The notes under the pieces are model-generated. The model searched no databases and was not told the origin of the DNA. It was given only the letters and a program-made list of their open reading frames with translations. A stretch of 50,183 bases of DNA. Origin: Candidatus Kaiserbacteria bacterium (GTDB lineage Bacteria > Patescibacteriota > Minisyncoccia > Phycocordibacterales > Phycocordibacteraceae). How positions within the stretch are numbered: the first letter of the stretch is position 1; each line of letters opens with the position of its first letter. Where the stretch lies: NCBI GenBank assembly GCA_016194455.1, contig JACQBN010000028.1, positions 1 to 50,183 of the forward strand, written 5' to 3'. Below, piece after piece: positions 1 through 50,183 of the stretch. The position numbers and the translations under genes were made by a program.

Positions 1-372
1 GAAGAAGAAGATTGCGTCCACGCTTGGGATAGTGCGCTGCGGATTTACCTACAGCACGCCCTCGCGAGGCCGACCGGAATCCAATTACCGGCGGCGCCTA
101 CAGCAGTCCGTCACTCCATCGCCCATAAAAACGGTCACGGAATATTAACCGTGTGTCCATCGGGTGCGGCTCTCGCCATCCCCTTAGGCCCGACTAACCC
201 TTAGCTGATCACCATGGCTAAGGAAACCTTGGTCTTTCGACGTGCGGGGATCTCACCCGCATTGTGGTTACTTGTACCGGCATTCTCACTTCCATACGCT
301 CCAGGACGGGTCACCCCTTACCCTTCATCGCGAATGGAACGCTCTCCTACCGCTTGTGCACTTCACAGAGGA

Positions 373-390
373 GGCGAACTGAAGTTCGCC
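373..390 (-). other. Hairpin between the tRNA-like element and the IVS closing helix
   Basis: GGCGAACTTCAGTTCGCC is self-complementary (7 bp with a TTCA loop). Confidence 0.7.
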
Positions 391-399
391 AAGTTTGTT

Positions 400-474
400 T
401 GGCAGGAACGGGTGGGATTCGAACCCACCTACCCCCCGGATCCGGGGCGCTCAACCAGCCGAGCTGCCGTCCCT
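400..474 (-). ncRNA. tRNA-like element inside the 23S IVS (degenerate anticodon arm, CCA encoded)
   Basis: rc AGGGACGG-CA-GCTC-GGCTGGTT-GAGC-GCCCCGGATCCGGGGGGTAG-GTGGG-TTCGAAT-CCCAC-CCGTTCCT-G-CCA. Acceptor, D and T arms are well formed; the anticodon region is the palindrome CCCCGGATCCGGGG with no normal 7-nt loop or U33. Confidence 0.75.
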
Positions 475-496
475 ACACCAAACAAACAAAAGAACA

Positions 497-568
497 TTAC
501 AGGTTAAATACAAAGCCGATCAGGGCGACAATCTGAACGAGCATCACGATATTGTCGACTCGACGCAT
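497..568 (-). CDS. Putative 23-aa hydrophobic micro-peptide MRRVDNIVMLVQIVALIGFVFNL encoded inside the 23S IVS
   Basis: ATG...TAA of 24 codons; AGGAG six nt upstream (AACAGGAGATAAATATG); product looks like a single transmembrane helix after a charged N-terminus. Confidence 0.45.
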   Translation of the reverse strand: MRRVDNIVMLVQIVALIGFVFNL

Positions 569-1577
569 ATTTATCTCCTGTTGTTTTCCTCTATGAAGCG
601 CACAAGCCCGCAATTTCGGCACTACGCTTAACCCCGATCATCTTCGGCGCAAGGATCCTCGATGAGTGAGCTGTTACGCTTTCTTTAAATGGTGGCTGCT
701 TCTAAGCCAACATCCTCATTGTCGAAGGACCCTCACTTCCTTGTGATGTACTGAGCGTAGATTTTGGGGCCTTAATTTGCGATCCGGGCTCTTCCCCTCT
801 CGACGCGTGGAGCTTCGCCCCCACCGTCTAACTGCCGCGCGGAGCAGAGGGTATTCGGAGTTTGATAGGAGCCACGAGATTTCTCCCTGTTGGCCCCTTC
901 CAGTGCTCTACCCCCCTCTGCACATATCGCGACGCCAGCCCAAAAGCTGTTTCGGAGAGAACCAGCTATTCCCAGATTCGATTAGCTTTTCACTCCTTGC
1001 CACAAGTCATCCCAAGACGTTGTACGATCTACGGGTTCGGGCCTCCATCCGCATTTCTGCGAACTTCACCCTGCTCATGGCAAGCTCATCTGGCTTCGGG
1101 TCGTATGTATCCTACGAACGCGCTGTTAACGCTCGGTTTCCCTACAGCTCCACCCCGGAGGGGCTTAGCTACGCAGGATACACACACTCGCCGGCTCATT
1201 CTTCAATAGGCACGCGGTCGTGGTGAACCCCTTGCGGGGAACCCATTCCCACCCTTTGTAAGTGCGCGGTTTCAGTTCTATTTCACTCCCCTCTCGGGGT
1301 TCTTTTCACCTTTCCCTCGCGGTACTGGTTCACTATCGGTCATAGGATGTATGCAGCCTTGCCGGTTAGTTCCGGCAGATTCACTCGAGCTAATCGTGTC
1401 TCGAGCTACTCAAGAACAGGAGCAAGAGTCGTCAGGCATTTCGCGTACGGGGCCATTACCCTCTGGGGCGCTGCTTCCCAGCAGCTTCCGCTACGCCGAC
1501 GATTGATAACTCTTCTCGTACAAGTACGATGTTCCTGTCTTACAACCCCTCCCTCCGAAGAAGGAGGTTTGGGCTTC

Positions 1578-1608
<31 letters not shown>

Positions 1609-1948
1609 ACAATTGTTCTCTTTTCCTCCAGGTACTGAGATGTTTCACTTCCCTGGGTTTGCTCACGCAAGCGTTACCCCGCGTGTTTCCCCCATAGGGG
1701 GATGGGTTTCCCCATTCGGAAATCTCCGGATCACAGGCTACAAACCGCCTCCCCGAAGCATATCGCCGGTTAGTCGCGTCCTTCTTCGCCATCCTAGGCC
1801 AAGGCATCCGCCGCGCACTCTTTAACGTCTCCCGTGCGGAGACCTGCATATCACGATCACTTTATTTTATTGCACTTCACGCCGCCCCCTGCTTCAGGAG
1901 CGGCTTACTATGTATGCGTATTCATTTGTCAAAGGTCGCGCGCCGTCG

Positions 1949-1984
1949 AAAAACGCGAACCGCCCCATCGGGGCGGTTCGCGTT
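1949..1984 (-). terminator. Intrinsic terminator/attenuator-like hairpin in the 23S leader
   Basis: rc AACGCGAACCGCCCCGATGGGGCGGTTCGCGTTTTTCG: long GC-rich stem then five Ts, between the 23S promoter and the 23S 5' end. Confidence 0.65.
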
Positions 1985-2055
1985 ACAAACGCGCGGCCAT
2001 CAAAGGCCTATCCCCGGAAGGTGAAGGTTTGTAGTTTTTGTAGACACGTGCGCGG

Positions 2056-2084
2056 AGTATAGACGAGGCGCAAAACGCTGTCAA
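2056..2084 (-). promoter_or_regulatory. Sigma70-type promoter for the 23S unit
   Basis: rc TTGACA-17 nt-TATACT (-35 at 2079-2084, -10 at 2056-2061). Confidence 0.8.
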
Positions 2085-2096
2085 CCGCCCTGGGGA

Positions 2097-2136
2097 TAAA
2101 GCAACACGCCCGCCGCGCGGCGGGCGTGTTGCTTTC
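2097..2136. terminator. Palindromic terminator between 2145..2825 and the 23S promoter
   Basis: AAAGCAACACGCCCGCCGCGCGGCGGGCGTGTTGCTTT, near-perfect palindrome with flanking A/T runs. Confidence 0.75.
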
Positions 2137-2144
2137 TGAAATCG

Positions 2145-2825
2145 TTATTTGACTTCGGAGTGTATCTTCTCCAGCCAGCGGGCCGCCGCTTGCTGGCCTC
2201 CGAGCCCGAAAGCCAGGCCGACCGCAAGCGCAACCGCAATGACGATACCGGTGAAGAGTGTCTGCACGAAGGCAGAGGCGACCTGCAGCTGCGAGAGCGC
2301 CGCCAAGAAGGCGAACACCCAGATCGCGTAGCGCGCGACCTTGCCGAGGAAGCCCGCTGCAACAAGTGAAGCCGCCTTGGCGGAGCCGACAACGACGCGT
2401 TCTGCCGCTTGGGCGACGACCGCCGCAACAAGCAGGATCAGGACCGCGACGATGACCTGCGGGAGGTAGCCCAAGACCACGTCACGGATGAAGAAGTTCA
2501 CCGCCTCGAGGTGGAGGACATCCAGCGCCGCGACCAAGAACACGATGACGAAGAACCACTCGACGAGGAAGCCAAGAAACTTCCCCGAGGAGAGTTCGAA
2601 TCCGGCGCGCGCGAGCGCGTGCTCGAAGCCGGCAGCCCGGAGCGCGGCGTCAATCCGCAGCGAATTGACGATCTGCGCCACAACACGGCCGAGGCCCATA
2701 CCGATGAGCCAGCCGACAATGAAGATGACAATCGCAACAACGAGGTTGGGGACGAACCCGACCAGCCCGTAAAAGAGATTCTGGAAGGACTGGTTGAGCA
2801 CGTCGGCCCAGGTGGTGAAAACCAT
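2145..2825 (-). CDS. Multi-TM membrane protein, conserved TM-helix / mechanosensitive-channel-like
   Basis: 226 aa with repeated VAIVIFIVGWLIGMGLGRVVAQIV-type helices. Confidence 0.7.
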   Translation of the reverse strand: MVFTTWADVLNQSFQNLFYGLVGFVPNLVVAIVIFIVGWLIGMGLGRVVAQIVNSLRIDAALRAAGFEHALARAGFELSSGKFLGFLVEWFFVIVFLVAALDVLHLEAVNFFIRDVVLGYLPQVIVAVLILLVAAVVAQAAERVVVGSAKAASLVAAGFLGKVARYAIWVFAFLAALSQLQVASAFVQTLFTGIVIAVALAVGLAFGLGGQQAAARWLEKIHSEVK

Positions 2826-2894
2826 AATGAATACGTGGGATTATTGGTTAAATACCCGCCTCACGCGAGCATCTACCACCTAGTGTAGCAAGTT

Positions 2895-3461
2895 CTAGAG
2901 CGCTATCTTGGCTAACAAAAGACGGTGTGGATAGTCGAAAACGTCTCGCAAAAGACGGTCGTAGACTCCCATTCGATAGCGGAAGTCAGCTGTGGAGAAG
3001 GCGGCGTAGCGGATTTCGCGCCCAATTTCCGCCTCAAGCGTAGCAACGGCGCTCGCAAGCGCGCGATCGTTGAGGTGCTCCCCTACCACCAACAGATCTA
3101 TCTGCGGGTCGAGCGCTCCGGTGAAGAAGCCCGAGAGAACGACGAGGCGGAGCGAACCGGCCTTGCGCACTATCCGGACGACATCCGCATTCTGGAGATT
3201 GCTGGTCTGCCGGATGAAGACATCGAGCGCTGCAAGGTGTTCAAAACGGGGATTTATCTGGTAGCGCAGCGGTTTACCGCGGCGCTTGCGGAGCAATCCG
3301 GCGGCGGTGAGATCCGCAAGCGCGGAGAGGGTGGCGCTTCTCGAGAGCTTCGCGCGAAGGGCGGCCTCGGCGAGGGTGAGCGGAGTCGCTTGATTGAGTA
3401 AGAAGAGCCGCAGGAGCCGAAGCCGAGCCGAAGAGCCGAAGATGCGTGTGAGCGATCCCAT
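2895..3461 (-). CDS. Winged-helix transcriptional regulator with nucleotidyltransferase-like C-terminal domain
   Basis: Start at MGSLTRIFGSSARLRLLRLFL; HTH segment then LRLVVLSGFFTGALDPQIDLLVVG. Confidence 0.6.
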   Translation of the reverse strand: MGSLTRIFGSSARLRLLRLFLLNQATPLTLAEAALRAKLSRSATLSALADLTAAGLLRKRRGKPLRYQINPRFEHLAALDVFIRQTSNLQNADVVRIVRKAGSLRLVVLSGFFTGALDPQIDLLVVGEHLNDRALASAVATLEAEIGREIRYAAFSTADFRYRMGVYDRLLRDVFDYPHRLLLAKIAL

Positions 3462-3550
3462 AGACGTGGGCCTAGTGTACGGATTTGAAAGAGCAAATGC
3501 AAAGCACGCCCTCGCCACGGGCGGGGGCGTGCTTCTTATTTTTCCTTTTC

Positions 3551-3952
3551 TTATTTCAACGTGACTTTCGCTCCGGCTGCTTCGAGCTTTTTCTTCAGCT
3601 CCTCCGCGTCCTCCTTCTTCATACCCTGCTTCAAGATCGAGGGAGTGCCGTCGACCAGATCCTTCGCCTCTTTAAGGCCGAGCGCGAGCACTTCCTTCAC
3701 CGCCTTGATGACGGCGATCTTCTGCGCGCCTGCATCGGTTAATTCCACGTCCATTGTGGACTTTCCCTCTTCAGCTCCGACGCCCCCGGGGGTCGGAGCC
3801 CCGACCGCAAGCGTCGGGGCCGCAGAGACGCCAAATTTTCCTTCGAGCACCTTCACGAGCTCGGAGAGATCAAGAACCGTCATGGTCTCGATTTCCTCCA
3901 CGAGCTTTTTGAACTTGCTTGGCACTTCTGTCGTTATTTTATTTTCTTCCAT
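3551..3952 (-). CDS. rplL: 50S ribosomal protein L7/L12
   Basis: [21 protein letters not shown]...[56 protein letters not shown]. Confidence 0.97.
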
Positions 3953-3954
3953 AT

Positions 3955-4449
3955 TTATTTTTTAATTTCTGCAACCTGAGAGAGCGCGACGACCAGTCCC
4001 TGGATCGGGCTGTTAATGATGTTCACGAACATGCCGCGGAGCACCGGGAGCGGCGGGATCACTGCGATTGCGGTGATGCTCGCAAGGTCACGATACGCGT
4101 TGTCGAAGACACCGCCCACGAGCACGAGCGCCCCTTTCAGCTTCTTCGCGTGTTCGTAGACGCCGCGCGCGGGCGCGGTCGCGTCGCCTTCCGTCGTCCA
4201 GGCAAGCGCGATCTCGCCCGGCAAATCCGGCAGCTCGCCGATGTACCCCTTCTCAGCGAGCGCCCTCCGGAGGAGAGTTTTCTTCGCGACGACATAGCCG
4301 ATGCTCTCACCTTTCAGCGCTCTCCGGACCCGGGCCGCATCAGCGACCGCGAGCTTGTTGAAGCGCACGAACACGAGGGAGGAAGCGCGGCTAAGGATGT
4401 CGCCGAGCTTTGCTGCGATTTCTCGCTTCTTCGCTTTGGTAACTGCCAT
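3955..4449 (-). CDS. rplJ: 50S ribosomal protein L10
   Basis: [48 protein letters not shown]; directly upstream of rplL. Confidence 0.95.
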
Positions 4450-4454
4450 AGGAT

Positions 4455-4580
4455 TTTATTCCGTACGAACGAAACAAAAGGAGAATTCGACCGACGAGGT
4501 CTCCCTGCGCCGGACTTCTGCCATCCCTCGCTATCGCTCGGGACCTGCGGCCGACGGTCTTTGGTTCGTACTGAAAAACT
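4455..4580 (-). promoter_or_regulatory. Possible L10 autoregulatory leader upstream of rplJ
   Basis: Structured-looking ~125-nt leader in the expected position; assignment rests mainly on position. Confidence 0.35.
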
Positions 4581-4583
4581 CTA

Positions 4584-4757
4584 TCAGAAGCTGCCGACCG
4601 CTGCAACCTGGCCCGCCACGCCGACGAAGCGGAGCGCGACGAGCGCAATCGCGATAATGACCGCGAAGGCTGCGGAGAATTTCACGAACTCAACGACAAA
4701 CGGCAGCATGCGCCGTTCCTCCTCGCGCCGCGCCTCTTTATTTCCCGGACTGTTCAT
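4584..4757 (-). CDS. 57-aa single-TM protein MNSPGNKEARREEERRMLPFVVEFVKFSAAFAVIIAIALVALRFVGVAGQVAAVGSF
   Basis: ORF below the track threshold; its start overlaps the 3' end of 4738..6828; one hydrophobic helix after a basic N-terminus. Confidence 0.5.
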   Translation of the reverse strand: MNSPGNKEARREEERRMLPFVVEFVKFSAAFAVIIAIALVALRFVGVAGQVAAVGSF

Positions 4758-6828
4758 GGGCTTTTATTTTTGCGAGATCGGCAGTTGCCGCGGTATCGGA
4801 GGGATCAAGACGTACGACCTCCGCCAGGAAGAAGGCGGCGTTGGGGAGATCAAGAGTGTTCTCATAGTAGGCGGCGGCGCGGCGTGCCGTTTGCAAATCG
4901 CTCTTGTAATCCGCCTTGCCGAGTGCGGCCTCGGCGGAGGCACCGGCGGAATCCCCCGTCGTGCGAGAGATCTCTGCGAGTACGAAGTGCGGCTCGGCGA
5001 GCTCCGGTACGAGCGCGATGTAGCGGGTGAGGAGGTCGCGCGCCTTCGCATAGCCCGCCCTGCGCGCCTGCGAACCCGCCGGGTGTGCGTTCGCCTCGGT
5101 CAAGGAGAGATTCACCAAAATGTACCGGGGCTGCGAGCGCTTCGGCGAGAGGCGTATCGCCCGCTCGAGCGCGGCAGAAAAGAGCTTCTGGTCGGGCGGC
5201 GTGTCGGGCGGCGCGAGCGAAAGCACGTGGGCGAGGTAGAGCGCTGTGCGCGCATCGTACGGGTAGCGGTTGAAGGCACTGATAAGAAGCGGGAGGGCCG
5301 ACTGATACGCCGTGACACGTGAGGGGCCCGTGAGCCGCGCGGCCTGGGTGTTCGCATACATATCATAGGCCTCGTAGCTATACTCAAGATCAGCATAGGT
5401 CCCGAGTGCGCTCCCCCGCGCGAGAGACTGCGCCTCCTCTCTAACATCGGTAATCTGGTAGAGATACGCGTGCTGCACATCGTGAGCGGCGAGCGCTGGG
5501 AATGCGGAGAGTGGAATGATAAGGAGTGCGAGTATGAGCGCAAGTGCCCCGGCCGCATATCGGGAGTACCGTGGGAGCAGGAGTGCTCGCGGCGACGTAT
5601 CTCCGAGCGAGCCTGCGAGGAAAGCCGCGAGCAAGGCGAGCAGAAGCCAGAAGGAGGAAACGGTGTCAAAGACGAAGAAGTTCTGTAGGGCGTAGGTGAG
5701 GGCGAGGAGCGCGAAGAGTCCGGCGACCTGCGGCTCGCCCTGCGCCTTGACCCGGCGCGCAGCGAGGAAGAAGGAGGCGATGAGCGCGAGGTAGAGCAGG
5801 AGCCCACCGACCCCGAACTCGGCTGCGTAATCGAGGAACGCGTTGTGTGAGCGGTCGAACCACTGCTCTTGGATTTTGGTCGGATCGTAGAAGCGGTTGA
5901 AGAGCGTATCAACGTGCTCCGCCCCGTAGCCGAGCCACGGGCTCTTCGCAATTTCCCCGATCATATTGCGCCAGACGAAGAGGCGGCTCGCAACGTCTGG
6001 ATCATGGGTGCCGATGGAGGCGATGCGCGCAATGGGTTGGAATGGAACGTGGACAAGTTCAGCGCGAAATCCGAAAAAGAGCCCGGCGAGGATAACGAGA
6101 GCAGCGAGCGCCCCCGCGGAATAGCCGCGGGGGCGGCCTCCCTGCGTCAACGTGAAATAGACGAGCGCCACTACCCCCGCAAGCGCGAGCGCGAGGATAG
6201 TGCCACGCGTTGCCGAGAACAGGATTGCGATGATCTCAAGCGCCGCGCCCAGATAACAGGCGCGGCGAAGACCGGGGCTGAGCGTCCGCGCGGCAAGCAG
6301 CGTCGCGAAGAACGCGATCCCGAGATAGCCGGCGAAGAACTCGGCATTGCCGAGCAGACCCCCGATACGACCGCTCGGAGCGAACAGCCACTCGCCGATG
6401 CCGTAGAGCGCGACCGCGCTCGCGATGAGCGCGACCGCGCGGATCAACCGTTCAAAAAAAACTTTGTCGGCAGAGAGCAGAATAAGATAGAAACTCGCAA
6501 CCGCGCCGGTTAACATCAGGAGCCCGTCGCCTCGAGCGAACGTGCTCCAGAAGCTGCGGTAGAAATCAAGTCCGGCCGCGCTCGCAAGATACGCGAGCGC
6601 GAGGAGCGCCCCGGGGATCCACGTCTCCCGACGCTCTAACCGCGCGAAGAAGAAGGCGCGGCCGGAGGCCGCGAGCAGCAGGAATGCACCAAGCGAAAGG
6701 AGCGAGAGCGCGTAGAAGAGAAGCGTCTTGGGGACCAGATAGGGATAGATCGTCCCGCCCGCAATCACGACGGGCAAGAGGGCGGGCGAAATGAGCAGCC
6801 ACGGGTACGCACGTGCTATATATTTCAT
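4738..6828 (-). CDS. O-antigen ligase/Wzy-like polytopic membrane protein with C-terminal TPR-like region
   Basis: 696 aa, multiple TM segments, WFDRSHNAFLDYAAEFGVGGLLLYL ligase-type loop. Confidence 0.8.
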   Translation of the reverse strand: MKYIARAYPWLLISPALLPVVIAGGTIYPYLVPKTLLFYALSLLSLGAFLLLAASGRAFFFARLERRETWIPGALLALAYLASAAGLDFYRSFWSTFARGDGLLMLTGAVASFYLILLSADKVFFERLIRAVALIASAVALYGIGEWLFAPSGRIGGLLGNAEFFAGYLGIAFFATLLAARTLSPGLRRACYLGAALEIIAILFSATRGTILALALAGVVALVYFTLTQGGRPRGYSAGALAALVILAGLFFGFRAELVHVPFQPIARIASIGTHDPDVASRLFVWRNMIGEIAKSPWLGYGAEHVDTLFNRFYDPTKIQEQWFDRSHNAFLDYAAEFGVGGLLLYLALIASFFLAARRVKAQGEPQVAGLFALLALTYALQNFFVFDTVSSFWLLLALLAAFLAGSLGDTSPRALLLPRYSRYAAGALALILALLIIPLSAFPALAAHDVQHAYLYQITDVREEAQSLARGSALGTYADLEYSYEAYDMYANTQAARLTGPSRVTAYQSALPLLISAFNRYPYDARTALYLAHVLSLAPPDTPPDQKLFSAALERAIRLSPKRSQPRYILVNLSLTEANAHPAGSQARRAGYAKARDLLTRYIALVPELAEPHFVLAEISRTTGDSAGASAEAALGKADYKSDLQTARRAAAYYENTLDLPNAAFFLAEVVRLDPSDTAATADLAKIKAHEQSGK

Positions 6829-7550
6829 TGTTTCGCTTTAAGCCGGACTATCTCCACGTCAATCGCAGAAACGTCTTTGCCCGGAGAGAGCATCTTCACC
6901 GCCTGCCAGGCCTTGATCGCGTCGGCGAAGCGCCCCTGCCCCGCGAGCCACTCTGCCTCTATCGCGAGCACTGGCGCGGTGTCGCCGAACTCTTTCGCGG
7001 CGTCGGTGAGCGCAGCGAGGATGAGCGCGTTGTCGCTCGGGAATTGCCGCGTGAGATAGGTGAGGCGCTCGAGATGATATTCAAGCTGCCGGGGCTCCGT
7101 CGCGACCGCCTTCGCGTACGCATCCGCCGCGGTGTGGTATGCGCCGAGCTCGTCCATCAGGTGCGCGAGGTTCGCGTAAGCGAGACCTTTATTTTGATGA
7201 ATGTGGGCTGCGCGGTTATAACTTTGGTAGGCTCTGCGACCGTCGCCAAGCAGGGTGTCGTCGTTGCCGATGCCGATGGAGAGATCATAGTCATCGTACT
7301 CTCCCTTCCCGAGCAGGCCCTGGAGCTTTGCAATATCCGCATTCGCGTGGCTCATGAGAGCGTCGTTGCCGGAGTAGGCTCCCTTGAAATTCCAAGAGGG
7401 AATAGTGTCCGCGGCATTAATCGGGAACGCGGGCACATGCACCTTCTCGACGTAATACCAGAGACCCGCCGCGACCACGAGCGCGACGAGTCCTGTGGCC
7501 CACTGCGTTCTGCTCATGTCCATATTGAAAAGAGAATACCACAAACCCAA
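6825..7550 (-). CDS. TPR-like membrane-anchored protein
   Basis: N-terminal TM then helical repeats (AYHTAADAYAKAVATEP); overlaps the 4738..6828 start by 4 nt. Confidence 0.6.
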   Translation of the reverse strand: MGLWYSLFNMDMSRTQWATGLVALVVAAGLWYYVEKVHVPAFPINAADTIPSWNFKGAYSGNDALMSHANADIAKLQGLLGKGEYDDYDLSIGIGNDDTLLGDGRRAYQSYNRAAHIHQNKGLAYANLAHLMDELGAYHTAADAYAKAVATEPRQLEYHLERLTYLTRQFPSDNALILAALTDAAKEFGDTAPVLAIEAEWLAGQGRFADAIKAWQAVKMLSPGKDVSAIDVEIVRLKAKQ

Positions 7551-7589
7551 AAACCGCTCGCGCAGAGCGGTTTTGTGTTTACGGGAGCG

Positions 7590-8348
7590 CTAGTGCCCAA
7601 GCGAGGCGAGATACGCGCGCGTCTTTGGCCCAAAGTAGCCCACGGCCGGCGTGATACCGACGCTCTTCTGGAACTCCGCGAGCGCCGCGCGGGTGAGCGG
7701 GCCGAAGTAGCGCGTGCCGCCGTGCGCCTTAAGTGCTGCGGCGGCGGGGCCGAGGTGTTTGGCGATCAGGAACTGCTGGAGGGAGAGCACACCGCCCCCC
7801 GTCGTGCCGAGACCGAGATTAAGGGTGAGTGAGAGGCCTGCGGGCACCGAAGGACCGGTATTTGGGCTCGGCGCGCCTGGCGCAGAGTAGGGTGGCGCGG
7901 AATAACCGCCGCCGCCACCCCCACCGCCGCCGCTACCGCCCGTGGTGGCCGGCGTTGTGCAGAGCGTTGCAGAAGGAGTGACGGTAACCGTGATGGCGCC
8001 GCTTGCGGTGTTGGCATAGTTGAGCACGGACTCGTCGCTGTTGCAGGTGTTGCCGACGAGCCCGTTGAGGTTGTTGAAGATGAGGACGTTGCGGGCGGGA
8101 GCCGTCACCTGGAGCAAGGATCCCTGCTGGAGCGTGAAGGAGAAGGACGAGGTGTCGACGGTCAAGGATTCGACCGCGGTCGGTGATCCGGAGATATCGA
8201 GCTCAATGCCGCCGACACTCAGCTTGGTGCCCACTGCGAATTGCGCGTCGTCGAACGCAGCGAATGCGAGCGTAGGCGCGCAGAACACCGCAGCTGCCGC
8301 AAGGGCGAGAAGCGAGAACGTTTGTGGCGTGCTCAAAGACGGTTGCAT
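7590..8348 (-). CDS. Exported protein with C-terminal peptidoglycan-binding domain
   Basis: Signal peptide; LSLQQFLIAKHLG...TRYFGPLTRAALAEFQKSVGITPAVGYFGPKTRAYL. Confidence 0.8.
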   Translation of the reverse strand: MQPSLSTPQTFSLLALAAAAVFCAPTLAFAAFDDAQFAVGTKLSVGGIELDISGSPTAVESLTVDTSSFSFTLQQGSLLQVTAPARNVLIFNNLNGLVGNTCNSDESVLNYANTASGAITVTVTPSATLCTTPATTGGSGGGGGGGGGYSAPPYSAPGAPSPNTGPSVPAGLSLTLNLGLGTTGGGVLSLQQFLIAKHLGPAAAALKAHGGTRYFGPLTRAALAEFQKSVGITPAVGYFGPKTRAYLASLGH

Positions 8349-8357
8349 GGGAGAGAC

Positions 8358-9119
8358 CTACGGGGTCGTCAGGACCGCTTTGCTCCACTTCGTGCCGCTG
8401 TTGCAGACCCAGAGCTTGCCGCTTGTCCCGAGGAACAGGCTCCCCTTCGCCGGACAGGCGGTCGTGTTTTCAACGAGACCGGAGTCGTCGCCAGAATTTA
8501 TGACTGCGCCGCTTGAAACGCGCACGTCCGCGGTGCCATAGGAGACCGCCGGGTAGGCGCCAATTGCCGCGTGATAGAGGTCGAGGCCGTAGTTGAAGTG
8601 GCTCCCCGGCGTTGAATTGAGATTCATGACGCCGAAGGCGGAGTCCGCCGTGACCACGCCGCCGTCTCCGTCCAAGACCGCGACGACGGCGCCGTCAGCA
8701 CCCGTGGTCGCGCCATCGCTCCCGACGAGACCGAGCAAGCCGCCTTTCGGATACTCTGACGCGCTGCTCGGGCTCCCCGTAAGTGAATAATCGCCGATGA
8801 CTCCGCCCAGATAAGCGTACTGGCCGGTCAGGGTATCGCCGTGGATATTGCCCATGACGCCCGCGCCGAACTTCGGGTGGGTGAAGTCCACGCCTCCGAA
8901 GGCGACGTTGGCTTCCGCATCTCCCGCGATGGTTTGATAGGAGTGGCCGTCGCCCGGCAGCGCCGTATCGGCGGTGATGAACCCGCCGGTCGTGATGCTG
9001 GTGCTAATGACCGTCGCGGCCTGCGCGATGCCCGCGCTGACGAAAATGACTGCGAGCGCGAGGATGGCGGCACGGGTCGGCCTACCGAGACTGTTCAGAT
9101 ACGTTGTGATGCTCTTCAT
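8358..9119 (-). CDS. Exported hypothetical protein
   Basis: 253 aa, N-terminal signal helix, Gly/Ser/Thr-rich. Confidence 0.6.
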   Translation of the reverse strand: MKSITTYLNSLGRPTRAAILALAVIFVSAGIAQAATVISTSITTGGFITADTALPGDGHSYQTIAGDAEANVAFGGVDFTHPKFGAGVMGNIHGDTLTGQYAYLGGVIGDYSLTGSPSSASEYPKGGLLGLVGSDGATTGADGAVVAVLDGDGGVVTADSAFGVMNLNSTPGSHFNYGLDLYHAAIGAYPAVSYGTADVRVSSGAVINSGDDSGLVENTTACPAKGSLFLGTSGKLWVCNSGTKWSKAVLTTP

Positions 9120-9224
9120 ATATGTGGATAGATGGATACTCCGGCAAATAAGCGAGGTGCGAACCTCTTAAAGTCAAGCGTAGCATAGCCCGAATGCACA
9201 AACGTTCCGCATGAGTGGATAACC

Positions 9225-9258
9225 AAAAACAAAAACCACCCCGAAGGGGTGGTTTTTG
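9225..9258. terminator. Bidirectional terminator
   Basis: AAAAACAAAAACCACCCCGAAGGGGTGGTTTTTG. Confidence 0.8.
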
Positions 9259-9315
9259 CTCGCTAGGCCAATATCCTAGCTGGAACTTCCTTGAAGAACT
9301 CGCGCAAACCGAGAA

Positions 9316-12300
9316 CTACTTGGAGTAGCTCGTCGTGTTCGTGGTGAAGTCCTTGAGGAGGAAGCCGCCTGCCCAGTCACTGGTGCCGGTCGTGTGGCCG
9401 GGTGCCGAGCGATCAGACCAGACCGTGTTCTTACCCACTCCCGCCGCGGTCGTCGGAGTGACGAAGCCGCTGTCAGAGGCAAGGCTAAGCGAGATGGTGC
9501 TGCCGGTCGTGTAACCAGCAACCGTCGCGTAGAGGTCGTAGATCTTGCTCGAGCCCGCAGCGATTTGCTGGTACTTCGCCTGCGTCGCGTTCTGCGTCAA
9601 GTCGATCGTGATCGAGTTGATCGTTGTCGATGCAGACGTAGTCGTGTTGTCGAGCAGGTTCACGGACGGAGCGGCCTCATCAACGAGGTACGCGTTCGAG
9701 AGCTGGTCCGCCGTCGCAACCGTATCGGAGGTCGCAACGTTGAACTTCAAGTGCGTCCACTCGACTGCGCCTGCCGGATCAGCAGTGATGCTGAAGCGGT
9801 AGAGAGCCGAGCCGGACGAAGGCACAGTCGACGGAGCCGCCAACATCGCAAAAGTCGGAATCGACTTGAAGACGTAGAAGGTGCCGTTAGAGGCCAGGTT
9901 CGGGCCGCTCGTGCCAGAGCCGGTGCCGTTCACGTTCGTGAGCGGCGTACCAGCAGCGTTGATCGAACGGAAGTCGTTGTTCGCACCGCTCGTGCCGCCG
10001 CCGCTGATGAGGGCGTTGATCGCCGCACCAGAAGTGGCACCCGAAGCGACTGTCGGCGTACCGACGAAGACGTCGATGTTAGACGAGTCGTTGGTCGGGA
10101 CGTAGAACTGAAGACCGGTGAAGGTCGCCGTTGCATACGGGTAGGTTGCGGTAATCGCCAGCGCCTGTGTTGCCGTCTGGGTTGCGCCGTTCTGGTCCTT
10201 GTAGGAGACCGTCACGTTCGTCACCGAGGTGGCTACCGCGTTCGGGATCAGGACCGCGAGGTTCTGGACCGTGAACGCGGAGTTCTGCGCCGCGAAGTTG
10301 AACTGAGCAACCTTGACCGAGCTTGCGCCCGCGACGACGTTGTTGGATGTAGGATCACCCGCACCACGCGTCACCGAGAGCTTGCCCGTTCCCACTGTAA
10401 TCGTCTGGAGCGCCACGTTTGAGCCAGCCGTTGGGCCGACTGCAGCGGACGTCCCAGTCGTGTCCCCGACACCGCTCGTGGTGTAATCCACGGTCGCGAT
10501 GACAGGGCCTGCGTTCGCTCCCGAGAGGATGTTCGCGTACACGTCGATGGTCTTCGTCGAAGACATCGCAATGTCGGAGCTCAAGGAGAACGAGTTGCCG
10601 GTCGAGGGCGTCGTGATGGTCGTGCCGAGCGTTGCGCCCGTCGCGTCATCCTTCAGCCAGAGGTTCGTGAGCGAGGCGGCGTTCGCAGCCGTCAGGTTGA
10701 TCACGATGGTGTTGACCGTCACGCCTTCCGTAGAGCCGGTCGAGAGCGTGAGGGCACCGATCTTGGCGTTCGTCGTGCCCGGAATCATGGCTTGTGCGCC
10801 ATAGCCCGAGTACTTCGTAGCCGTCAGGGACGAGTTCGTGACCGTGATGAGCTGCGCCGCGACGTCAGTCGTCGAAGGCACGTTCACCGCGTTCAGCGAG
10901 CTCTGTCCTTGCGCGTTCGAGGTCGACGCCTTGAGCGAGACCTTGACCGTTGCGGTGGTCGAGAGGTTCGCGTTGATGCTTACCCCGCTACCCACCTTCG
11001 CGTCGCCGTAGATGTCAACCATCGTGTTGATGCCGGCCGGGAGGATCAGAGAAGAACCAAGCGCGAAGTCTGTGGCCGCGCCAGTACCTTCCCCAATTGC
11101 CTTCGTCGAGCCGACTTGGATACCGTTCACGAAGACCTTGCCGTTCGCGAGGCCGCCGTGAGTCTCACCGCCCGTGCCCGCGACCGTGTCCGCGAAGACA
11201 TTGAGGTCGTTGACCTTGACCTGCTCACCGGAAGCGAGAAGGTCGAAGCTGCCCCACTTCACGTTCGAAGCGCCAACGGCGACATTCTGAGTCGGAGAAG
11301 CAGGATCCTTGGAGACCGAGACGCCGGAGGTGCCGCTGACGAACGCGATCGTGATCGCGCCGCCGGAAGTGACCGCACCGAAGGTCGTGGTCGAAGGAGC
11401 AAGCACCGGAGTGACCGGCTGGTTCAACTGACTGTCAACAAAGAGCGCGTCCGAGGAGCGCTGCACCGAGAACTGGATGGTGCGGTTGCTGCCTCCTGCG
11501 ATATTCGCGAGCACCTTGATGACGTGGCCCTGCGTCGAGAGAGTCATCGGGCTCGCCGAGAGGTCGAAGGTGATCGAGCGGTCGCCTGCCATAGCAGGAA
11601 CCGCTGAACCGACCTGCGTGCCGTCGACATAGAGCCGGAGATTCACGAGGTACGCACCGTCAATAGAACCGAGGTTGGTGAACCGCATAGACCAGATCTT
11701 GACCGGATTGGTGGACACGTTGACCGTGTTCTGCCAGACCGGGTAGTCGTTCTGCGGGCTGATAGTCGTCGCTGCAGCCGGGATGGTCGTCGCGTTGAAC
11801 GAGACCGTTGCGAGATTCGCCGCAGAGACTGTCTGGAATCCGCTGTTGATCGGGAAGCTGACCGAAGAGTCAAGCGTGCCCGATGAGCTGACCGAGACGA
11901 GGCTCGCGCCGATCTGCTGGCCGGACGTGCCGCCGAGGATGTCTGCGCGCACCGATGCCGTGAAGGTGCCTCCCGGGGCTACCCAGAAGATGCCGCCCGG
12001 ATTGGTGAACGAGAACGACGAGTTGCTGACACCTGCCGAGTCGGTGAGGCGCATGACTCCGTTGTAGAGATACACGTTGTTCAACGTGGAGTCATTCGAG
12101 ACGCCGATGCGGTGGAAGGTCAGGCCCGTGACGCTAACCGCAGAGCCGGTCGGGTTGACGAAGGTGAAGTCACCGAGGTCGCCAATACCCTGACCCTGCA
12201 CGAGGACTGTGCCGTTCGGCGAGGTCGGCGAGAGCACGACCCGCAGGCCGTTACCCGTCACCGGAACCGTCGTCGTAACCGGACTGCCCGTGAAGGCTGC

Positions 12301-12615
12301 GCGACTCTTCGGGCCGAAGTATCCGGCTGTCGGAGAAACGCCTGCCGCCTTCTGCCACGCGCTCACTGCAGCCTTGGTCTGGTTACCGAAGTAGCCAGTC
12401 GCACCTGCAGGAATCGAGTAGCCGTTCGCAATAAGCGCATTCTGGAGGCAGGTGACGTCTGCGCCCTTCGAACCGACCGTGAGGTCTTTCGTGAAGGTGC
12501 AGGACGCTACCGCCGCGTGCGCGTAGGGCGCGAGCGAGAGCATCGAGGTCGCTATCGCGAGTCCCGCTGCCACCGCTGTCACCTTTGCGATCGCTTTCGT
12601 AGTTACTGTTTGCAT
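9316..12615 (-). CDS. 1099-aa surface (S-layer-like) protein with N-terminal peptidoglycan-binding domain
   Basis: Signal peptide, VTCLQNALIANGYSIPAGATGYFGNQTKAAVSAWQKAAGVSPTAGYFGPKSRAAF, then repeated Ser/Thr-rich beta-sandwich-like segments. Confidence 0.8.
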   Translation of the reverse strand: MQTVTTKAIAKVTAVAAGLAIATSMLSLAPYAHAAVASCTFTKDLTVGSKGADVTCLQNALIANGYSIPAGATGYFGNQTKAAVSAWQKAAGVSPTAGYFGPKSRAAFTGSPVTTTVPVTGNGLRVVLSPTSPNGTVLVQGQGIGDLGDFTFVNPTGSAVSVTGLTFHRIGVSNDSTLNNVYLYNGVMRLTDSAGVSNSSFSFTNPGGIFWVAPGGTFTASVRADILGGTSGQQIGASLVSVSSSGTLDSSVSFPINSGFQTVSAANLATVSFNATTIPAAATTISPQNDYPVWQNTVNVSTNPVKIWSMRFTNLGSIDGAYLVNLRLYVDGTQVGSAVPAMAGDRSITFDLSASPMTLSTQGHVIKVLANIAGGSNRTIQFSVQRSSDALFVDSQLNQPVTPVLAPSTTTFGAVTSGGAITIAFVSGTSGVSVSKDPASPTQNVAVGASNVKWGSFDLLASGEQVKVNDLNVFADTVAGTGGETHGGLANGKVFVNGIQVGSTKAIGEGTGAATDFALGSSLILPAGINTMVDIYGDAKVGSGVSINANLSTTATVKVSLKASTSNAQGQSSLNAVNVPSTTDVAAQLITVTNSSLTATKYSGYGAQAMIPGTTNAKIGALTLSTGSTEGVTVNTIVINLTAANAASLTNLWLKDDATGATLGTTITTPSTGNSFSLSSDIAMSSTKTIDVYANILSGANAGPVIATVDYTTSGVGDTTGTSAAVGPTAGSNVALQTITVGTGKLSVTRGAGDPTSNNVVAGASSVKVAQFNFAAQNSAFTVQNLAVLIPNAVATSVTNVTVSYKDQNGATQTATQALAITATYPYATATFTGLQFYVPTNDSSNIDVFVGTPTVASGATSGAAINALISGGGTSGANNDFRSINAAGTPLTNVNGTGSGTSGPNLASNGTFYVFKSIPTFAMLAAPSTVPSSGSALYRFSITADPAGAVEWTHLKFNVATSDTVATADQLSNAYLVDEAAPSVNLLDNTTTSASTTINSITIDLTQNATQAKYQQIAAGSSKIYDLYATVAGYTTGSTISLSLASDSGFVTPTTAAGVGKNTVWSDRSAPGHTTGTSDWAGGFLLKDFTTNTTSYSK

Positions 12616-12985
12616 AACGTTGTTAATGGTTTTAAGCGCACATGGTTAATCAAGTTGATTGAGAGCACACGCACTTTCACACTACCCCACAGCCGGCGGT
12701 ATCGACCTGCCGGTCATGGGTTAGTTGGTAAGGGTTAGTGCGGCCTCAAGACAGGCCGCTATTCGGTTATCAAAGACCCGCCCTAGAGAGTAATGTGCCC
12801 CCGCTAGGACTCAGTGAGAGTATAACGGAGCACAAGCACCCTCGCGTTATTTGCGTGTGGATAACCCTAAAGAGGCAGAAACGACAAAAAGGCCGATTCC
12901 GGCCCTTTCTTCCGCCCCTATTCCCCCTTAGTCGCTACCACCCCCAGATCCTAACAAATGCGAGTTCGGGAGTCAAAGCATCCGG

Positions 12986-13774
12986 CTAGATTATTGGCTC
13001 CGCTAGAGAGTATGTACTCCAACGGCGTTCCCCTTTCTTAAGGACAACTCCACTCGCGACGAGGATCTGCAGTTCTCGCTGTATGGTTTTCTCGCTTAAA
13101 CTCGGCATTATTGTTGAAATGTCCTTTATAGTTGCGTGTCCTTTGTCCTTTATGACCGATAGAACTGATTCTTGGCGATTGCTTTGTCCTATGTCCTTTA
13201 GATGTCCTTTAGGCGCGATTTGAGGAGTGTAGGATGGGGCCTTGATGCTCGGCACGGGAGTCTTCGCGCGCTTGCTGGCGTGCCGCATCATCTGTGCGAG
13301 GGTTGGTGCGTCCTCAAGGAAGAGGCGCGGCTCCTCATAGGCCGCGACCTCTTGGAGCAGCAATTGCGCCTCGCGGGAGATAAGTTCGACGTTCATTGTG
13401 GAGAGGAATCCGCCCGCCCGCGCGATCGCGAGCACGCTCGAGAGCGCGAGGAGCTCGCGCGCAAGAGCGGTCCGCGCGCCCGCCGAAGAAAGCACGGCTG
13501 CATCGATAAGCCCTACGGCGATGGCGTCAATGCGGTTCTTCAAGGACATTGATTCGGCGAATGCGGGGGAGATGAGGTGGATAGCTTTGGCAAGTCTCTC
13601 GGTCTTTTTGTATAAGAATACTCGCTGTATGTCCTTTTCAAATATGTTGGAAAATATGCTTTTTTCTAGGACAAATTCTTCTACAGATGTAGTTTTTGGG
13701 CGAATGTTCGCGAGCTTCGTTCCCTCCCCTTGTCCTTTATCAAATGCTATGTCCATAAGGCTTGTATCGGACAT
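12986..13774 (-). CDS. Regulator-like protein with C-terminal winged HTH
   Basis: Start at MSDTSLMDIAFDKGQGEG; C-terminus IKDISTIMPSLSEKTIQRELQILVASGVVLKKGERRWSTYSL. Confidence 0.65.
   Translation of the reverse strand: MSDTSLMDIAFDKGQGEGTKLANIRPKTTSVEEFVLEKSIFSNIFEKDIQRVFLYKKTERLAKAIHLISPAFAESMSLKNRIDAIAVGLIDAAVLSSAGARTALARELLALSSVLAIARAGGFLSTMNVELISREAQLLLQEVAAYEEPRLFLEDAPTLAQMMRHASKRAKTPVPSIKAPSYTPQIAPKGHLKDIGQSNRQESVLSVIKDKGHATIKDISTIMPSLSEKTIQRELQILVASGVVLKKGERRWSTYSLAEPII
13120..13738 (-). repeat. Seven perfect TGTCCTTT (AAAGGACA) octamers in the regulator-like CDS
   Basis: TGTCCTTT at 13120, 13137, 13144, 13192, 13203, 13630 and 13731, plus near-matches at 13185 and 13750. Confidence 0.9.
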
Positions 13775-13866
13775 TATAGGCGTGCGCCTCGAGAGTGCAA
13801 GGGCAATGGGGGGCAGAGAGGCGAGAGGCGCGGATACCGAGAAAGCTGGTGCTACAATACCCGCAC

Positions 13867-16056
13867 ATGAGCCGCGCACAGAGAAGACGCCGAGCCGCTG
13901 CACGAGACCGGGACGCAGAGGTTGAGGAATACGACACCGTCGTCCGCTGGGCCTCCGCGGTGGTGTTCCTCGCGACGGGGGTGTTGCTTGCGCTTGCGGT
14001 CACCGGGAACGCGGGGCCTGCGGGGCGCGCGGCCTTCAATCTGGCATATACGATTGTGGGTATTGGCGCGTTCTTGCTCCCCATTGCTCTTATCGCTATC
14101 GGGCTCTATGCGGGTTTCAGGCGTCCGGTGCTCGCTCCCTTAACTGCATCGGGAGTTGCAATCATCTGTGCGAGCGCGCTCGCCTTCGCCGGGCTCTTCC
14201 CGGGAAGTACGTTTGGCGGAGCGGCGGGGAGTTGGGTGGGCGGAGTGCTCGAAAACTTCTTCGGCTTCTGGGGTGCGCTCGTGCTCTTGATCGCGGTGTT
14301 CGCCATCGGCTTCGTCATTGTGACCGACATCGAACAGATTGTGGAGATTGTCTGGGGTTGGCTCGGAGCACTCTGGAGCCGCGCGCAGTCTCTCCATACC
14401 GAACAAGAAGGCGAGGAGCCGCTCGAGGATTTCAGCGATGTCGTTGGCGTACCAGAAGAGAGTGCGGACGAGCGGGGCGTGGGAGTTCTTGAACACGAGC
14501 CGGTAGTAAATGTCTTCAACGCTCCCCCTCCCGCCGTCAGGAGCGTGCGCCGAGGTATCGCAGAGTTTGATGCGGAGTATACTCCGCCACCGCTCTCCAT
14601 CCTTGGCGGCGATAGGGGCAAGCCCGGCGTGGGCGACATCAAGGCGAACGCGAACATCATCAAGCGCACCTTCCAGAACTTCGGCATTGATGTGGAGACG
14701 GACGAGGTGTCGGTAGGGCCCACGGTTACGCGCTATGCGGTCAAGCCCGCGGAGGGGGTGCGCCTCTCCAAGATTGTTTCTTTGGCGAGCAACTTGGAAC
14801 TCGCACTCGCAGCACATCCAGTGCGCATCGAGGCGCCTATCCCGGGCAAGTCGCTCGTAGGCATCGAGGTGCCGAACTCAGTTAAGGCAACGGTCGGACT
14901 CGGCGGGCTCCTCATAGCCCCCGAGTGGACCGCGAGCCCGAAACCCTTGCTCGCGGCGCTCGGCCGCGACATCAGCGGCACGCCCCATTACGTCAACATT
15001 TCTAAAATGCCCCACGGCTTGGTCGCTGGCGCGACCGGCTCGGGCAAATCAGTTGCCATCCACTCACTCATCACTTCCCTTCTCTACCGTAACGGTCCTA
15101 ATCAGATGCGGCTCATTCTCATTGATCCTAAGCGCGTGGAGCTCACAATGTACAATGGCATCCCGCATCTGCTGACCCCCGTGATTACCGACCCGAAGAA
15201 AACAATCCTCGCGCTCAAGTGGGCGGCCAAAGAAATGGAGCGCCGCTACAACATCCTGGAGGCCGAAGGTGTGCGCGACATTGACTCGTACCATTCCTCG
15301 GTGGTCGAGCCCGCACGCAAAAAAAAGGACGTGGATCAGCCCGAGGCGATGCCCTACATCATCATTGTCATCGACGAGCTTGCGGACATCATGTCCACCT
15401 ATCCGCGCGAGCTCGAGGCCTGCGTGGTGCGGCTCGCGCAAATGTCGCGGGCGGTGGGCATCCACCTTGTACTCTCCACGCAGCGACCGTCGGTGAACGT
15501 GATCACCGGCCTTATCAAGGCGAACGTGCCGGCCCGCATGGCGCTCCAAGTCGCCTCCCAAGTAGATTCGCGTACCATCCTCGACGGCTCGGGCGCGGAG
15601 ACCCTGCTTGGCGCGGGCGACATGCTCTATCTCTCGAGCGACATGCAAAAGCCAGTGCGACTCCAGACGGCGTTTATCAGCGAGCAGGAGGTAAAGAGGA
15701 TCGCGCACTACATCAAGACCCATAACACGGGCGATCTCTCCGCGATTGATATGGGCGGGGGCGGCATCATCGCGACCGGACTCGAGGACACTATCGGTAT
15801 CGCCTCGATGAATGATGACGACGAAATAGACGACGAACTCTACATCGCAGCGAAAGCCGCAGTCGAACAAGTTGGCCGCGCCTCAACGTCGTACCTGCAG
15901 CGCAAGCTCAAGATCGGGTACTCGCGCGCGGCGCGGCTTATGGACGTGCTCGAGAGCCGCGGCGTCATTGGCCCGGCAGACGGCGCCAAGCCGCGCGAGG
16001 TTCTCTCACGAGGCGGTGCGGCCGCTCCCGCCGCGCCGGAGGACGAGTCGTTTTAA
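13867..16056 (+). CDS. ftsK: DNA translocase FtsK/SpoIIIE
   Basis: N-terminal TM region; Walker A VAGATGSGKSVAIHS; C-terminal gamma domain. Confidence 0.95.
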   Translation: MSRAQRRRRAAARDRDAEVEEYDTVVRWASAVVFLATGVLLALAVTGNAGPAGRAAFNLAYTIVGIGAFLLPIALIAIGLYAGFRRPVLAPLTASGVAIICASALAFAGLFPGSTFGGAAGSWVGGVLENFFGFWGALVLLIAVFAIGFVIVTDIEQIVEIVWGWLGALWSRAQSLHTEQEGEEPLEDFSDVVGVPEESADERGVGVLEHEPVVNVFNAPPPAVRSVRRGIAEFDAEYTPPPLSILGGDRGKPGVGDIKANANIIKRTFQNFGIDVETDEVSVGPTVTRYAVKPAEGVRLSKIVSLASNLELALAAHPVRIEAPIPGKSLVGIEVPNSVKATVGLGGLLIAPEWTASPKPLLAALGRDISGTPHYVNISKMPHGLVAGATGSGKSVAIHSLITSLLYRNGPNQMRLILIDPKRVELTMYNGIPHLLTPVITDPKKTILALKWAAKEMERRYNILEAEGVRDIDSYHSSVVEPARKKKDVDQPEAMPYIIIVIDELADIMSTYPRELEACVVRLAQMSRAVGIHLVLSTQRPSVNVITGLIKANVPARMALQVASQVDSRTILDGSGAETLLGAGDMLYLSSDMQKPVRLQTAFISEQEVKRIAHYIKTHNTGDLSAIDMGGGGIIATGLEDTIGIASMNDDDEIDDELYIAAKAAVEQVGRASTSYLQRKLKIGYSRAARLMDVLESRGVIGPADGAKPREVLSRGGAAAPAAPEDESF

Positions 16057-16425
16057 ATGACGAAGTATCTCATCGCGGGCGTGCTCGTGCTGCTCGTGGG
16101 CTATGGGCTCGTTGAGGCGTGGCCCCTGCTGAAGGGGCCCGCGCTCGTGATCGACTCCCCCACCCCGGGTGCCGTGTTTCCAGGTGCGATCGCGAGCGTC
16201 TCGGGGAAAGTGCTGCGCGCGAGTGCGCTGACTCTTGACGGCGCACCTTTGTTGCCGGATGAGCAGGGCGCTTTCTCCGCGACGCTGACATTCCCCCGCG
16301 GAAGCTCTATACTGACCTTCGTGGCGGCCGATCGTTTTGGGCGCTCGATTATTAAGACGCGACAGATTTTCGTACCAGCCGGCGCTCCGGTCGGCTCCCC
16401 GACTTCAGACATCGGGGCTAACTAA
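16057..16425 (+). CDS. Membrane-anchored Ig-like domain protein
   Basis: TM helix then [25 protein letters not shown] beta-sandwich pattern. Confidence 0.6.
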
Positions 16426-16436
16426 CAACTAATAAC

Positions 16437-17486
16437 ATGGCCTTCGGCAAACCTAAAAAAGAAAAAGTCCTCAAGACGCTCGGCACTGCGAGCGCTGATA
16501 AGGGCGACCGCCAGAAATCGATTGATCAGGCGCTGAAGGAAATTCGCACCAAGTTCGGCGACGACGCCATCACCACGCTTGCAGCCGGCAAACAGGCGAA
16601 GATCCCGAGCATTCACACGGGCTCGATCGGCCTTGATGCCGCGCTCGGGATCGGCGGACTCCCCCGCGGGCGCATTATTGAAATATTCGGACCAGAATCT
16701 TCCGGCAAGACGACGCTGGCGCTCCACTCCATCGCCGAGGCGCAGAAGGCGGGCGGCATCGCGGCCTTCGTGGACGCCGAGCACGCGCTTGATCCGGAGT
16801 ATGCGCGGCGAATCGGCGTGCGGCTCCCCGAGCTTCTGATCTCGCAGCCGGACACCGGCGAGCAGGCGCTCGATATCGTGGAGTCGCTGGTGCGGAGCGG
16901 CAACGTCGATGTCATTGTCATTGACTCAGTGGCCGCGCTGACCCCGAAGGACGAGATAGAAGGCGAGATGGGCCAGCAGCATGTGGGCAAGCAGGCGCGC
17001 CTCATGAGCCAGGCGCTCCGCAAGCTCACCGCAATCGTCTCGCGCAGCAAGACCATCGTCATCTTCATCAATCAGATCCGCATGCAGATCGGCGTGATGT
17101 TCGGCAACCCGGAGACGACCCCGGGCGGCAAAGCCCTGAAGTTCTACACCAGCGTGCGGCTCGATATCCGCCGCATCGCGAGTATCAAAAAGGGAGAAGA
17201 AGTTGTTGGCGGCAGAGTGAGAGTGAAAGTAGTGAAAAATAAAGTGGCCGCGCCCTTCAAGACGACCGAGTTCGATCTCCTCTACAACGAGGGCATCAGC
17301 CGCGAGGGCGAGTTGATCGCGCTCGGGGAAAAGTATGAACTCGTCAGCAAGTCAGGAGCTACCTACAAATTCGGTGAAGCAAAACTCGGCGTCGGGTACG
17401 ACGCCTCGCGCACCTACCTCCACGACAATTCCAAGGTCGCCTCCGAACTCTTGAAGCAGATCAAAGAAAAACTCACGCAGGGCTAA
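16437..17486 (+). CDS. recA: Recombinase RecA
   Basis: [70 protein letters not shown]. Confidence 0.98.
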
Positions 17487-17487
17487 C

Positions 17488-17515
17488 AAAAAAGCCGGCG
17501 CAGAGCGTCGGCTTT
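17488..17515. terminator. Terminator after recA
   Basis: AAAAAAGCCGGCGCAGAGCGTCGGCTTT. Confidence 0.75.
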
Positions 17516-17529
17516 CACATTGGTTGCCT

Positions 17530-17694
17530 TCAGTACAGGAGACCGAGCCCGAACGGGGCGCCTGGGGGAGTGTTGGCGCTGATGTAGTACCTCAGTGCCC
17601 AGACTACAGCGCCGAAAAAGGCGAACAGGCCGGCAATGCCCCAGGAGCCAGTAGCCCAATACGCCAAGCCGCCAAACAAAACCATCCAAAACAT
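17530..17694 (-). CDS. 54-aa membrane protein MFWMVLFGGLAYWATGSWGIAGLFAFFGAVVWALRYYISANTPPGAPFGLGLLY
   Basis: AAGGAG RBS upstream of ATG; two hydrophobic helices; shorter than the ORF-track cutoff. Confidence 0.6.
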   Translation of the reverse strand: MFWMVLFGGLAYWATGSWGIAGLFAFFGAVVWALRYYISANTPPGAPFGLGLLY

Positions 17695-17765
17695 GCGACT
17701 CTCCTTCTCGTTATCCCCGCTGGGAATGGTATACCGCTGGCAATAAGTTGTAAAGACCCCGCCCT

Positions 17766-18098
17766 CTATGCGTGCACGGGAGAGAAGGTGGTGGAGATAA
17801 GCCGGGCAGTCTCGCGGGCGAGATAAATAAGAGCGCCCAGCGTGATAAGGGAGAGGGCCTGAACGACGAGGCGCGTGTGCTCAAAGGCGTAGAGGAGGTA
17901 GAGCGAGTGGCCGACGAAGTCCTGCGGGCCGTTCGCGAAGACTTTGGCGACCCAGACCTCCCTCCCGATGCCCCAGAGGGCGAGGAGTGCAAGGACCGTA
18001 GCGACAACAGCGCCTGAGAGGATTGGCCGGAGCGCAGCAATGATATAGATGCGGCGCATCACGTTAGTTTCTATATTAGTCACGGTGTTGTTGGTCAT
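17766..18098 (-). CDS. 110-aa two-TM protein overlapping the sigma-factor gene end
   Basis: MTNNTVTNIETNVMRRIYIIAALRPILSGAVVATVLALLALWG...; start overlaps the end of 18076..18675. Confidence 0.6.
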   Translation of the reverse strand: MTNNTVTNIETNVMRRIYIIAALRPILSGAVVATVLALLALWGIGREVWVAKVFANGPQDFVGHSLYLLYAFEHTRLVVQALSLITLGALIYLARETARLISTTFSPVHA

Positions 18099-18675
18099 AG
18101 GATTGTTTGAAAAGTTTCTTCGCCCGATGCACGCGGGTCTTGACTGCGGGGATGGATAAGCCTTCAGCAGCGGCGATCTCCTCCTGGGTCTTCCCCTCGA
18201 TGAACTGCAACCGCAGAATCTTCGCCGCGGTTTCAGGCAGCTTCGCGAGTGCGGCGAGGACTTCGTTACGGATTGATAAATTCTCGAGAAACTCGGCGTG
18301 CGCGTCTGGCAGCGATTCGTAGTGCTCGGGCGCGAGCTCCGCACGAGCTCCGCGCTCCCTGCGGCGCGCGGTATAGCGGGTGTAGGCGACGCGGTTAAGG
18401 ATGGTGTACGCCCAGGAGGAGAAGCTGGCGCCCTCCTGCACCGCATAGCGATCCGCGTAGAGATACATCTTGGTGAAGGCGTCCTGCACCACCTCCTCGG
18501 CGTCCTCGGCGGAATAGAGGATGGACTTCGCGCGGCGCAGCAACGGCGCCTCGTAGCGGCGCACGAGGAGCGCAAAGAGCTCTGGCTCGCGTTGACTTCG
18601 CGCAAGGAGCGCAGCATCGGAGAGCGCCCCGAGGTCCTCGGTAGAGCTTGAAAAAGTCATGACATCAGCTATCAT
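18076..18675 (-). CDS. ECF-type RNA polymerase sigma factor
   Basis: AEDAEEVVQDAFTKMYLYADRY (region 2) and KLPETAAKILRLQFIEGKTQEEIAAAEGLSIPAVKTRVHRAKKLF (region 4). Confidence 0.92.
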   Translation of the reverse strand: MIADVMTFSSSTEDLGALSDAALLARSQREPELFALLVRRYEAPLLRRAKSILYSAEDAEEVVQDAFTKMYLYADRYAVQEGASFSSWAYTILNRVAYTRYTARRRERGARAELAPEHYESLPDAHAEFLENLSIRNEVLAALAKLPETAAKILRLQFIEGKTQEEIAAAEGLSIPAVKTRVHRAKKLFKQSYDQQHRD

Positions 18676-18715
18676 ACTCTTTGTCCCGAGAAACGGGCAA
18701 TTTTTATAACCTCCT

Positions 18716-19291
18716 ATGGCGACCCTGAGTTACAACGAAATCCTACCCAAAAAGGTGATTGAATATGCCAACGAGCCCTACGAGGTGCTCTCTTCGCATA
18801 TCTTCCGCATGCAGATGAGGAAGCCCGTCAATCAGACTAGGCTCCGCAGCCTCATTGGCGGCCGCGTGATAGAAATTTCTTTTCATCAGAACGAAAGTGT
18901 AGAGGAGGCGGAGGTGGGCGAGATCGACGCCACTTATCTCTATACCAATCGCGGTCAATCGTGGTTCACCGAAACACGTAATCCAAAAAATAGATTTTTC
19001 TTCCCCGAGGAGGCCGTGCACGAGAAGGTGCAGTGGCTCGTGCAGAATACGCCGGTGGGAATTGTGACTTACGAGGAGAAGCCGATCACAGTCCACATCC
19101 CCGTGAAGATGGATTTGAAAGTGACGGAAGCACCCCCGGCGATCCGCGGCGACACTGCGCAAGGCGGAACGAAGATCGTCGAGCTCGCCTCGGGCGCCAC
19201 GGTGAGCACGCCTCTCTTCATCAGCGCGGGCGATATCGTCCGCATCAACACCGACACGGGCCTCTACACCGAGCGGGTGGAGAAGGCTTAG
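18716..19291 (+). CDS. efp: Elongation factor P (noncanonical domain I loop)
   Basis: Three-domain EF-P, e.g. GLYTERVEKA C-terminus; loop reads RMQMRKPVNQTRLR. Confidence 0.9.
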   Translation: MATLSYNEILPKKVIEYANEPYEVLSSHIFRMQMRKPVNQTRLRSLIGGRVIEISFHQNESVEEAEVGEIDATYLYTNRGQSWFTETRNPKNRFFFPEEAVHEKVQWLVQNTPVGIVTYEEKPITVHIPVKMDLKVTEAPPAIRGDTAQGGTKIVELASGATVSTPLFISAGDIVRINTDTGLYTERVEKA

Positions 19292-19782
19292 GGCTGCGCG
19301 AGTGCTCGGACAAACTCGCGCCTGCGCTCTTCGGGCGTGAAGGCGAGTGCATAGTCCCAGGCCTCGCCGTACTCCGGGTGCGGAAGAGCGCGGTCATACG
19401 CAATAGCCGCATCAAGAAGCTCTCGGCCGCCAATGGCAAGAAGAACCTCTGGCAACACAAGAAAGAGTATTTTATGATTCTCCAACTTTGAGAGTCGCTT
19501 CATGTTCGCTCGGCCCCTGAGAATCCGGTGTCCAAGTTCATGAATAAGTGTTGCGCGTTTGTTTATGAAGTCGGACTCCGCCCGAAGTGCAAGCGGACAA
19601 GAGTGGCTCGGGCCCGAAAATACCGCCGCGTTGATTTCCCTTTCCCGGAACGCCAGGCCGGTGACGGACTGCAGCTGGCTCACTATCTTATCTCCGTCTG
19701 CACGCCAAATGGTCTCGAATTCCTTACAGGGTTTCTGATAATCCTTTAGATCTGATTCTGGTAGGAAACGTATCGTAAGCAT
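19288..19782 (-). CDS. Putative HExxH metallopeptidase-like protein
   Basis: LIHELGHRILRGRANMKR. Confidence 0.55.
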   Translation of the reverse strand: MLTIRFLPESDLKDYQKPCKEFETIWRADGDKIVSQLQSVTGLAFREREINAAVFSGPSHSCPLALRAESDFINKRATLIHELGHRILRGRANMKRLSKLENHKILFLVLPEVLLAIGGRELLDAAIAYDRALPHPEYGEAWDYALAFTPEERRREFVRALAQP

Positions 19783-19783
19783 T

Positions 19784-19990
19784 TTATGCCTGCACGTACG
19801 GGAGGAGCGCCATATAGCGCGCGCGCTTGATTGCCTGCGCGATGTCGCGCTGTTTGCCCGCCGGGATGCCGGTGCGTTTCTTGGAGAGCATCTTCGCGTG
19901 CGGATTGGTAAACAGCTTCAAATAGCCGACGTCTTTGTAGTCAACGAACTTCTTGATCTCTATTTCTTCGCGTTCCGCTTGGTGAGCCAT
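19784..19990 (-). CDS. rpsR: 30S ribosomal protein S18
   Basis: FVDYKDVGYLKLFTNPHAKMLSKKRTGIPAGKQRDIAQAIKRARYMALLPYV. Confidence 0.95.
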   Translation of the reverse strand: MAHQAEREEIEIKKFVDYKDVGYLKLFTNPHAKMLSKKRTGIPAGKQRDIAQAIKRARYMALLPYVQA

Positions 19991-19999
19991 AATGAAAAA

Positions 20000-20476
20000 T
20001 TAGAACGGGATGTCCTCCGGATTAATCTCCTCGTCCGGATACTTGATCGCCTCGTCGTCTTTTCCGCCGGAGGCGGACCCGCCTTCGGTGGGGGGAGCCT
20101 CGCCGCGCGTCGAAGATCCCGAGCCCTGCGAGGAGCCGCCGCCCTTGGCATCGGCGCCGAACTGGAAGTTCTCGATGACGATCTCGGTGCGGTAGTTCTT
20201 CTTGCCGGTCTCTTTGTCATCCCAGGTGCGCGTCTGGATCCGGCCCTCGACGAATATCGGCCGTCCCTTCTTAAAGTACTGCCCGATAATCTCCGCGGTG
20301 CGCCCGAAGGCGACAATGTTGTGAAATTCCGTTGCTTCCTGCTTCTGCCCGTTCTTGTCCTTATAGGTGCGGTTGGTCGCAACGCCAAAGGAGGCGACCT
20401 GCCCGCCGGAGGGGAGCGCGCGGAGCTCCGGGTCGCGGGTCAAGTTGCCGTAGATGAATGCTTTGTTGAGATACAT
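20000..20476 (-). CDS. ssb: Single-stranded DNA-binding protein
   Basis: MYLNKAFIYGNLTRDPELRALPSGGQVASFGVATNR; acidic EEINPEDIPF tail. Confidence 0.96.
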   Translation of the reverse strand: MYLNKAFIYGNLTRDPELRALPSGGQVASFGVATNRTYKDKNGQKQEATEFHNIVAFGRTAEIIGQYFKKGRPIFVEGRIQTRTWDDKETGKKNYRTEIVIENFQFGADAKGGGSSQGSGSSTRGEAPPTEGGSASGGKDDEAIKYPDEEINPEDIPF

Positions 20477-20483
20477 AAAAGTA

Positions 20484-20999
20484 TTATACCGCGCCCGCCT
20501 GCGCGGGCAGGACGTGCTCGAGCGCGGCGTCGAGCTCGGCCTCGGCCGCTGCGGGCTCGGAGGGAGCACTCGCGGGGATCTCCTTCGCCATTTCGCGGAG
20601 TTCTGCGGCGTGGCGCGCGGCATCCTTATCGGTAATCACATCAATAGAGCGGATGATACGCTTGTCGGCGGCGACCGTGGCGAGGACGGCAGCGTGATTA
20701 GGCGCCGAGGTCTCGTAGGCAATCCACGAGAAGTGGGCGGAGTCGAAATCGCGTCGGCCGGAAGGTTCTTGGCGAGAGATGCTGTAGGCGAGCTGCGTCA
20801 TCTGTGGCTCGCCCTCGGCGACCACGGCACCTTGCCCTTCGACCGTCGCACGGATTTCCTGGTACGCTTTCTTCACCTCCTCGGAGGGGAGCTCGGGGTC
20901 GAGATGGAAGCCAAGCTCGTAGACCTTCGAGCCGCCGCCCTCTGCAGCGTCTGCCATCTCGGTCTCCTCTATTTCTACTTCGCGCTTCTTGCGAGCCAT
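20484..20999 (-). CDS. rpsF: 30S ribosomal protein S6 with extended C-terminus
   Basis: YELGFHLDPELPSEEVKKAYQEIRATVEGQGAVV...; adjacent to ssb and rpsR. Confidence 0.88.
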   Translation of the reverse strand: MARKKREVEIEETEMADAAEGGGSKVYELGFHLDPELPSEEVKKAYQEIRATVEGQGAVVAEGEPQMTQLAYSISRQEPSGRRDFDSAHFSWIAYETSAPNHAAVLATVAADKRIIRSIDVITDKDAARHAAELREMAKEIPASAPSEPAAAEAELDAALEHVLPAQAGAV

Positions 21000-21079
21000 A
21001 GTGGCGGCATCCTAGCATGGCGAGTGAGGTGTCGCAACTATAAAAAGAAAAGGCCCTGCACTGGGCAGGGCCACGGTAT

Positions 21080-21703
21080 TCAATTGTTATATAGACGGGG
21101 TAGCGGCCCGTAGACCTGGGCCGCTTGCGCGAGCATGCGGGCGAACTCGCGGTCGAGGAAGCTGCTCTCGCCCTGCGCGACCTCGGCGATGAGCCGAGCG
21201 CCGAGCAATGTGTGGAAGCACTTTTCGTTGCTCCACGAGACTGGTGGGTCGGCGACGAGCGAGCGGGTGTTTGAGGTGACATCCGCCAACTTCACGAGCT
21301 TGATCGAGCGGCTCTTTGAGAGCAATCGAGCAGCCTGAAGGCCCTTACGTTCCAGAGTCGGTAGGTCCTTGAACTCGGGCGGGTCGGTCAGGCCGTAGAC
21401 GTTGCGGCCGATCTCGCTGCCGAACTCATGAAAGATGTACGGCAGAAGATCGCGATTGCTTTCCACTGAATCATGGAGGTGCGCGCTCGCGATCTCCGCT
21501 TCGGTGCCGCCGGCCATCGCGACCAGGGTCGCGACTTCGGTGGTGTGGGTATCATACGGATCCTGCGCCGCGTTCTTGCGCCGCTCTCCCGCGTGCACCT
21601 GGCGTGCGAGAAGCAACGCGCGGTGCACGACATTGACAGGCGGCCGAGCGACAGCCGGTATGGCGGGCTCGACGAGTCCGGAAACACTCACGACAAAGAA
21701 CAT
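21080..21703 (-). CDS. HD-domain (ppGpp hydrolase-like) protein
   Basis: DPYDTHTTEVATLVAMAGGTEAEIASAHLHDSVE...SIKLVKLADVTSNTRSL. Confidence 0.7.
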   Translation of the reverse strand: MFFVVSVSGLVEPAIPAVARPPVNVVHRALLLARQVHAGERRKNAAQDPYDTHTTEVATLVAMAGGTEAEIASAHLHDSVESNRDLLPYIFHEFGSEIGRNVYGLTDPPEFKDLPTLERKGLQAARLLSKSRSIKLVKLADVTSNTRSLVADPPVSWSNEKCFHTLLGARLIAEVAQGESSFLDREFARMLAQAAQVYGPLPRLYNN

Positions 21704-21773
21704 GCATTCCTCCTCTTCTATTTAGGTGCACTACTACCCTAGCATACTGGCTAGAGTATGTCAAGCTTTTGGC

Positions 21774-22574
21774 CTAAAGAGCGAAGAGGCGCTTGGCGTT
21801 CTCGAGCAGTGCCACCCGGATGATCTCCAGGTCCTCGCCACGCACTTCTGCGATCTTCGCCACGACGTCTTGGACGGCGAGCGGGTCGTTGCGCGATCCG
21901 CGCGGGCGATTGGTCGGCGGGACGTAGGGCGCGTCGGTCTCCGAGAGGATCGCATCGAGGGGCGCGGCGCGGATGACCTCGTCGTAATCGCGCGCAAAAG
22001 TGATAACGGCAGTGAAGGAGACCGTGAATCCGAGTGCGATGAGCTCGTGCATCTCCGGGACGCCGCCGACGAAGAAATGCACATCTCCGTGCACGGCTCC
22101 GCCGTGCGCGGCCTTCGCATTTTTCAATATTCCAATCAAATCCTGATATGCGTCCATCGTGCCCTTGCTTGGTCGCGCATGGATGATGAGCGGCTTATCG
22201 AGCTCGACTGCAAGAGCAATCTGATCGTTGAAAATCGCTTTTTGCTTTCGCTTTATCTCATCGCTAGCGTCGTTCCTATAATAGTCGAGTCCGCACTCCC
22301 CTATCGCCACTACCTTTGGACTCTTGGCGAGCTCCCGATACGGCGCCGCCTCGAACCACTCGTCGGCCTCATGATTAGGGTGAAGCCCGACCGCTGCGTA
22401 GAGATGTTCGTGCTCTCCCGCGAGCGCGGCCGCTTTCTTTGACGACTCAAGATTGCAGCCCACCACGATGCCCCCGACTCTTTCTGCCTGCATGCGTGCG
22501 AGGAGCTCGTCGCGATCTCTCTCGTAGTGGTCGAACTGCACGTGGCAGTGCGCATCAAAATATTTCAGTTCCAC
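21774..22574 (-). CDS. tatD: TatD family metal-dependent hydrolase (GTG start)
   Basis: VELKYFDAHCHVQFD; VVAIGECGLDYYRN; LSETDAPYVPP. Confidence 0.93.
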   Translation of the reverse strand: MELKYFDAHCHVQFDHYERDRDELLARMQAERVGGIVVGCNLESSKKAAALAGEHEHLYAAVGLHPNHEADEWFEAAPYRELAKSPKVVAIGECGLDYYRNDASDEIKRKQKAIFNDQIALAVELDKPLIIHARPSKGTMDAYQDLIGILKNAKAAHGGAVHGDVHFFVGGVPEMHELIALGFTVSFTAVITFARDYDEVIRAAPLDAILSETDAPYVPPTNRPRGSRNDPLAVQDVVAKIAEVRGEDLEIIRVALLENAKRLFAL

Positions 22575-22638
22575 GCACCGAGTGTACCAGATAAGAAAAA
22601 GCGGCGTCTTGCGACGCCGCCCCGTAATGCACGTGACG

Positions 22639-23832
22639 TTAGTCCGTTGGCCCCGAACGACGCCGGCGATCTTTAATGCAGTTCTTGAGCGCGCGGTCGA
22701 GTCGGTTAGGTCCGTCGATGTGCCGGATGACCTCGCCCTCCTGGCCACCGGTCTCGATGAGCTTGATGTCGCCGATCCCCAGGATGCGCTGCCACCAGTC
22801 AAGGTGGATGTGCGTATCGACAACTCGTTCCAGCGAGACTTCCCGCTTGTCGTAGTTGAGGATGCCGCCGACCACGATGAGCATGGCATCAAGCGATTTC
22901 TTGTCCCGGATGAGCGCGTAACGCCAGCTGGCGAAAAGCGCGATATGCGGGACATAGAACATGCTCGCGAGCGTGAGCGGAAAGAAGCCCATCGCGATCG
23001 GGCCATTGTTCGGCAGGAAGGTGTAGACTGGCACAAGCCAATCGAACCAATGCGTCGCAAAGAGCGCGAAGAACGCCGCGAGCACCACGAGCCACTCGCC
23101 AAGATGCACGAAGCGCGGCACGAGTCGCCAGACGCGCACCCGCCGGAGCATTCGCTCGACTACATAGAGAGCGAACCAGGCGCCGCCGAGAATCTCAAAC
23201 GTCATCGCGCTATGCTCACGCGCGAGGGCGTAGAAGGACTCGAGCCAGCCGGGAACTGCGCGCAAGAACCAATCGATGGGTTCCGCTGCGACTCCGAGGT
23301 GCGGATCGAGTGCGGCGCGAGCCGAATCGAACCAGCTGGTAAGCGTCGCGGGGAGCGTCGCCGCAAGCCACGCGACCCAGCCGGTAAAGAAGAGCAGAGT
23401 CGGAATGGCAATCCAGACTGGGACCCACACGGCATACCAAGTGAATGAACGCTGCCCGCTCTTGGTCGAGAGGGGCTCGTTGAGCTCGGCTTCGTCGCCG
23501 TCGGTGAGACTACCGGTCCGGAAGTCGCGCAGAAGCGCAAGCCAGTGGAGACCGGTCTCGTAGACAAGCTGATCTTCTTCCTCGAGGATTCTGCGGATTC
23601 TCCTCCCGTTGGTGAAGAAATGGAAGGAAAATTCAAACCAGAACCACGCAAGCGAGAGCGACACGAAGCCGAGTAACGTCCAGGTGGACGCGCTCCCGGC
23701 ATGAGCCGCAATGACATCGACAAAGGATGCGCCGGAAGCCATGGTGGGCCCCGAGAGCCAGAATGCGGCCGCTTCGATTGCAAGGCTCACCAGCACGGCG
23801 AACCAGCGCAGAAACTTCACGGTCTTGAACAT
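22639..23832 (-). CDS. Membrane protein with C-terminal PH-like region
   Basis: Multi-TM; ILNYDKREVSLERVVDTHIHLDWWQRILGIGDIKLIETGGQEG. Confidence 0.55.
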   Translation of the reverse strand: MFKTVKFLRWFAVLVSLAIEAAAFWLSGPTMASGASFVDVIAAHAGSASTWTLLGFVSLSLAWFWFEFSFHFFTNGRRIRRILEEEDQLVYETGLHWLALLRDFRTGSLTDGDEAELNEPLSTKSGQRSFTWYAVWVPVWIAIPTLLFFTGWVAWLAATLPATLTSWFDSARAALDPHLGVAAEPIDWFLRAVPGWLESFYALAREHSAMTFEILGGAWFALYVVERMLRRVRVWRLVPRFVHLGEWLVVLAAFFALFATHWFDWLVPVYTFLPNNGPIAMGFFPLTLASMFYVPHIALFASWRYALIRDKKSLDAMLIVVGGILNYDKREVSLERVVDTHIHLDWWQRILGIGDIKLIETGGQEGEVIRHIDGPNRLDRALKNCIKDRRRRSGPTD

Positions 23833-23896
23833 CTTCTGCCTTTCTCCGGCTCAGAGCCGGAATTAGAGGACAATGAGCTACGCAACCGGGGGGAGT

Positions 23897-25348
23897 TTAT
23901 AACTCTCCTGCATGCTTGTCAATTCTCGGGAAGAGATTCTTGGGCTTCTGATTTTTCCTGACCGCGGCCGCTATTGCGGCCGCGGTGCGTGGCATCGCCG
24001 GTATGAGGTGTGCCGCGATCTTCGCGAGCACGTGTACGAGCTGTTCGATATCCCTGCGCGCTGCTTCGCGCTCGACAGCGTCGCCGCTTTTTATTTTCTT
24101 ATACGGCGCGCGCTCGTTCATATAAACATCGGCCGCACCAATCTGTTCAAAAATAAGATCCATCGCCTCGTTGAAACGATACGCCTCTACTTTTTCATAA
24201 AATGCTTCATCGACCCGCTCGTCTTCGTCGGTGAGCTCGATAGCGTGCGGCAGGTTTTGCTCGGCGAGCGTCATCACGCGCGCGACGAGATTCCCGAGTC
24301 CGTTCGTAAGGTGCGTGGTATAGGCCTCGTGAATGGTTGCCTCACCGATGTCCGTGTCCTCCGTTGGATTCACGTGTCGGAGCAGGAAATACCGCAGCAC
24401 GTCTACGCCATACTGCTCCGCGATCTTGAGCGGATCGATGACATTGCCAATCGACTTGCTCATCTTCTCGCCGGAGATATTGATGAACCCGTGAATGAAT
24501 ATTTGTTTTGAGAATGGCAGACCCGCTGAAGCGAGCATTCCTTGCCAGATCCCCGCCTGTTGGCGAACTTGGTCCTTCCCCGCAAGCTGGACCACCGGCC
24601 ACCATTTTTTAAATTTCTCTTCGTCAGAGGGCCAGCCGACCGCGGAGACATAGTTGACGAGCGCGTCGAACCACACATACATCACCTGCGTGTCATCATC
24701 GGGGACCGGCACACCCCAGGCGAGTTTCTCCTTCGGGCGCGAGATGCTGAAGTCCTTGAGTCCATTCTTCACGAAGGTGACGATCTCGTGGAAGCGTTTT
24801 TTGGGCACGACAAACTCCGGCTCCTTCGCGAACAGTTCCATAAGCGTCTGCTGATAGCGCGAGAACTTGAAGTAATAGTTCTTCTCAGTGCGGATCTCGA
24901 TCTCGAGATTTGGGTGGAGCGGGCAGCGCCCCCCGACCAGCTCAGAGTCCGTCTTCTCGAGCTCGCAGCCGACGCAATACCGCACTTCGTATTTCGCTTG
25001 GTAGATGTCACCTGCGACGAGGCAGCGCTTCCAGAATTCCTGCGCGGCCTTCATATGCGCGGGGTCAGTGGTGCGGATGAAGGAGTCGTAGGAAATCTCG
25101 AGGCGGTCGGCGAAATCTTTAAAGCGCTTCGCATACCTGTCGACATATGCATGGATCTCCTCCCCTGCTTCCTTCGCCTTCTCGGCAACCTTAGCACCGT
25201 GCTCGTCGGTGCCGATGTTCAGGTATACCTCTTCGCCCTGCGCGCGCAGCGCGCGCGCGAGGAAATCCGCCTGCACGAACTCAAGCGCGTGCCCGAGGTG
25301 CGGGTCACCGTTCAAGTACGGCAGCGTCGTGGTGAGGTAGCGACTCAT
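23897..25348 (-). CDS. metG: Methionyl-tRNA synthetase
   Basis: LTTTLPYLNGDPHLGHALEFVQADF; GEKMSKSIGNVIDP. Confidence 0.97.
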   Translation of the reverse strand: MSRYLTTTLPYLNGDPHLGHALEFVQADFLARALRAQGEEVYLNIGTDEHGAKVAEKAKEAGEEIHAYVDRYAKRFKDFADRLEISYDSFIRTTDPAHMKAAQEFWKRCLVAGDIYQAKYEVRYCVGCELEKTDSELVGGRCPLHPNLEIEIRTEKNYYFKFSRYQQTLMELFAKEPEFVVPKKRFHEIVTFVKNGLKDFSISRPKEKLAWGVPVPDDDTQVMYVWFDALVNYVSAVGWPSDEEKFKKWWPVVQLAGKDQVRQQAGIWQGMLASAGLPFSKQIFIHGFINISGEKMSKSIGNVIDPLKIAEQYGVDVLRYFLLRHVNPTEDTDIGEATIHEAYTTHLTNGLGNLVARVMTLAEQNLPHAIELTDEDERVDEAFYEKVEAYRFNEAMDLIFEQIGAADVYMNERAPYKKIKSGDAVEREAARRDIEQLVHVLAKIAAHLIPAMPRTAAAIAAAVRKNQKPKNLFPRIDKHAGEL

Positions 25349-26406
25349 TCGAGAGAGCTCACGGCGCGGCGCTTGCGCTTCTCGAAGTCGGTGAGGAACT
25401 CGAGTGCGACCGCCGCGACCGGGACCGAGAGCAAGACGCCGAGAAAGCCCGCAAGGATCCCGCCCGCGATCAAAGCGACGATGACCAAGAGCGGTGGGAT
25501 GCCGATCACCTTCTTCACGATGAGCGGATAGATGAGGTTCGTCTCAAACTGATTGACCACGACAAAGAGACCGACGACGATCGCGGCAATCGCGATGCCG
25601 CCCTCCGAGTAGCCGACCACAACCGCCGCGAGGCCGGCCATCAGCGAGCCGAAGATCGGGATGATCTCCGCGAGCGCAGTGAAGACCGCGAGCAAGAGTG
25701 CATACGGGATACCGATGATGAGGAGCCCGAGATAGATCAGCACGCCGACGATGAGCGAGAGCAGAATCTGCCCCTGCATCCAGAGGCCGATCTTCTTCTG
25801 TGCGCGCTTCCAGAGATTCACCGCATACTCCTCGTGCGACGCTGGGACGATGATGCGCAGGAAGTCGTCCACTCCCGTCTCCTGGAGCGCGAAGTAGAAG
25901 GAGAGCACGACGACCAAAACGAGCGAGAAAATCCCGCCAAAGAACGTCGCGAAGAGCTGCACGACGCCAGAGGAGCTCGCCGAGAACGCTGATTTCAAGG
26001 ACAGCAGGGTCGCGACGATCGATTGCGCCTGGTGCGAACTACCGAGGAAGTCAGTCGCGTTCGCGAGCCCTGCGAAGGAAGTGGGGACATTGAGCGTGTC
26101 TAAATATTGCGGCACCGTGGAGAGGAAGGCGGCAGCGTCCGCGATGATGGGCGGGAAGAAGAAGTAGAGGAGCGTGAAGACGGAACCGAAAACGACGACG
26201 TACATGCCAAGTGCGGCGATGAAGCGCGGCAATCCGCGACGGCAGAAGAAGCTGATGCCTGGCTCTATCGCCGAGGCGATGACGATGGCGGTCAGCACGA
26301 GGAGCGCCAAGTCCCGCAGCAGCCAGAGGACGTAGGCGCCCACAAGCACGATGAGCGTCGTGACGATGGTCCCCGCAGTGATGCTTATTTTGAACTGCTG
26401 ATCCAT
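25345..26406 (-). CDS. AI-2E family transporter / PerM-like
   Basis: 353 aa, PF01594-type TM pattern. Confidence 0.88.
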   Translation of the reverse strand: MDQQFKISITAGTIVTTLIVLVGAYVLWLLRDLALLVLTAIVIASAIEPGISFFCRRGLPRFIAALGMYVVVFGSVFTLLYFFFPPIIADAAAFLSTVPQYLDTLNVPTSFAGLANATDFLGSSHQAQSIVATLLSLKSAFSASSSGVVQLFATFFGGIFSLVLVVVLSFYFALQETGVDDFLRIIVPASHEEYAVNLWKRAQKKIGLWMQGQILLSLIVGVLIYLGLLIIGIPYALLLAVFTALAEIIPIFGSLMAGLAAVVVGYSEGGIAIAAIVVGLFVVVNQFETNLIYPLIVKKVIGIPPLLVIVALIAGGILAGFLGVLLSVPVAAVALEFLTDFEKRKRRAVSSLE

Positions 26407-26455
26407 TCCCGCATCCTAACACATAAGAACAAAAACCGGATAGAAAAAGCCGCTC

Positions 26456-26788
26456 TCACGGAGCGGCTGTGTCTTCACTGTCGGGATCATGCCCCGGGGC
26501 ACGACGGAGCATCCTCACGACGAAGTAACTTAACGCAAAGACCGCCGCGGCACCGAGGCCCATACAAACGAAAGCCCCAATGATTGCGGTGGAGAACGAC
26601 TCATCGTGCGCCCCGGCGTCCCAAAACGAGAACGCCATAGAGAACGCAAACAAGACCCACGCACATATTTTGTAGAGCGCGCGGAAGAACTCACTCGTCC
26701 GCGGCAACCGCACTTCAAAAATATTGGTGAGCAGCCAGAAACCCATGATCAACGCTCCGATGAGCGCGGGAACAAGGAATCCCCACAT
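26456..26788 (-). CDS. Small multi-TM protein
   Basis: 110 aa; upstream rc TTGACA-17-TACCCT promoter. Confidence 0.6.
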   Translation of the reverse strand: MWGFLVPALIGALIMGFWLLTNIFEVRLPRTSEFFRALYKICAWVLFAFSMAFSFWDAGAHDESFSTAIIGAFVCMGLGAAAVFALSYFVVRMLRRAPGHDPDSEDTAAP

Positions 26789-26856
26789 GCGAACCTCCCG
26801 AGTTATACCCGATTTACAGGGTAGCAGCTCGAGATGCCTTTGTCAAGTAAGGTGTG

Positions 26857-28095
26857 TTAGCGGATAGCCTCGCGGATGCGCTTTGCGGCCTCTAGGACGG
26901 TGAGGCGCTCCTGGGTGCCCGTGTCGCGGTGGCGGAGTGTCACGGTATCCTTTAGTTCTGGCTTTTCTCCCAAGGTGTCAAAGTCTATGGTGATGCAAAA
27001 AGGCGTGCCGATTTCGTCCTGGCGGCGGTAGCGTTTGCCGATATTGCCGTTGTCGTCCCACGCGATCCACGGGTGGACCTTCTGCAGCTCTATGCGCACT
27101 TCTTTCGCCTTCGCGACGAGCTCGGGTTTATTTTTCAAAAGCGGCGAGACCATCGCTTTGATGGGCGCGACCTTGGGGTCGAGCGCAAGATACACGCGCG
27201 CCTCATCTCCCATCGTGTCTTCGCGATACGCACTTACAAGGATTGCAAGAATGGTGCGATCAACGCCTAGGGACGGCTCGATAACGTGCGGGATGAAACG
27301 TTCGTTCGTTTCTTCATCGAGGACAGAAAGGTCGACGCCAGATGCTTGCGTATGCGCCGCGAGGTCGAAATCGCCGCGATACGCGAGCCCCCAGAGCTCT
27401 TTGCGGCCGAACGGGTAGTCGAACTCAAAATCGATCGTGCGCTTGGAGTAATGCGCGCGCTCCTGCGGCGGCACTTCGAGCTCGTGCACGGTTCCCTTCG
27501 CGAGCCCGATGGCTTCAGCATACCGGTGCATCAGTGCGCGCCACTCCTCAAATGCCTTCTTCCACTCGCTCTCCTTCACGAAATATTCCACCTCCATTTG
27601 TTTGAACTCGCGCATGCGGAAGAGGAAGTCGCGCGGCGCAATCTCGTTGCGGAACGCTTTGCCGATCTGCCCGATGCCAAACGGCAGCGCCGGATGCATC
27701 GAGTCCAGCACATTCTTGAAGTTCGCGAAGATGCCCCCCGCGGTCTCGGGCCGCAGATATGTCGGCGTCGCCTCTTCGCCCGCGCCCACTGATGTTGTAA
27801 ACATCACATTGAACATCTTCCCGCCCTCGATCGGATCGGCGAAGCCGGCGACGTGCCCGCTCGCTTCCCAGACCTTCGGATTCATCAGAATCGCAGCGTC
27901 CACCGAGTACATATCCTCGCGCTCGTCGATGAACATTCGCCACCAGATTTGTTTTATATTTTCCTGCAGCAAAACTCCAAGCAGGCCATAGTCGTAGGTG
28001 CCGGCGAGTCCGCCGTAGATCTCCGAGCCCGGATAGACGAAGCCGCGACGCTTCGCAAGCGAGACGATCTTCTCCATCAGGGTGAGGTCCGCCAT
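26857..28095 (-). CDS. glyS: Glycyl-tRNA synthetase, dimeric type
   Basis: MADLTLMEKIVSLAKRRGFVYPGSEIYGGLAGTYDYG; TYLRPETAGGIFANF. Confidence 0.95.
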   Translation of the reverse strand: MADLTLMEKIVSLAKRRGFVYPGSEIYGGLAGTYDYGLLGVLLQENIKQIWWRMFIDEREDMYSVDAAILMNPKVWEASGHVAGFADPIEGGKMFNVMFTTSVGAGEEATPTYLRPETAGGIFANFKNVLDSMHPALPFGIGQIGKAFRNEIAPRDFLFRMREFKQMEVEYFVKESEWKKAFEEWRALMHRYAEAIGLAKGTVHELEVPPQERAHYSKRTIDFEFDYPFGRKELWGLAYRGDFDLAAHTQASGVDLSVLDEETNERFIPHVIEPSLGVDRTILAILVSAYREDTMGDEARVYLALDPKVAPIKAMVSPLLKNKPELVAKAKEVRIELQKVHPWIAWDDNGNIGKRYRRQDEIGTPFCITIDFDTLGEKPELKDTVTLRHRDTGTQERLTVLEAAKRIREAIR

Positions 28096-28105
28096 GCTCT
28101 GGCGA

Positions 28106-29994
28106 TTATTGCACGTCCGCGTTGTTCGCGACATACCCGGGGTCGCCCGGGGTCTCGGTGGTCACGGGCGCCGCCTGTGCGTTGATGGTTACTTGCGCGT
28201 AGCGATCGAAAGCCGTGAGCGTTGCGGGGCTCGTGAGTGCCGGCGCCGAGTTGCGCTGCGAGGTTGAGGGTGTGAGCGAAACCTGGAAGGCGCCTTCCGC
28301 GCTTGAGCCTGCGGGCAGATCGCCCGCGTTCCAGGAAACGGTACGCGAAGCGTCGTCATACGAGAGGCTGCCGCCCCCTGAGGTTTTGTTCGTGTAACTC
28401 ACATAGCTCGGCAGGGTCGCAGAAACATTCGCTCCGGCAATTGCGTTGCCGCCGCCCGCTATCCGCCAGACGATGGTATAGGTCGTCGCTACGCCGGCGG
28501 TTGGCGGGATGGGGCCCGAGTTGGCGAAGGGGCCCGAAGAATGGAGTGCGGAGGCGTTAAGTGCGAGCGCAGTCGCCACCTTCGCCGTCGTGATGCCGGA
28601 AGCACTCACACTCTCCGGGACGTTGGTCTCGCCGACGCGTGTGCCGGAGACCGAGGTGGTGAAGCTGATGCTCGGATCACGAATGGAGGAGCTTGCCGGC
28701 AGCGTGGAGAAACTGAAGGTGCCGATCCCCGAGGCGCCCGGCGCGAGCGCCGCGAGGGAGGAGTCAGTGTCCTTACTGAAGATAATAGAACGCGTCGCGG
28801 ACTGATAGAAGCCGCTGGTGGTTTGTATGCTTCCGTAGTCCACCGCAGAGCCCGCGAGTGTGACAGTGATGGTCGCGTTCGTGACCGGCACGAGAAGTGT
28901 GTTTGTGTAAGAAAGCATCACGTTCTCAAACGCGCCCGGAGCAACAACCGCGTTGCCGGAAGTATCGCCCCCGATCGCGAGCGTCGTCGCGATGAAGGGT
29001 GCTGCAATCGTGACCGTCGCGTCCTGCTCCATATACGGCACGGCGATGGTAGTTTGGCTCGTGGAGGCCGAGGTGCCGATGGTGAAGTGGAAGGTGCGCG
29101 CCGATGCGTTCTCGCCCGCGAGCGAGCCCGAGATGGAGAGCGTCCGGCTTGCCCCGGGGGGAAGCGTCCCCAACAGGAAAGAAGAGCCCGAAAGCGCGGG
29201 TTCTGAGGAGGAGAGCGAGAAACCGAAGGGGAGCGGAGCCGCGACGACGACATTCGCGAGGGGCACGGGAGCGTTCGAGCGTGCGGTGAGCAGAATGGTG
29301 AATGGCTTGCCCGAGACCGTCTCCGCGGGCGCGTCTACCGAGACCGAGAGCGGCGTTGTGGATACCGCAAGCGCATAGGAAACTTTCTTGACGAAGACGG
29401 CGCTCGAGCCACTCGTGCTGTAGGAGAGCGAGACGGGAAGCGTTACAGACTGTCCTTCGCTCCCGAAGATAACGGCCTTTACCGAGCGCGTGAGGGTTGC
29501 GCCCGGCGCGAGTACTCCGAGGTCTTCCGTGTAGCGGGGATACTCCTCTAGTACATTCTCGGCGCTTCGTGTCCCCGGGGGAAATCGACCTCGAGCGTTG
29601 CGTTCGCGAGCGGGACGGAATTGCGGTTGGTGACGGCAAGCGAGAGCGGCAGGGTGTCGCCGCCCGCAATGGTGATCGGACCTTGGATGCCGAGCGAGAC
29701 GTTGTTGACCGAGACCGCGTTGCCGCCGAAGTAAAGCAGATACGCAGAGATGCCAAGCGCGACAATGAAGAAAAGGAGTGCCGCGATGAAGAAGAGCCCC
29801 GCGGCGCGGATATGCGTGCCGGAGCGCCCGAGGAGCTCTCCGGCACGGCTCTCCCAGGCGTGAGGAATATCGTGTTCCCCCGGAACGGTAAGCGGCGGGC
29901 GCGACTCTTCCGGGACTCCTCCGGGCGTATAGAGGCGCTCGCGGGCGCGCTCGAGTGAGCCGAGGTCGTTGTTGCTTTCGGGCGGTTCAGACAT
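28106..29994 (-). CDS. Membrane-anchored beta-sandwich protein split into two frames at ~29578-29584
   Basis: 29548..29994 (cytosolic N-terminus + TM) ends shortly after DFPRGHE; the -1 frame continues PPGTRSAENVLEEYPRYTEDLGVLAPGATLTRSVKAVIFGSEG... without stops into 28106..29266. Confidence 0.7.
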
Positions 29995-30017
29995 TCGTAG
30001 GGAAAAGTATAACGCAC

Positions 30018-30578
30018 TTAAAGCCCCGAGGCCTCGATGCCACGATTGATGCGCGACACGTAGTTGCTTCGCCTTTTTGCAAACGCAGCCAGCGCCGGAG
30101 CGTCGAATGAGGGAGGGCGTTCGCCCGAATCAAGCCCGAGCGCGGCGAGGATCGCGAGCACCGCCAGACTCTCGGCGGCCTCGTGGCTCGCCTCGGGCAA
30201 AGTCGCGAGCGCATTGAAGAATCCCTCCACAATCGGGAAGAGCCGCGGCTCCGCCGCCTCGCCCGCGACCAGACGCAGAACGAGTCCAACGACCCGCGCG
30301 GAGCGCACGCGGGCGGCGCGGAAGCCGAGCTTGGAGAACAAGTGAGCGATAGGAATTGCTCCTACAATGCGCCAGCCCTCGCGGCCGCGCACGAGGGTGA
30401 AGTCGCTCTTCGCATAGGTCGCGAGCGCGGGAGCAAGCCGTGCGCCTGGGCGGCGAATCCCCTGCGCCCGGGCGCGCAGGAGTCCGAGTTCTTCAGTGAG
30501 AAGGACGATAAGCCCGTTCGCCTCGCCAAGCGGAGTGCGAGCGAGCACGATGCCGCGCGTAGAATATTTATGCCGCAT
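30018..30578 (-). CDS. recO: DNA repair protein RecO
   Basis: RHKYSTRGIVLARTPLGEANGLIVLLTEELGLLRARAQGIRRPGARLAPAL. Confidence 0.88.
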   Translation of the reverse strand: MRHKYSTRGIVLARTPLGEANGLIVLLTEELGLLRARAQGIRRPGARLAPALATYAKSDFTLVRGREGWRIVGAIPIAHLFSKLGFRAARVRSARVVGLVLRLVAGEAAEPRLFPIVEGFFNALATLPEASHEAAESLAVLAILAALGLDSGERPPSFDAPALAAFAKRRSNYVSRINRGIEASGL

Positions 30579-33500
30579 CGCGAATCAGATTGAAGCGTTC
30601 GGGGCCGGTAGAGAGTTCTGCAACGTACTTCCCTTCCGGGAAGCGTTCTGCGTGTGCATGGTCGTGCCGCGAGAGGCCTTCCCTCTTCCTGGCCTCGGCG
30701 ACCGCGCGCGCGAATTCGCGCCCGTCTCCCTCGCGTATGAGGTCGGGTGTGAGCACGGTATCGAGCGAAACTTCTTTCGCACCTGTCACAACCTTCTTCA
30801 CGTTCACCTCCTCGGCCAGAATCAAAGAGAGTTCATCGGGAAGAGGGCCGGCGACGCGGAGCTCTGCAAGCGGCTGACGCACTTTTCTGTTTGCCTTCTG
30901 CCGCAGCATGAGTGCCTCGGAGGCAAGAGCGCGCACGCGCGCCATCGCGATGATAAGTTTTTCGTCAGCATTGCGAAGGGGGAACAACCCGCGCTTTTTC
31001 GGCTGCGGCCAGGGGGCAAGGTGCACGCTCTCGGGGTCAGTAGTCGAACGAACGGTCTGGAATATTTCTTCTGCAACGAACGGCATGACTGGCGCGATTA
31101 TTTTTGAAAACTCCAGGAGCACGAAGCGGAGCGTACCAAGGGCGTGCCGCTTGTCTCCCAGATCGTTCCCTTTCGTGCGCCCGCGCGAGCGGCGAACATA
31201 CCAGGTCGACAGATCGTCTACGAATCCCCGCACCGGACGCGCGGCGCGCAGCACATCATAGGCGTCAAAAGATTCCGTCATCGCCCGCTGCAACTCCGCA
31301 AGGCGCGCGAGTATCCAGCGGTCAAGCACATGTGGGCTCTCCGCATGCGGTTCTGTGGGCGCGTCGTCCTTGAAGAGGAGGAAGAACGCGAGCACATTGC
31401 GCAGCGTGCCCACGACTCGTTGCGACACCTCCTTCACTTCTTCGTCGCGGAAGGTAAGGTCTTCGGCTTGCATCACCACGCTCGACATCAGGTAATAACG
31501 GAAGGCGTCCGCGCCGAAACGTTCGAGGAGCAGATACGGGTCGGTATAGTTCTGTTTGCTTTTGGAGAGCTTCGCGCCGTCCGCCGCAAGCACGTTGCCA
31601 GTGGTGAGTACGTTGTGGAACGCCGCGTGCTCAAAGAGCTCAACCGCCATCGCGTGCATGTAGTAGAACCAGGCGCGGGTCTGGCCGATATACTCCGAGA
31701 CGAAATCTCCTTTCGCTCTCGCGAGAAATTCTTTCTGGTTTTCAAACGGATAATGATACTCGGCGAAGGGCATCGAGCTTGACTCCACCCAGCAATCCAC
31801 GACCTCCGGTATGCGCTTCAGCTCCTCGCCTTTGTTGTTTACTAACTGGATGCGGTCAATGTACGGCAAGTGATAATCGAGCTCGTAATCGCGATTGTGC
31901 GGCAGCGGGATGAAGGGGAGCTTGCGCAGCTCGGCGAGACTCGGATACTGCTCGAGCGCATCGGCGGTTCCCTGCTCGTCGGCGGCGGCCGCGGCGGCGG
32001 CAAGCATCCAGAGCGGCTCTCCGTGCGAGACGATAAGTATGTTCTTGTCGTGATGCGCGCGCTCGAGCCTGTAGAGGAACGCTCCGACGCGGCGCTTAAG
32101 ATCAAGGAGGCTCTCGCCGCCCGCGGGCCCGTGCTCGTATCGCTCAATCGGTATGGGGAATGCCTTCCCCCACTCCGCGAGAGACTTGCCATTAAACGAG
32201 CCGTGATTGTATTCGCCGAGCGACGAGTCGAAGGAGAGTGAGCCCGCATCAAGACCGAGCGTTTCACAAACAATCGCTGCGGTCTCGCGCGTACGCGTGA
32301 AGGGAGAAGCGATGACCAGATCTATCCGTGCGTCGGCGAGGCGCTCAGCCGCCTTTTTCACTTGCTCCCTCCCCTTTTCGGTTAAATGCACGGGGGCATT
32401 GGGGTCCGCGCTGATGACACTCATCAGATTACTCTCTGCCTCCCCATGGCGCATGACCCAATACGTGTTGCCGCTTTTCTTGGTGTGCGTCTTGAGCTCT
32501 TCCAGAGAGCCGATAACGGTCGTATTCCCCTTCGCGTCCTTCCAGATCGGGAGCGGGGAGGCCCAGAAACGATTGCGCGAAATGGTCCAGTCCGGCGCCG
32601 TCTCGAGATTGTTGCGGAAGCGTCCTTCTTTGAGGTGCGCCGGTATCCAGGTGATCCTCTCGTTCTCCGCGAGCATGCGCCGCTTCACCGACTGGATATC
32701 GATGAACCAGGAGGAGACGGCGTTATAGATAAGCGCGGTGCCGCAGCGGTAGCAATGCGGATAGGAATGCGTGTGCGGGGCTTTTGTGAAGAGGAGTCCG
32801 CGCCGGTCGAGATCTTCTATAATTTTCGGCCCGGCTTTCTTGATGTATTCGCCGCACAGGAATTCGGGAGCGTCGTTGTTGAAGGTCGCGTTCGCGGTGA
32901 GGAGCGGGACCATCGGCAGGTCGTTTGCGAGGCCGAGTTTGTAATCCTCTTCGCCATAGATAACGGCCGTGTGCACGATGCCCGTGCCCTCATCGGTTGT
33001 GACGAAATCGGCAGGTAGCACGGTCCATTTCTTCTTTGATTCGTGCGCCTTCACTTTCCCAATCTCATAGAGCGGCTCGTATTCGATACCAACAAGCTGA
33101 CTTCCTTTCATCCCCTTGCCGGCGCGCACGTAGTGCGCGCCGTTTTCTTCGATAACTCCGTACTCGCTATCCTTGCCTACTGCGAGGGCGACGTTGCCCG
33201 GCAGCGTCCAGGGCGTTGTCGTCCAGGCGAGCAGATACGTATTCCCCGGTAGGCCGTGCTTCTCTGGACTTTTCACCTTGAACTTCACCGTCACCGCCTC
33301 CTCGGTGATGTCCTTATACGTGTTGTCCATCGCGATCTCCGCTTTGGCGAGCGGCGTCTCGCAGTGCGGGCAATACAAGAGGACCTTGCGCCCTTCGTAA
33401 AGGCGTCCTTTCTTATATATTTCTTTCAGCGCCCACCAGACCGACTCAATGTACGTCGGATCCATTGTCTTGTAGGCGTGATCGATATCCACCCAACGCC

Positions 33501-33918
33501 CGACGCGCTCCACATAGCGCTTCCACTCCTCAACGTAGGAGAGCACCATGGAGCGCGCTGTCTCGTTGAACTTCTCGATGCCGAGCGCGAGAATCTCTTT
33601 CTTGTTCCTCAGGCCGAGTTTCTTTTCAACCAAGTTCTCTATCGGGAGCCCGTGAGTGTCCCAGCCCCAGCGCCGACGGACGTGATATCCGCGCATCGTC
33701 TTGTAGCGCGGGATGACGTCCTTCGCGACCGAAGAAAGGAGCGAACCAGAATGGGGAAGGCCGGTGGCGAAGGGGGGACCATCGTAAAAAACGAAATCGC
33801 CCTTCGGCGCGGGCTTTGCAAGCGACTTTTTGAATATGCCGCGCTCCTTCCAGAACGCCAGTACGCGCTCCTCTATGCGCGCCGCCTCGCTCTTCTCTAC
33901 TCCATCAACCATCATCAC
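30568..33918 (-). CDS. ileS: Isoleucyl-tRNA synthetase with inserted histidine-phosphatase domain
   Basis: PPFATGLPHSGSLLSSVAKDVIPRY; RRRWGWDTHGLPIE; editing-domain TTTPWTLPGNVA and DEGTGIVHTA; ADGAKLSKSKQNY; insert VMRHGEAESN...SPFTRTRETA...LIVSHGEPLWML. Confidence 0.97.
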   Translation of the reverse strand: MMMVDGVEKSEAARIEERVLAFWKERGIFKKSLAKPAPKGDFVFYDGPPFATGLPHSGSLLSSVAKDVIPRYKTMRGYHVRRRWGWDTHGLPIENLVEKKLGLRNKKEILALGIEKFNETARSMVLSYVEEWKRYVERVGRWVDIDHAYKTMDPTYIESVWWALKEIYKKGRLYEGRKVLLYCPHCETPLAKAEIAMDNTYKDITEEAVTVKFKVKSPEKHGLPGNTYLLAWTTTPWTLPGNVALAVGKDSEYGVIEENGAHYVRAGKGMKGSQLVGIEYEPLYEIGKVKAHESKKKWTVLPADFVTTDEGTGIVHTAVIYGEEDYKLGLANDLPMVPLLTANATFNNDAPEFLCGEYIKKAGPKIIEDLDRRGLLFTKAPHTHSYPHCYRCGTALIYNAVSSWFIDIQSVKRRMLAENERITWIPAHLKEGRFRNNLETAPDWTISRNRFWASPLPIWKDAKGNTTVIGSLEELKTHTKKSGNTYWVMRHGEAESNLMSVISADPNAPVHLTEKGREQVKKAAERLADARIDLVIASPFTRTRETAAIVCETLGLDAGSLSFDSSLGEYNHGSFNGKSLAEWGKAFPIPIERYEHGPAGGESLLDLKRRVGAFLYRLERAHHDKNILIVSHGEPLWMLAAAAAAADEQGTADALEQYPSLAELRKLPFIPLPHNRDYELDYHLPYIDRIQLVNNKGEELKRIPEVVDCWVESSSMPFAEYHYPFENQKEFLARAKGDFVSEYIGQTRAWFYYMHAMAVELFEHAAFHNVLTTGNVLAADGAKLSKSKQNYTDPYLLLERFGADAFRYYLMSSVVMQAEDLTFRDEEVKEVSQRVVGTLRNVLAFFLLFKDDAPTEPHAESPHVLDRWILARLAELQRAMTESFDAYDVLRAARPVRGFVDDLSTWYVRRSRGRTKGNDLGDKRHALGTLRFVLLEFSKIIAPVMPFVAEEIFQTVRSTTDPESVHLAPWPQPKKRGLFPLRNADEKLIIAMARVRALASEALMLRQKANRKVRQPLAELRVAGPLPDELSLILAEEVNVKKVVTGAKEVSLDTVLTPDLIREGDGREFARAVAEARKREGLSRHDHAHAERFPEGKYVAELSTGPERFNLIRDAA

Positions 33919-33978
33919 TCATTATGGAGTCTTGGCGGGAAAAAAGAAACCGCGCCTCTGGGAGCGCGGGATTGGGGT

Positions 33979-34173
33979 TCAGCGAATGTTGGCGAAGGAA
34001 GTCGCAGTTCTGCGTGTTGGGGAGGGCCGAACATGCCTGGCGACCTCCGGCCGCCGATAGCCGAATGCCTTGGCGGGCGGAGGCTCTATCGGCAGAGTAT
34101 GCCGATCTTCCGCGATGCCCTCGTGGATTTTGAAAGCGGCAAGGACGTGCTGCACCGTTGAACTTATCTTCAC
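33979..34173 (-). CDS. 64-aa hypothetical (GTG start)
   Basis: AGAGGA RBS then GTG; VKISSTVQHVLAAFKIHEGIAEDRHTLPIEPPPAKAFGYRRPEVARHVR... Confidence 0.4.
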   Translation of the reverse strand: MKISSTVQHVLAAFKIHEGIAEDRHTLPIEPPPAKAFGYRRPEVARHVRPSPTRRTATSFANIR

Positions 34174-34231
34174 GTAGTTCCTCTTGGCTAGCTCCAGTAT
34201 AAATGTAGCGTGCAGAAAGCAGCTTTGCAAC

Positions 34232-35890
34232 CTACATCTTTTCTAGCGCGGGGATGCCGAGGAGCTTGAGCCCGTTCACCATCGTTTGTGCGAACGCGCG
34301 GGCGAGCATGAGCTTGTGCGCCTCATAGTCTCCGCCAATGATGCGCTCCTCCGCGTAGAAGGCGTTCCACGCTCCAGCGAGCTCGGTGAGATAGGTGGTG
34401 AGGAGGTTCGGGGAGCGCTCGCGCGCGGCGCGCGCGGCAATCTCGGGGAAGTGGATAAGCAGCCGCTCAAGCACATACGGCTCTCTCGGCGCGCCCGCAG
34501 CGGGCGCGCCGATCTTCTTCGCAATGACCGATTTCGCGCGCACGAGCGCGTATTGCAGATACGGCCCCGAGTCGCCCTCTAAAGATAACGATTTTTCTTC
34601 ATCAAAAACAATATCCGAGCCAGGAGCTTGCCGCAGGATCATATATTTGATCGCTCCCACCGCAACGTGCTCCGCGATGAGTGGATCTTTATTTTTCTCG
34701 CGCGCCCGCCCCTCCACCTCTTGGATGAGCCCGGCTGCGGTGATTACGTTGCCCGCGCGCGAGGACATCTTCCCGGTCATAAGCCGGAGGAAGCCGTGCG
34801 GCACATGCGAGGTCTTCTTGGCGAGCGCGGGCCCTATCTCTGCAAGAGCGGCGAAGAAAACTTTGAAATGCCCGGATTGCTCTGCGGCGGTGATGATGAT
34901 GGAATGGTCAGAGGGCCAGCGCTCCTCTTTGAGAAAAGCGAGGCCGATGTCCTTGGCCTCGTAGGTCGGAGTGCCTCGGCTCGTGATGAAGACGAGTGTG
35001 TGGAGGCCCTTCTTCTCGCCCCGGTAGATGACCGCGCCATCGCTCTCTTCAAAAATTCCCTTCGCGAGGCCGTCGCGCACGATCCGCTCGCCCGGCCCCG
35101 CCGTTTCACTTTCAAAGAAATAGTAGTCAAACTTCGTGCCGAGAACGCGGTAGAGATCGCGGAATGCTTCAAGAGAAATATCGCGCCCCTTCCTCCAGAG
35201 CTCCATCAAATCGGCATCTGTGCCCACATATATCGCCTTGTTGAGAGCATCTATCTCGGCCTGGATCTCCGGCGACTCTTCGTACGCGCGCGAGCCCTCG
35301 GCGTACGCGTCGCCAATCTCCCTGGCCGTCGTGGGCTCCGTGATGCCGGCCTTCTGCAAGCCCCACACTGCTTTCGCGACGTGCGGGCCGACATCGCCGC
35401 CGTAGGAGTCGCGGGCGACGATTGCTCCCTCGTTCTCAACAAGCCGGGAAATCGCCTCGCCGATGATAGTGCTCATCAGATGTCCGATGTGCATCTCCTT
35501 GAACGGATTCGGGTTGCTGTACTCCACAATGACGCGCTTGCCTTTTTCTGCGTTCCCCTTTCCCCAATCCTCGCCCCTTGCCTCCGCCTCGGCGACGAGG
35601 AGCGAGACGGCTCCCTGGGAGAGCGTGATGTTGACGAATCCAGGACCCGCGATTTCTATGCGCGAGGCGTCAGCGCCGAGCGCGTTTTGCAAATGCCGCG
35701 CGAGGTCGCTCGCGACCTCGCGCAGATTCTTCTCCAGTACCCGGGCTGCGGCCATCGCGGCGTTGGTTGTGTAATCGCCGTGCGTTGGGTCGGTTGGCCG
35801 CTCGACCACAAACGCGACAGCGGGCGCGCTGAGAGTCTCGAGCGCATTGGCGACTGCCTCCCGTATCCGCTCTTCCATAAGGGCGAGCAT
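34232..35890 (-). CDS. argS: Arginyl-tRNA synthetase
   Basis: RVIVEYSNPNPFKEMHIGHLMSTIIGEAISRL. Confidence 0.96.
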   Translation of the reverse strand: MLALMEERIREAVANALETLSAPAVAFVVERPTDPTHGDYTTNAAMAAARVLEKNLREVASDLARHLQNALGADASRIEIAGPGFVNITLSQGAVSLLVAEAEARGEDWGKGNAEKGKRVIVEYSNPNPFKEMHIGHLMSTIIGEAISRLVENEGAIVARDSYGGDVGPHVAKAVWGLQKAGITEPTTAREIGDAYAEGSRAYEESPEIQAEIDALNKAIYVGTDADLMELWRKGRDISLEAFRDLYRVLGTKFDYYFFESETAGPGERIVRDGLAKGIFEESDGAVIYRGEKKGLHTLVFITSRGTPTYEAKDIGLAFLKEERWPSDHSIIITAAEQSGHFKVFFAALAEIGPALAKKTSHVPHGFLRLMTGKMSSRAGNVITAAGLIQEVEGRAREKNKDPLIAEHVAVGAIKYMILRQAPGSDIVFDEEKSLSLEGDSGPYLQYALVRAKSVIAKKIGAPAAGAPREPYVLERLLIHFPEIAARAARERSPNLLTTYLTELAGAWNAFYAEERIIGGDYEAHKLMLARAFAQTMVNGLKLLGIPALEKM

Positions 35891-35945
35891 AGCAGATAGA
35901 ATCGAAGGAAAAAGCCCAGCTCTTCCGAGCTGGGCCTACATTACA

Positions 35946-36431
35946 TTACGTATAGACGACTGGGCCGATGCGCGCCTCTGCCCCGGGCGAGCCGGGTCTC
36001 GGACGGATCCAGATAGGGCGGCAATAGAGCCCCCCAGAACTCTTGCTCAGAACAAATGCGAACTCGTCGTCCTTGGAGCTGAATCCGCTGGCCCGCACCA
36101 CATCTGCGCAAAGGATCGCAAGATCTACCGGGACCTCGAAGAGCAGCTCGAAGTCGGCGAAGGGCGAGAGAGCTTTGAAGCGCGCGAAAAGGTCAATCCG
36201 CTCCTGTGTCGATTCAAGGAACCGGCCGCGAAAGTGTCCGAGCATCTTCGCCCACACCTGTTCGTCGCCCTCGAGAAGTCTGAGAACGAAGGGTTCGATA
36301 AAGAATCCCCAGCTGATATCGACGTTCATGGCCGCAACCGTAAGCGGACGAATGTCGTAAGGGGGGTTCTCAAGACACTTCAACAACTCAAACGCAATCC
36401 GAGCCGTAGCCCTACCTTCCTCAAATACCAT
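35946..36431 (-). CDS. Hypothetical protein
   Basis: 161 aa intact ORF between terminator-like hairpins. Confidence 0.5.
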   Translation of the reverse strand: MVFEEGRATARIAFELLKCLENPPYDIRPLTVAAMNVDISWGFFIEPFVLRLLEGDEQVWAKMLGHFRGRFLESTQERIDLFARFKALSPFADFELLFEVPVDLAILCADVVRASGFSSKDDEFAFVLSKSSGGLYCRPIWIRPRPGSPGAEARIGPVVYT

Positions 36432-36537
36432 GAGCGTCTCTCCGCTGCTGATTTCTGTCCGAGTGTTTTATATCACACTAGATTGAATCGAGCCAGGCTT
36501 AGTACAAAAAGAAAAACCGCGACGGCGCGGAGATGCT

Positions 36538-37194
36538 TCAAGAAAGAACTGCTGCAATATGGCGCAGAAAATCATCGTGCACTTGGTCTTCGGGGCGATT
36601 GCCGTCGACGAATTTAATCTGCTGCTTCGAATTGAACTTGGCATACCAACGAAAACCTTCAACGAGCCGGTCGTGAAACTCGCGCGCTTCAAGATCAAAC
36701 GCGGTCGCCTTCTGCCCCTTGCGCTTTGCCACCCGCGCGAGCACGACGTCGCTCGGAACCTCAAGAACGAGAGTCAGGTCGGGGACCGGCACCAGCTGCT
36801 GATGGCTGTAGAAGAGTGCGTGAAGATCCTCTGCACGCTGCGCGAAGACTTGGTAGGCGAAGGTGGAGCCCTCGTAGCGATCGCTCACCACCGCCGCCCC
36901 GCGGGTAAGCGCAGGGATGATGACCTTCTTTGTGTGGTCGAAGCGCGAGGCGAGGAAGAGTGCGAAAAGAGTCCGTGCATCGGTCTCCCGCATACCCTGG
37001 ATAATGATCCCACGAATCAGATCCGCAAATGGCGTACCACCAGGCTCGTGGACGAAGATGATTTCGTGATGGGGATAGCGACGTGGCAAACTCTCCTTGA
37101 GGAGCTTTACCTGGACTGACTTTCCTACCCCTTCTCCGCCCTCAACAGCAATGAACTTCCCAGGAAGTCCGTGAGTGTGCGGGCGTGTCTCCAT
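36538..37194 (-). CDS. tmk: Thymidylate kinase
   Basis: GKFIAVEGGEGVGKSVQVKLL; HEPGGTPFADLIR; VVSDRYEGSTFAYQ. Confidence 0.93.
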   Translation of the reverse strand: METRPHTHGLPGKFIAVEGGEGVGKSVQVKLLKESLPRRYPHHEIIFVHEPGGTPFADLIRGIIIQGMRETDARTLFALFLASRFDHTKKVIIPALTRGAAVVSDRYEGSTFAYQVFAQRAEDLHALFYSHQQLVPVPDLTLVLEVPSDVVLARVAKRKGQKATAFDLEAREFHDRLVEGFRWYAKFNSKQQIKFVDGNRPEDQVHDDFLRHIAAVLS

Positions 37195-37230
37195 ATTCGG
37201 AGAACACTTTAACACCCAACGAGAGCAAAG

Positions 37231-37262
37231 AAAAACGCGGCCTCCGGCGGAGGCCGCGCGCA
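37231..37262. terminator. Terminator between thyA and tmk
   Basis: AAAAACGCGGCCTCCGGCGGAGGCCGCG. Confidence 0.7.
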
Positions 37263-37264
37263 TT

Positions 37265-38110
37265 CTATACCGCCACATCGGCTTTGATGGTCGGGTGCGG
37301 ATCGTAGCCCACGAGCTCGAAATCTTCATAGGTGAAGGCATCGATACTGCGAACTGCCGGGTTGATGTGCATCCGCGGCAGCGTTCGCGGTTCGCGCGTG
37401 AGCTGGAGTCGCGCCTGGTCGAAATGATTCCGATACAGGTGGACATCACCGAAGGTGTGGACGAACTCGCCGGGCGCCAAACCGCAGACCTGCGCGACCA
37501 TCATCGTGAGGAGCGCGTAGGACGCGATGTTGAAGGGCACCCCGAGGAAGACGTCCGCCGAGCGCTGGTAGAGCTGGCACGAGAGCTTCCCTTCCGCCAC
37601 ATAGAACTGGAAGAGCAGGTGGCAGGGCGGGAGATGCATCTCTGCGATGTCAGCCGGGTTCCAGGCGGTGACGATATGGCGGCGCGAGTCAGGATTATTC
37701 TTGATGCTCGCAATGACCTCGGCGATCTGATCCTTAGGCCGCAGTAGAAGTTCGTCCGAGATCCATTCATAGTTCACGGTATGGCCAGGGAAAAGCACTG
37801 GCACGGGCCAGCTTCTCCACTGCGCTCCGTAGACGGGGCCAAGGTCGCCGTTTTCGTCGGCCCACTCGTCCCAAATATGGACGCCGTGCTCCTGGAGCCA
37901 CCGTACGTTGGTCTCACCCCGGAGGATCCAAAGGAGCTCATAGATGATGGCTTTCGTGAAGATCTTCTTGGTCGTGAGGAGCGGGAATCCATCCGCGAGA
38001 TTGAATCGCATCTGGTACCCGAAGACGCTCCGAGTCCCGACACCCGTGCGGTCGCTCTTATCCTTCCCCTTCTCGATGATGTGGGTAAGTAAGTCAAGGT
38101 ACTGGCGCAT
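37265..38110 (-). CDS. thyA: Thymidylate synthase
   Basis: [75 protein letters not shown]. Confidence 0.97.
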
Positions 38111-38191
38111 CGGCTTTCCTTTCGTACATTTTCTTACCCCATCCTGTCATGGGCGACGAAAACTGTAAAACCGCGGTAGAATACCCGCACC

Positions 38192-38872
38192 ATGGCACTC
38201 TCGGATCGGAAGATATTGGCAGAGAAGAAACGCGGGAATATCGTCATCGATCCCTTCAAGCGGGAGAACCTCGCAACCTCAAGCTATGACGTCACTTTGG
38301 GAGAATGGTACTTCCGCGAGCAGCGGCCCGACCGCTTCCGCAATCTCTACAATATCTACAGCAAGCGCGACACGGATCTCGTCTGGAACACGAAGCCAAA
38401 ACGCGCGGAGCCGGCCGCGAAGGTGCTCGGGCACCTCAACTTCCTCTGGGACGGCATCAGCCCGCGGGATCAGATCATTCTGCTTGAGCCCGGCGAGACG
38501 GTACTCGCGCATACCAACGAATTCATCGGCGGCAGAAACTCGATCACCACGATGATGAAAGCGCGGAGCTCGCTCGGGCGTAACTTCATTTCTGTCTGCA
38601 AGTGCGCGGGCTGGGGCGATGTCGGCTACACCAACCGTTGGACGATGGAGATCACGAACCAGTCGCGCCACTACATCATCCCGCTCGTGGTCGGGCGGCG
38701 CATCGCGCAGATGGTCTTTTTTGAAACAGGGCCGATCCTCAAAAATAATTACGCGAAGTCTGGCAAATATCAGAGCACGGATTCGGTGCGCGATTTGAAG
38801 AAAAACTGGAAGCCCTCTCTCATGCTCCCGCGCCTCTGGGCCGACAGGGATATTAAAAAGAAAAAGAAGTAG
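38192..38872 (+). CDS. dcd: dCTP deaminase / dUTPase family
   Basis: GETVLAHTNEFIGGRNSITTMMKARSSLGRN; GYTNRWTMEITN. Confidence 0.85.
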   Translation: MALSDRKILAEKKRGNIVIDPFKRENLATSSYDVTLGEWYFREQRPDRFRNLYNIYSKRDTDLVWNTKPKRAEPAAKVLGHLNFLWDGISPRDQIILLEPGETVLAHTNEFIGGRNSITTMMKARSSLGRNFISVCKCAGWGDVGYTNRWTMEITNQSRHYIIPLVVGRRIAQMVFFETGPILKNNYAKSGKYQSTDSVRDLKKNWKPSLMLPRLWADRDIKKKKK

Positions 38873-38881
38873 CGAGATGCG

Positions 38882-39301
38882 CTACTTCACGTCCACGCCC
38901 ATCGAGCGGGCGGTGCCGGAGATCAGGCGTTCGGCGGCCTCGGGAGAACCGGCGTTGAGGTCCGGCATCTTCTCCTTGACGATTTCGGCCACCTGTTTCT
39001 TGGTGATGGAGCCAGCCTTCTCGGTGGGGGTCGCGCCCGAGCCCTTCTCGAGGCCCGCGGCCTTGAGGATGAGGCGCGAGGCGGGCGAGGTCTTGAGAAC
39101 AAAGGTGAAGCTGCGGTCGTCATAGACCGAGAGATCCACCGGGATGATGGTGCCCATTTTATCTTTGGTCTGTTCGTTGAACTGTGAGACAAACTGCCCG
39201 ATGTTCACGCCTGCAGGGCCAAGTACAGTGCCCACCGGCGGCGCGGGCGTCGCTTTGCCTCCCGGGATCTGTAGTTTTATTTTCTTAACGACAGTAGCCA
39301 T
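38882..39301 (-). CDS. rplK: 50S ribosomal protein L11
   Basis: [37 protein letters not shown]. Confidence 0.97.
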
Positions 39302-39319
39302 GGTCGGAGGGACTCTATC

Positions 39320-39979
39320 TTATAATTTCCTGATTTGCAAAAAGTCGAGCTCGACCGGCGTCTCGCGGCCGAACATAGAGACAAGCACCTTCACCTTCCC
39401 ACGGTCTTCGTCGATGTCGCCCACTTTCCCTTCCAGATCCTTGAAGGGGCCGTCGGAGATGACGACCGGGTCGCCCTTCACGAGGTCGATGCGGTGCTTG
39501 GGCGCATCGGCCTTCATCCGCTTCATCAGGGTCGCGACCTCTGCCTCATCCATCGGCACCGGCGTGTTGCCGCTCCCGACAAACCCCGTCACCCGGGGGG
39601 TGTTGCGCACCACGAACCAAGAGTCATCGTCTACCAACATCTTGACCAAGATGTAGCCGGGGTAGATCTTCTCCTCCTCGGTGACGCGTTTGTTTCCCTT
39701 CACCCGTATCTTCTTCTCGGTGGGGACCATGACGTCAAATATCTTCCCCTCCATGCCCAAGGACTCAATGCGCTGCTTCAAGTTACGCTCGACGGCGTTC
39801 TCGTAGCCCGCGTAGGTGTGGATGGCGTACCAGCGCGCGTCCTCCGGCTTCTGCATCGTTTCGTCGCGCAGCTGTTTGGGAAGCGCGGGCGCAATATCCG
39901 CCATCCCCGCATCTTCAGGAAGGTCTTCCATTTCGTCCGTATCCACGGATGCGCTGTTCTGGGGAGTTGTTTCGTCCAT
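39320..39979 (-). CDS. nusG: Transcription antitermination protein NusG
   Basis: ARWYAIHTYAGYENAVERNLKQRI; YPGYILVKM; VRNTPRVTGFVG. Confidence 0.96.
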   Translation of the reverse strand: MDETTPQNSASVDTDEMEDLPEDAGMADIAPALPKQLRDETMQKPEDARWYAIHTYAGYENAVERNLKQRIESLGMEGKIFDVMVPTEKKIRVKGNKRVTEEEKIYPGYILVKMLVDDDSWFVVRNTPRVTGFVGSGNTPVPMDEAEVATLMKRMKADAPKHRIDLVKGDPVVISDGPFKDLEGKVGDIDEDRGKVKVLVSMFGRETPVELDFLQIRKL

Positions 39980-39988
39980 AGAAGAAGA

Positions 39989-40171
39989 TTAGCCGCCGAT
40001 AATTACACTCACGCCGGTGCGCAAGAGGTAGTCCAGCACGCCGATGAAGAGCGCGACGAGGAGCGCGATGAGGATCACGACGAGTGTGTGTGCGATCGCG
40101 GTGCGATTCGTGGGCCACACGATGTGGTGGAACTCTTCACGAACGTGCTTGAGGTAGGTGGTGAGTTGCAT
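39989..40171 (-). CDS. secE: Preprotein translocase subunit SecE
   Basis: YLKHVREEFHHIVWPTNRTAIAHTLVVILIALLVALFIGVLDYLL; upstream of nusG. Confidence 0.9.
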   Translation of the reverse strand: MQLTTYLKHVREEFHHIVWPTNRTAIAHTLVVILIALLVALFIGVLDYLLRTGVSVIIGG

Positions 40172-40297
40172 AGTAGCGGCGTTGCCAAATAAAAAAGCCC
40201 TGCGGGCCCCAATAGCGACCATGATAGTACGGGGCTCAAAATGCGTCAATAGGTATAAAAAGCCCCGGAGCTTTCACTTCGGGGGTTGGTGTTGATA

Positions 40298-40693
40298 TCA
40301 AGTTTTTGATTTTCCTTTCCGGCGTCGTGCCTCGCGTCTTTTTGCAAGTTTTTCTTCACGCATTTCTGCAAAGACGCTTTCGGCCGTCACCGGCGGGAAC
40401 TTCTGCCGTGGCGGTTCGTCGACGAGCGCGGACTTCGCGAGATCCTCGTGGGGGCACGCGGCACTGAACTTCGTGCGGACGGCAGGTCGCAGGTCGCCGC
40501 ACTTACGAGCGACCTTGATCTCCTGCGCCGTTTCCTCCCAATCAGCGCGGGAGTGAGAGGTGTCGATGAGCGCGTGATACGCCCAGTCTCTTCTCTTCAC
40601 TTCCTCGTCGACGCCGACGAGCGTCCTGCCGAGCGTTTGAAGCGCGTCTGCACGTTTTTGTGCATCCGCACTTGCGTTGATGATGTCAACCAT
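40298..40693 (-). CDS. Hypothetical protein
   Basis: 131 aa; upstream rc TTGACA-16-TATCAT promoter. Confidence 0.55.
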   Translation of the reverse strand: MVDIINASADAQKRADALQTLGRTLVGVDEEVKRRDWAYHALIDTSHSRADWEETAQEIKVARKCGDLRPAVRTKFSAACPHEDLAKSALVDEPPRQKFPPVTAESVFAEMREEKLAKRREARRRKGKSKT

Positions 40694-40836
40694 TTTGCAC
40701 CTACTGGAAAAACAAGGTCAGCGAATGCCGACCTGATGTCTGTTGGCTATGATACAGGATACGGCCAGTTTGTCAAGTGGCTGAAAAGAAAGCCCCCACG
40801 GCACGTGCCGTGGGGGTGTTTCGAAATGGAACAACG

Positions 40837-41832
40837 TTAGCGCTTCTTTTTCTTCCCGTGCGGAGCGGGCTTGGAGCCCACAGCGCCCTTCGGGGACGTC
40901 CCGAGGCGTGCTTCGCGACGCGCTTGCCTTGCGGCTTCAATTTGTTTGCGCGTCTGCTTTGGGCGCTCGAGAGGAACACGATATGTTGTCCCTTGATGCT
41001 CCCAAACGAGCAGGCCGGAGTTTTCCGACTTAACAAAGCCGTAGCCGCGGACAAGATCGAGAATCCGAGGCTGTACGATTTTTAGGAACCGCTTTGAAAC
41101 AGCGGGGCCGAAGAGTCCAGCCTTGTTTGCAGCGAAGAGTGCGTCAAACGCCTTGGCACCGCCATCCACGTCTCCCTCAAAGAGGGAAATAAGCTGGTGA
41201 TATCCAGCTTGGCGAGCTGCGTCCGCCCGGTCGCCGGTGAGAGCGACGAGGAAGAGCGCTTCGTTGAGCTGGATTGCACGCACGACCTCGTCCACACGCT
41301 CGGGCGCGACATCAAAGGGTTTGATGTCGTCGATCGCGGCGCTCAAACCATGCAGCGTATTGTCCTCGGTGAGGACGACGATTTCATCGCCGGGATGCAT
41401 GCGGTAGAGAAACCGATGCGATCCGACGACGCGGCCGCGTTCGATTTGTTCTGGCATTCCGGCATGCACATATACTCCTTGGAGTGAATGCGCCGGTGAG
41501 TCCTTCACCCCAGTGTCAATGAGGACGTAAAAGGCGTCATCAGTGGACACATGTACGCCGAAGATTCGAAACGGGTTTTCCCAGAGGGAGGCAGAAAACA
41601 CGAAGCCCTCCTCTGCCTCGAACGCTTCCTTACAGACGACGATCTGTCGCCCGTGACCGAAGTCAACGTAGTATTCCTTTTCCGCCCCTGCTTGTGACAC
41701 GGGCATCCCTTCGGACACCTCGATGGAATTCGCGCGGAAGCAATTGTCATGCGCCGGTATGGTGGTATCGGTGTTCATTTCACTCTCCTGCATTGGTAGA
41801 GGACGTCGGCACCATGCCGAGCCCTGGGACAT
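40837..41832 (-). CDS. Hypothetical protein (start may be internal, e.g. MNTDTTIPAHDN)
   Basis: Long ORF with its own promoter at 41846-41873. Confidence 0.6.
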   Translation of the reverse strand: MSQGSAWCRRPLPMQESEMNTDTTIPAHDNCFRANSIEVSEGMPVSQAGAEKEYYVDFGHGRQIVVCKEAFEAEEGFVFSASLWENPFRIFGVHVSTDDAFYVLIDTGVKDSPAHSLQGVYVHAGMPEQIERGRVVGSHRFLYRMHPGDEIVVLTEDNTLHGLSAAIDDIKPFDVAPERVDEVVRAIQLNEALFLVALTGDRADAARQAGYHQLISLFEGDVDGGAKAFDALFAANKAGLFGPAVSKRFLKIVQPRILDLVRGYGFVKSENSGLLVWEHQGTTYRVPLERPKQTRKQIEAARQARREARLGTSPKGAVGSKPAPHGKKKKR

Positions 41833-41845
41833 CTGTCCGCGAAGT

Positions 41846-41885
41846 ATAATACACGAACGGGCTACTTTGTCAAGTAGCCCGTTCG
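41846..41885 (-). promoter_or_regulatory. Promoter whose -35 box sits in the loop of a 14-bp palindrome
   Basis: rc CGAACGGGCTACTTGACAAAGTAGCCCGTTCG then TATTAT; -35 41868-41873, -10 41846-41851, 16-nt spacer. Confidence 0.75.
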
Positions 41886-41905
41886 CCCCTTATTTCCTTG
41901 CTCGT

Positions 41906-42706
41906 TTAGCGGATTTCGTAGGTGATGGAGACTGAAGCACTGTAGGTGTTCTCACCGGCGGGAACCTGGGGAGGAACCGCCGCTCCCCTGCTATCGGCAG
42001 AAGCACCATAGAGGACAGGATATGGGTAGCCGCCCGAGGACTCGCTGAAGTTGACTATCTTGCCGAGCGTAACGCCAAGCTGTTTCGCGAGTACGAGTGC
42101 TTCTTGCTTCGCGTTCGTGATGGCGTCGGCGCGCGCGGCGTCCGAGCCGGCGTTGGCATTATCGAGCGCGAAGTCAGGGCCGGATACGTTTTGTACCTCA
42201 AGCTTCCCGACGCCCGCGAGGAAGGCGCCTACCTTGGTGAGATCGCGAAGTGTGACTTGGATCGTCTCGGAAACTTGGTAGCCGATAACTTTGGGCGTGC
42301 CGCCATAGACCGGGCAGAGCGCGCCCGCGGGGCACGGGGCCGGGTAGGAATACTGCGGAGAGATATTGTAGGAAAGCGTCTTCACGTCCTTGTCCGCAAC
42401 ACCCTGGCTCGTGACGAAAGTGAGCGCGGCGTTGGCCTGCTTAGTGGTCGCTGCCTGCGCATCTCCCACCGTCGCCGCGCTGTTCTCCACCGAGAAGGTG
42501 ATGTGCGCGATGTCGGGCGCCAGAGTTGCGTGGCCGTCGCCGGTCACGGTGATGGTGTCGGTCGCGGGGCTTACCGGCCGGCCGAAGTTCTCGGCGAGGC
42601 TCGCTGTCTCCATGAAGAGGAAGAGTGCGAGGATGGCGAGAACTCCAACGAGTGCGATGCGCACACCGCCATTGCCGAGCACGTCATGCAGAAAGTCGTT
42701 GTTCAT
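41906..42706 (-). CDS. SIMPL domain (DUF541) protein
   Basis: ITVTGDGHATLAPDIAHITFSVE; TNAKQEALVLAKQLGVTLGKIVNFSE. Confidence 0.9.
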   Translation of the reverse strand: MNNDFLHDVLGNGGVRIALVGVLAILALFLFMETASLAENFGRPVSPATDTITVTGDGHATLAPDIAHITFSVENSAATVGDAQAATTKQANAALTFVTSQGVADKDVKTLSYNISPQYSYPAPCPAGALCPVYGGTPKVIGYQVSETIQVTLRDLTKVGAFLAGVGKLEVQNVSGPDFALDNANAGSDAARADAITNAKQEALVLAKQLGVTLGKIVNFSESSGGYPYPVLYGASADSRGAAVPPQVPAGENTYSASVSITYEIR

Positions 42707-42721
42707 AAAATAAATAAACTA

Positions 42722-43366
42722 CTAATCGCCTTGTAAGGTCGCGAGAAGAACTCGGAGCGCCGCGTTCGCCGGGAGCCCGCTCACCTTGAGCCCTGGGTCC
42801 GTCCAGTTCGCGACGCCCTGATCCACTGCATCAAAGCGTAGCACGTCCTGCCCGCGGGAAAGATAGTATGCCGTGTCGACAACGCCCTCGAAGCGTCCGA
42901 TTGCCGCGACGGTGAAGCGGTGGGTGCCAAGCGTCGTGGAGGTGAAGGCGGTGGCGGGCAAGGGCGCGCCCGAGGCCATTCCGAGTGCGGTCTCCTGGAT
43001 GACGGCGAGCGCGGTCGAGGAAGCATCAAGCAGATAGCGACGAATGATAATCTCCGACGGAGCGGTTAAGGAGGCCACGGTCGCCGCGTACGCGGCGACC
43101 GTGGCAGCGTCCGGGGAGGCTGTTGCAGCGAATCCTGCTGGGAGCGCAAACGCGATGGCGGCGTCTGCGAGCGAGACGTTCGGCGCTGGGCACGCCGGGA
43201 AGTCGCAGGTGGTGCCGACCCGCGCGACTGCGGTGCCGTCTGGGCAGACCTTCGCATCCACGGGGCAGGCGATCGGGCGCGAGGGATGCTCTACCGCATT
43301 GCGATACGCGAATCCGCCGAGGCCCACCACGAGGATGAGCACGACACCGATCAACAAACTCTTCAT
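42722..43366 (-). CDS. Exported/membrane-anchored hypothetical protein
   Basis: MKSLLIGVVLILVVGLGGFAYRN signal anchor. Confidence 0.6.
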   Translation of the reverse strand: MKSLLIGVVLILVVGLGGFAYRNAVEHPSRPIACPVDAKVCPDGTAVARVGTTCDFPACPAPNVSLADAAIAFALPAGFAATASPDAATVAAYAATVASLTAPSEIIIRRYLLDASSTALAVIQETALGMASGAPLPATAFTSTTLGTHRFTVAAIGRFEGVVDTAYYLSRGQDVLRFDAVDQGVANWTDPGLKVSGLPANAALRVLLATLQGD

Positions 43367-43380
43367 CAGGGACAGAATAG

Positions 43381-43417
43381 CACGCCACCACATCAACCTG
43401 GTTGATGTGGTGGCGTG
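43381..43417. repeat. 37-nt near-perfect palindrome upstream of 42722..43366
   Basis: CACGCCACCACATCAACCTGGTTGATGTGGTGGCGTG (17 bp + 3-nt loop). Confidence 0.85.
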
Positions 43418-43456
43418 CGTTTTAAATAAAAAGCGGCTCGTGCGAGCCGCCACTGT

Positions 43457-44026
43457 CTACTGCGCTCCACCAAGACGGAACTCTTTCTCGGCAACATACG
43501 AGCTTCCTTCGACCCGGAAGAGCGTCAGCGCGTCCAGCTGCACTCCCTCGAAGCGCGGAGACCTTTCGCGCGTAACGAAGCGATCGACGCTCTCCGCCTT
43601 CTCGTGCGAGAGATGCCGCGCGACGCTCACGTGCGGATGGAAGGAGCCGCCGACACGCGCGGCAACTCTTGAGTCCGGCAGCCTCCCGATCCGAGCGGTG
43701 AGCATGTCAGCGAAAAGCTCTAGCTGCGGGTCATACATCACGTCGAGATAGAGCGTCTGGTCTTCAGGATTATCCCAGAACCGGCCGAAGCCGTACACGG
43801 TGAGGTTAAACGATCCGAAGAGCTGGAGCAACTCCCGCACCGACTCGCCCACTGCCCCAACACTTCGAGCGTAGAAGGGCGGCACGATGGTGAGGTGTGC
43901 GCGCACGCGCTTGGAGAGCGCCGGCACGCCGCACTCTTTTTCAAGGCGTTTCGTAAGCACTTCGTAGTACGTCTCGACTTCCCCCTGCGGGATAAACCCG
44001 AGAAAGAATTGTTGTTGGCTGGTCAT
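43457..44026 (-). CDS. 2H phosphoesterase / 2'-5' RNA ligase-like protein
   Basis: Motifs HLTIVPPF and HPHVSVAR. Confidence 0.75.
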   Translation of the reverse strand: MTSQQQFFLGFIPQGEVETYYEVLTKRLEKECGVPALSKRVRAHLTIVPPFYARSVGAVGESVRELLQLFGSFNLTVYGFGRFWDNPEDQTLYLDVMYDPQLELFADMLTARIGRLPDSRVAARVGGSFHPHVSVARHLSHEKAESVDRFVTRERSPRFEGVQLDALTLFRVEGSSYVAEKEFRLGGAQ

Positions 44027-44113
44027 GGTTCCTCTCTTTCTACCGAACAAGAAAGCATATATTGCTCCGATGTGCAAATAAAAAAGCCGCGGGATTTCTC
44101 CCGCGGCAGTATC

Positions 44114-44680
44114 TCATCGCAATTGACTGAGCGTTCTTGCCGCAACGACGGATGCCGGAGGAACCGCGGCGAGCTTCGGGCTCGGCGCAGGCGACGCGGC
44201 CTTCGCGGCTCCCGCAGTAGCTCGGTCGAAGTTGAAGCCGGCTTTCTGACCCAGCTGTTCGAGGAGTGGCCAGAGTTGACCCCAATAGGGACTTTCTTTC
44301 AATTGTTCGAAGAGCGCGTCAGATTCAGCAATTGTTCGAGCGCCGGAGTGGAGAAAGTTTCCTTCCCCGCCGCCAAACCCGAAAACTCTCCAGTCTTTCG
44401 CACGGCCCATCGCTTCGGCCCTAAGCACCCGAAGAGCTTCTAGCTGCGATGCCACCGGGAGCCTACCGATCTCTTTCAGTTTGTTCACGAGAGCTTCGGT
44501 CTCAATTTTCGCAAGAGCCTGCTGATGAGTCTCGTCAATAGTTTTTGCTTTTACCGTGTGCTCGGCGGGCCTTAGGATGTAACTGCCAAGAAAGGCGATG
44601 AACTTGAGAGCGACAAAACCGAGGATGAGGTAGCCAACGATGGGCCCCGCAGCTTGCAGGAAATTTAGCACTTGAGTCAT
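44114..44680 (-). CDS. Membrane-anchored coiled-coil hypothetical
   Basis: TM helix then charged helical region; upstream rc TTGACT-16-TATACT. Confidence 0.55.
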   Translation of the reverse strand: MTQVLNFLQAAGPIVGYLILGFVALKFIAFLGSYILRPAEHTVKAKTIDETHQQALAKIETEALVNKLKEIGRLPVASQLEALRVLRAEAMGRAKDWRVFGFGGGEGNFLHSGARTIAESDALFEQLKESPYWGQLWPLLEQLGQKAGFNFDRATAGAAKAASPAPSPKLAAVPPASVVAARTLSQLR

Positions 44681-44814
44681 AAGGAGTTCCTCCTGAAGAA
44701 GCGCGGGCCAAGGGCGGGCGCAGGGTTGTTCCGAACTAAGTATACTAAACGCACAAAAGAAGTCAATAGGCGCGGTGCGGTAAGAAAACAGGCGGCCGGA
44801 GGCCGCCTGTGGAT

Positions 44815-45414
44815 TTAGTTTTGAGTTCCCGTAAGCGTGAAGTGCTCGTCCTCCCTGTAGAAGGGCGGGCGCCCATCGAGAGGAGTAGTGTGCCGATAGA
44901 GAATGACCTGGTCCGCCACCGTAGTGAGGAGCGGGGCACCTTCGTCGCTCTCGAAGAGCTCGCCGGCTCGCGCGGTCTGTCGGCTTGTGAGGTATCGAGC
45001 GATGCCGATGTACGGGATGTAGACCGTGGGCATCAGTATTGGCTTGCGCGTTTCCTCTTCAGCAAGAGCGGTGAGCTCTCGGGCAAACGCTTCCAGCCGG
45101 GTGTGGGCGAGCGCCGGCAGATAGAGGATCTGACTTTCCGGGTTTTCGCTGAACCAGCCGAACCCGCTGAAAGTGAGTTCGAAAGGCTCGGTCTCGCGGC
45201 AGGAGCGGCTCACCTTGGATATCAAGTGCAAAAGCCGGCGAGTGTCGATGCTGTTGAAGGGCTGCACCAGCGGGAGATGCGGGGGCGAGCGTTTCAGGAT
45301 AAGCGGGATGCTGCATTCATCCTCGAGCCGCGACGCGATGCGGTCGACGTAGGCGTTCACCTCCGGCCCCGGATCGAGCGCCAGGTAGTAATCCTTGTCT
45401 TGCTTGTGGGTCAT
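44815..45414 (-). CDS. Degenerate 2H-phosphoesterase-like paralogue
   Basis: Same layout as 43457..44026 (ECSIPLILKRSPPHLPLVQPF, FSGFGWFSENPESQILYLPAL) but without both HxT/S motifs. Confidence 0.6.
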   Translation of the reverse strand: MTHKQDKDYYLALDPGPEVNAYVDRIASRLEDECSIPLILKRSPPHLPLVQPFNSIDTRRLLHLISKVSRSCRETEPFELTFSGFGWFSENPESQILYLPALAHTRLEAFARELTALAEEETRKPILMPTVYIPYIGIARYLTSRQTARAGELFESDEGAPLLTTVADQVILYRHTTPLDGRPPFYREDEHFTLTGTQN

Positions 45415-45474
45415 GAGAACCTCCTTTTCCGGATGCTACTCTAGCATTAAAAACGTTTGGGCACAAATTTTATT

Positions 45475-45550
45475 TGGGGCGGCTATCGGGAATCGAACCC
45501 GAATTGAGAGCTCCACAAGCTCCAGTGTTAACCGTTACACCATAGCCGCC
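45475..45550 (-). tRNA. tRNA-His (GTG)
   Basis: rc GGCGGCTATGGTGTAACGGTTAACACTGGAGCTTGTGGAGCTCTCAATTCGGGTTCGATTCCCGATAGCCGCCCCA; anticodon GTG; encoded G-1, C73 and CCA. Confidence 0.93.
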
Positions 45551-45639
45551 ATGTTCACCCCGCTCGAACGGGGCACAGCTCGAGTTTGTTATAGCAGAAA
45601 GAGCCGCGAGCGCGAAGCCGCCGTGGTATCCTGCCCCAG

Positions 45640-46344
45640 ATGCCGGATGAACACGCGGACTTCGAAAAGCTTATTGAGTCTCTCAACGATGACGTGCTAC
45701 GCGCGTCATATGCGGCGCCCTTGGACGGTTATCGGCCAACCTTCATGCCGCGCCTCCTCGCCGGTTTCTTGATCGGCTGCGGCAATCTCGTCTACGGCCG
45801 CGCTCCCTCCTATCTCAAGTTCCGCGCGATAGAGATTATCGCGCGCGTGCCCTACCACTCCTGGGCCTCCGCCATCTTCACGCTTCTGACGCTCTTCTAC
45901 GCGGACGAGAAGCGGGCACTGCGGCTCTCCACGCTCTCGCGCTTTACGCGCTTCGCCGCGGAGAACGAGACGATGCACGTAGTGGTCGTCTCGGCGCTTG
46001 CCCTCAAGCACGCGCGCCCGGGTCTCCTGCGGCACACGATCGTGCCGGTGGTTTTCGCCTTCATCTACTTCTGGAAGTCGTATTTCATCTATCTCATCAA
46101 TCCGCGCTGGTCGCTCGAGACGAACTACCTTTTTGAACAGCATGCCTACGATCAGTATTCGCTTTTCCTCGCGGCGCACCAAGAGGAACTGAAACGCTCT
46201 CCAATCGAGAGCGAGTTCCTCGCCTGGTATGGCCGGCACCCACGGAGCGAGTATGAGTTCTTCCAATCAGTCAGGAACGACGAGCTCGTGCACCGCAATC
46301 GCTCGATCCACGAGCTGCGGATGCACGAGATGCGTGCAAGCTAA
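45640..46344 (+). CDS. Alternative-oxidase-like di-iron membrane protein
   Basis: FRAIEIIARVP, RFAAENETMHVVVV, YLINPRWSLETNYLFEQHAYDQYSLFL, VRNDELVHRNRSIHE align by eye with AOX helices (ENERMH, LEEEA, RADEAHHRDVNH). Confidence 0.8.
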   Translation: MPDEHADFEKLIESLNDDVLRASYAAPLDGYRPTFMPRLLAGFLIGCGNLVYGRAPSYLKFRAIEIIARVPYHSWASAIFTLLTLFYADEKRALRLSTLSRFTRFAAENETMHVVVVSALALKHARPGLLRHTIVPVVFAFIYFWKSYFIYLINPRWSLETNYLFEQHAYDQYSLFLAAHQEELKRSPIESEFLAWYGRHPRSEYEFFQSVRNDELVHRNRSIHELRMHEMRAS

Positions 46345-46874
46345 TAGCGGGGATTCTCCTCGGGGACACCTGCGAGATGGTTCGCGAGTCGCGCAAGCGC
46401 GAAGAGGAGTGAGGAGAGGCGGTTGAGATACGCGAGCGTGGGCGCATTGACATCGCGTACTCCCGCCTCCGCGAGCGCGACCACGCGGCGCTCCGCCCGG
46501 CGCGCGAGGGTTCGCGCGACGTCGAGGAGCGCGGAGAGTTCCGTCCCGCCGGCGATGGAGAAGCCCTTGAGTGCCGGGATCGCCTTCTCTACATTGTTGA
46601 TGACTTGCTCGAGACGCTCCATAGCTGCTGTGTTTACGCGTTTATCCGCGCCCGCGATCTCGGCCTGAATGATAAATAATTCCTCCTGCACCTGGCGCAG
46701 AATGGGGGCGATGCGCGCATTCTCTGCGGCGTACGCCTTCACGAAGCCGACGAAGGCGTTCAATTCGTCGAGGGCGCCTAAGGCCTCGGGCAGATCGGAG
46801 GATTTAGAAATGCGCTCTTTGGTGGAATCGAAGACCTTGGTGGTCCCCGCGTCCCCTTTGCCGGTGTAGAGCAT
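46341..46874 (-). CDS. ATP:cob(I)alamin adenosyltransferase, PduO type
   Basis: MLYTGKGDAGTTKVFDSTKERISKSSDLPEALGALDELNAFVG; GGTELSALLDVARTLARRAERRVVALAE. Confidence 0.93.
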   Translation of the reverse strand: MLYTGKGDAGTTKVFDSTKERISKSSDLPEALGALDELNAFVGFVKAYAAENARIAPILRQVQEELFIIQAEIAGADKRVNTAAMERLEQVINNVEKAIPALKGFSIAGGTELSALLDVARTLARRAERRVVALAEAGVRDVNAPTLAYLNRLSSLLFALARLANHLAGVPEENPRY

Positions 46875-46903
46875 GGGGCGAGTGTAGCATCGGACACGAT
46901 ATC

Positions 46904-47353
46904 GTGGTATACAACGTAGCGGAAGCTGGAATGGAGTCAGAAATGACCAGGAAAAAGAGCCCTGAACGGGAAGTGTTGCGCAGATGTGACGAGAACGCGC
47001 AAGACTTCGTGCGGCAGTTTGAGCGCGGAATGCGGCACATGCGCGGCGAGCCCGAGCCGCCGGTGCCCGAGAGTCAGCGGAACCGATTCTCCAGGAACGT
47101 CCGCGAAGCAGTCCCGAAAGCGCGCGAAATGCTCGATGTACTGGAGCGAGATCTCGCGAACGGTAAGTTCTTCGACGAGATCGTTCTATCAGAAGGCGAC
47201 GGCATTGTTATTGTTTCCGATCTCGAACACATCACACGATTCGAGATCAAAGTTGACCTCGAGAAAGGCGCGGCTGTGCGAGTACAAAACACGCCGGGAG
47301 GGCAGACTGACTGTCTCTCGCTAACCGTATCGAAAAAACAAGAAAAGAAATGA
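46904..47353 (+). CDS. Hypothetical protein
   Basis: Intact 149-aa ORF followed by a GC-rich hairpin. Confidence 0.5.
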   Translation: MVYNVAEAGMESEMTRKKSPEREVLRRCDENAQDFVRQFERGMRHMRGEPEPPVPESQRNRFSRNVREAVPKAREMLDVLERDLANGKFFDEIVLSEGDGIVIVSDLEHITRFEIKVDLEKGAAVRVQNTPGGQTDCLSLTVSKKQEKK

Positions 47354-47406
47354 AACAGGCGCGGCCCGCCAAGCAGGCCGCGTTTTCTATTCCCCGAGCG
47401 CGGTAG

Positions 47407-47805
47407 CTAGAAGTAGAAGAGCACGAGCGCCGCGACGATAAGCGAGACGACGTAGTGCCCCGCGTTGATGAAGAAGAGCGTCCACGAGCGACCCTCGTAC
47501 CAGACCGAGTTGATGAGCGCCATCCCAATGAAGCCGACCGCGACCATGAGCCCGAGCCACGCGGCCTGGGATGCCGAACTCACCGCGAGCGAGTTCATAA
47601 AGTTCGCGAGGAACCAGATCATGATCAGGGTCGTGACGAATCCGCCGATCATCGCCTTGGCGGGCGGTATCTTGCCCGGCATACCCATCGATCCTTCCGG
47701 CATGCCCATAAGAGTTCTCCACTGCCTACCAAAGAACGGGCCGTACCAGAGCCAACCGACGACGAACGCCGCAATCGCGGCCGCGAGCACTGCGAGATAA
47801 TTCAT
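47407..47805 (-). CDS. DUF1761-like small membrane protein
   Basis: AAFVVGWLWYGPFFGRQWRTLMGMPEG pattern with four TM segments. Confidence 0.8.
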   Translation of the reverse strand: MNYLAVLAAAIAAFVVGWLWYGPFFGRQWRTLMGMPEGSMGMPGKIPPAKAMIGGFVTTLIMIWFLANFMNSLAVSSASQAAWLGLMVAVGFIGMALINSVWYEGRSWTLFFINAGHYVVSLIVAALVLFYF

Positions 47806-47848
47806 ACGGAGAAATGCGTTAAGCGGATAACGCCTTTAGTATAGCAAA

Positions 47849-47973
47849 GTGCAGTATTCTTGAATTAGTCCGAACGCATTTTTCCGAAAAATTCCCCCCG
47901 CGAAAAAATTCAGAATTTGCGGCGAAGCCGCATCGCTGACAATTTCAAGTTTTTCTTTGGCGGCAACTAATTC
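47849..47973 (-). repeat. Diverged copy of the recombinase-leader repeat
   Basis: GTGCAGTATTCTTGAATTAGTCCGAACGCATTTTTCCG...GACAATTTCAAGTTTTTCTTTGGCGGCAA resembles 48737-48862. Confidence 0.7.
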
Positions 47974-48093
47974 AAAATTCACGAAGTAAATACCAATTAA
48001 ATCTTATATGAAATTAGAAATTTTATCAATAAAAAGTGAAAGCCGCGCTACTCCGAAGAATAGCGCGGCGATGTGGCCGGAGCACGGCGTATG

Positions 48094-48243
48094 CTATACG
48101 GCGAACGACACGAGCCAGAGGACAGCCGCGGCTCCGTTCCAGGCCAGCGATGACTTCTGGTGTTCACGCTTGATGGTGAAGTACAGGCCAGCCAGCGAGC
48201 AGACGAGCGCAACCGTTTTGCCAACAAGAACGAGTTCGTGCAT
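48094..48243 (-). CDS. 49-aa membrane protein MHELVLVGKTVALVCSLAGLYFTIKREHQKSSLAWNGAAAVLWLVSFAV
   Basis: GGAG-containing RBS, two hydrophobic segments, followed by hairpin GCCGCGCTATTCTTCGGAGTAGCGCGGC. Confidence 0.55.
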   Translation of the reverse strand: MHELVLVGKTVALVCSLAGLYFTIKREHQKSSLAWNGAAAVLWLVSFAV

Positions 48244-48390
48244 GGCTTTACTCCTTTCTGGAATGTGCTGTTCTCTACGGCAACATTACCGCAGAGATTA
48301 TCGGTTTTTTCAGATTTCCGATAATGCTATAAATATAGAATATTATGGGCTGGAAGTCAAGCCCAAACAAAAATCAGCATCTCTGCTGTT

Positions 48391-48625
48391 TTATGACCTA
48401 AATCCTATGAATCCAATGATTAAAAATTTTTCTTTTCTTCTTTCCGTTAAAACATGGTTCGAGCCGATTGTTTTTCCGGGCTCTTTGGCGGTTTTGGCCT
48501 CGCAGAGCGAGGCAACAATTTCCAATTTTTCTTTGGCGGCATACTCTTGCAACTCTACGAGTTGCGCCTCAATACTCAAGACTTGTCTGTCGTCTTCTTC
48601 AGTAGATTTCCTTGCGTAAAGTATT
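48391..48625 (-). pseudogene. Truncated 5' fragment of a serine recombinase gene
   Basis: Encodes YARKSTEEDDRQVLSIEAQLVELQEYAAKEKLEIVASLCEAKTAKEPG (start region damaged), near-identical to the N-terminus at 49917. Confidence 0.85.
48418..48496 (+). repeat. 79-bp direct repeat, copy 1
   Basis: GATTAAAAATTTTTCTTTTCTTCTTTCCGTTAAAACATGGTTCGAGCC...GGCGGTTTTG; copy 2 at 49602-49680. Confidence 0.9.
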
Positions 48626-48628
48626 TTA

Positions 48629-48831
48629 CTTTTCTTCTTTCAAAATCGCCAATTCGTTTTTGCCCCCAAAATTGAATACGGATTAGTCGCCGAGCGAAGC
48701 GAGGCGAACCTTCAAAACTTGCAATTTCCTTACTGGTGCAGTATATTTGAATTAGTCCGAACGCATTTCGCCGCCTGCGGCGGCGAGGAAGCCCCCCCGC
48801 GAAAATCCGAAAATGCGGCGGAGCCGCACCG
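48629..48831 (+). repeat. 203-bp inverted repeat, left arm
   Basis: Reverse complement closely matches 49683-49885. Confidence 0.9.
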
Positions 48832-48867
48832 CTGACAATTTCAAGTTTTTCTTTGGCGGCAAATTCT

Positions 48868-49581
48868 TTACTGACCAATTACGAGAGTAGAAATGATCCT
48901 ATCTCTCGTAGAGTTTCCACTTTGGTCGTCATCGTATAAGAATTTCTTATCTCCACTTGTTGAGATAGCCAAAATACTTTTATTGGGTAGCTCTACAAAG
49001 TACCAACCAACATCGGCATCATAGTGAGAAGATGAAGCAAACCTTATACGAGCCACTTTATAACCACCAGCTTGAAAGTATTTTGGCGAACCCCAGCCAC
49101 CACTTGTCACTGATTTCGATACATAACTTTCAAAGCTATTTTCAGAATTTACTTTCTTAAAAAACTCTATGCGCAATCCACGATCACCAAAAGCTCCAGT
49201 CGGATTAAATTCAAAGAATCCTCCCCAATCTTCAGAGATGTTTCCAGGACGATTTGTGTTACGAGACGAAATCAGCGTCGGATTACTTCCGAATAGAGAA
49301 GGATACTTAAAAGTTAGATTGGGCAAGATTCCCGATTCAATCGAAGAATATGTGTACGAATTCCAAGATACAGTTTCATCTTTTACAACAGGAGTGGGAG
49401 TGGGGGTGGGGGTTGGTGAAGTTGTACGAGTTGGCGATGTGTTGGTTATTGGAGACGGAGTTTGTGCGACAGGTTCGGACTTCTTTGTAAGAACAAAGTA
49501 TCCAACTGCACCAACTAAAAGGACAACGACTATAATCAAAACAATATTCGCAAATCCTTTTTGGTTTATATGATAATTCAT
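48868..49581 (-). CDS. Exported single-TM protein with TP-rich linker
   Basis: NQKGFANIVLIIVVVLLVGAVGYFVLTKK...TRTTSPTPTPTPTPVV; lies between the inverted-repeat arms. Confidence 0.75.
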   Translation of the reverse strand: MNYHINQKGFANIVLIIVVVLLVGAVGYFVLTKKSEPVAQTPSPITNTSPTRTTSPTPTPTPTPVVKDETVSWNSYTYSSIESGILPNLTFKYPSLFGSNPTLISSRNTNRPGNISEDWGGFFEFNPTGAFGDRGLRIEFFKKVNSENSFESYVSKSVTSGGWGSPKYFQAGGYKVARIRFASSSHYDADVGWYFVELPNKSILAISTSGDKKFLYDDDQSGNSTRDRIISTLVIGQ

Positions 49582-49601
49582 AAATTATTTTTCGACTTTA
49601 T

Positions 49602-49680
49602 GATTAAAATTTTTTCTTTTCTTCTTTCAGTTAAAACATGGTTCGAGCCGATTGTTTTTCCGGGCTCTTTGGCGGTTTTG
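49602..49680 (+). repeat. 79-bp direct repeat, copy 2
   Basis: See 48418-48496. Confidence 0.9.
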
Positions 49681-49682
49681 AT

Positions 49683-49885
49683 CGGTGCGGCTCCGCCGCA
49701 TTTTCGGATTTTCGCGGGGGGGCTTCCTCGCCGCCGCAGGCGGCGAAATGCGTTCGGACTAATTCAAATATACTGCACCAGAAAGGAAATTGCAAGCAAG
49801 AGGGCTCCGCCTCGCTTCGCTCGGCGACCAGTTTGTATTGAATTTTCGGGGCAAAAACGAATTGGCGATTTTGAAAGAAGAAAAG
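49683..49885 (-). repeat. 203-bp inverted repeat, right arm
   Basis: See 48629-48831. Confidence 0.9.
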
Positions 49886-49916
49886 AAAAATTTTTAATCC
49901 CTAACCCAATAAACCT

Positions 49917-50183
49917 ATGAAATACATACTATACGCTCGAAAAAGCACCGAAGAAGATGACAGGCAGGTGCTTTCCATTGAGGCTCAAATGGTTGAGCTC
50001 AAAGAATTTGCCGCCAAAGAAAAATTGGAAATTGTTGCCTCGCTTTGCGAGGCCAAAACCGCCAAAGAGCCCGGCCGAATGAAATTCGCAGAAATGTTGT
50101 CATTACTCGAAAAAGGCAAGGCGGACGGAATAATTTCATGGCACCCCGATAGATTAGCTCGAAATTCTGTTGATGGCGGAAAG
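49917..50183 (+). CDS. Serine site-specific recombinase, N-terminal part (runs off window)
   Basis: MKYILYARKSTEEDDRQVLSIEAQMVELKEFAAKEKLEIVASLCEAKTAKEPGRMKFAEMLSLLEKGKADGIISWHPDRLARNSVDGGK; catalytic-Ser motif YARKSTE. Confidence 0.93.
   Translation, partial: MKYILYARKSTEEDDRQVLSIEAQMVELKEFAAKEKLEIVASLCEAKTAKEPGRMKFAEMLSLLEKGKADGIISWHPDRLARNSVDGGK

Follow-up and report, generated by a model that had tools for sequence, protein, structure and literature searches.

Repeated octamers in a winged-helix gene of a Candidatus Kaiserbacteria genome: putative DNA sites of an autoregulated protein that recur near DnaA boxes

Why should a single octamer occur seven times inside one regulator-like gene, and in more than one reading frame? 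The window (the whole stretch of DNA that was analysed, 50,183 nucleotides from Candidatus Kaiserbacteria bacterium, an ultra-small member of the CPR) contains exactly eight copies of TGTCCTTT, a number never attained by any dinucleotide shuffle (expectation 0.81 per whole window). Seven of them are inside a winged-helix gene (Table 1), all reading AAAGGACA in the sense orientation of this minus-strand gene, and the eighth is on the minus strand at 49518.

The octamers and the gene that contains them

The seven exact copies listed in the preliminary description were all recovered at the positions given in Table 1. Relative to the open frame, four occupy frame 2 and three frame 0, which bears out its view that a single peptide repeat is insufficient, and five of the seven match the extended consensus TAAAGGACA. 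The position of site 2 is also retained in locus L025 and in many orthologues. The antisense site at the gene start was absent from the earlier list; its variant is also in use at the cca-xth locus described below. That description had noticed no copies elsewhere, which holds for the window except for 49518 and fails for the genome, where 24 octamers were counted in 603,616 bp (9 for the reversed control), 7 of them in the regulator gene and 8 in a 2-kb stretch of another contig (C17, 24802-26847). Statements about the genome as a whole are based on fetched stretches and on pattern searches. The octamer does not recur as a general motif of the genome, the other condition under which the preliminary description would have been refuted. 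A DNA uptake sequence, Chi or KOPS would be dispersed or polar and number in the hundreds per genome, and was rejected because the 604 kb contain only 24 octamers, of which 15 are in two loci.

The regulator is predicted by AlphaFold2 (mean pLDDT 68, domains about 85-90) to consist of an N-terminal four-helix bundle (residues 31-145), a disordered linker (150-196) and a C-terminal winged helix (198-257). Pfam and NCBIfam place the winged helix near DeoR, below their cut-offs (HTH_DeoR, E 0.0023 and 18.1 bits for the window protein, under the 21-bit cut-off; E ≤ 0.1 in 22 of 23 orthologues, best 2.2e-6). The C-terminal sugar-phosphate-sensing domain of DeoR gave no match, the winged helix itself being C-terminal and the N-domain a helical bundle, and a response-regulator receiver domain is absent according to Pfam and AlphaFold2, which give the helical bundle and winged helix instead. 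Homology to Rep or RctB initiators was not detected (no Pfam or NCBIfam match, no PDB sequence match), no ParB domain was identified by Pfam in the regulator or the orthologues tested, and the PDB holds no solved relative by sequence. Fold searches returned only weak, non-significant matches, to various winged helices (AspA and MecI among them) and to S23-family bundles; the AspA match of the winged helix (E about 0.03) is equalled by unrelated winged helices. The regulator fits no characterised family found in these searches.

The divergent ftsK remarked upon earlier is a constant neighbour: all 50 orthologues with sufficient flanking sequence have it upstream of the regulator. Adjacent to the regulator gene there is ftsK and no ParA partner. 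On the other side, most of the orthologues listed are followed by a similar secreted protein, and 45 of 52 orthologues have a lone TTATCCACA within 600 bp after the regulator stop, in every case with the orientation of the regulator. In the window this DnaA box precedes a TATACT-like -10 belonging to the next gene; in the examples inspected, a TATAAT-like -10 follows the box at some 35 nt. The secreted product is possibly a DnaA-controlled surface protein.

Two incidental results concern the same stretch. A partial 23S rRNA gene at the window end (1-1834, minus strand) matches model positions 1-1582 only. A LexA/SOS link, recA being nearby, was rejected: a LexA-like feature is absent, and the literature searched contains no Patescibacteria LexA system with such a site. 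Nor is such a site described among the matches listed in a literature search for the octamer string.

Table 1. Coordinates in the window of the regulator gene, its neighbours and the putative sites
Feature	Position	Strand	Basis or remark
Large secreted protein, peptidoglycan-binding-like N-terminus, next gene downstream	9316..12615	-	sequence resemblance, no family search
DnaA box TTATCCACA, about 124 bp downstream of regulator stop, same orientation	12856..12864	-	
Regulator gene, 262 aa	12986..13774	-	ORF list
Site 7, TAAAGGACA, wHTH-coding part	13120..13127	-	
Site 6, one-base overlap with site 5	13137..13144	-	
Site 5, linker/wHTH, TAAAGGACA	13144..13151	-	
Site 4, linker cluster, TAAAGGACA	13192..13199	-	
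Site 3, linker cluster, TAAAGGACA	13203..13210	-	
Site 2, AAAGGACA within AAAAGGACA, codes EKDI	13630..13637	-	
Site 1, AAAGGACA within TAAAGGACA	13731..13738	-	close to gene start
Extra broad-class-consensus site TATCGGACA, antisense, overlaps start codon	13765..13773	+	sequence, context list
ftsK, divergent neighbour	13867..16056	+	ORF list

Conservation of the sites in orthologues and across the class

Orthologues were gathered by protein similarity alone (51 of 59 relatives), and yielded 50 usable ORFs, which represent the genus together with about 20 further families of its order. Nucleotide-level conservation was computed directly: AAAGGACA is present in 49 of the 50 ORFs, with 152 sense and 6 antisense copies, compared with 27.3 (sd 5.0) and 1.6 after synonymous-codon shuffling within each gene, a procedure that preserves the protein and its codon usage. 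The octamer persists in orthologues with only 25-35% protein identity, so the absence from homologous CPR genes that would have refuted the preliminary description is not encountered. The broader pattern TAWHGGACA behaves likewise (139 sense and 24 antisense copies, against 17.1 and 2.2 in synonymous shuffles), and 59 of 65 KG[H/Q] motifs are spelled AAAGGACA. Because the synonymous shuffles give far fewer copies, the encoded peptide cannot account for the octamers, and a peptide repeat is ruled out as their cause. Clustering within the gene, also computed directly, follows the concentration near both ends that had been proposed from the single sequence: sites are found around the gene start in 41 of the 50 orthologues, in the 3' part in 46, and in both in 37, the 3' cluster mostly coding for the disordered linker. 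A match in rplO (L167), attributable to the KGHKGQ motif of ribosomal protein L15, was set aside as protein-driven.

Across the class the site is TA(A/T)(A/C/T)GGACA, i.e. TAWHGGACA, which takes the form TAAAGGACA in this order and clusters in the regulator gene throughout the order and also in families of the class beyond it; outside the order the gene bears TAATGGACA, TAACGGACA, TATCGGACA or TATTGGACA, GGACA being constant. The sites are non-palindromic, and their spacing is variable rather than fixed in the analysis of long contigs. Of 191 genomes sampled from the class, about half give a match to the orthologue profile at E ≤ 1e-6 (the weakest being to the winged helix only), and the recognition-helix region (S)EKTxQR is nearly invariant in the alignment across the same range as the class-wide sites. 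Gene and sites co-occur, again by direct computation, with same-orientation double sites in 25 of 30 genomes that have a strong orthologue versus 3 of 20 that have no match (reversed-pattern control, about two matches in 50 genomes). One of those three gene-less genomes, G062, belongs to a family in which other members have the regulator gene, and some gene-bearing genomes (G176, G120, G182, G211, G114) have no double sites. What has been retained, as the surrounding protein diverged to about 25% identity, is a class-wide regulatory code within coding sequence.

The octamers might be put down to chance, to a repeated peptide, or to a polar, uptake or recombination motif spread over the genome, the copies being short and the two frames yielding KGH/KGQ and KD peptides; these readings can be set aside with near certainty in view of the synonymous shuffles, the concentration of copies in two loci, the existence of non-coding copies and controls near zero. 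Action at the RNA level, whether through binding of AAAGGACA in its own mRNA by the protein or another factor or through AAAGGA as internal Shine-Dalgarno-like pauses, would suit the fact that 152 of the 158 octamers in ORFs are sense, but it is very improbable. The sense excess is explained by coding, since AAAGGACA encodes hydrophilic residues (KGH/KGQ/KD) suited to the linker and TGTCCTTT does not; antisense consensus sites are enriched about 11-fold in ORFs (24 vs 2.2); the class variants TATCGGACA and TAACGGACA no longer fit a Shine-Dalgarno sequence; and intergenic copies run in both directions around DnaA boxes. Two counts over 79 genomes of the order gave mixed-orientation pairs of non-coding copies in 37 and 24 genomes, whereas the controls gave them in 0 and 3. 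The presence of both orientations is a directly computed result; on sequence evidence, the enrichment of antisense copies in ORFs and the two directions of the non-coding copies tip the balance towards DNA sites rather than RNA sites. An internal Shine-Dalgarno or RNA site is disfavoured by the same class variants and antisense enrichment. As to known RNA elements, Rfam gives only rRNA and tRNAs in the window and in loci L025 and L026.

A second cluster at cca, xth and yraN and its DnaA boxes

A second conserved cluster is found in many families at cca (tRNA nucleotidyltransferase) and its neighbours xth (exonuclease III family) and yraN (UPF0102). In this genome, with genes named by Pfam, it comprises copies in the cca gene, in the gap between the 3' end of cca and convergent xth, and upstream of yraN; the gap reads TAAAGGACA n5 TATCGGACA ... 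TTATCCACA n3 TGTCCTTTA n3 TGTCCTTTA, its sites pointing inwards around the perfect DnaA box TTATCCACA. All 20 distinct cca-xth loci are convergent, and in 15 the gap contains a DnaA box (TTATNCACA), as a rule 10-12 nt away from where an AAAGGACA starts, in the composite arrangement AAAGGACA-N2-4-TGTGGATAA. These loci were found through the motif, and their site counts are not an unbiased sample. In family f61 and its relatives the sites occupy the gap between yraN and either cca or a thyX-like gene, next to two or three DnaA boxes in tandem, which they sometimes overlap (TGTCCTTTATGCACA). This cluster near DnaA boxes goes beyond what the window of the preliminary description could show.

Adjacency to DnaA boxes and location in the origin region were both computed directly. 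In the 1.42 Mb of long contigs taken for skew analysis, a site lies no more than 30 bp from 4 of the 26 strict DnaA boxes, the expectation being 0.09. The distance from cca/xth to dnaA is 30-43 kb in all seven genomes that have both on one contig, and cca/xth is within the zone of GC-skew sign change in G037, G283 and G248 and, less sharply, in G049 and G030. The skew resolution is only 30-50 kb, the zone also contains dnaA, and in most of this order cca/xth has only one strict DnaA box, fewer than a typical oriC. The cluster is termed 'origin region' here, without a claim to 'oriC', because of this resolution, because the cumulative-skew minimum of G248 is 29 kb from cca/xth, and because the best DnaA-box cluster of G049 is at dnaA. 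Long N runs that start 2-8 kb beside cca/xth in two genomes (G283:C1 528001-600000 and G030:C1 608001-672000) limit the skew analysis there.

Sites were also encountered at other genes. Four genomes of two other families have TAWHGGACA clusters inside ORFs for ComFC-like phosphoribosyltransferases (L377 1978-2676, L382 2431-3090, L372 1841-2575 and L386 2194-2826; Pfam Pribosyltran confirmed for L377 only), hinting at a link to competence. In family f34, rsmA (rRNA adenine dimethylase), beside a pcrA-like helicase gene, contains four to five octamers (L161 2489-3295 and L163 2169-2978), and two unrelated genomes have site clusters just upstream of ORFs resembling REP-associated tyrosine transposases (L119 3150-3219 and L366 2466-2519), of which that of L366 has no Pfam match at 1e-5. 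The further targets (ComFC-like, priA, xerC/D-like, alkD, rsmA and nrdG) are suggestive only, their loci having been chosen by motif without an unbiased enrichment test.

A putative circuit, its alternatives and the closest known systems

The best explanation, with a probability of roughly 0.58, is that the octamers are non-palindromic DNA sites of the encoded winged-helix protein, which would repress its own gene and act with DnaA at the origin. The regulator would bind several sites at the 5' end and in the linker-coding part of its gene, and would repress itself, probably by promoter occlusion together with looping or a roadblock. It would also bind the origin-region cluster at cca/xth/yraN, where sites flank or overlap DnaA boxes, and would be expected to assist, block or time DnaA, whereby replication initiation would be tied to ftsK and neighbouring genes. 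The regulator as the binder, repression and the action on replication are all three inferred, and since the sites are not evenly spaced, a neat dimer geometry that would back one binder is lacking. The preliminary description, which had proposed nucleotide-level sites of an autoregulated helix-turn-helix protein, is supported, having withstood each test that was run, although actual binding is unproven.

It is doubtful, although possible, that the protein is instead an ordinary autoregulated transcription factor with a small regulon in replication, repair and competence, such that sites beside DnaA boxes would merely control cca, yraN or xth and closeness to the origin would be incidental. The wing and the fold, which resemble those of DeoR-, MecI- or ArsR-type repressors, are compatible with this, as are sites upstream of yraN in several families and sites elsewhere within or next to priA, an XerC/D-type recombinase gene, alkD, nrdG and ComFC-like genes; but that wider gene list comes from motif-picked loci, the most conserved extra cluster is between convergent genes, where a promoter is unexpected, and sites flank or overlap DnaA boxes far above chance. 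That a different, unidentified protein binds the sites, the winged-helix gene being merely their best-conserved target, is unlikely but cannot be neglected while binding is undemonstrated and the link from gene to site is a correlation only. Against it, a DNA-binding protein that targets its own gene is the most economical reading, gene presence tracks the double sites, and the recognition-helix region is nearly invariant. Little weight is given to a centromere-like role, in which the regulator, as a ParB-like partner on clustered sites near the origin, would serve chromosome segregation in the manner of parS sites: the presence of clusters both in the origin region and within the regulator gene itself, the invariably divergent ftsK and the weak AspA-like fold matches would agree with it, but the sites are non-palindromic with variable spacing, no ParA partner adjoins the gene, and the fold matches are non-significant.

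If the octamers are sites of the winged-helix protein, the gene and the origin-region sites together point to an undescribed replication or cell-cycle control circuit; no control of replication initiation in Parcubacteria was described in the literature searched. It is suggested only tentatively that in Parcubacteria (CPR) a second origin factor is associated with DnaA. This would be a winged-helix protein that represses itself, has iteron-like TAWHGGACA boxes, controls initiation of the main chromosome and is genetically coupled to ftsK, in a lineage-wide circuit that differs from those of model bacteria. A very large, poorly understood share of bacterial diversity consists of CPR bacteria, and with a named gene, an exact site and genomic targets, the origin location, cooperation with DnaA and autoregulation are testable in vitro without culturing.

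Among known systems, the DeoR, MecI/BlaI and ArsR repressors share the winged-helix fold and the expectation of autorepression, but the Pfam scores of the regulator are under curated cut-offs and an N-terminal four-helix bundle of S23/IVP-like shape replaces the sugar- or metal-sensing domain. Sites of the parS type cluster near the origin and within the gene of their own binder. The parS/ParB and AspA systems resemble the present one in the placement of clusters and, weakly, in the AspA-like fold of the winged helix, but ParB and ParA are lacking here, the sites are non-palindromic and no fold match is significant.

Similar in manner is HP1021, an atypical response regulator of Helicobacter pylori with boxes at oriC2 and at promoters (PMC8266642): in both systems short non-palindromic boxes occur several at a time near DnaA boxes, at the chromosomal origin or, here, in the origin region, with others near other genes, and a DNA-binding protein acts on both replication and transcription, which for the regulator is inferred. 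They differ in protein architecture (here a four-helix bundle, disordered linker and DeoR-like winged helix), in the box (KGTWDCD versus TAWHGGACA) and in that the densest cluster here is inside the protein's own coding sequence. A dual regulator like CtrA or HP1021 would bind boxes at oriC that adjoin or overlap DnaA boxes; sites in such positions are present here in the origin region, although binding to them remains undemonstrated. RctB of Vibrio chromosome 2, which represses its own gene and whose sites accompany a DnaA box at ori2 (PMC6090056), and the initiators of iteron plasmids are similar in their short direct and inverted repeats beside a DnaA box and in further sites at the initiator's own gene, from which autorepression and titration would follow naturally, although for the present sites a place at the origin itself is supported by skew only to 30-50 kb; in contrast, dnaA is present and the main chromosome is concerned here, there is no regular helical-phase iteron array, and the regulator has no sequence similarity to Rep or RctB. 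By analogy, the regulator may work like HP1021 or RctB, yet it is a member of neither family.
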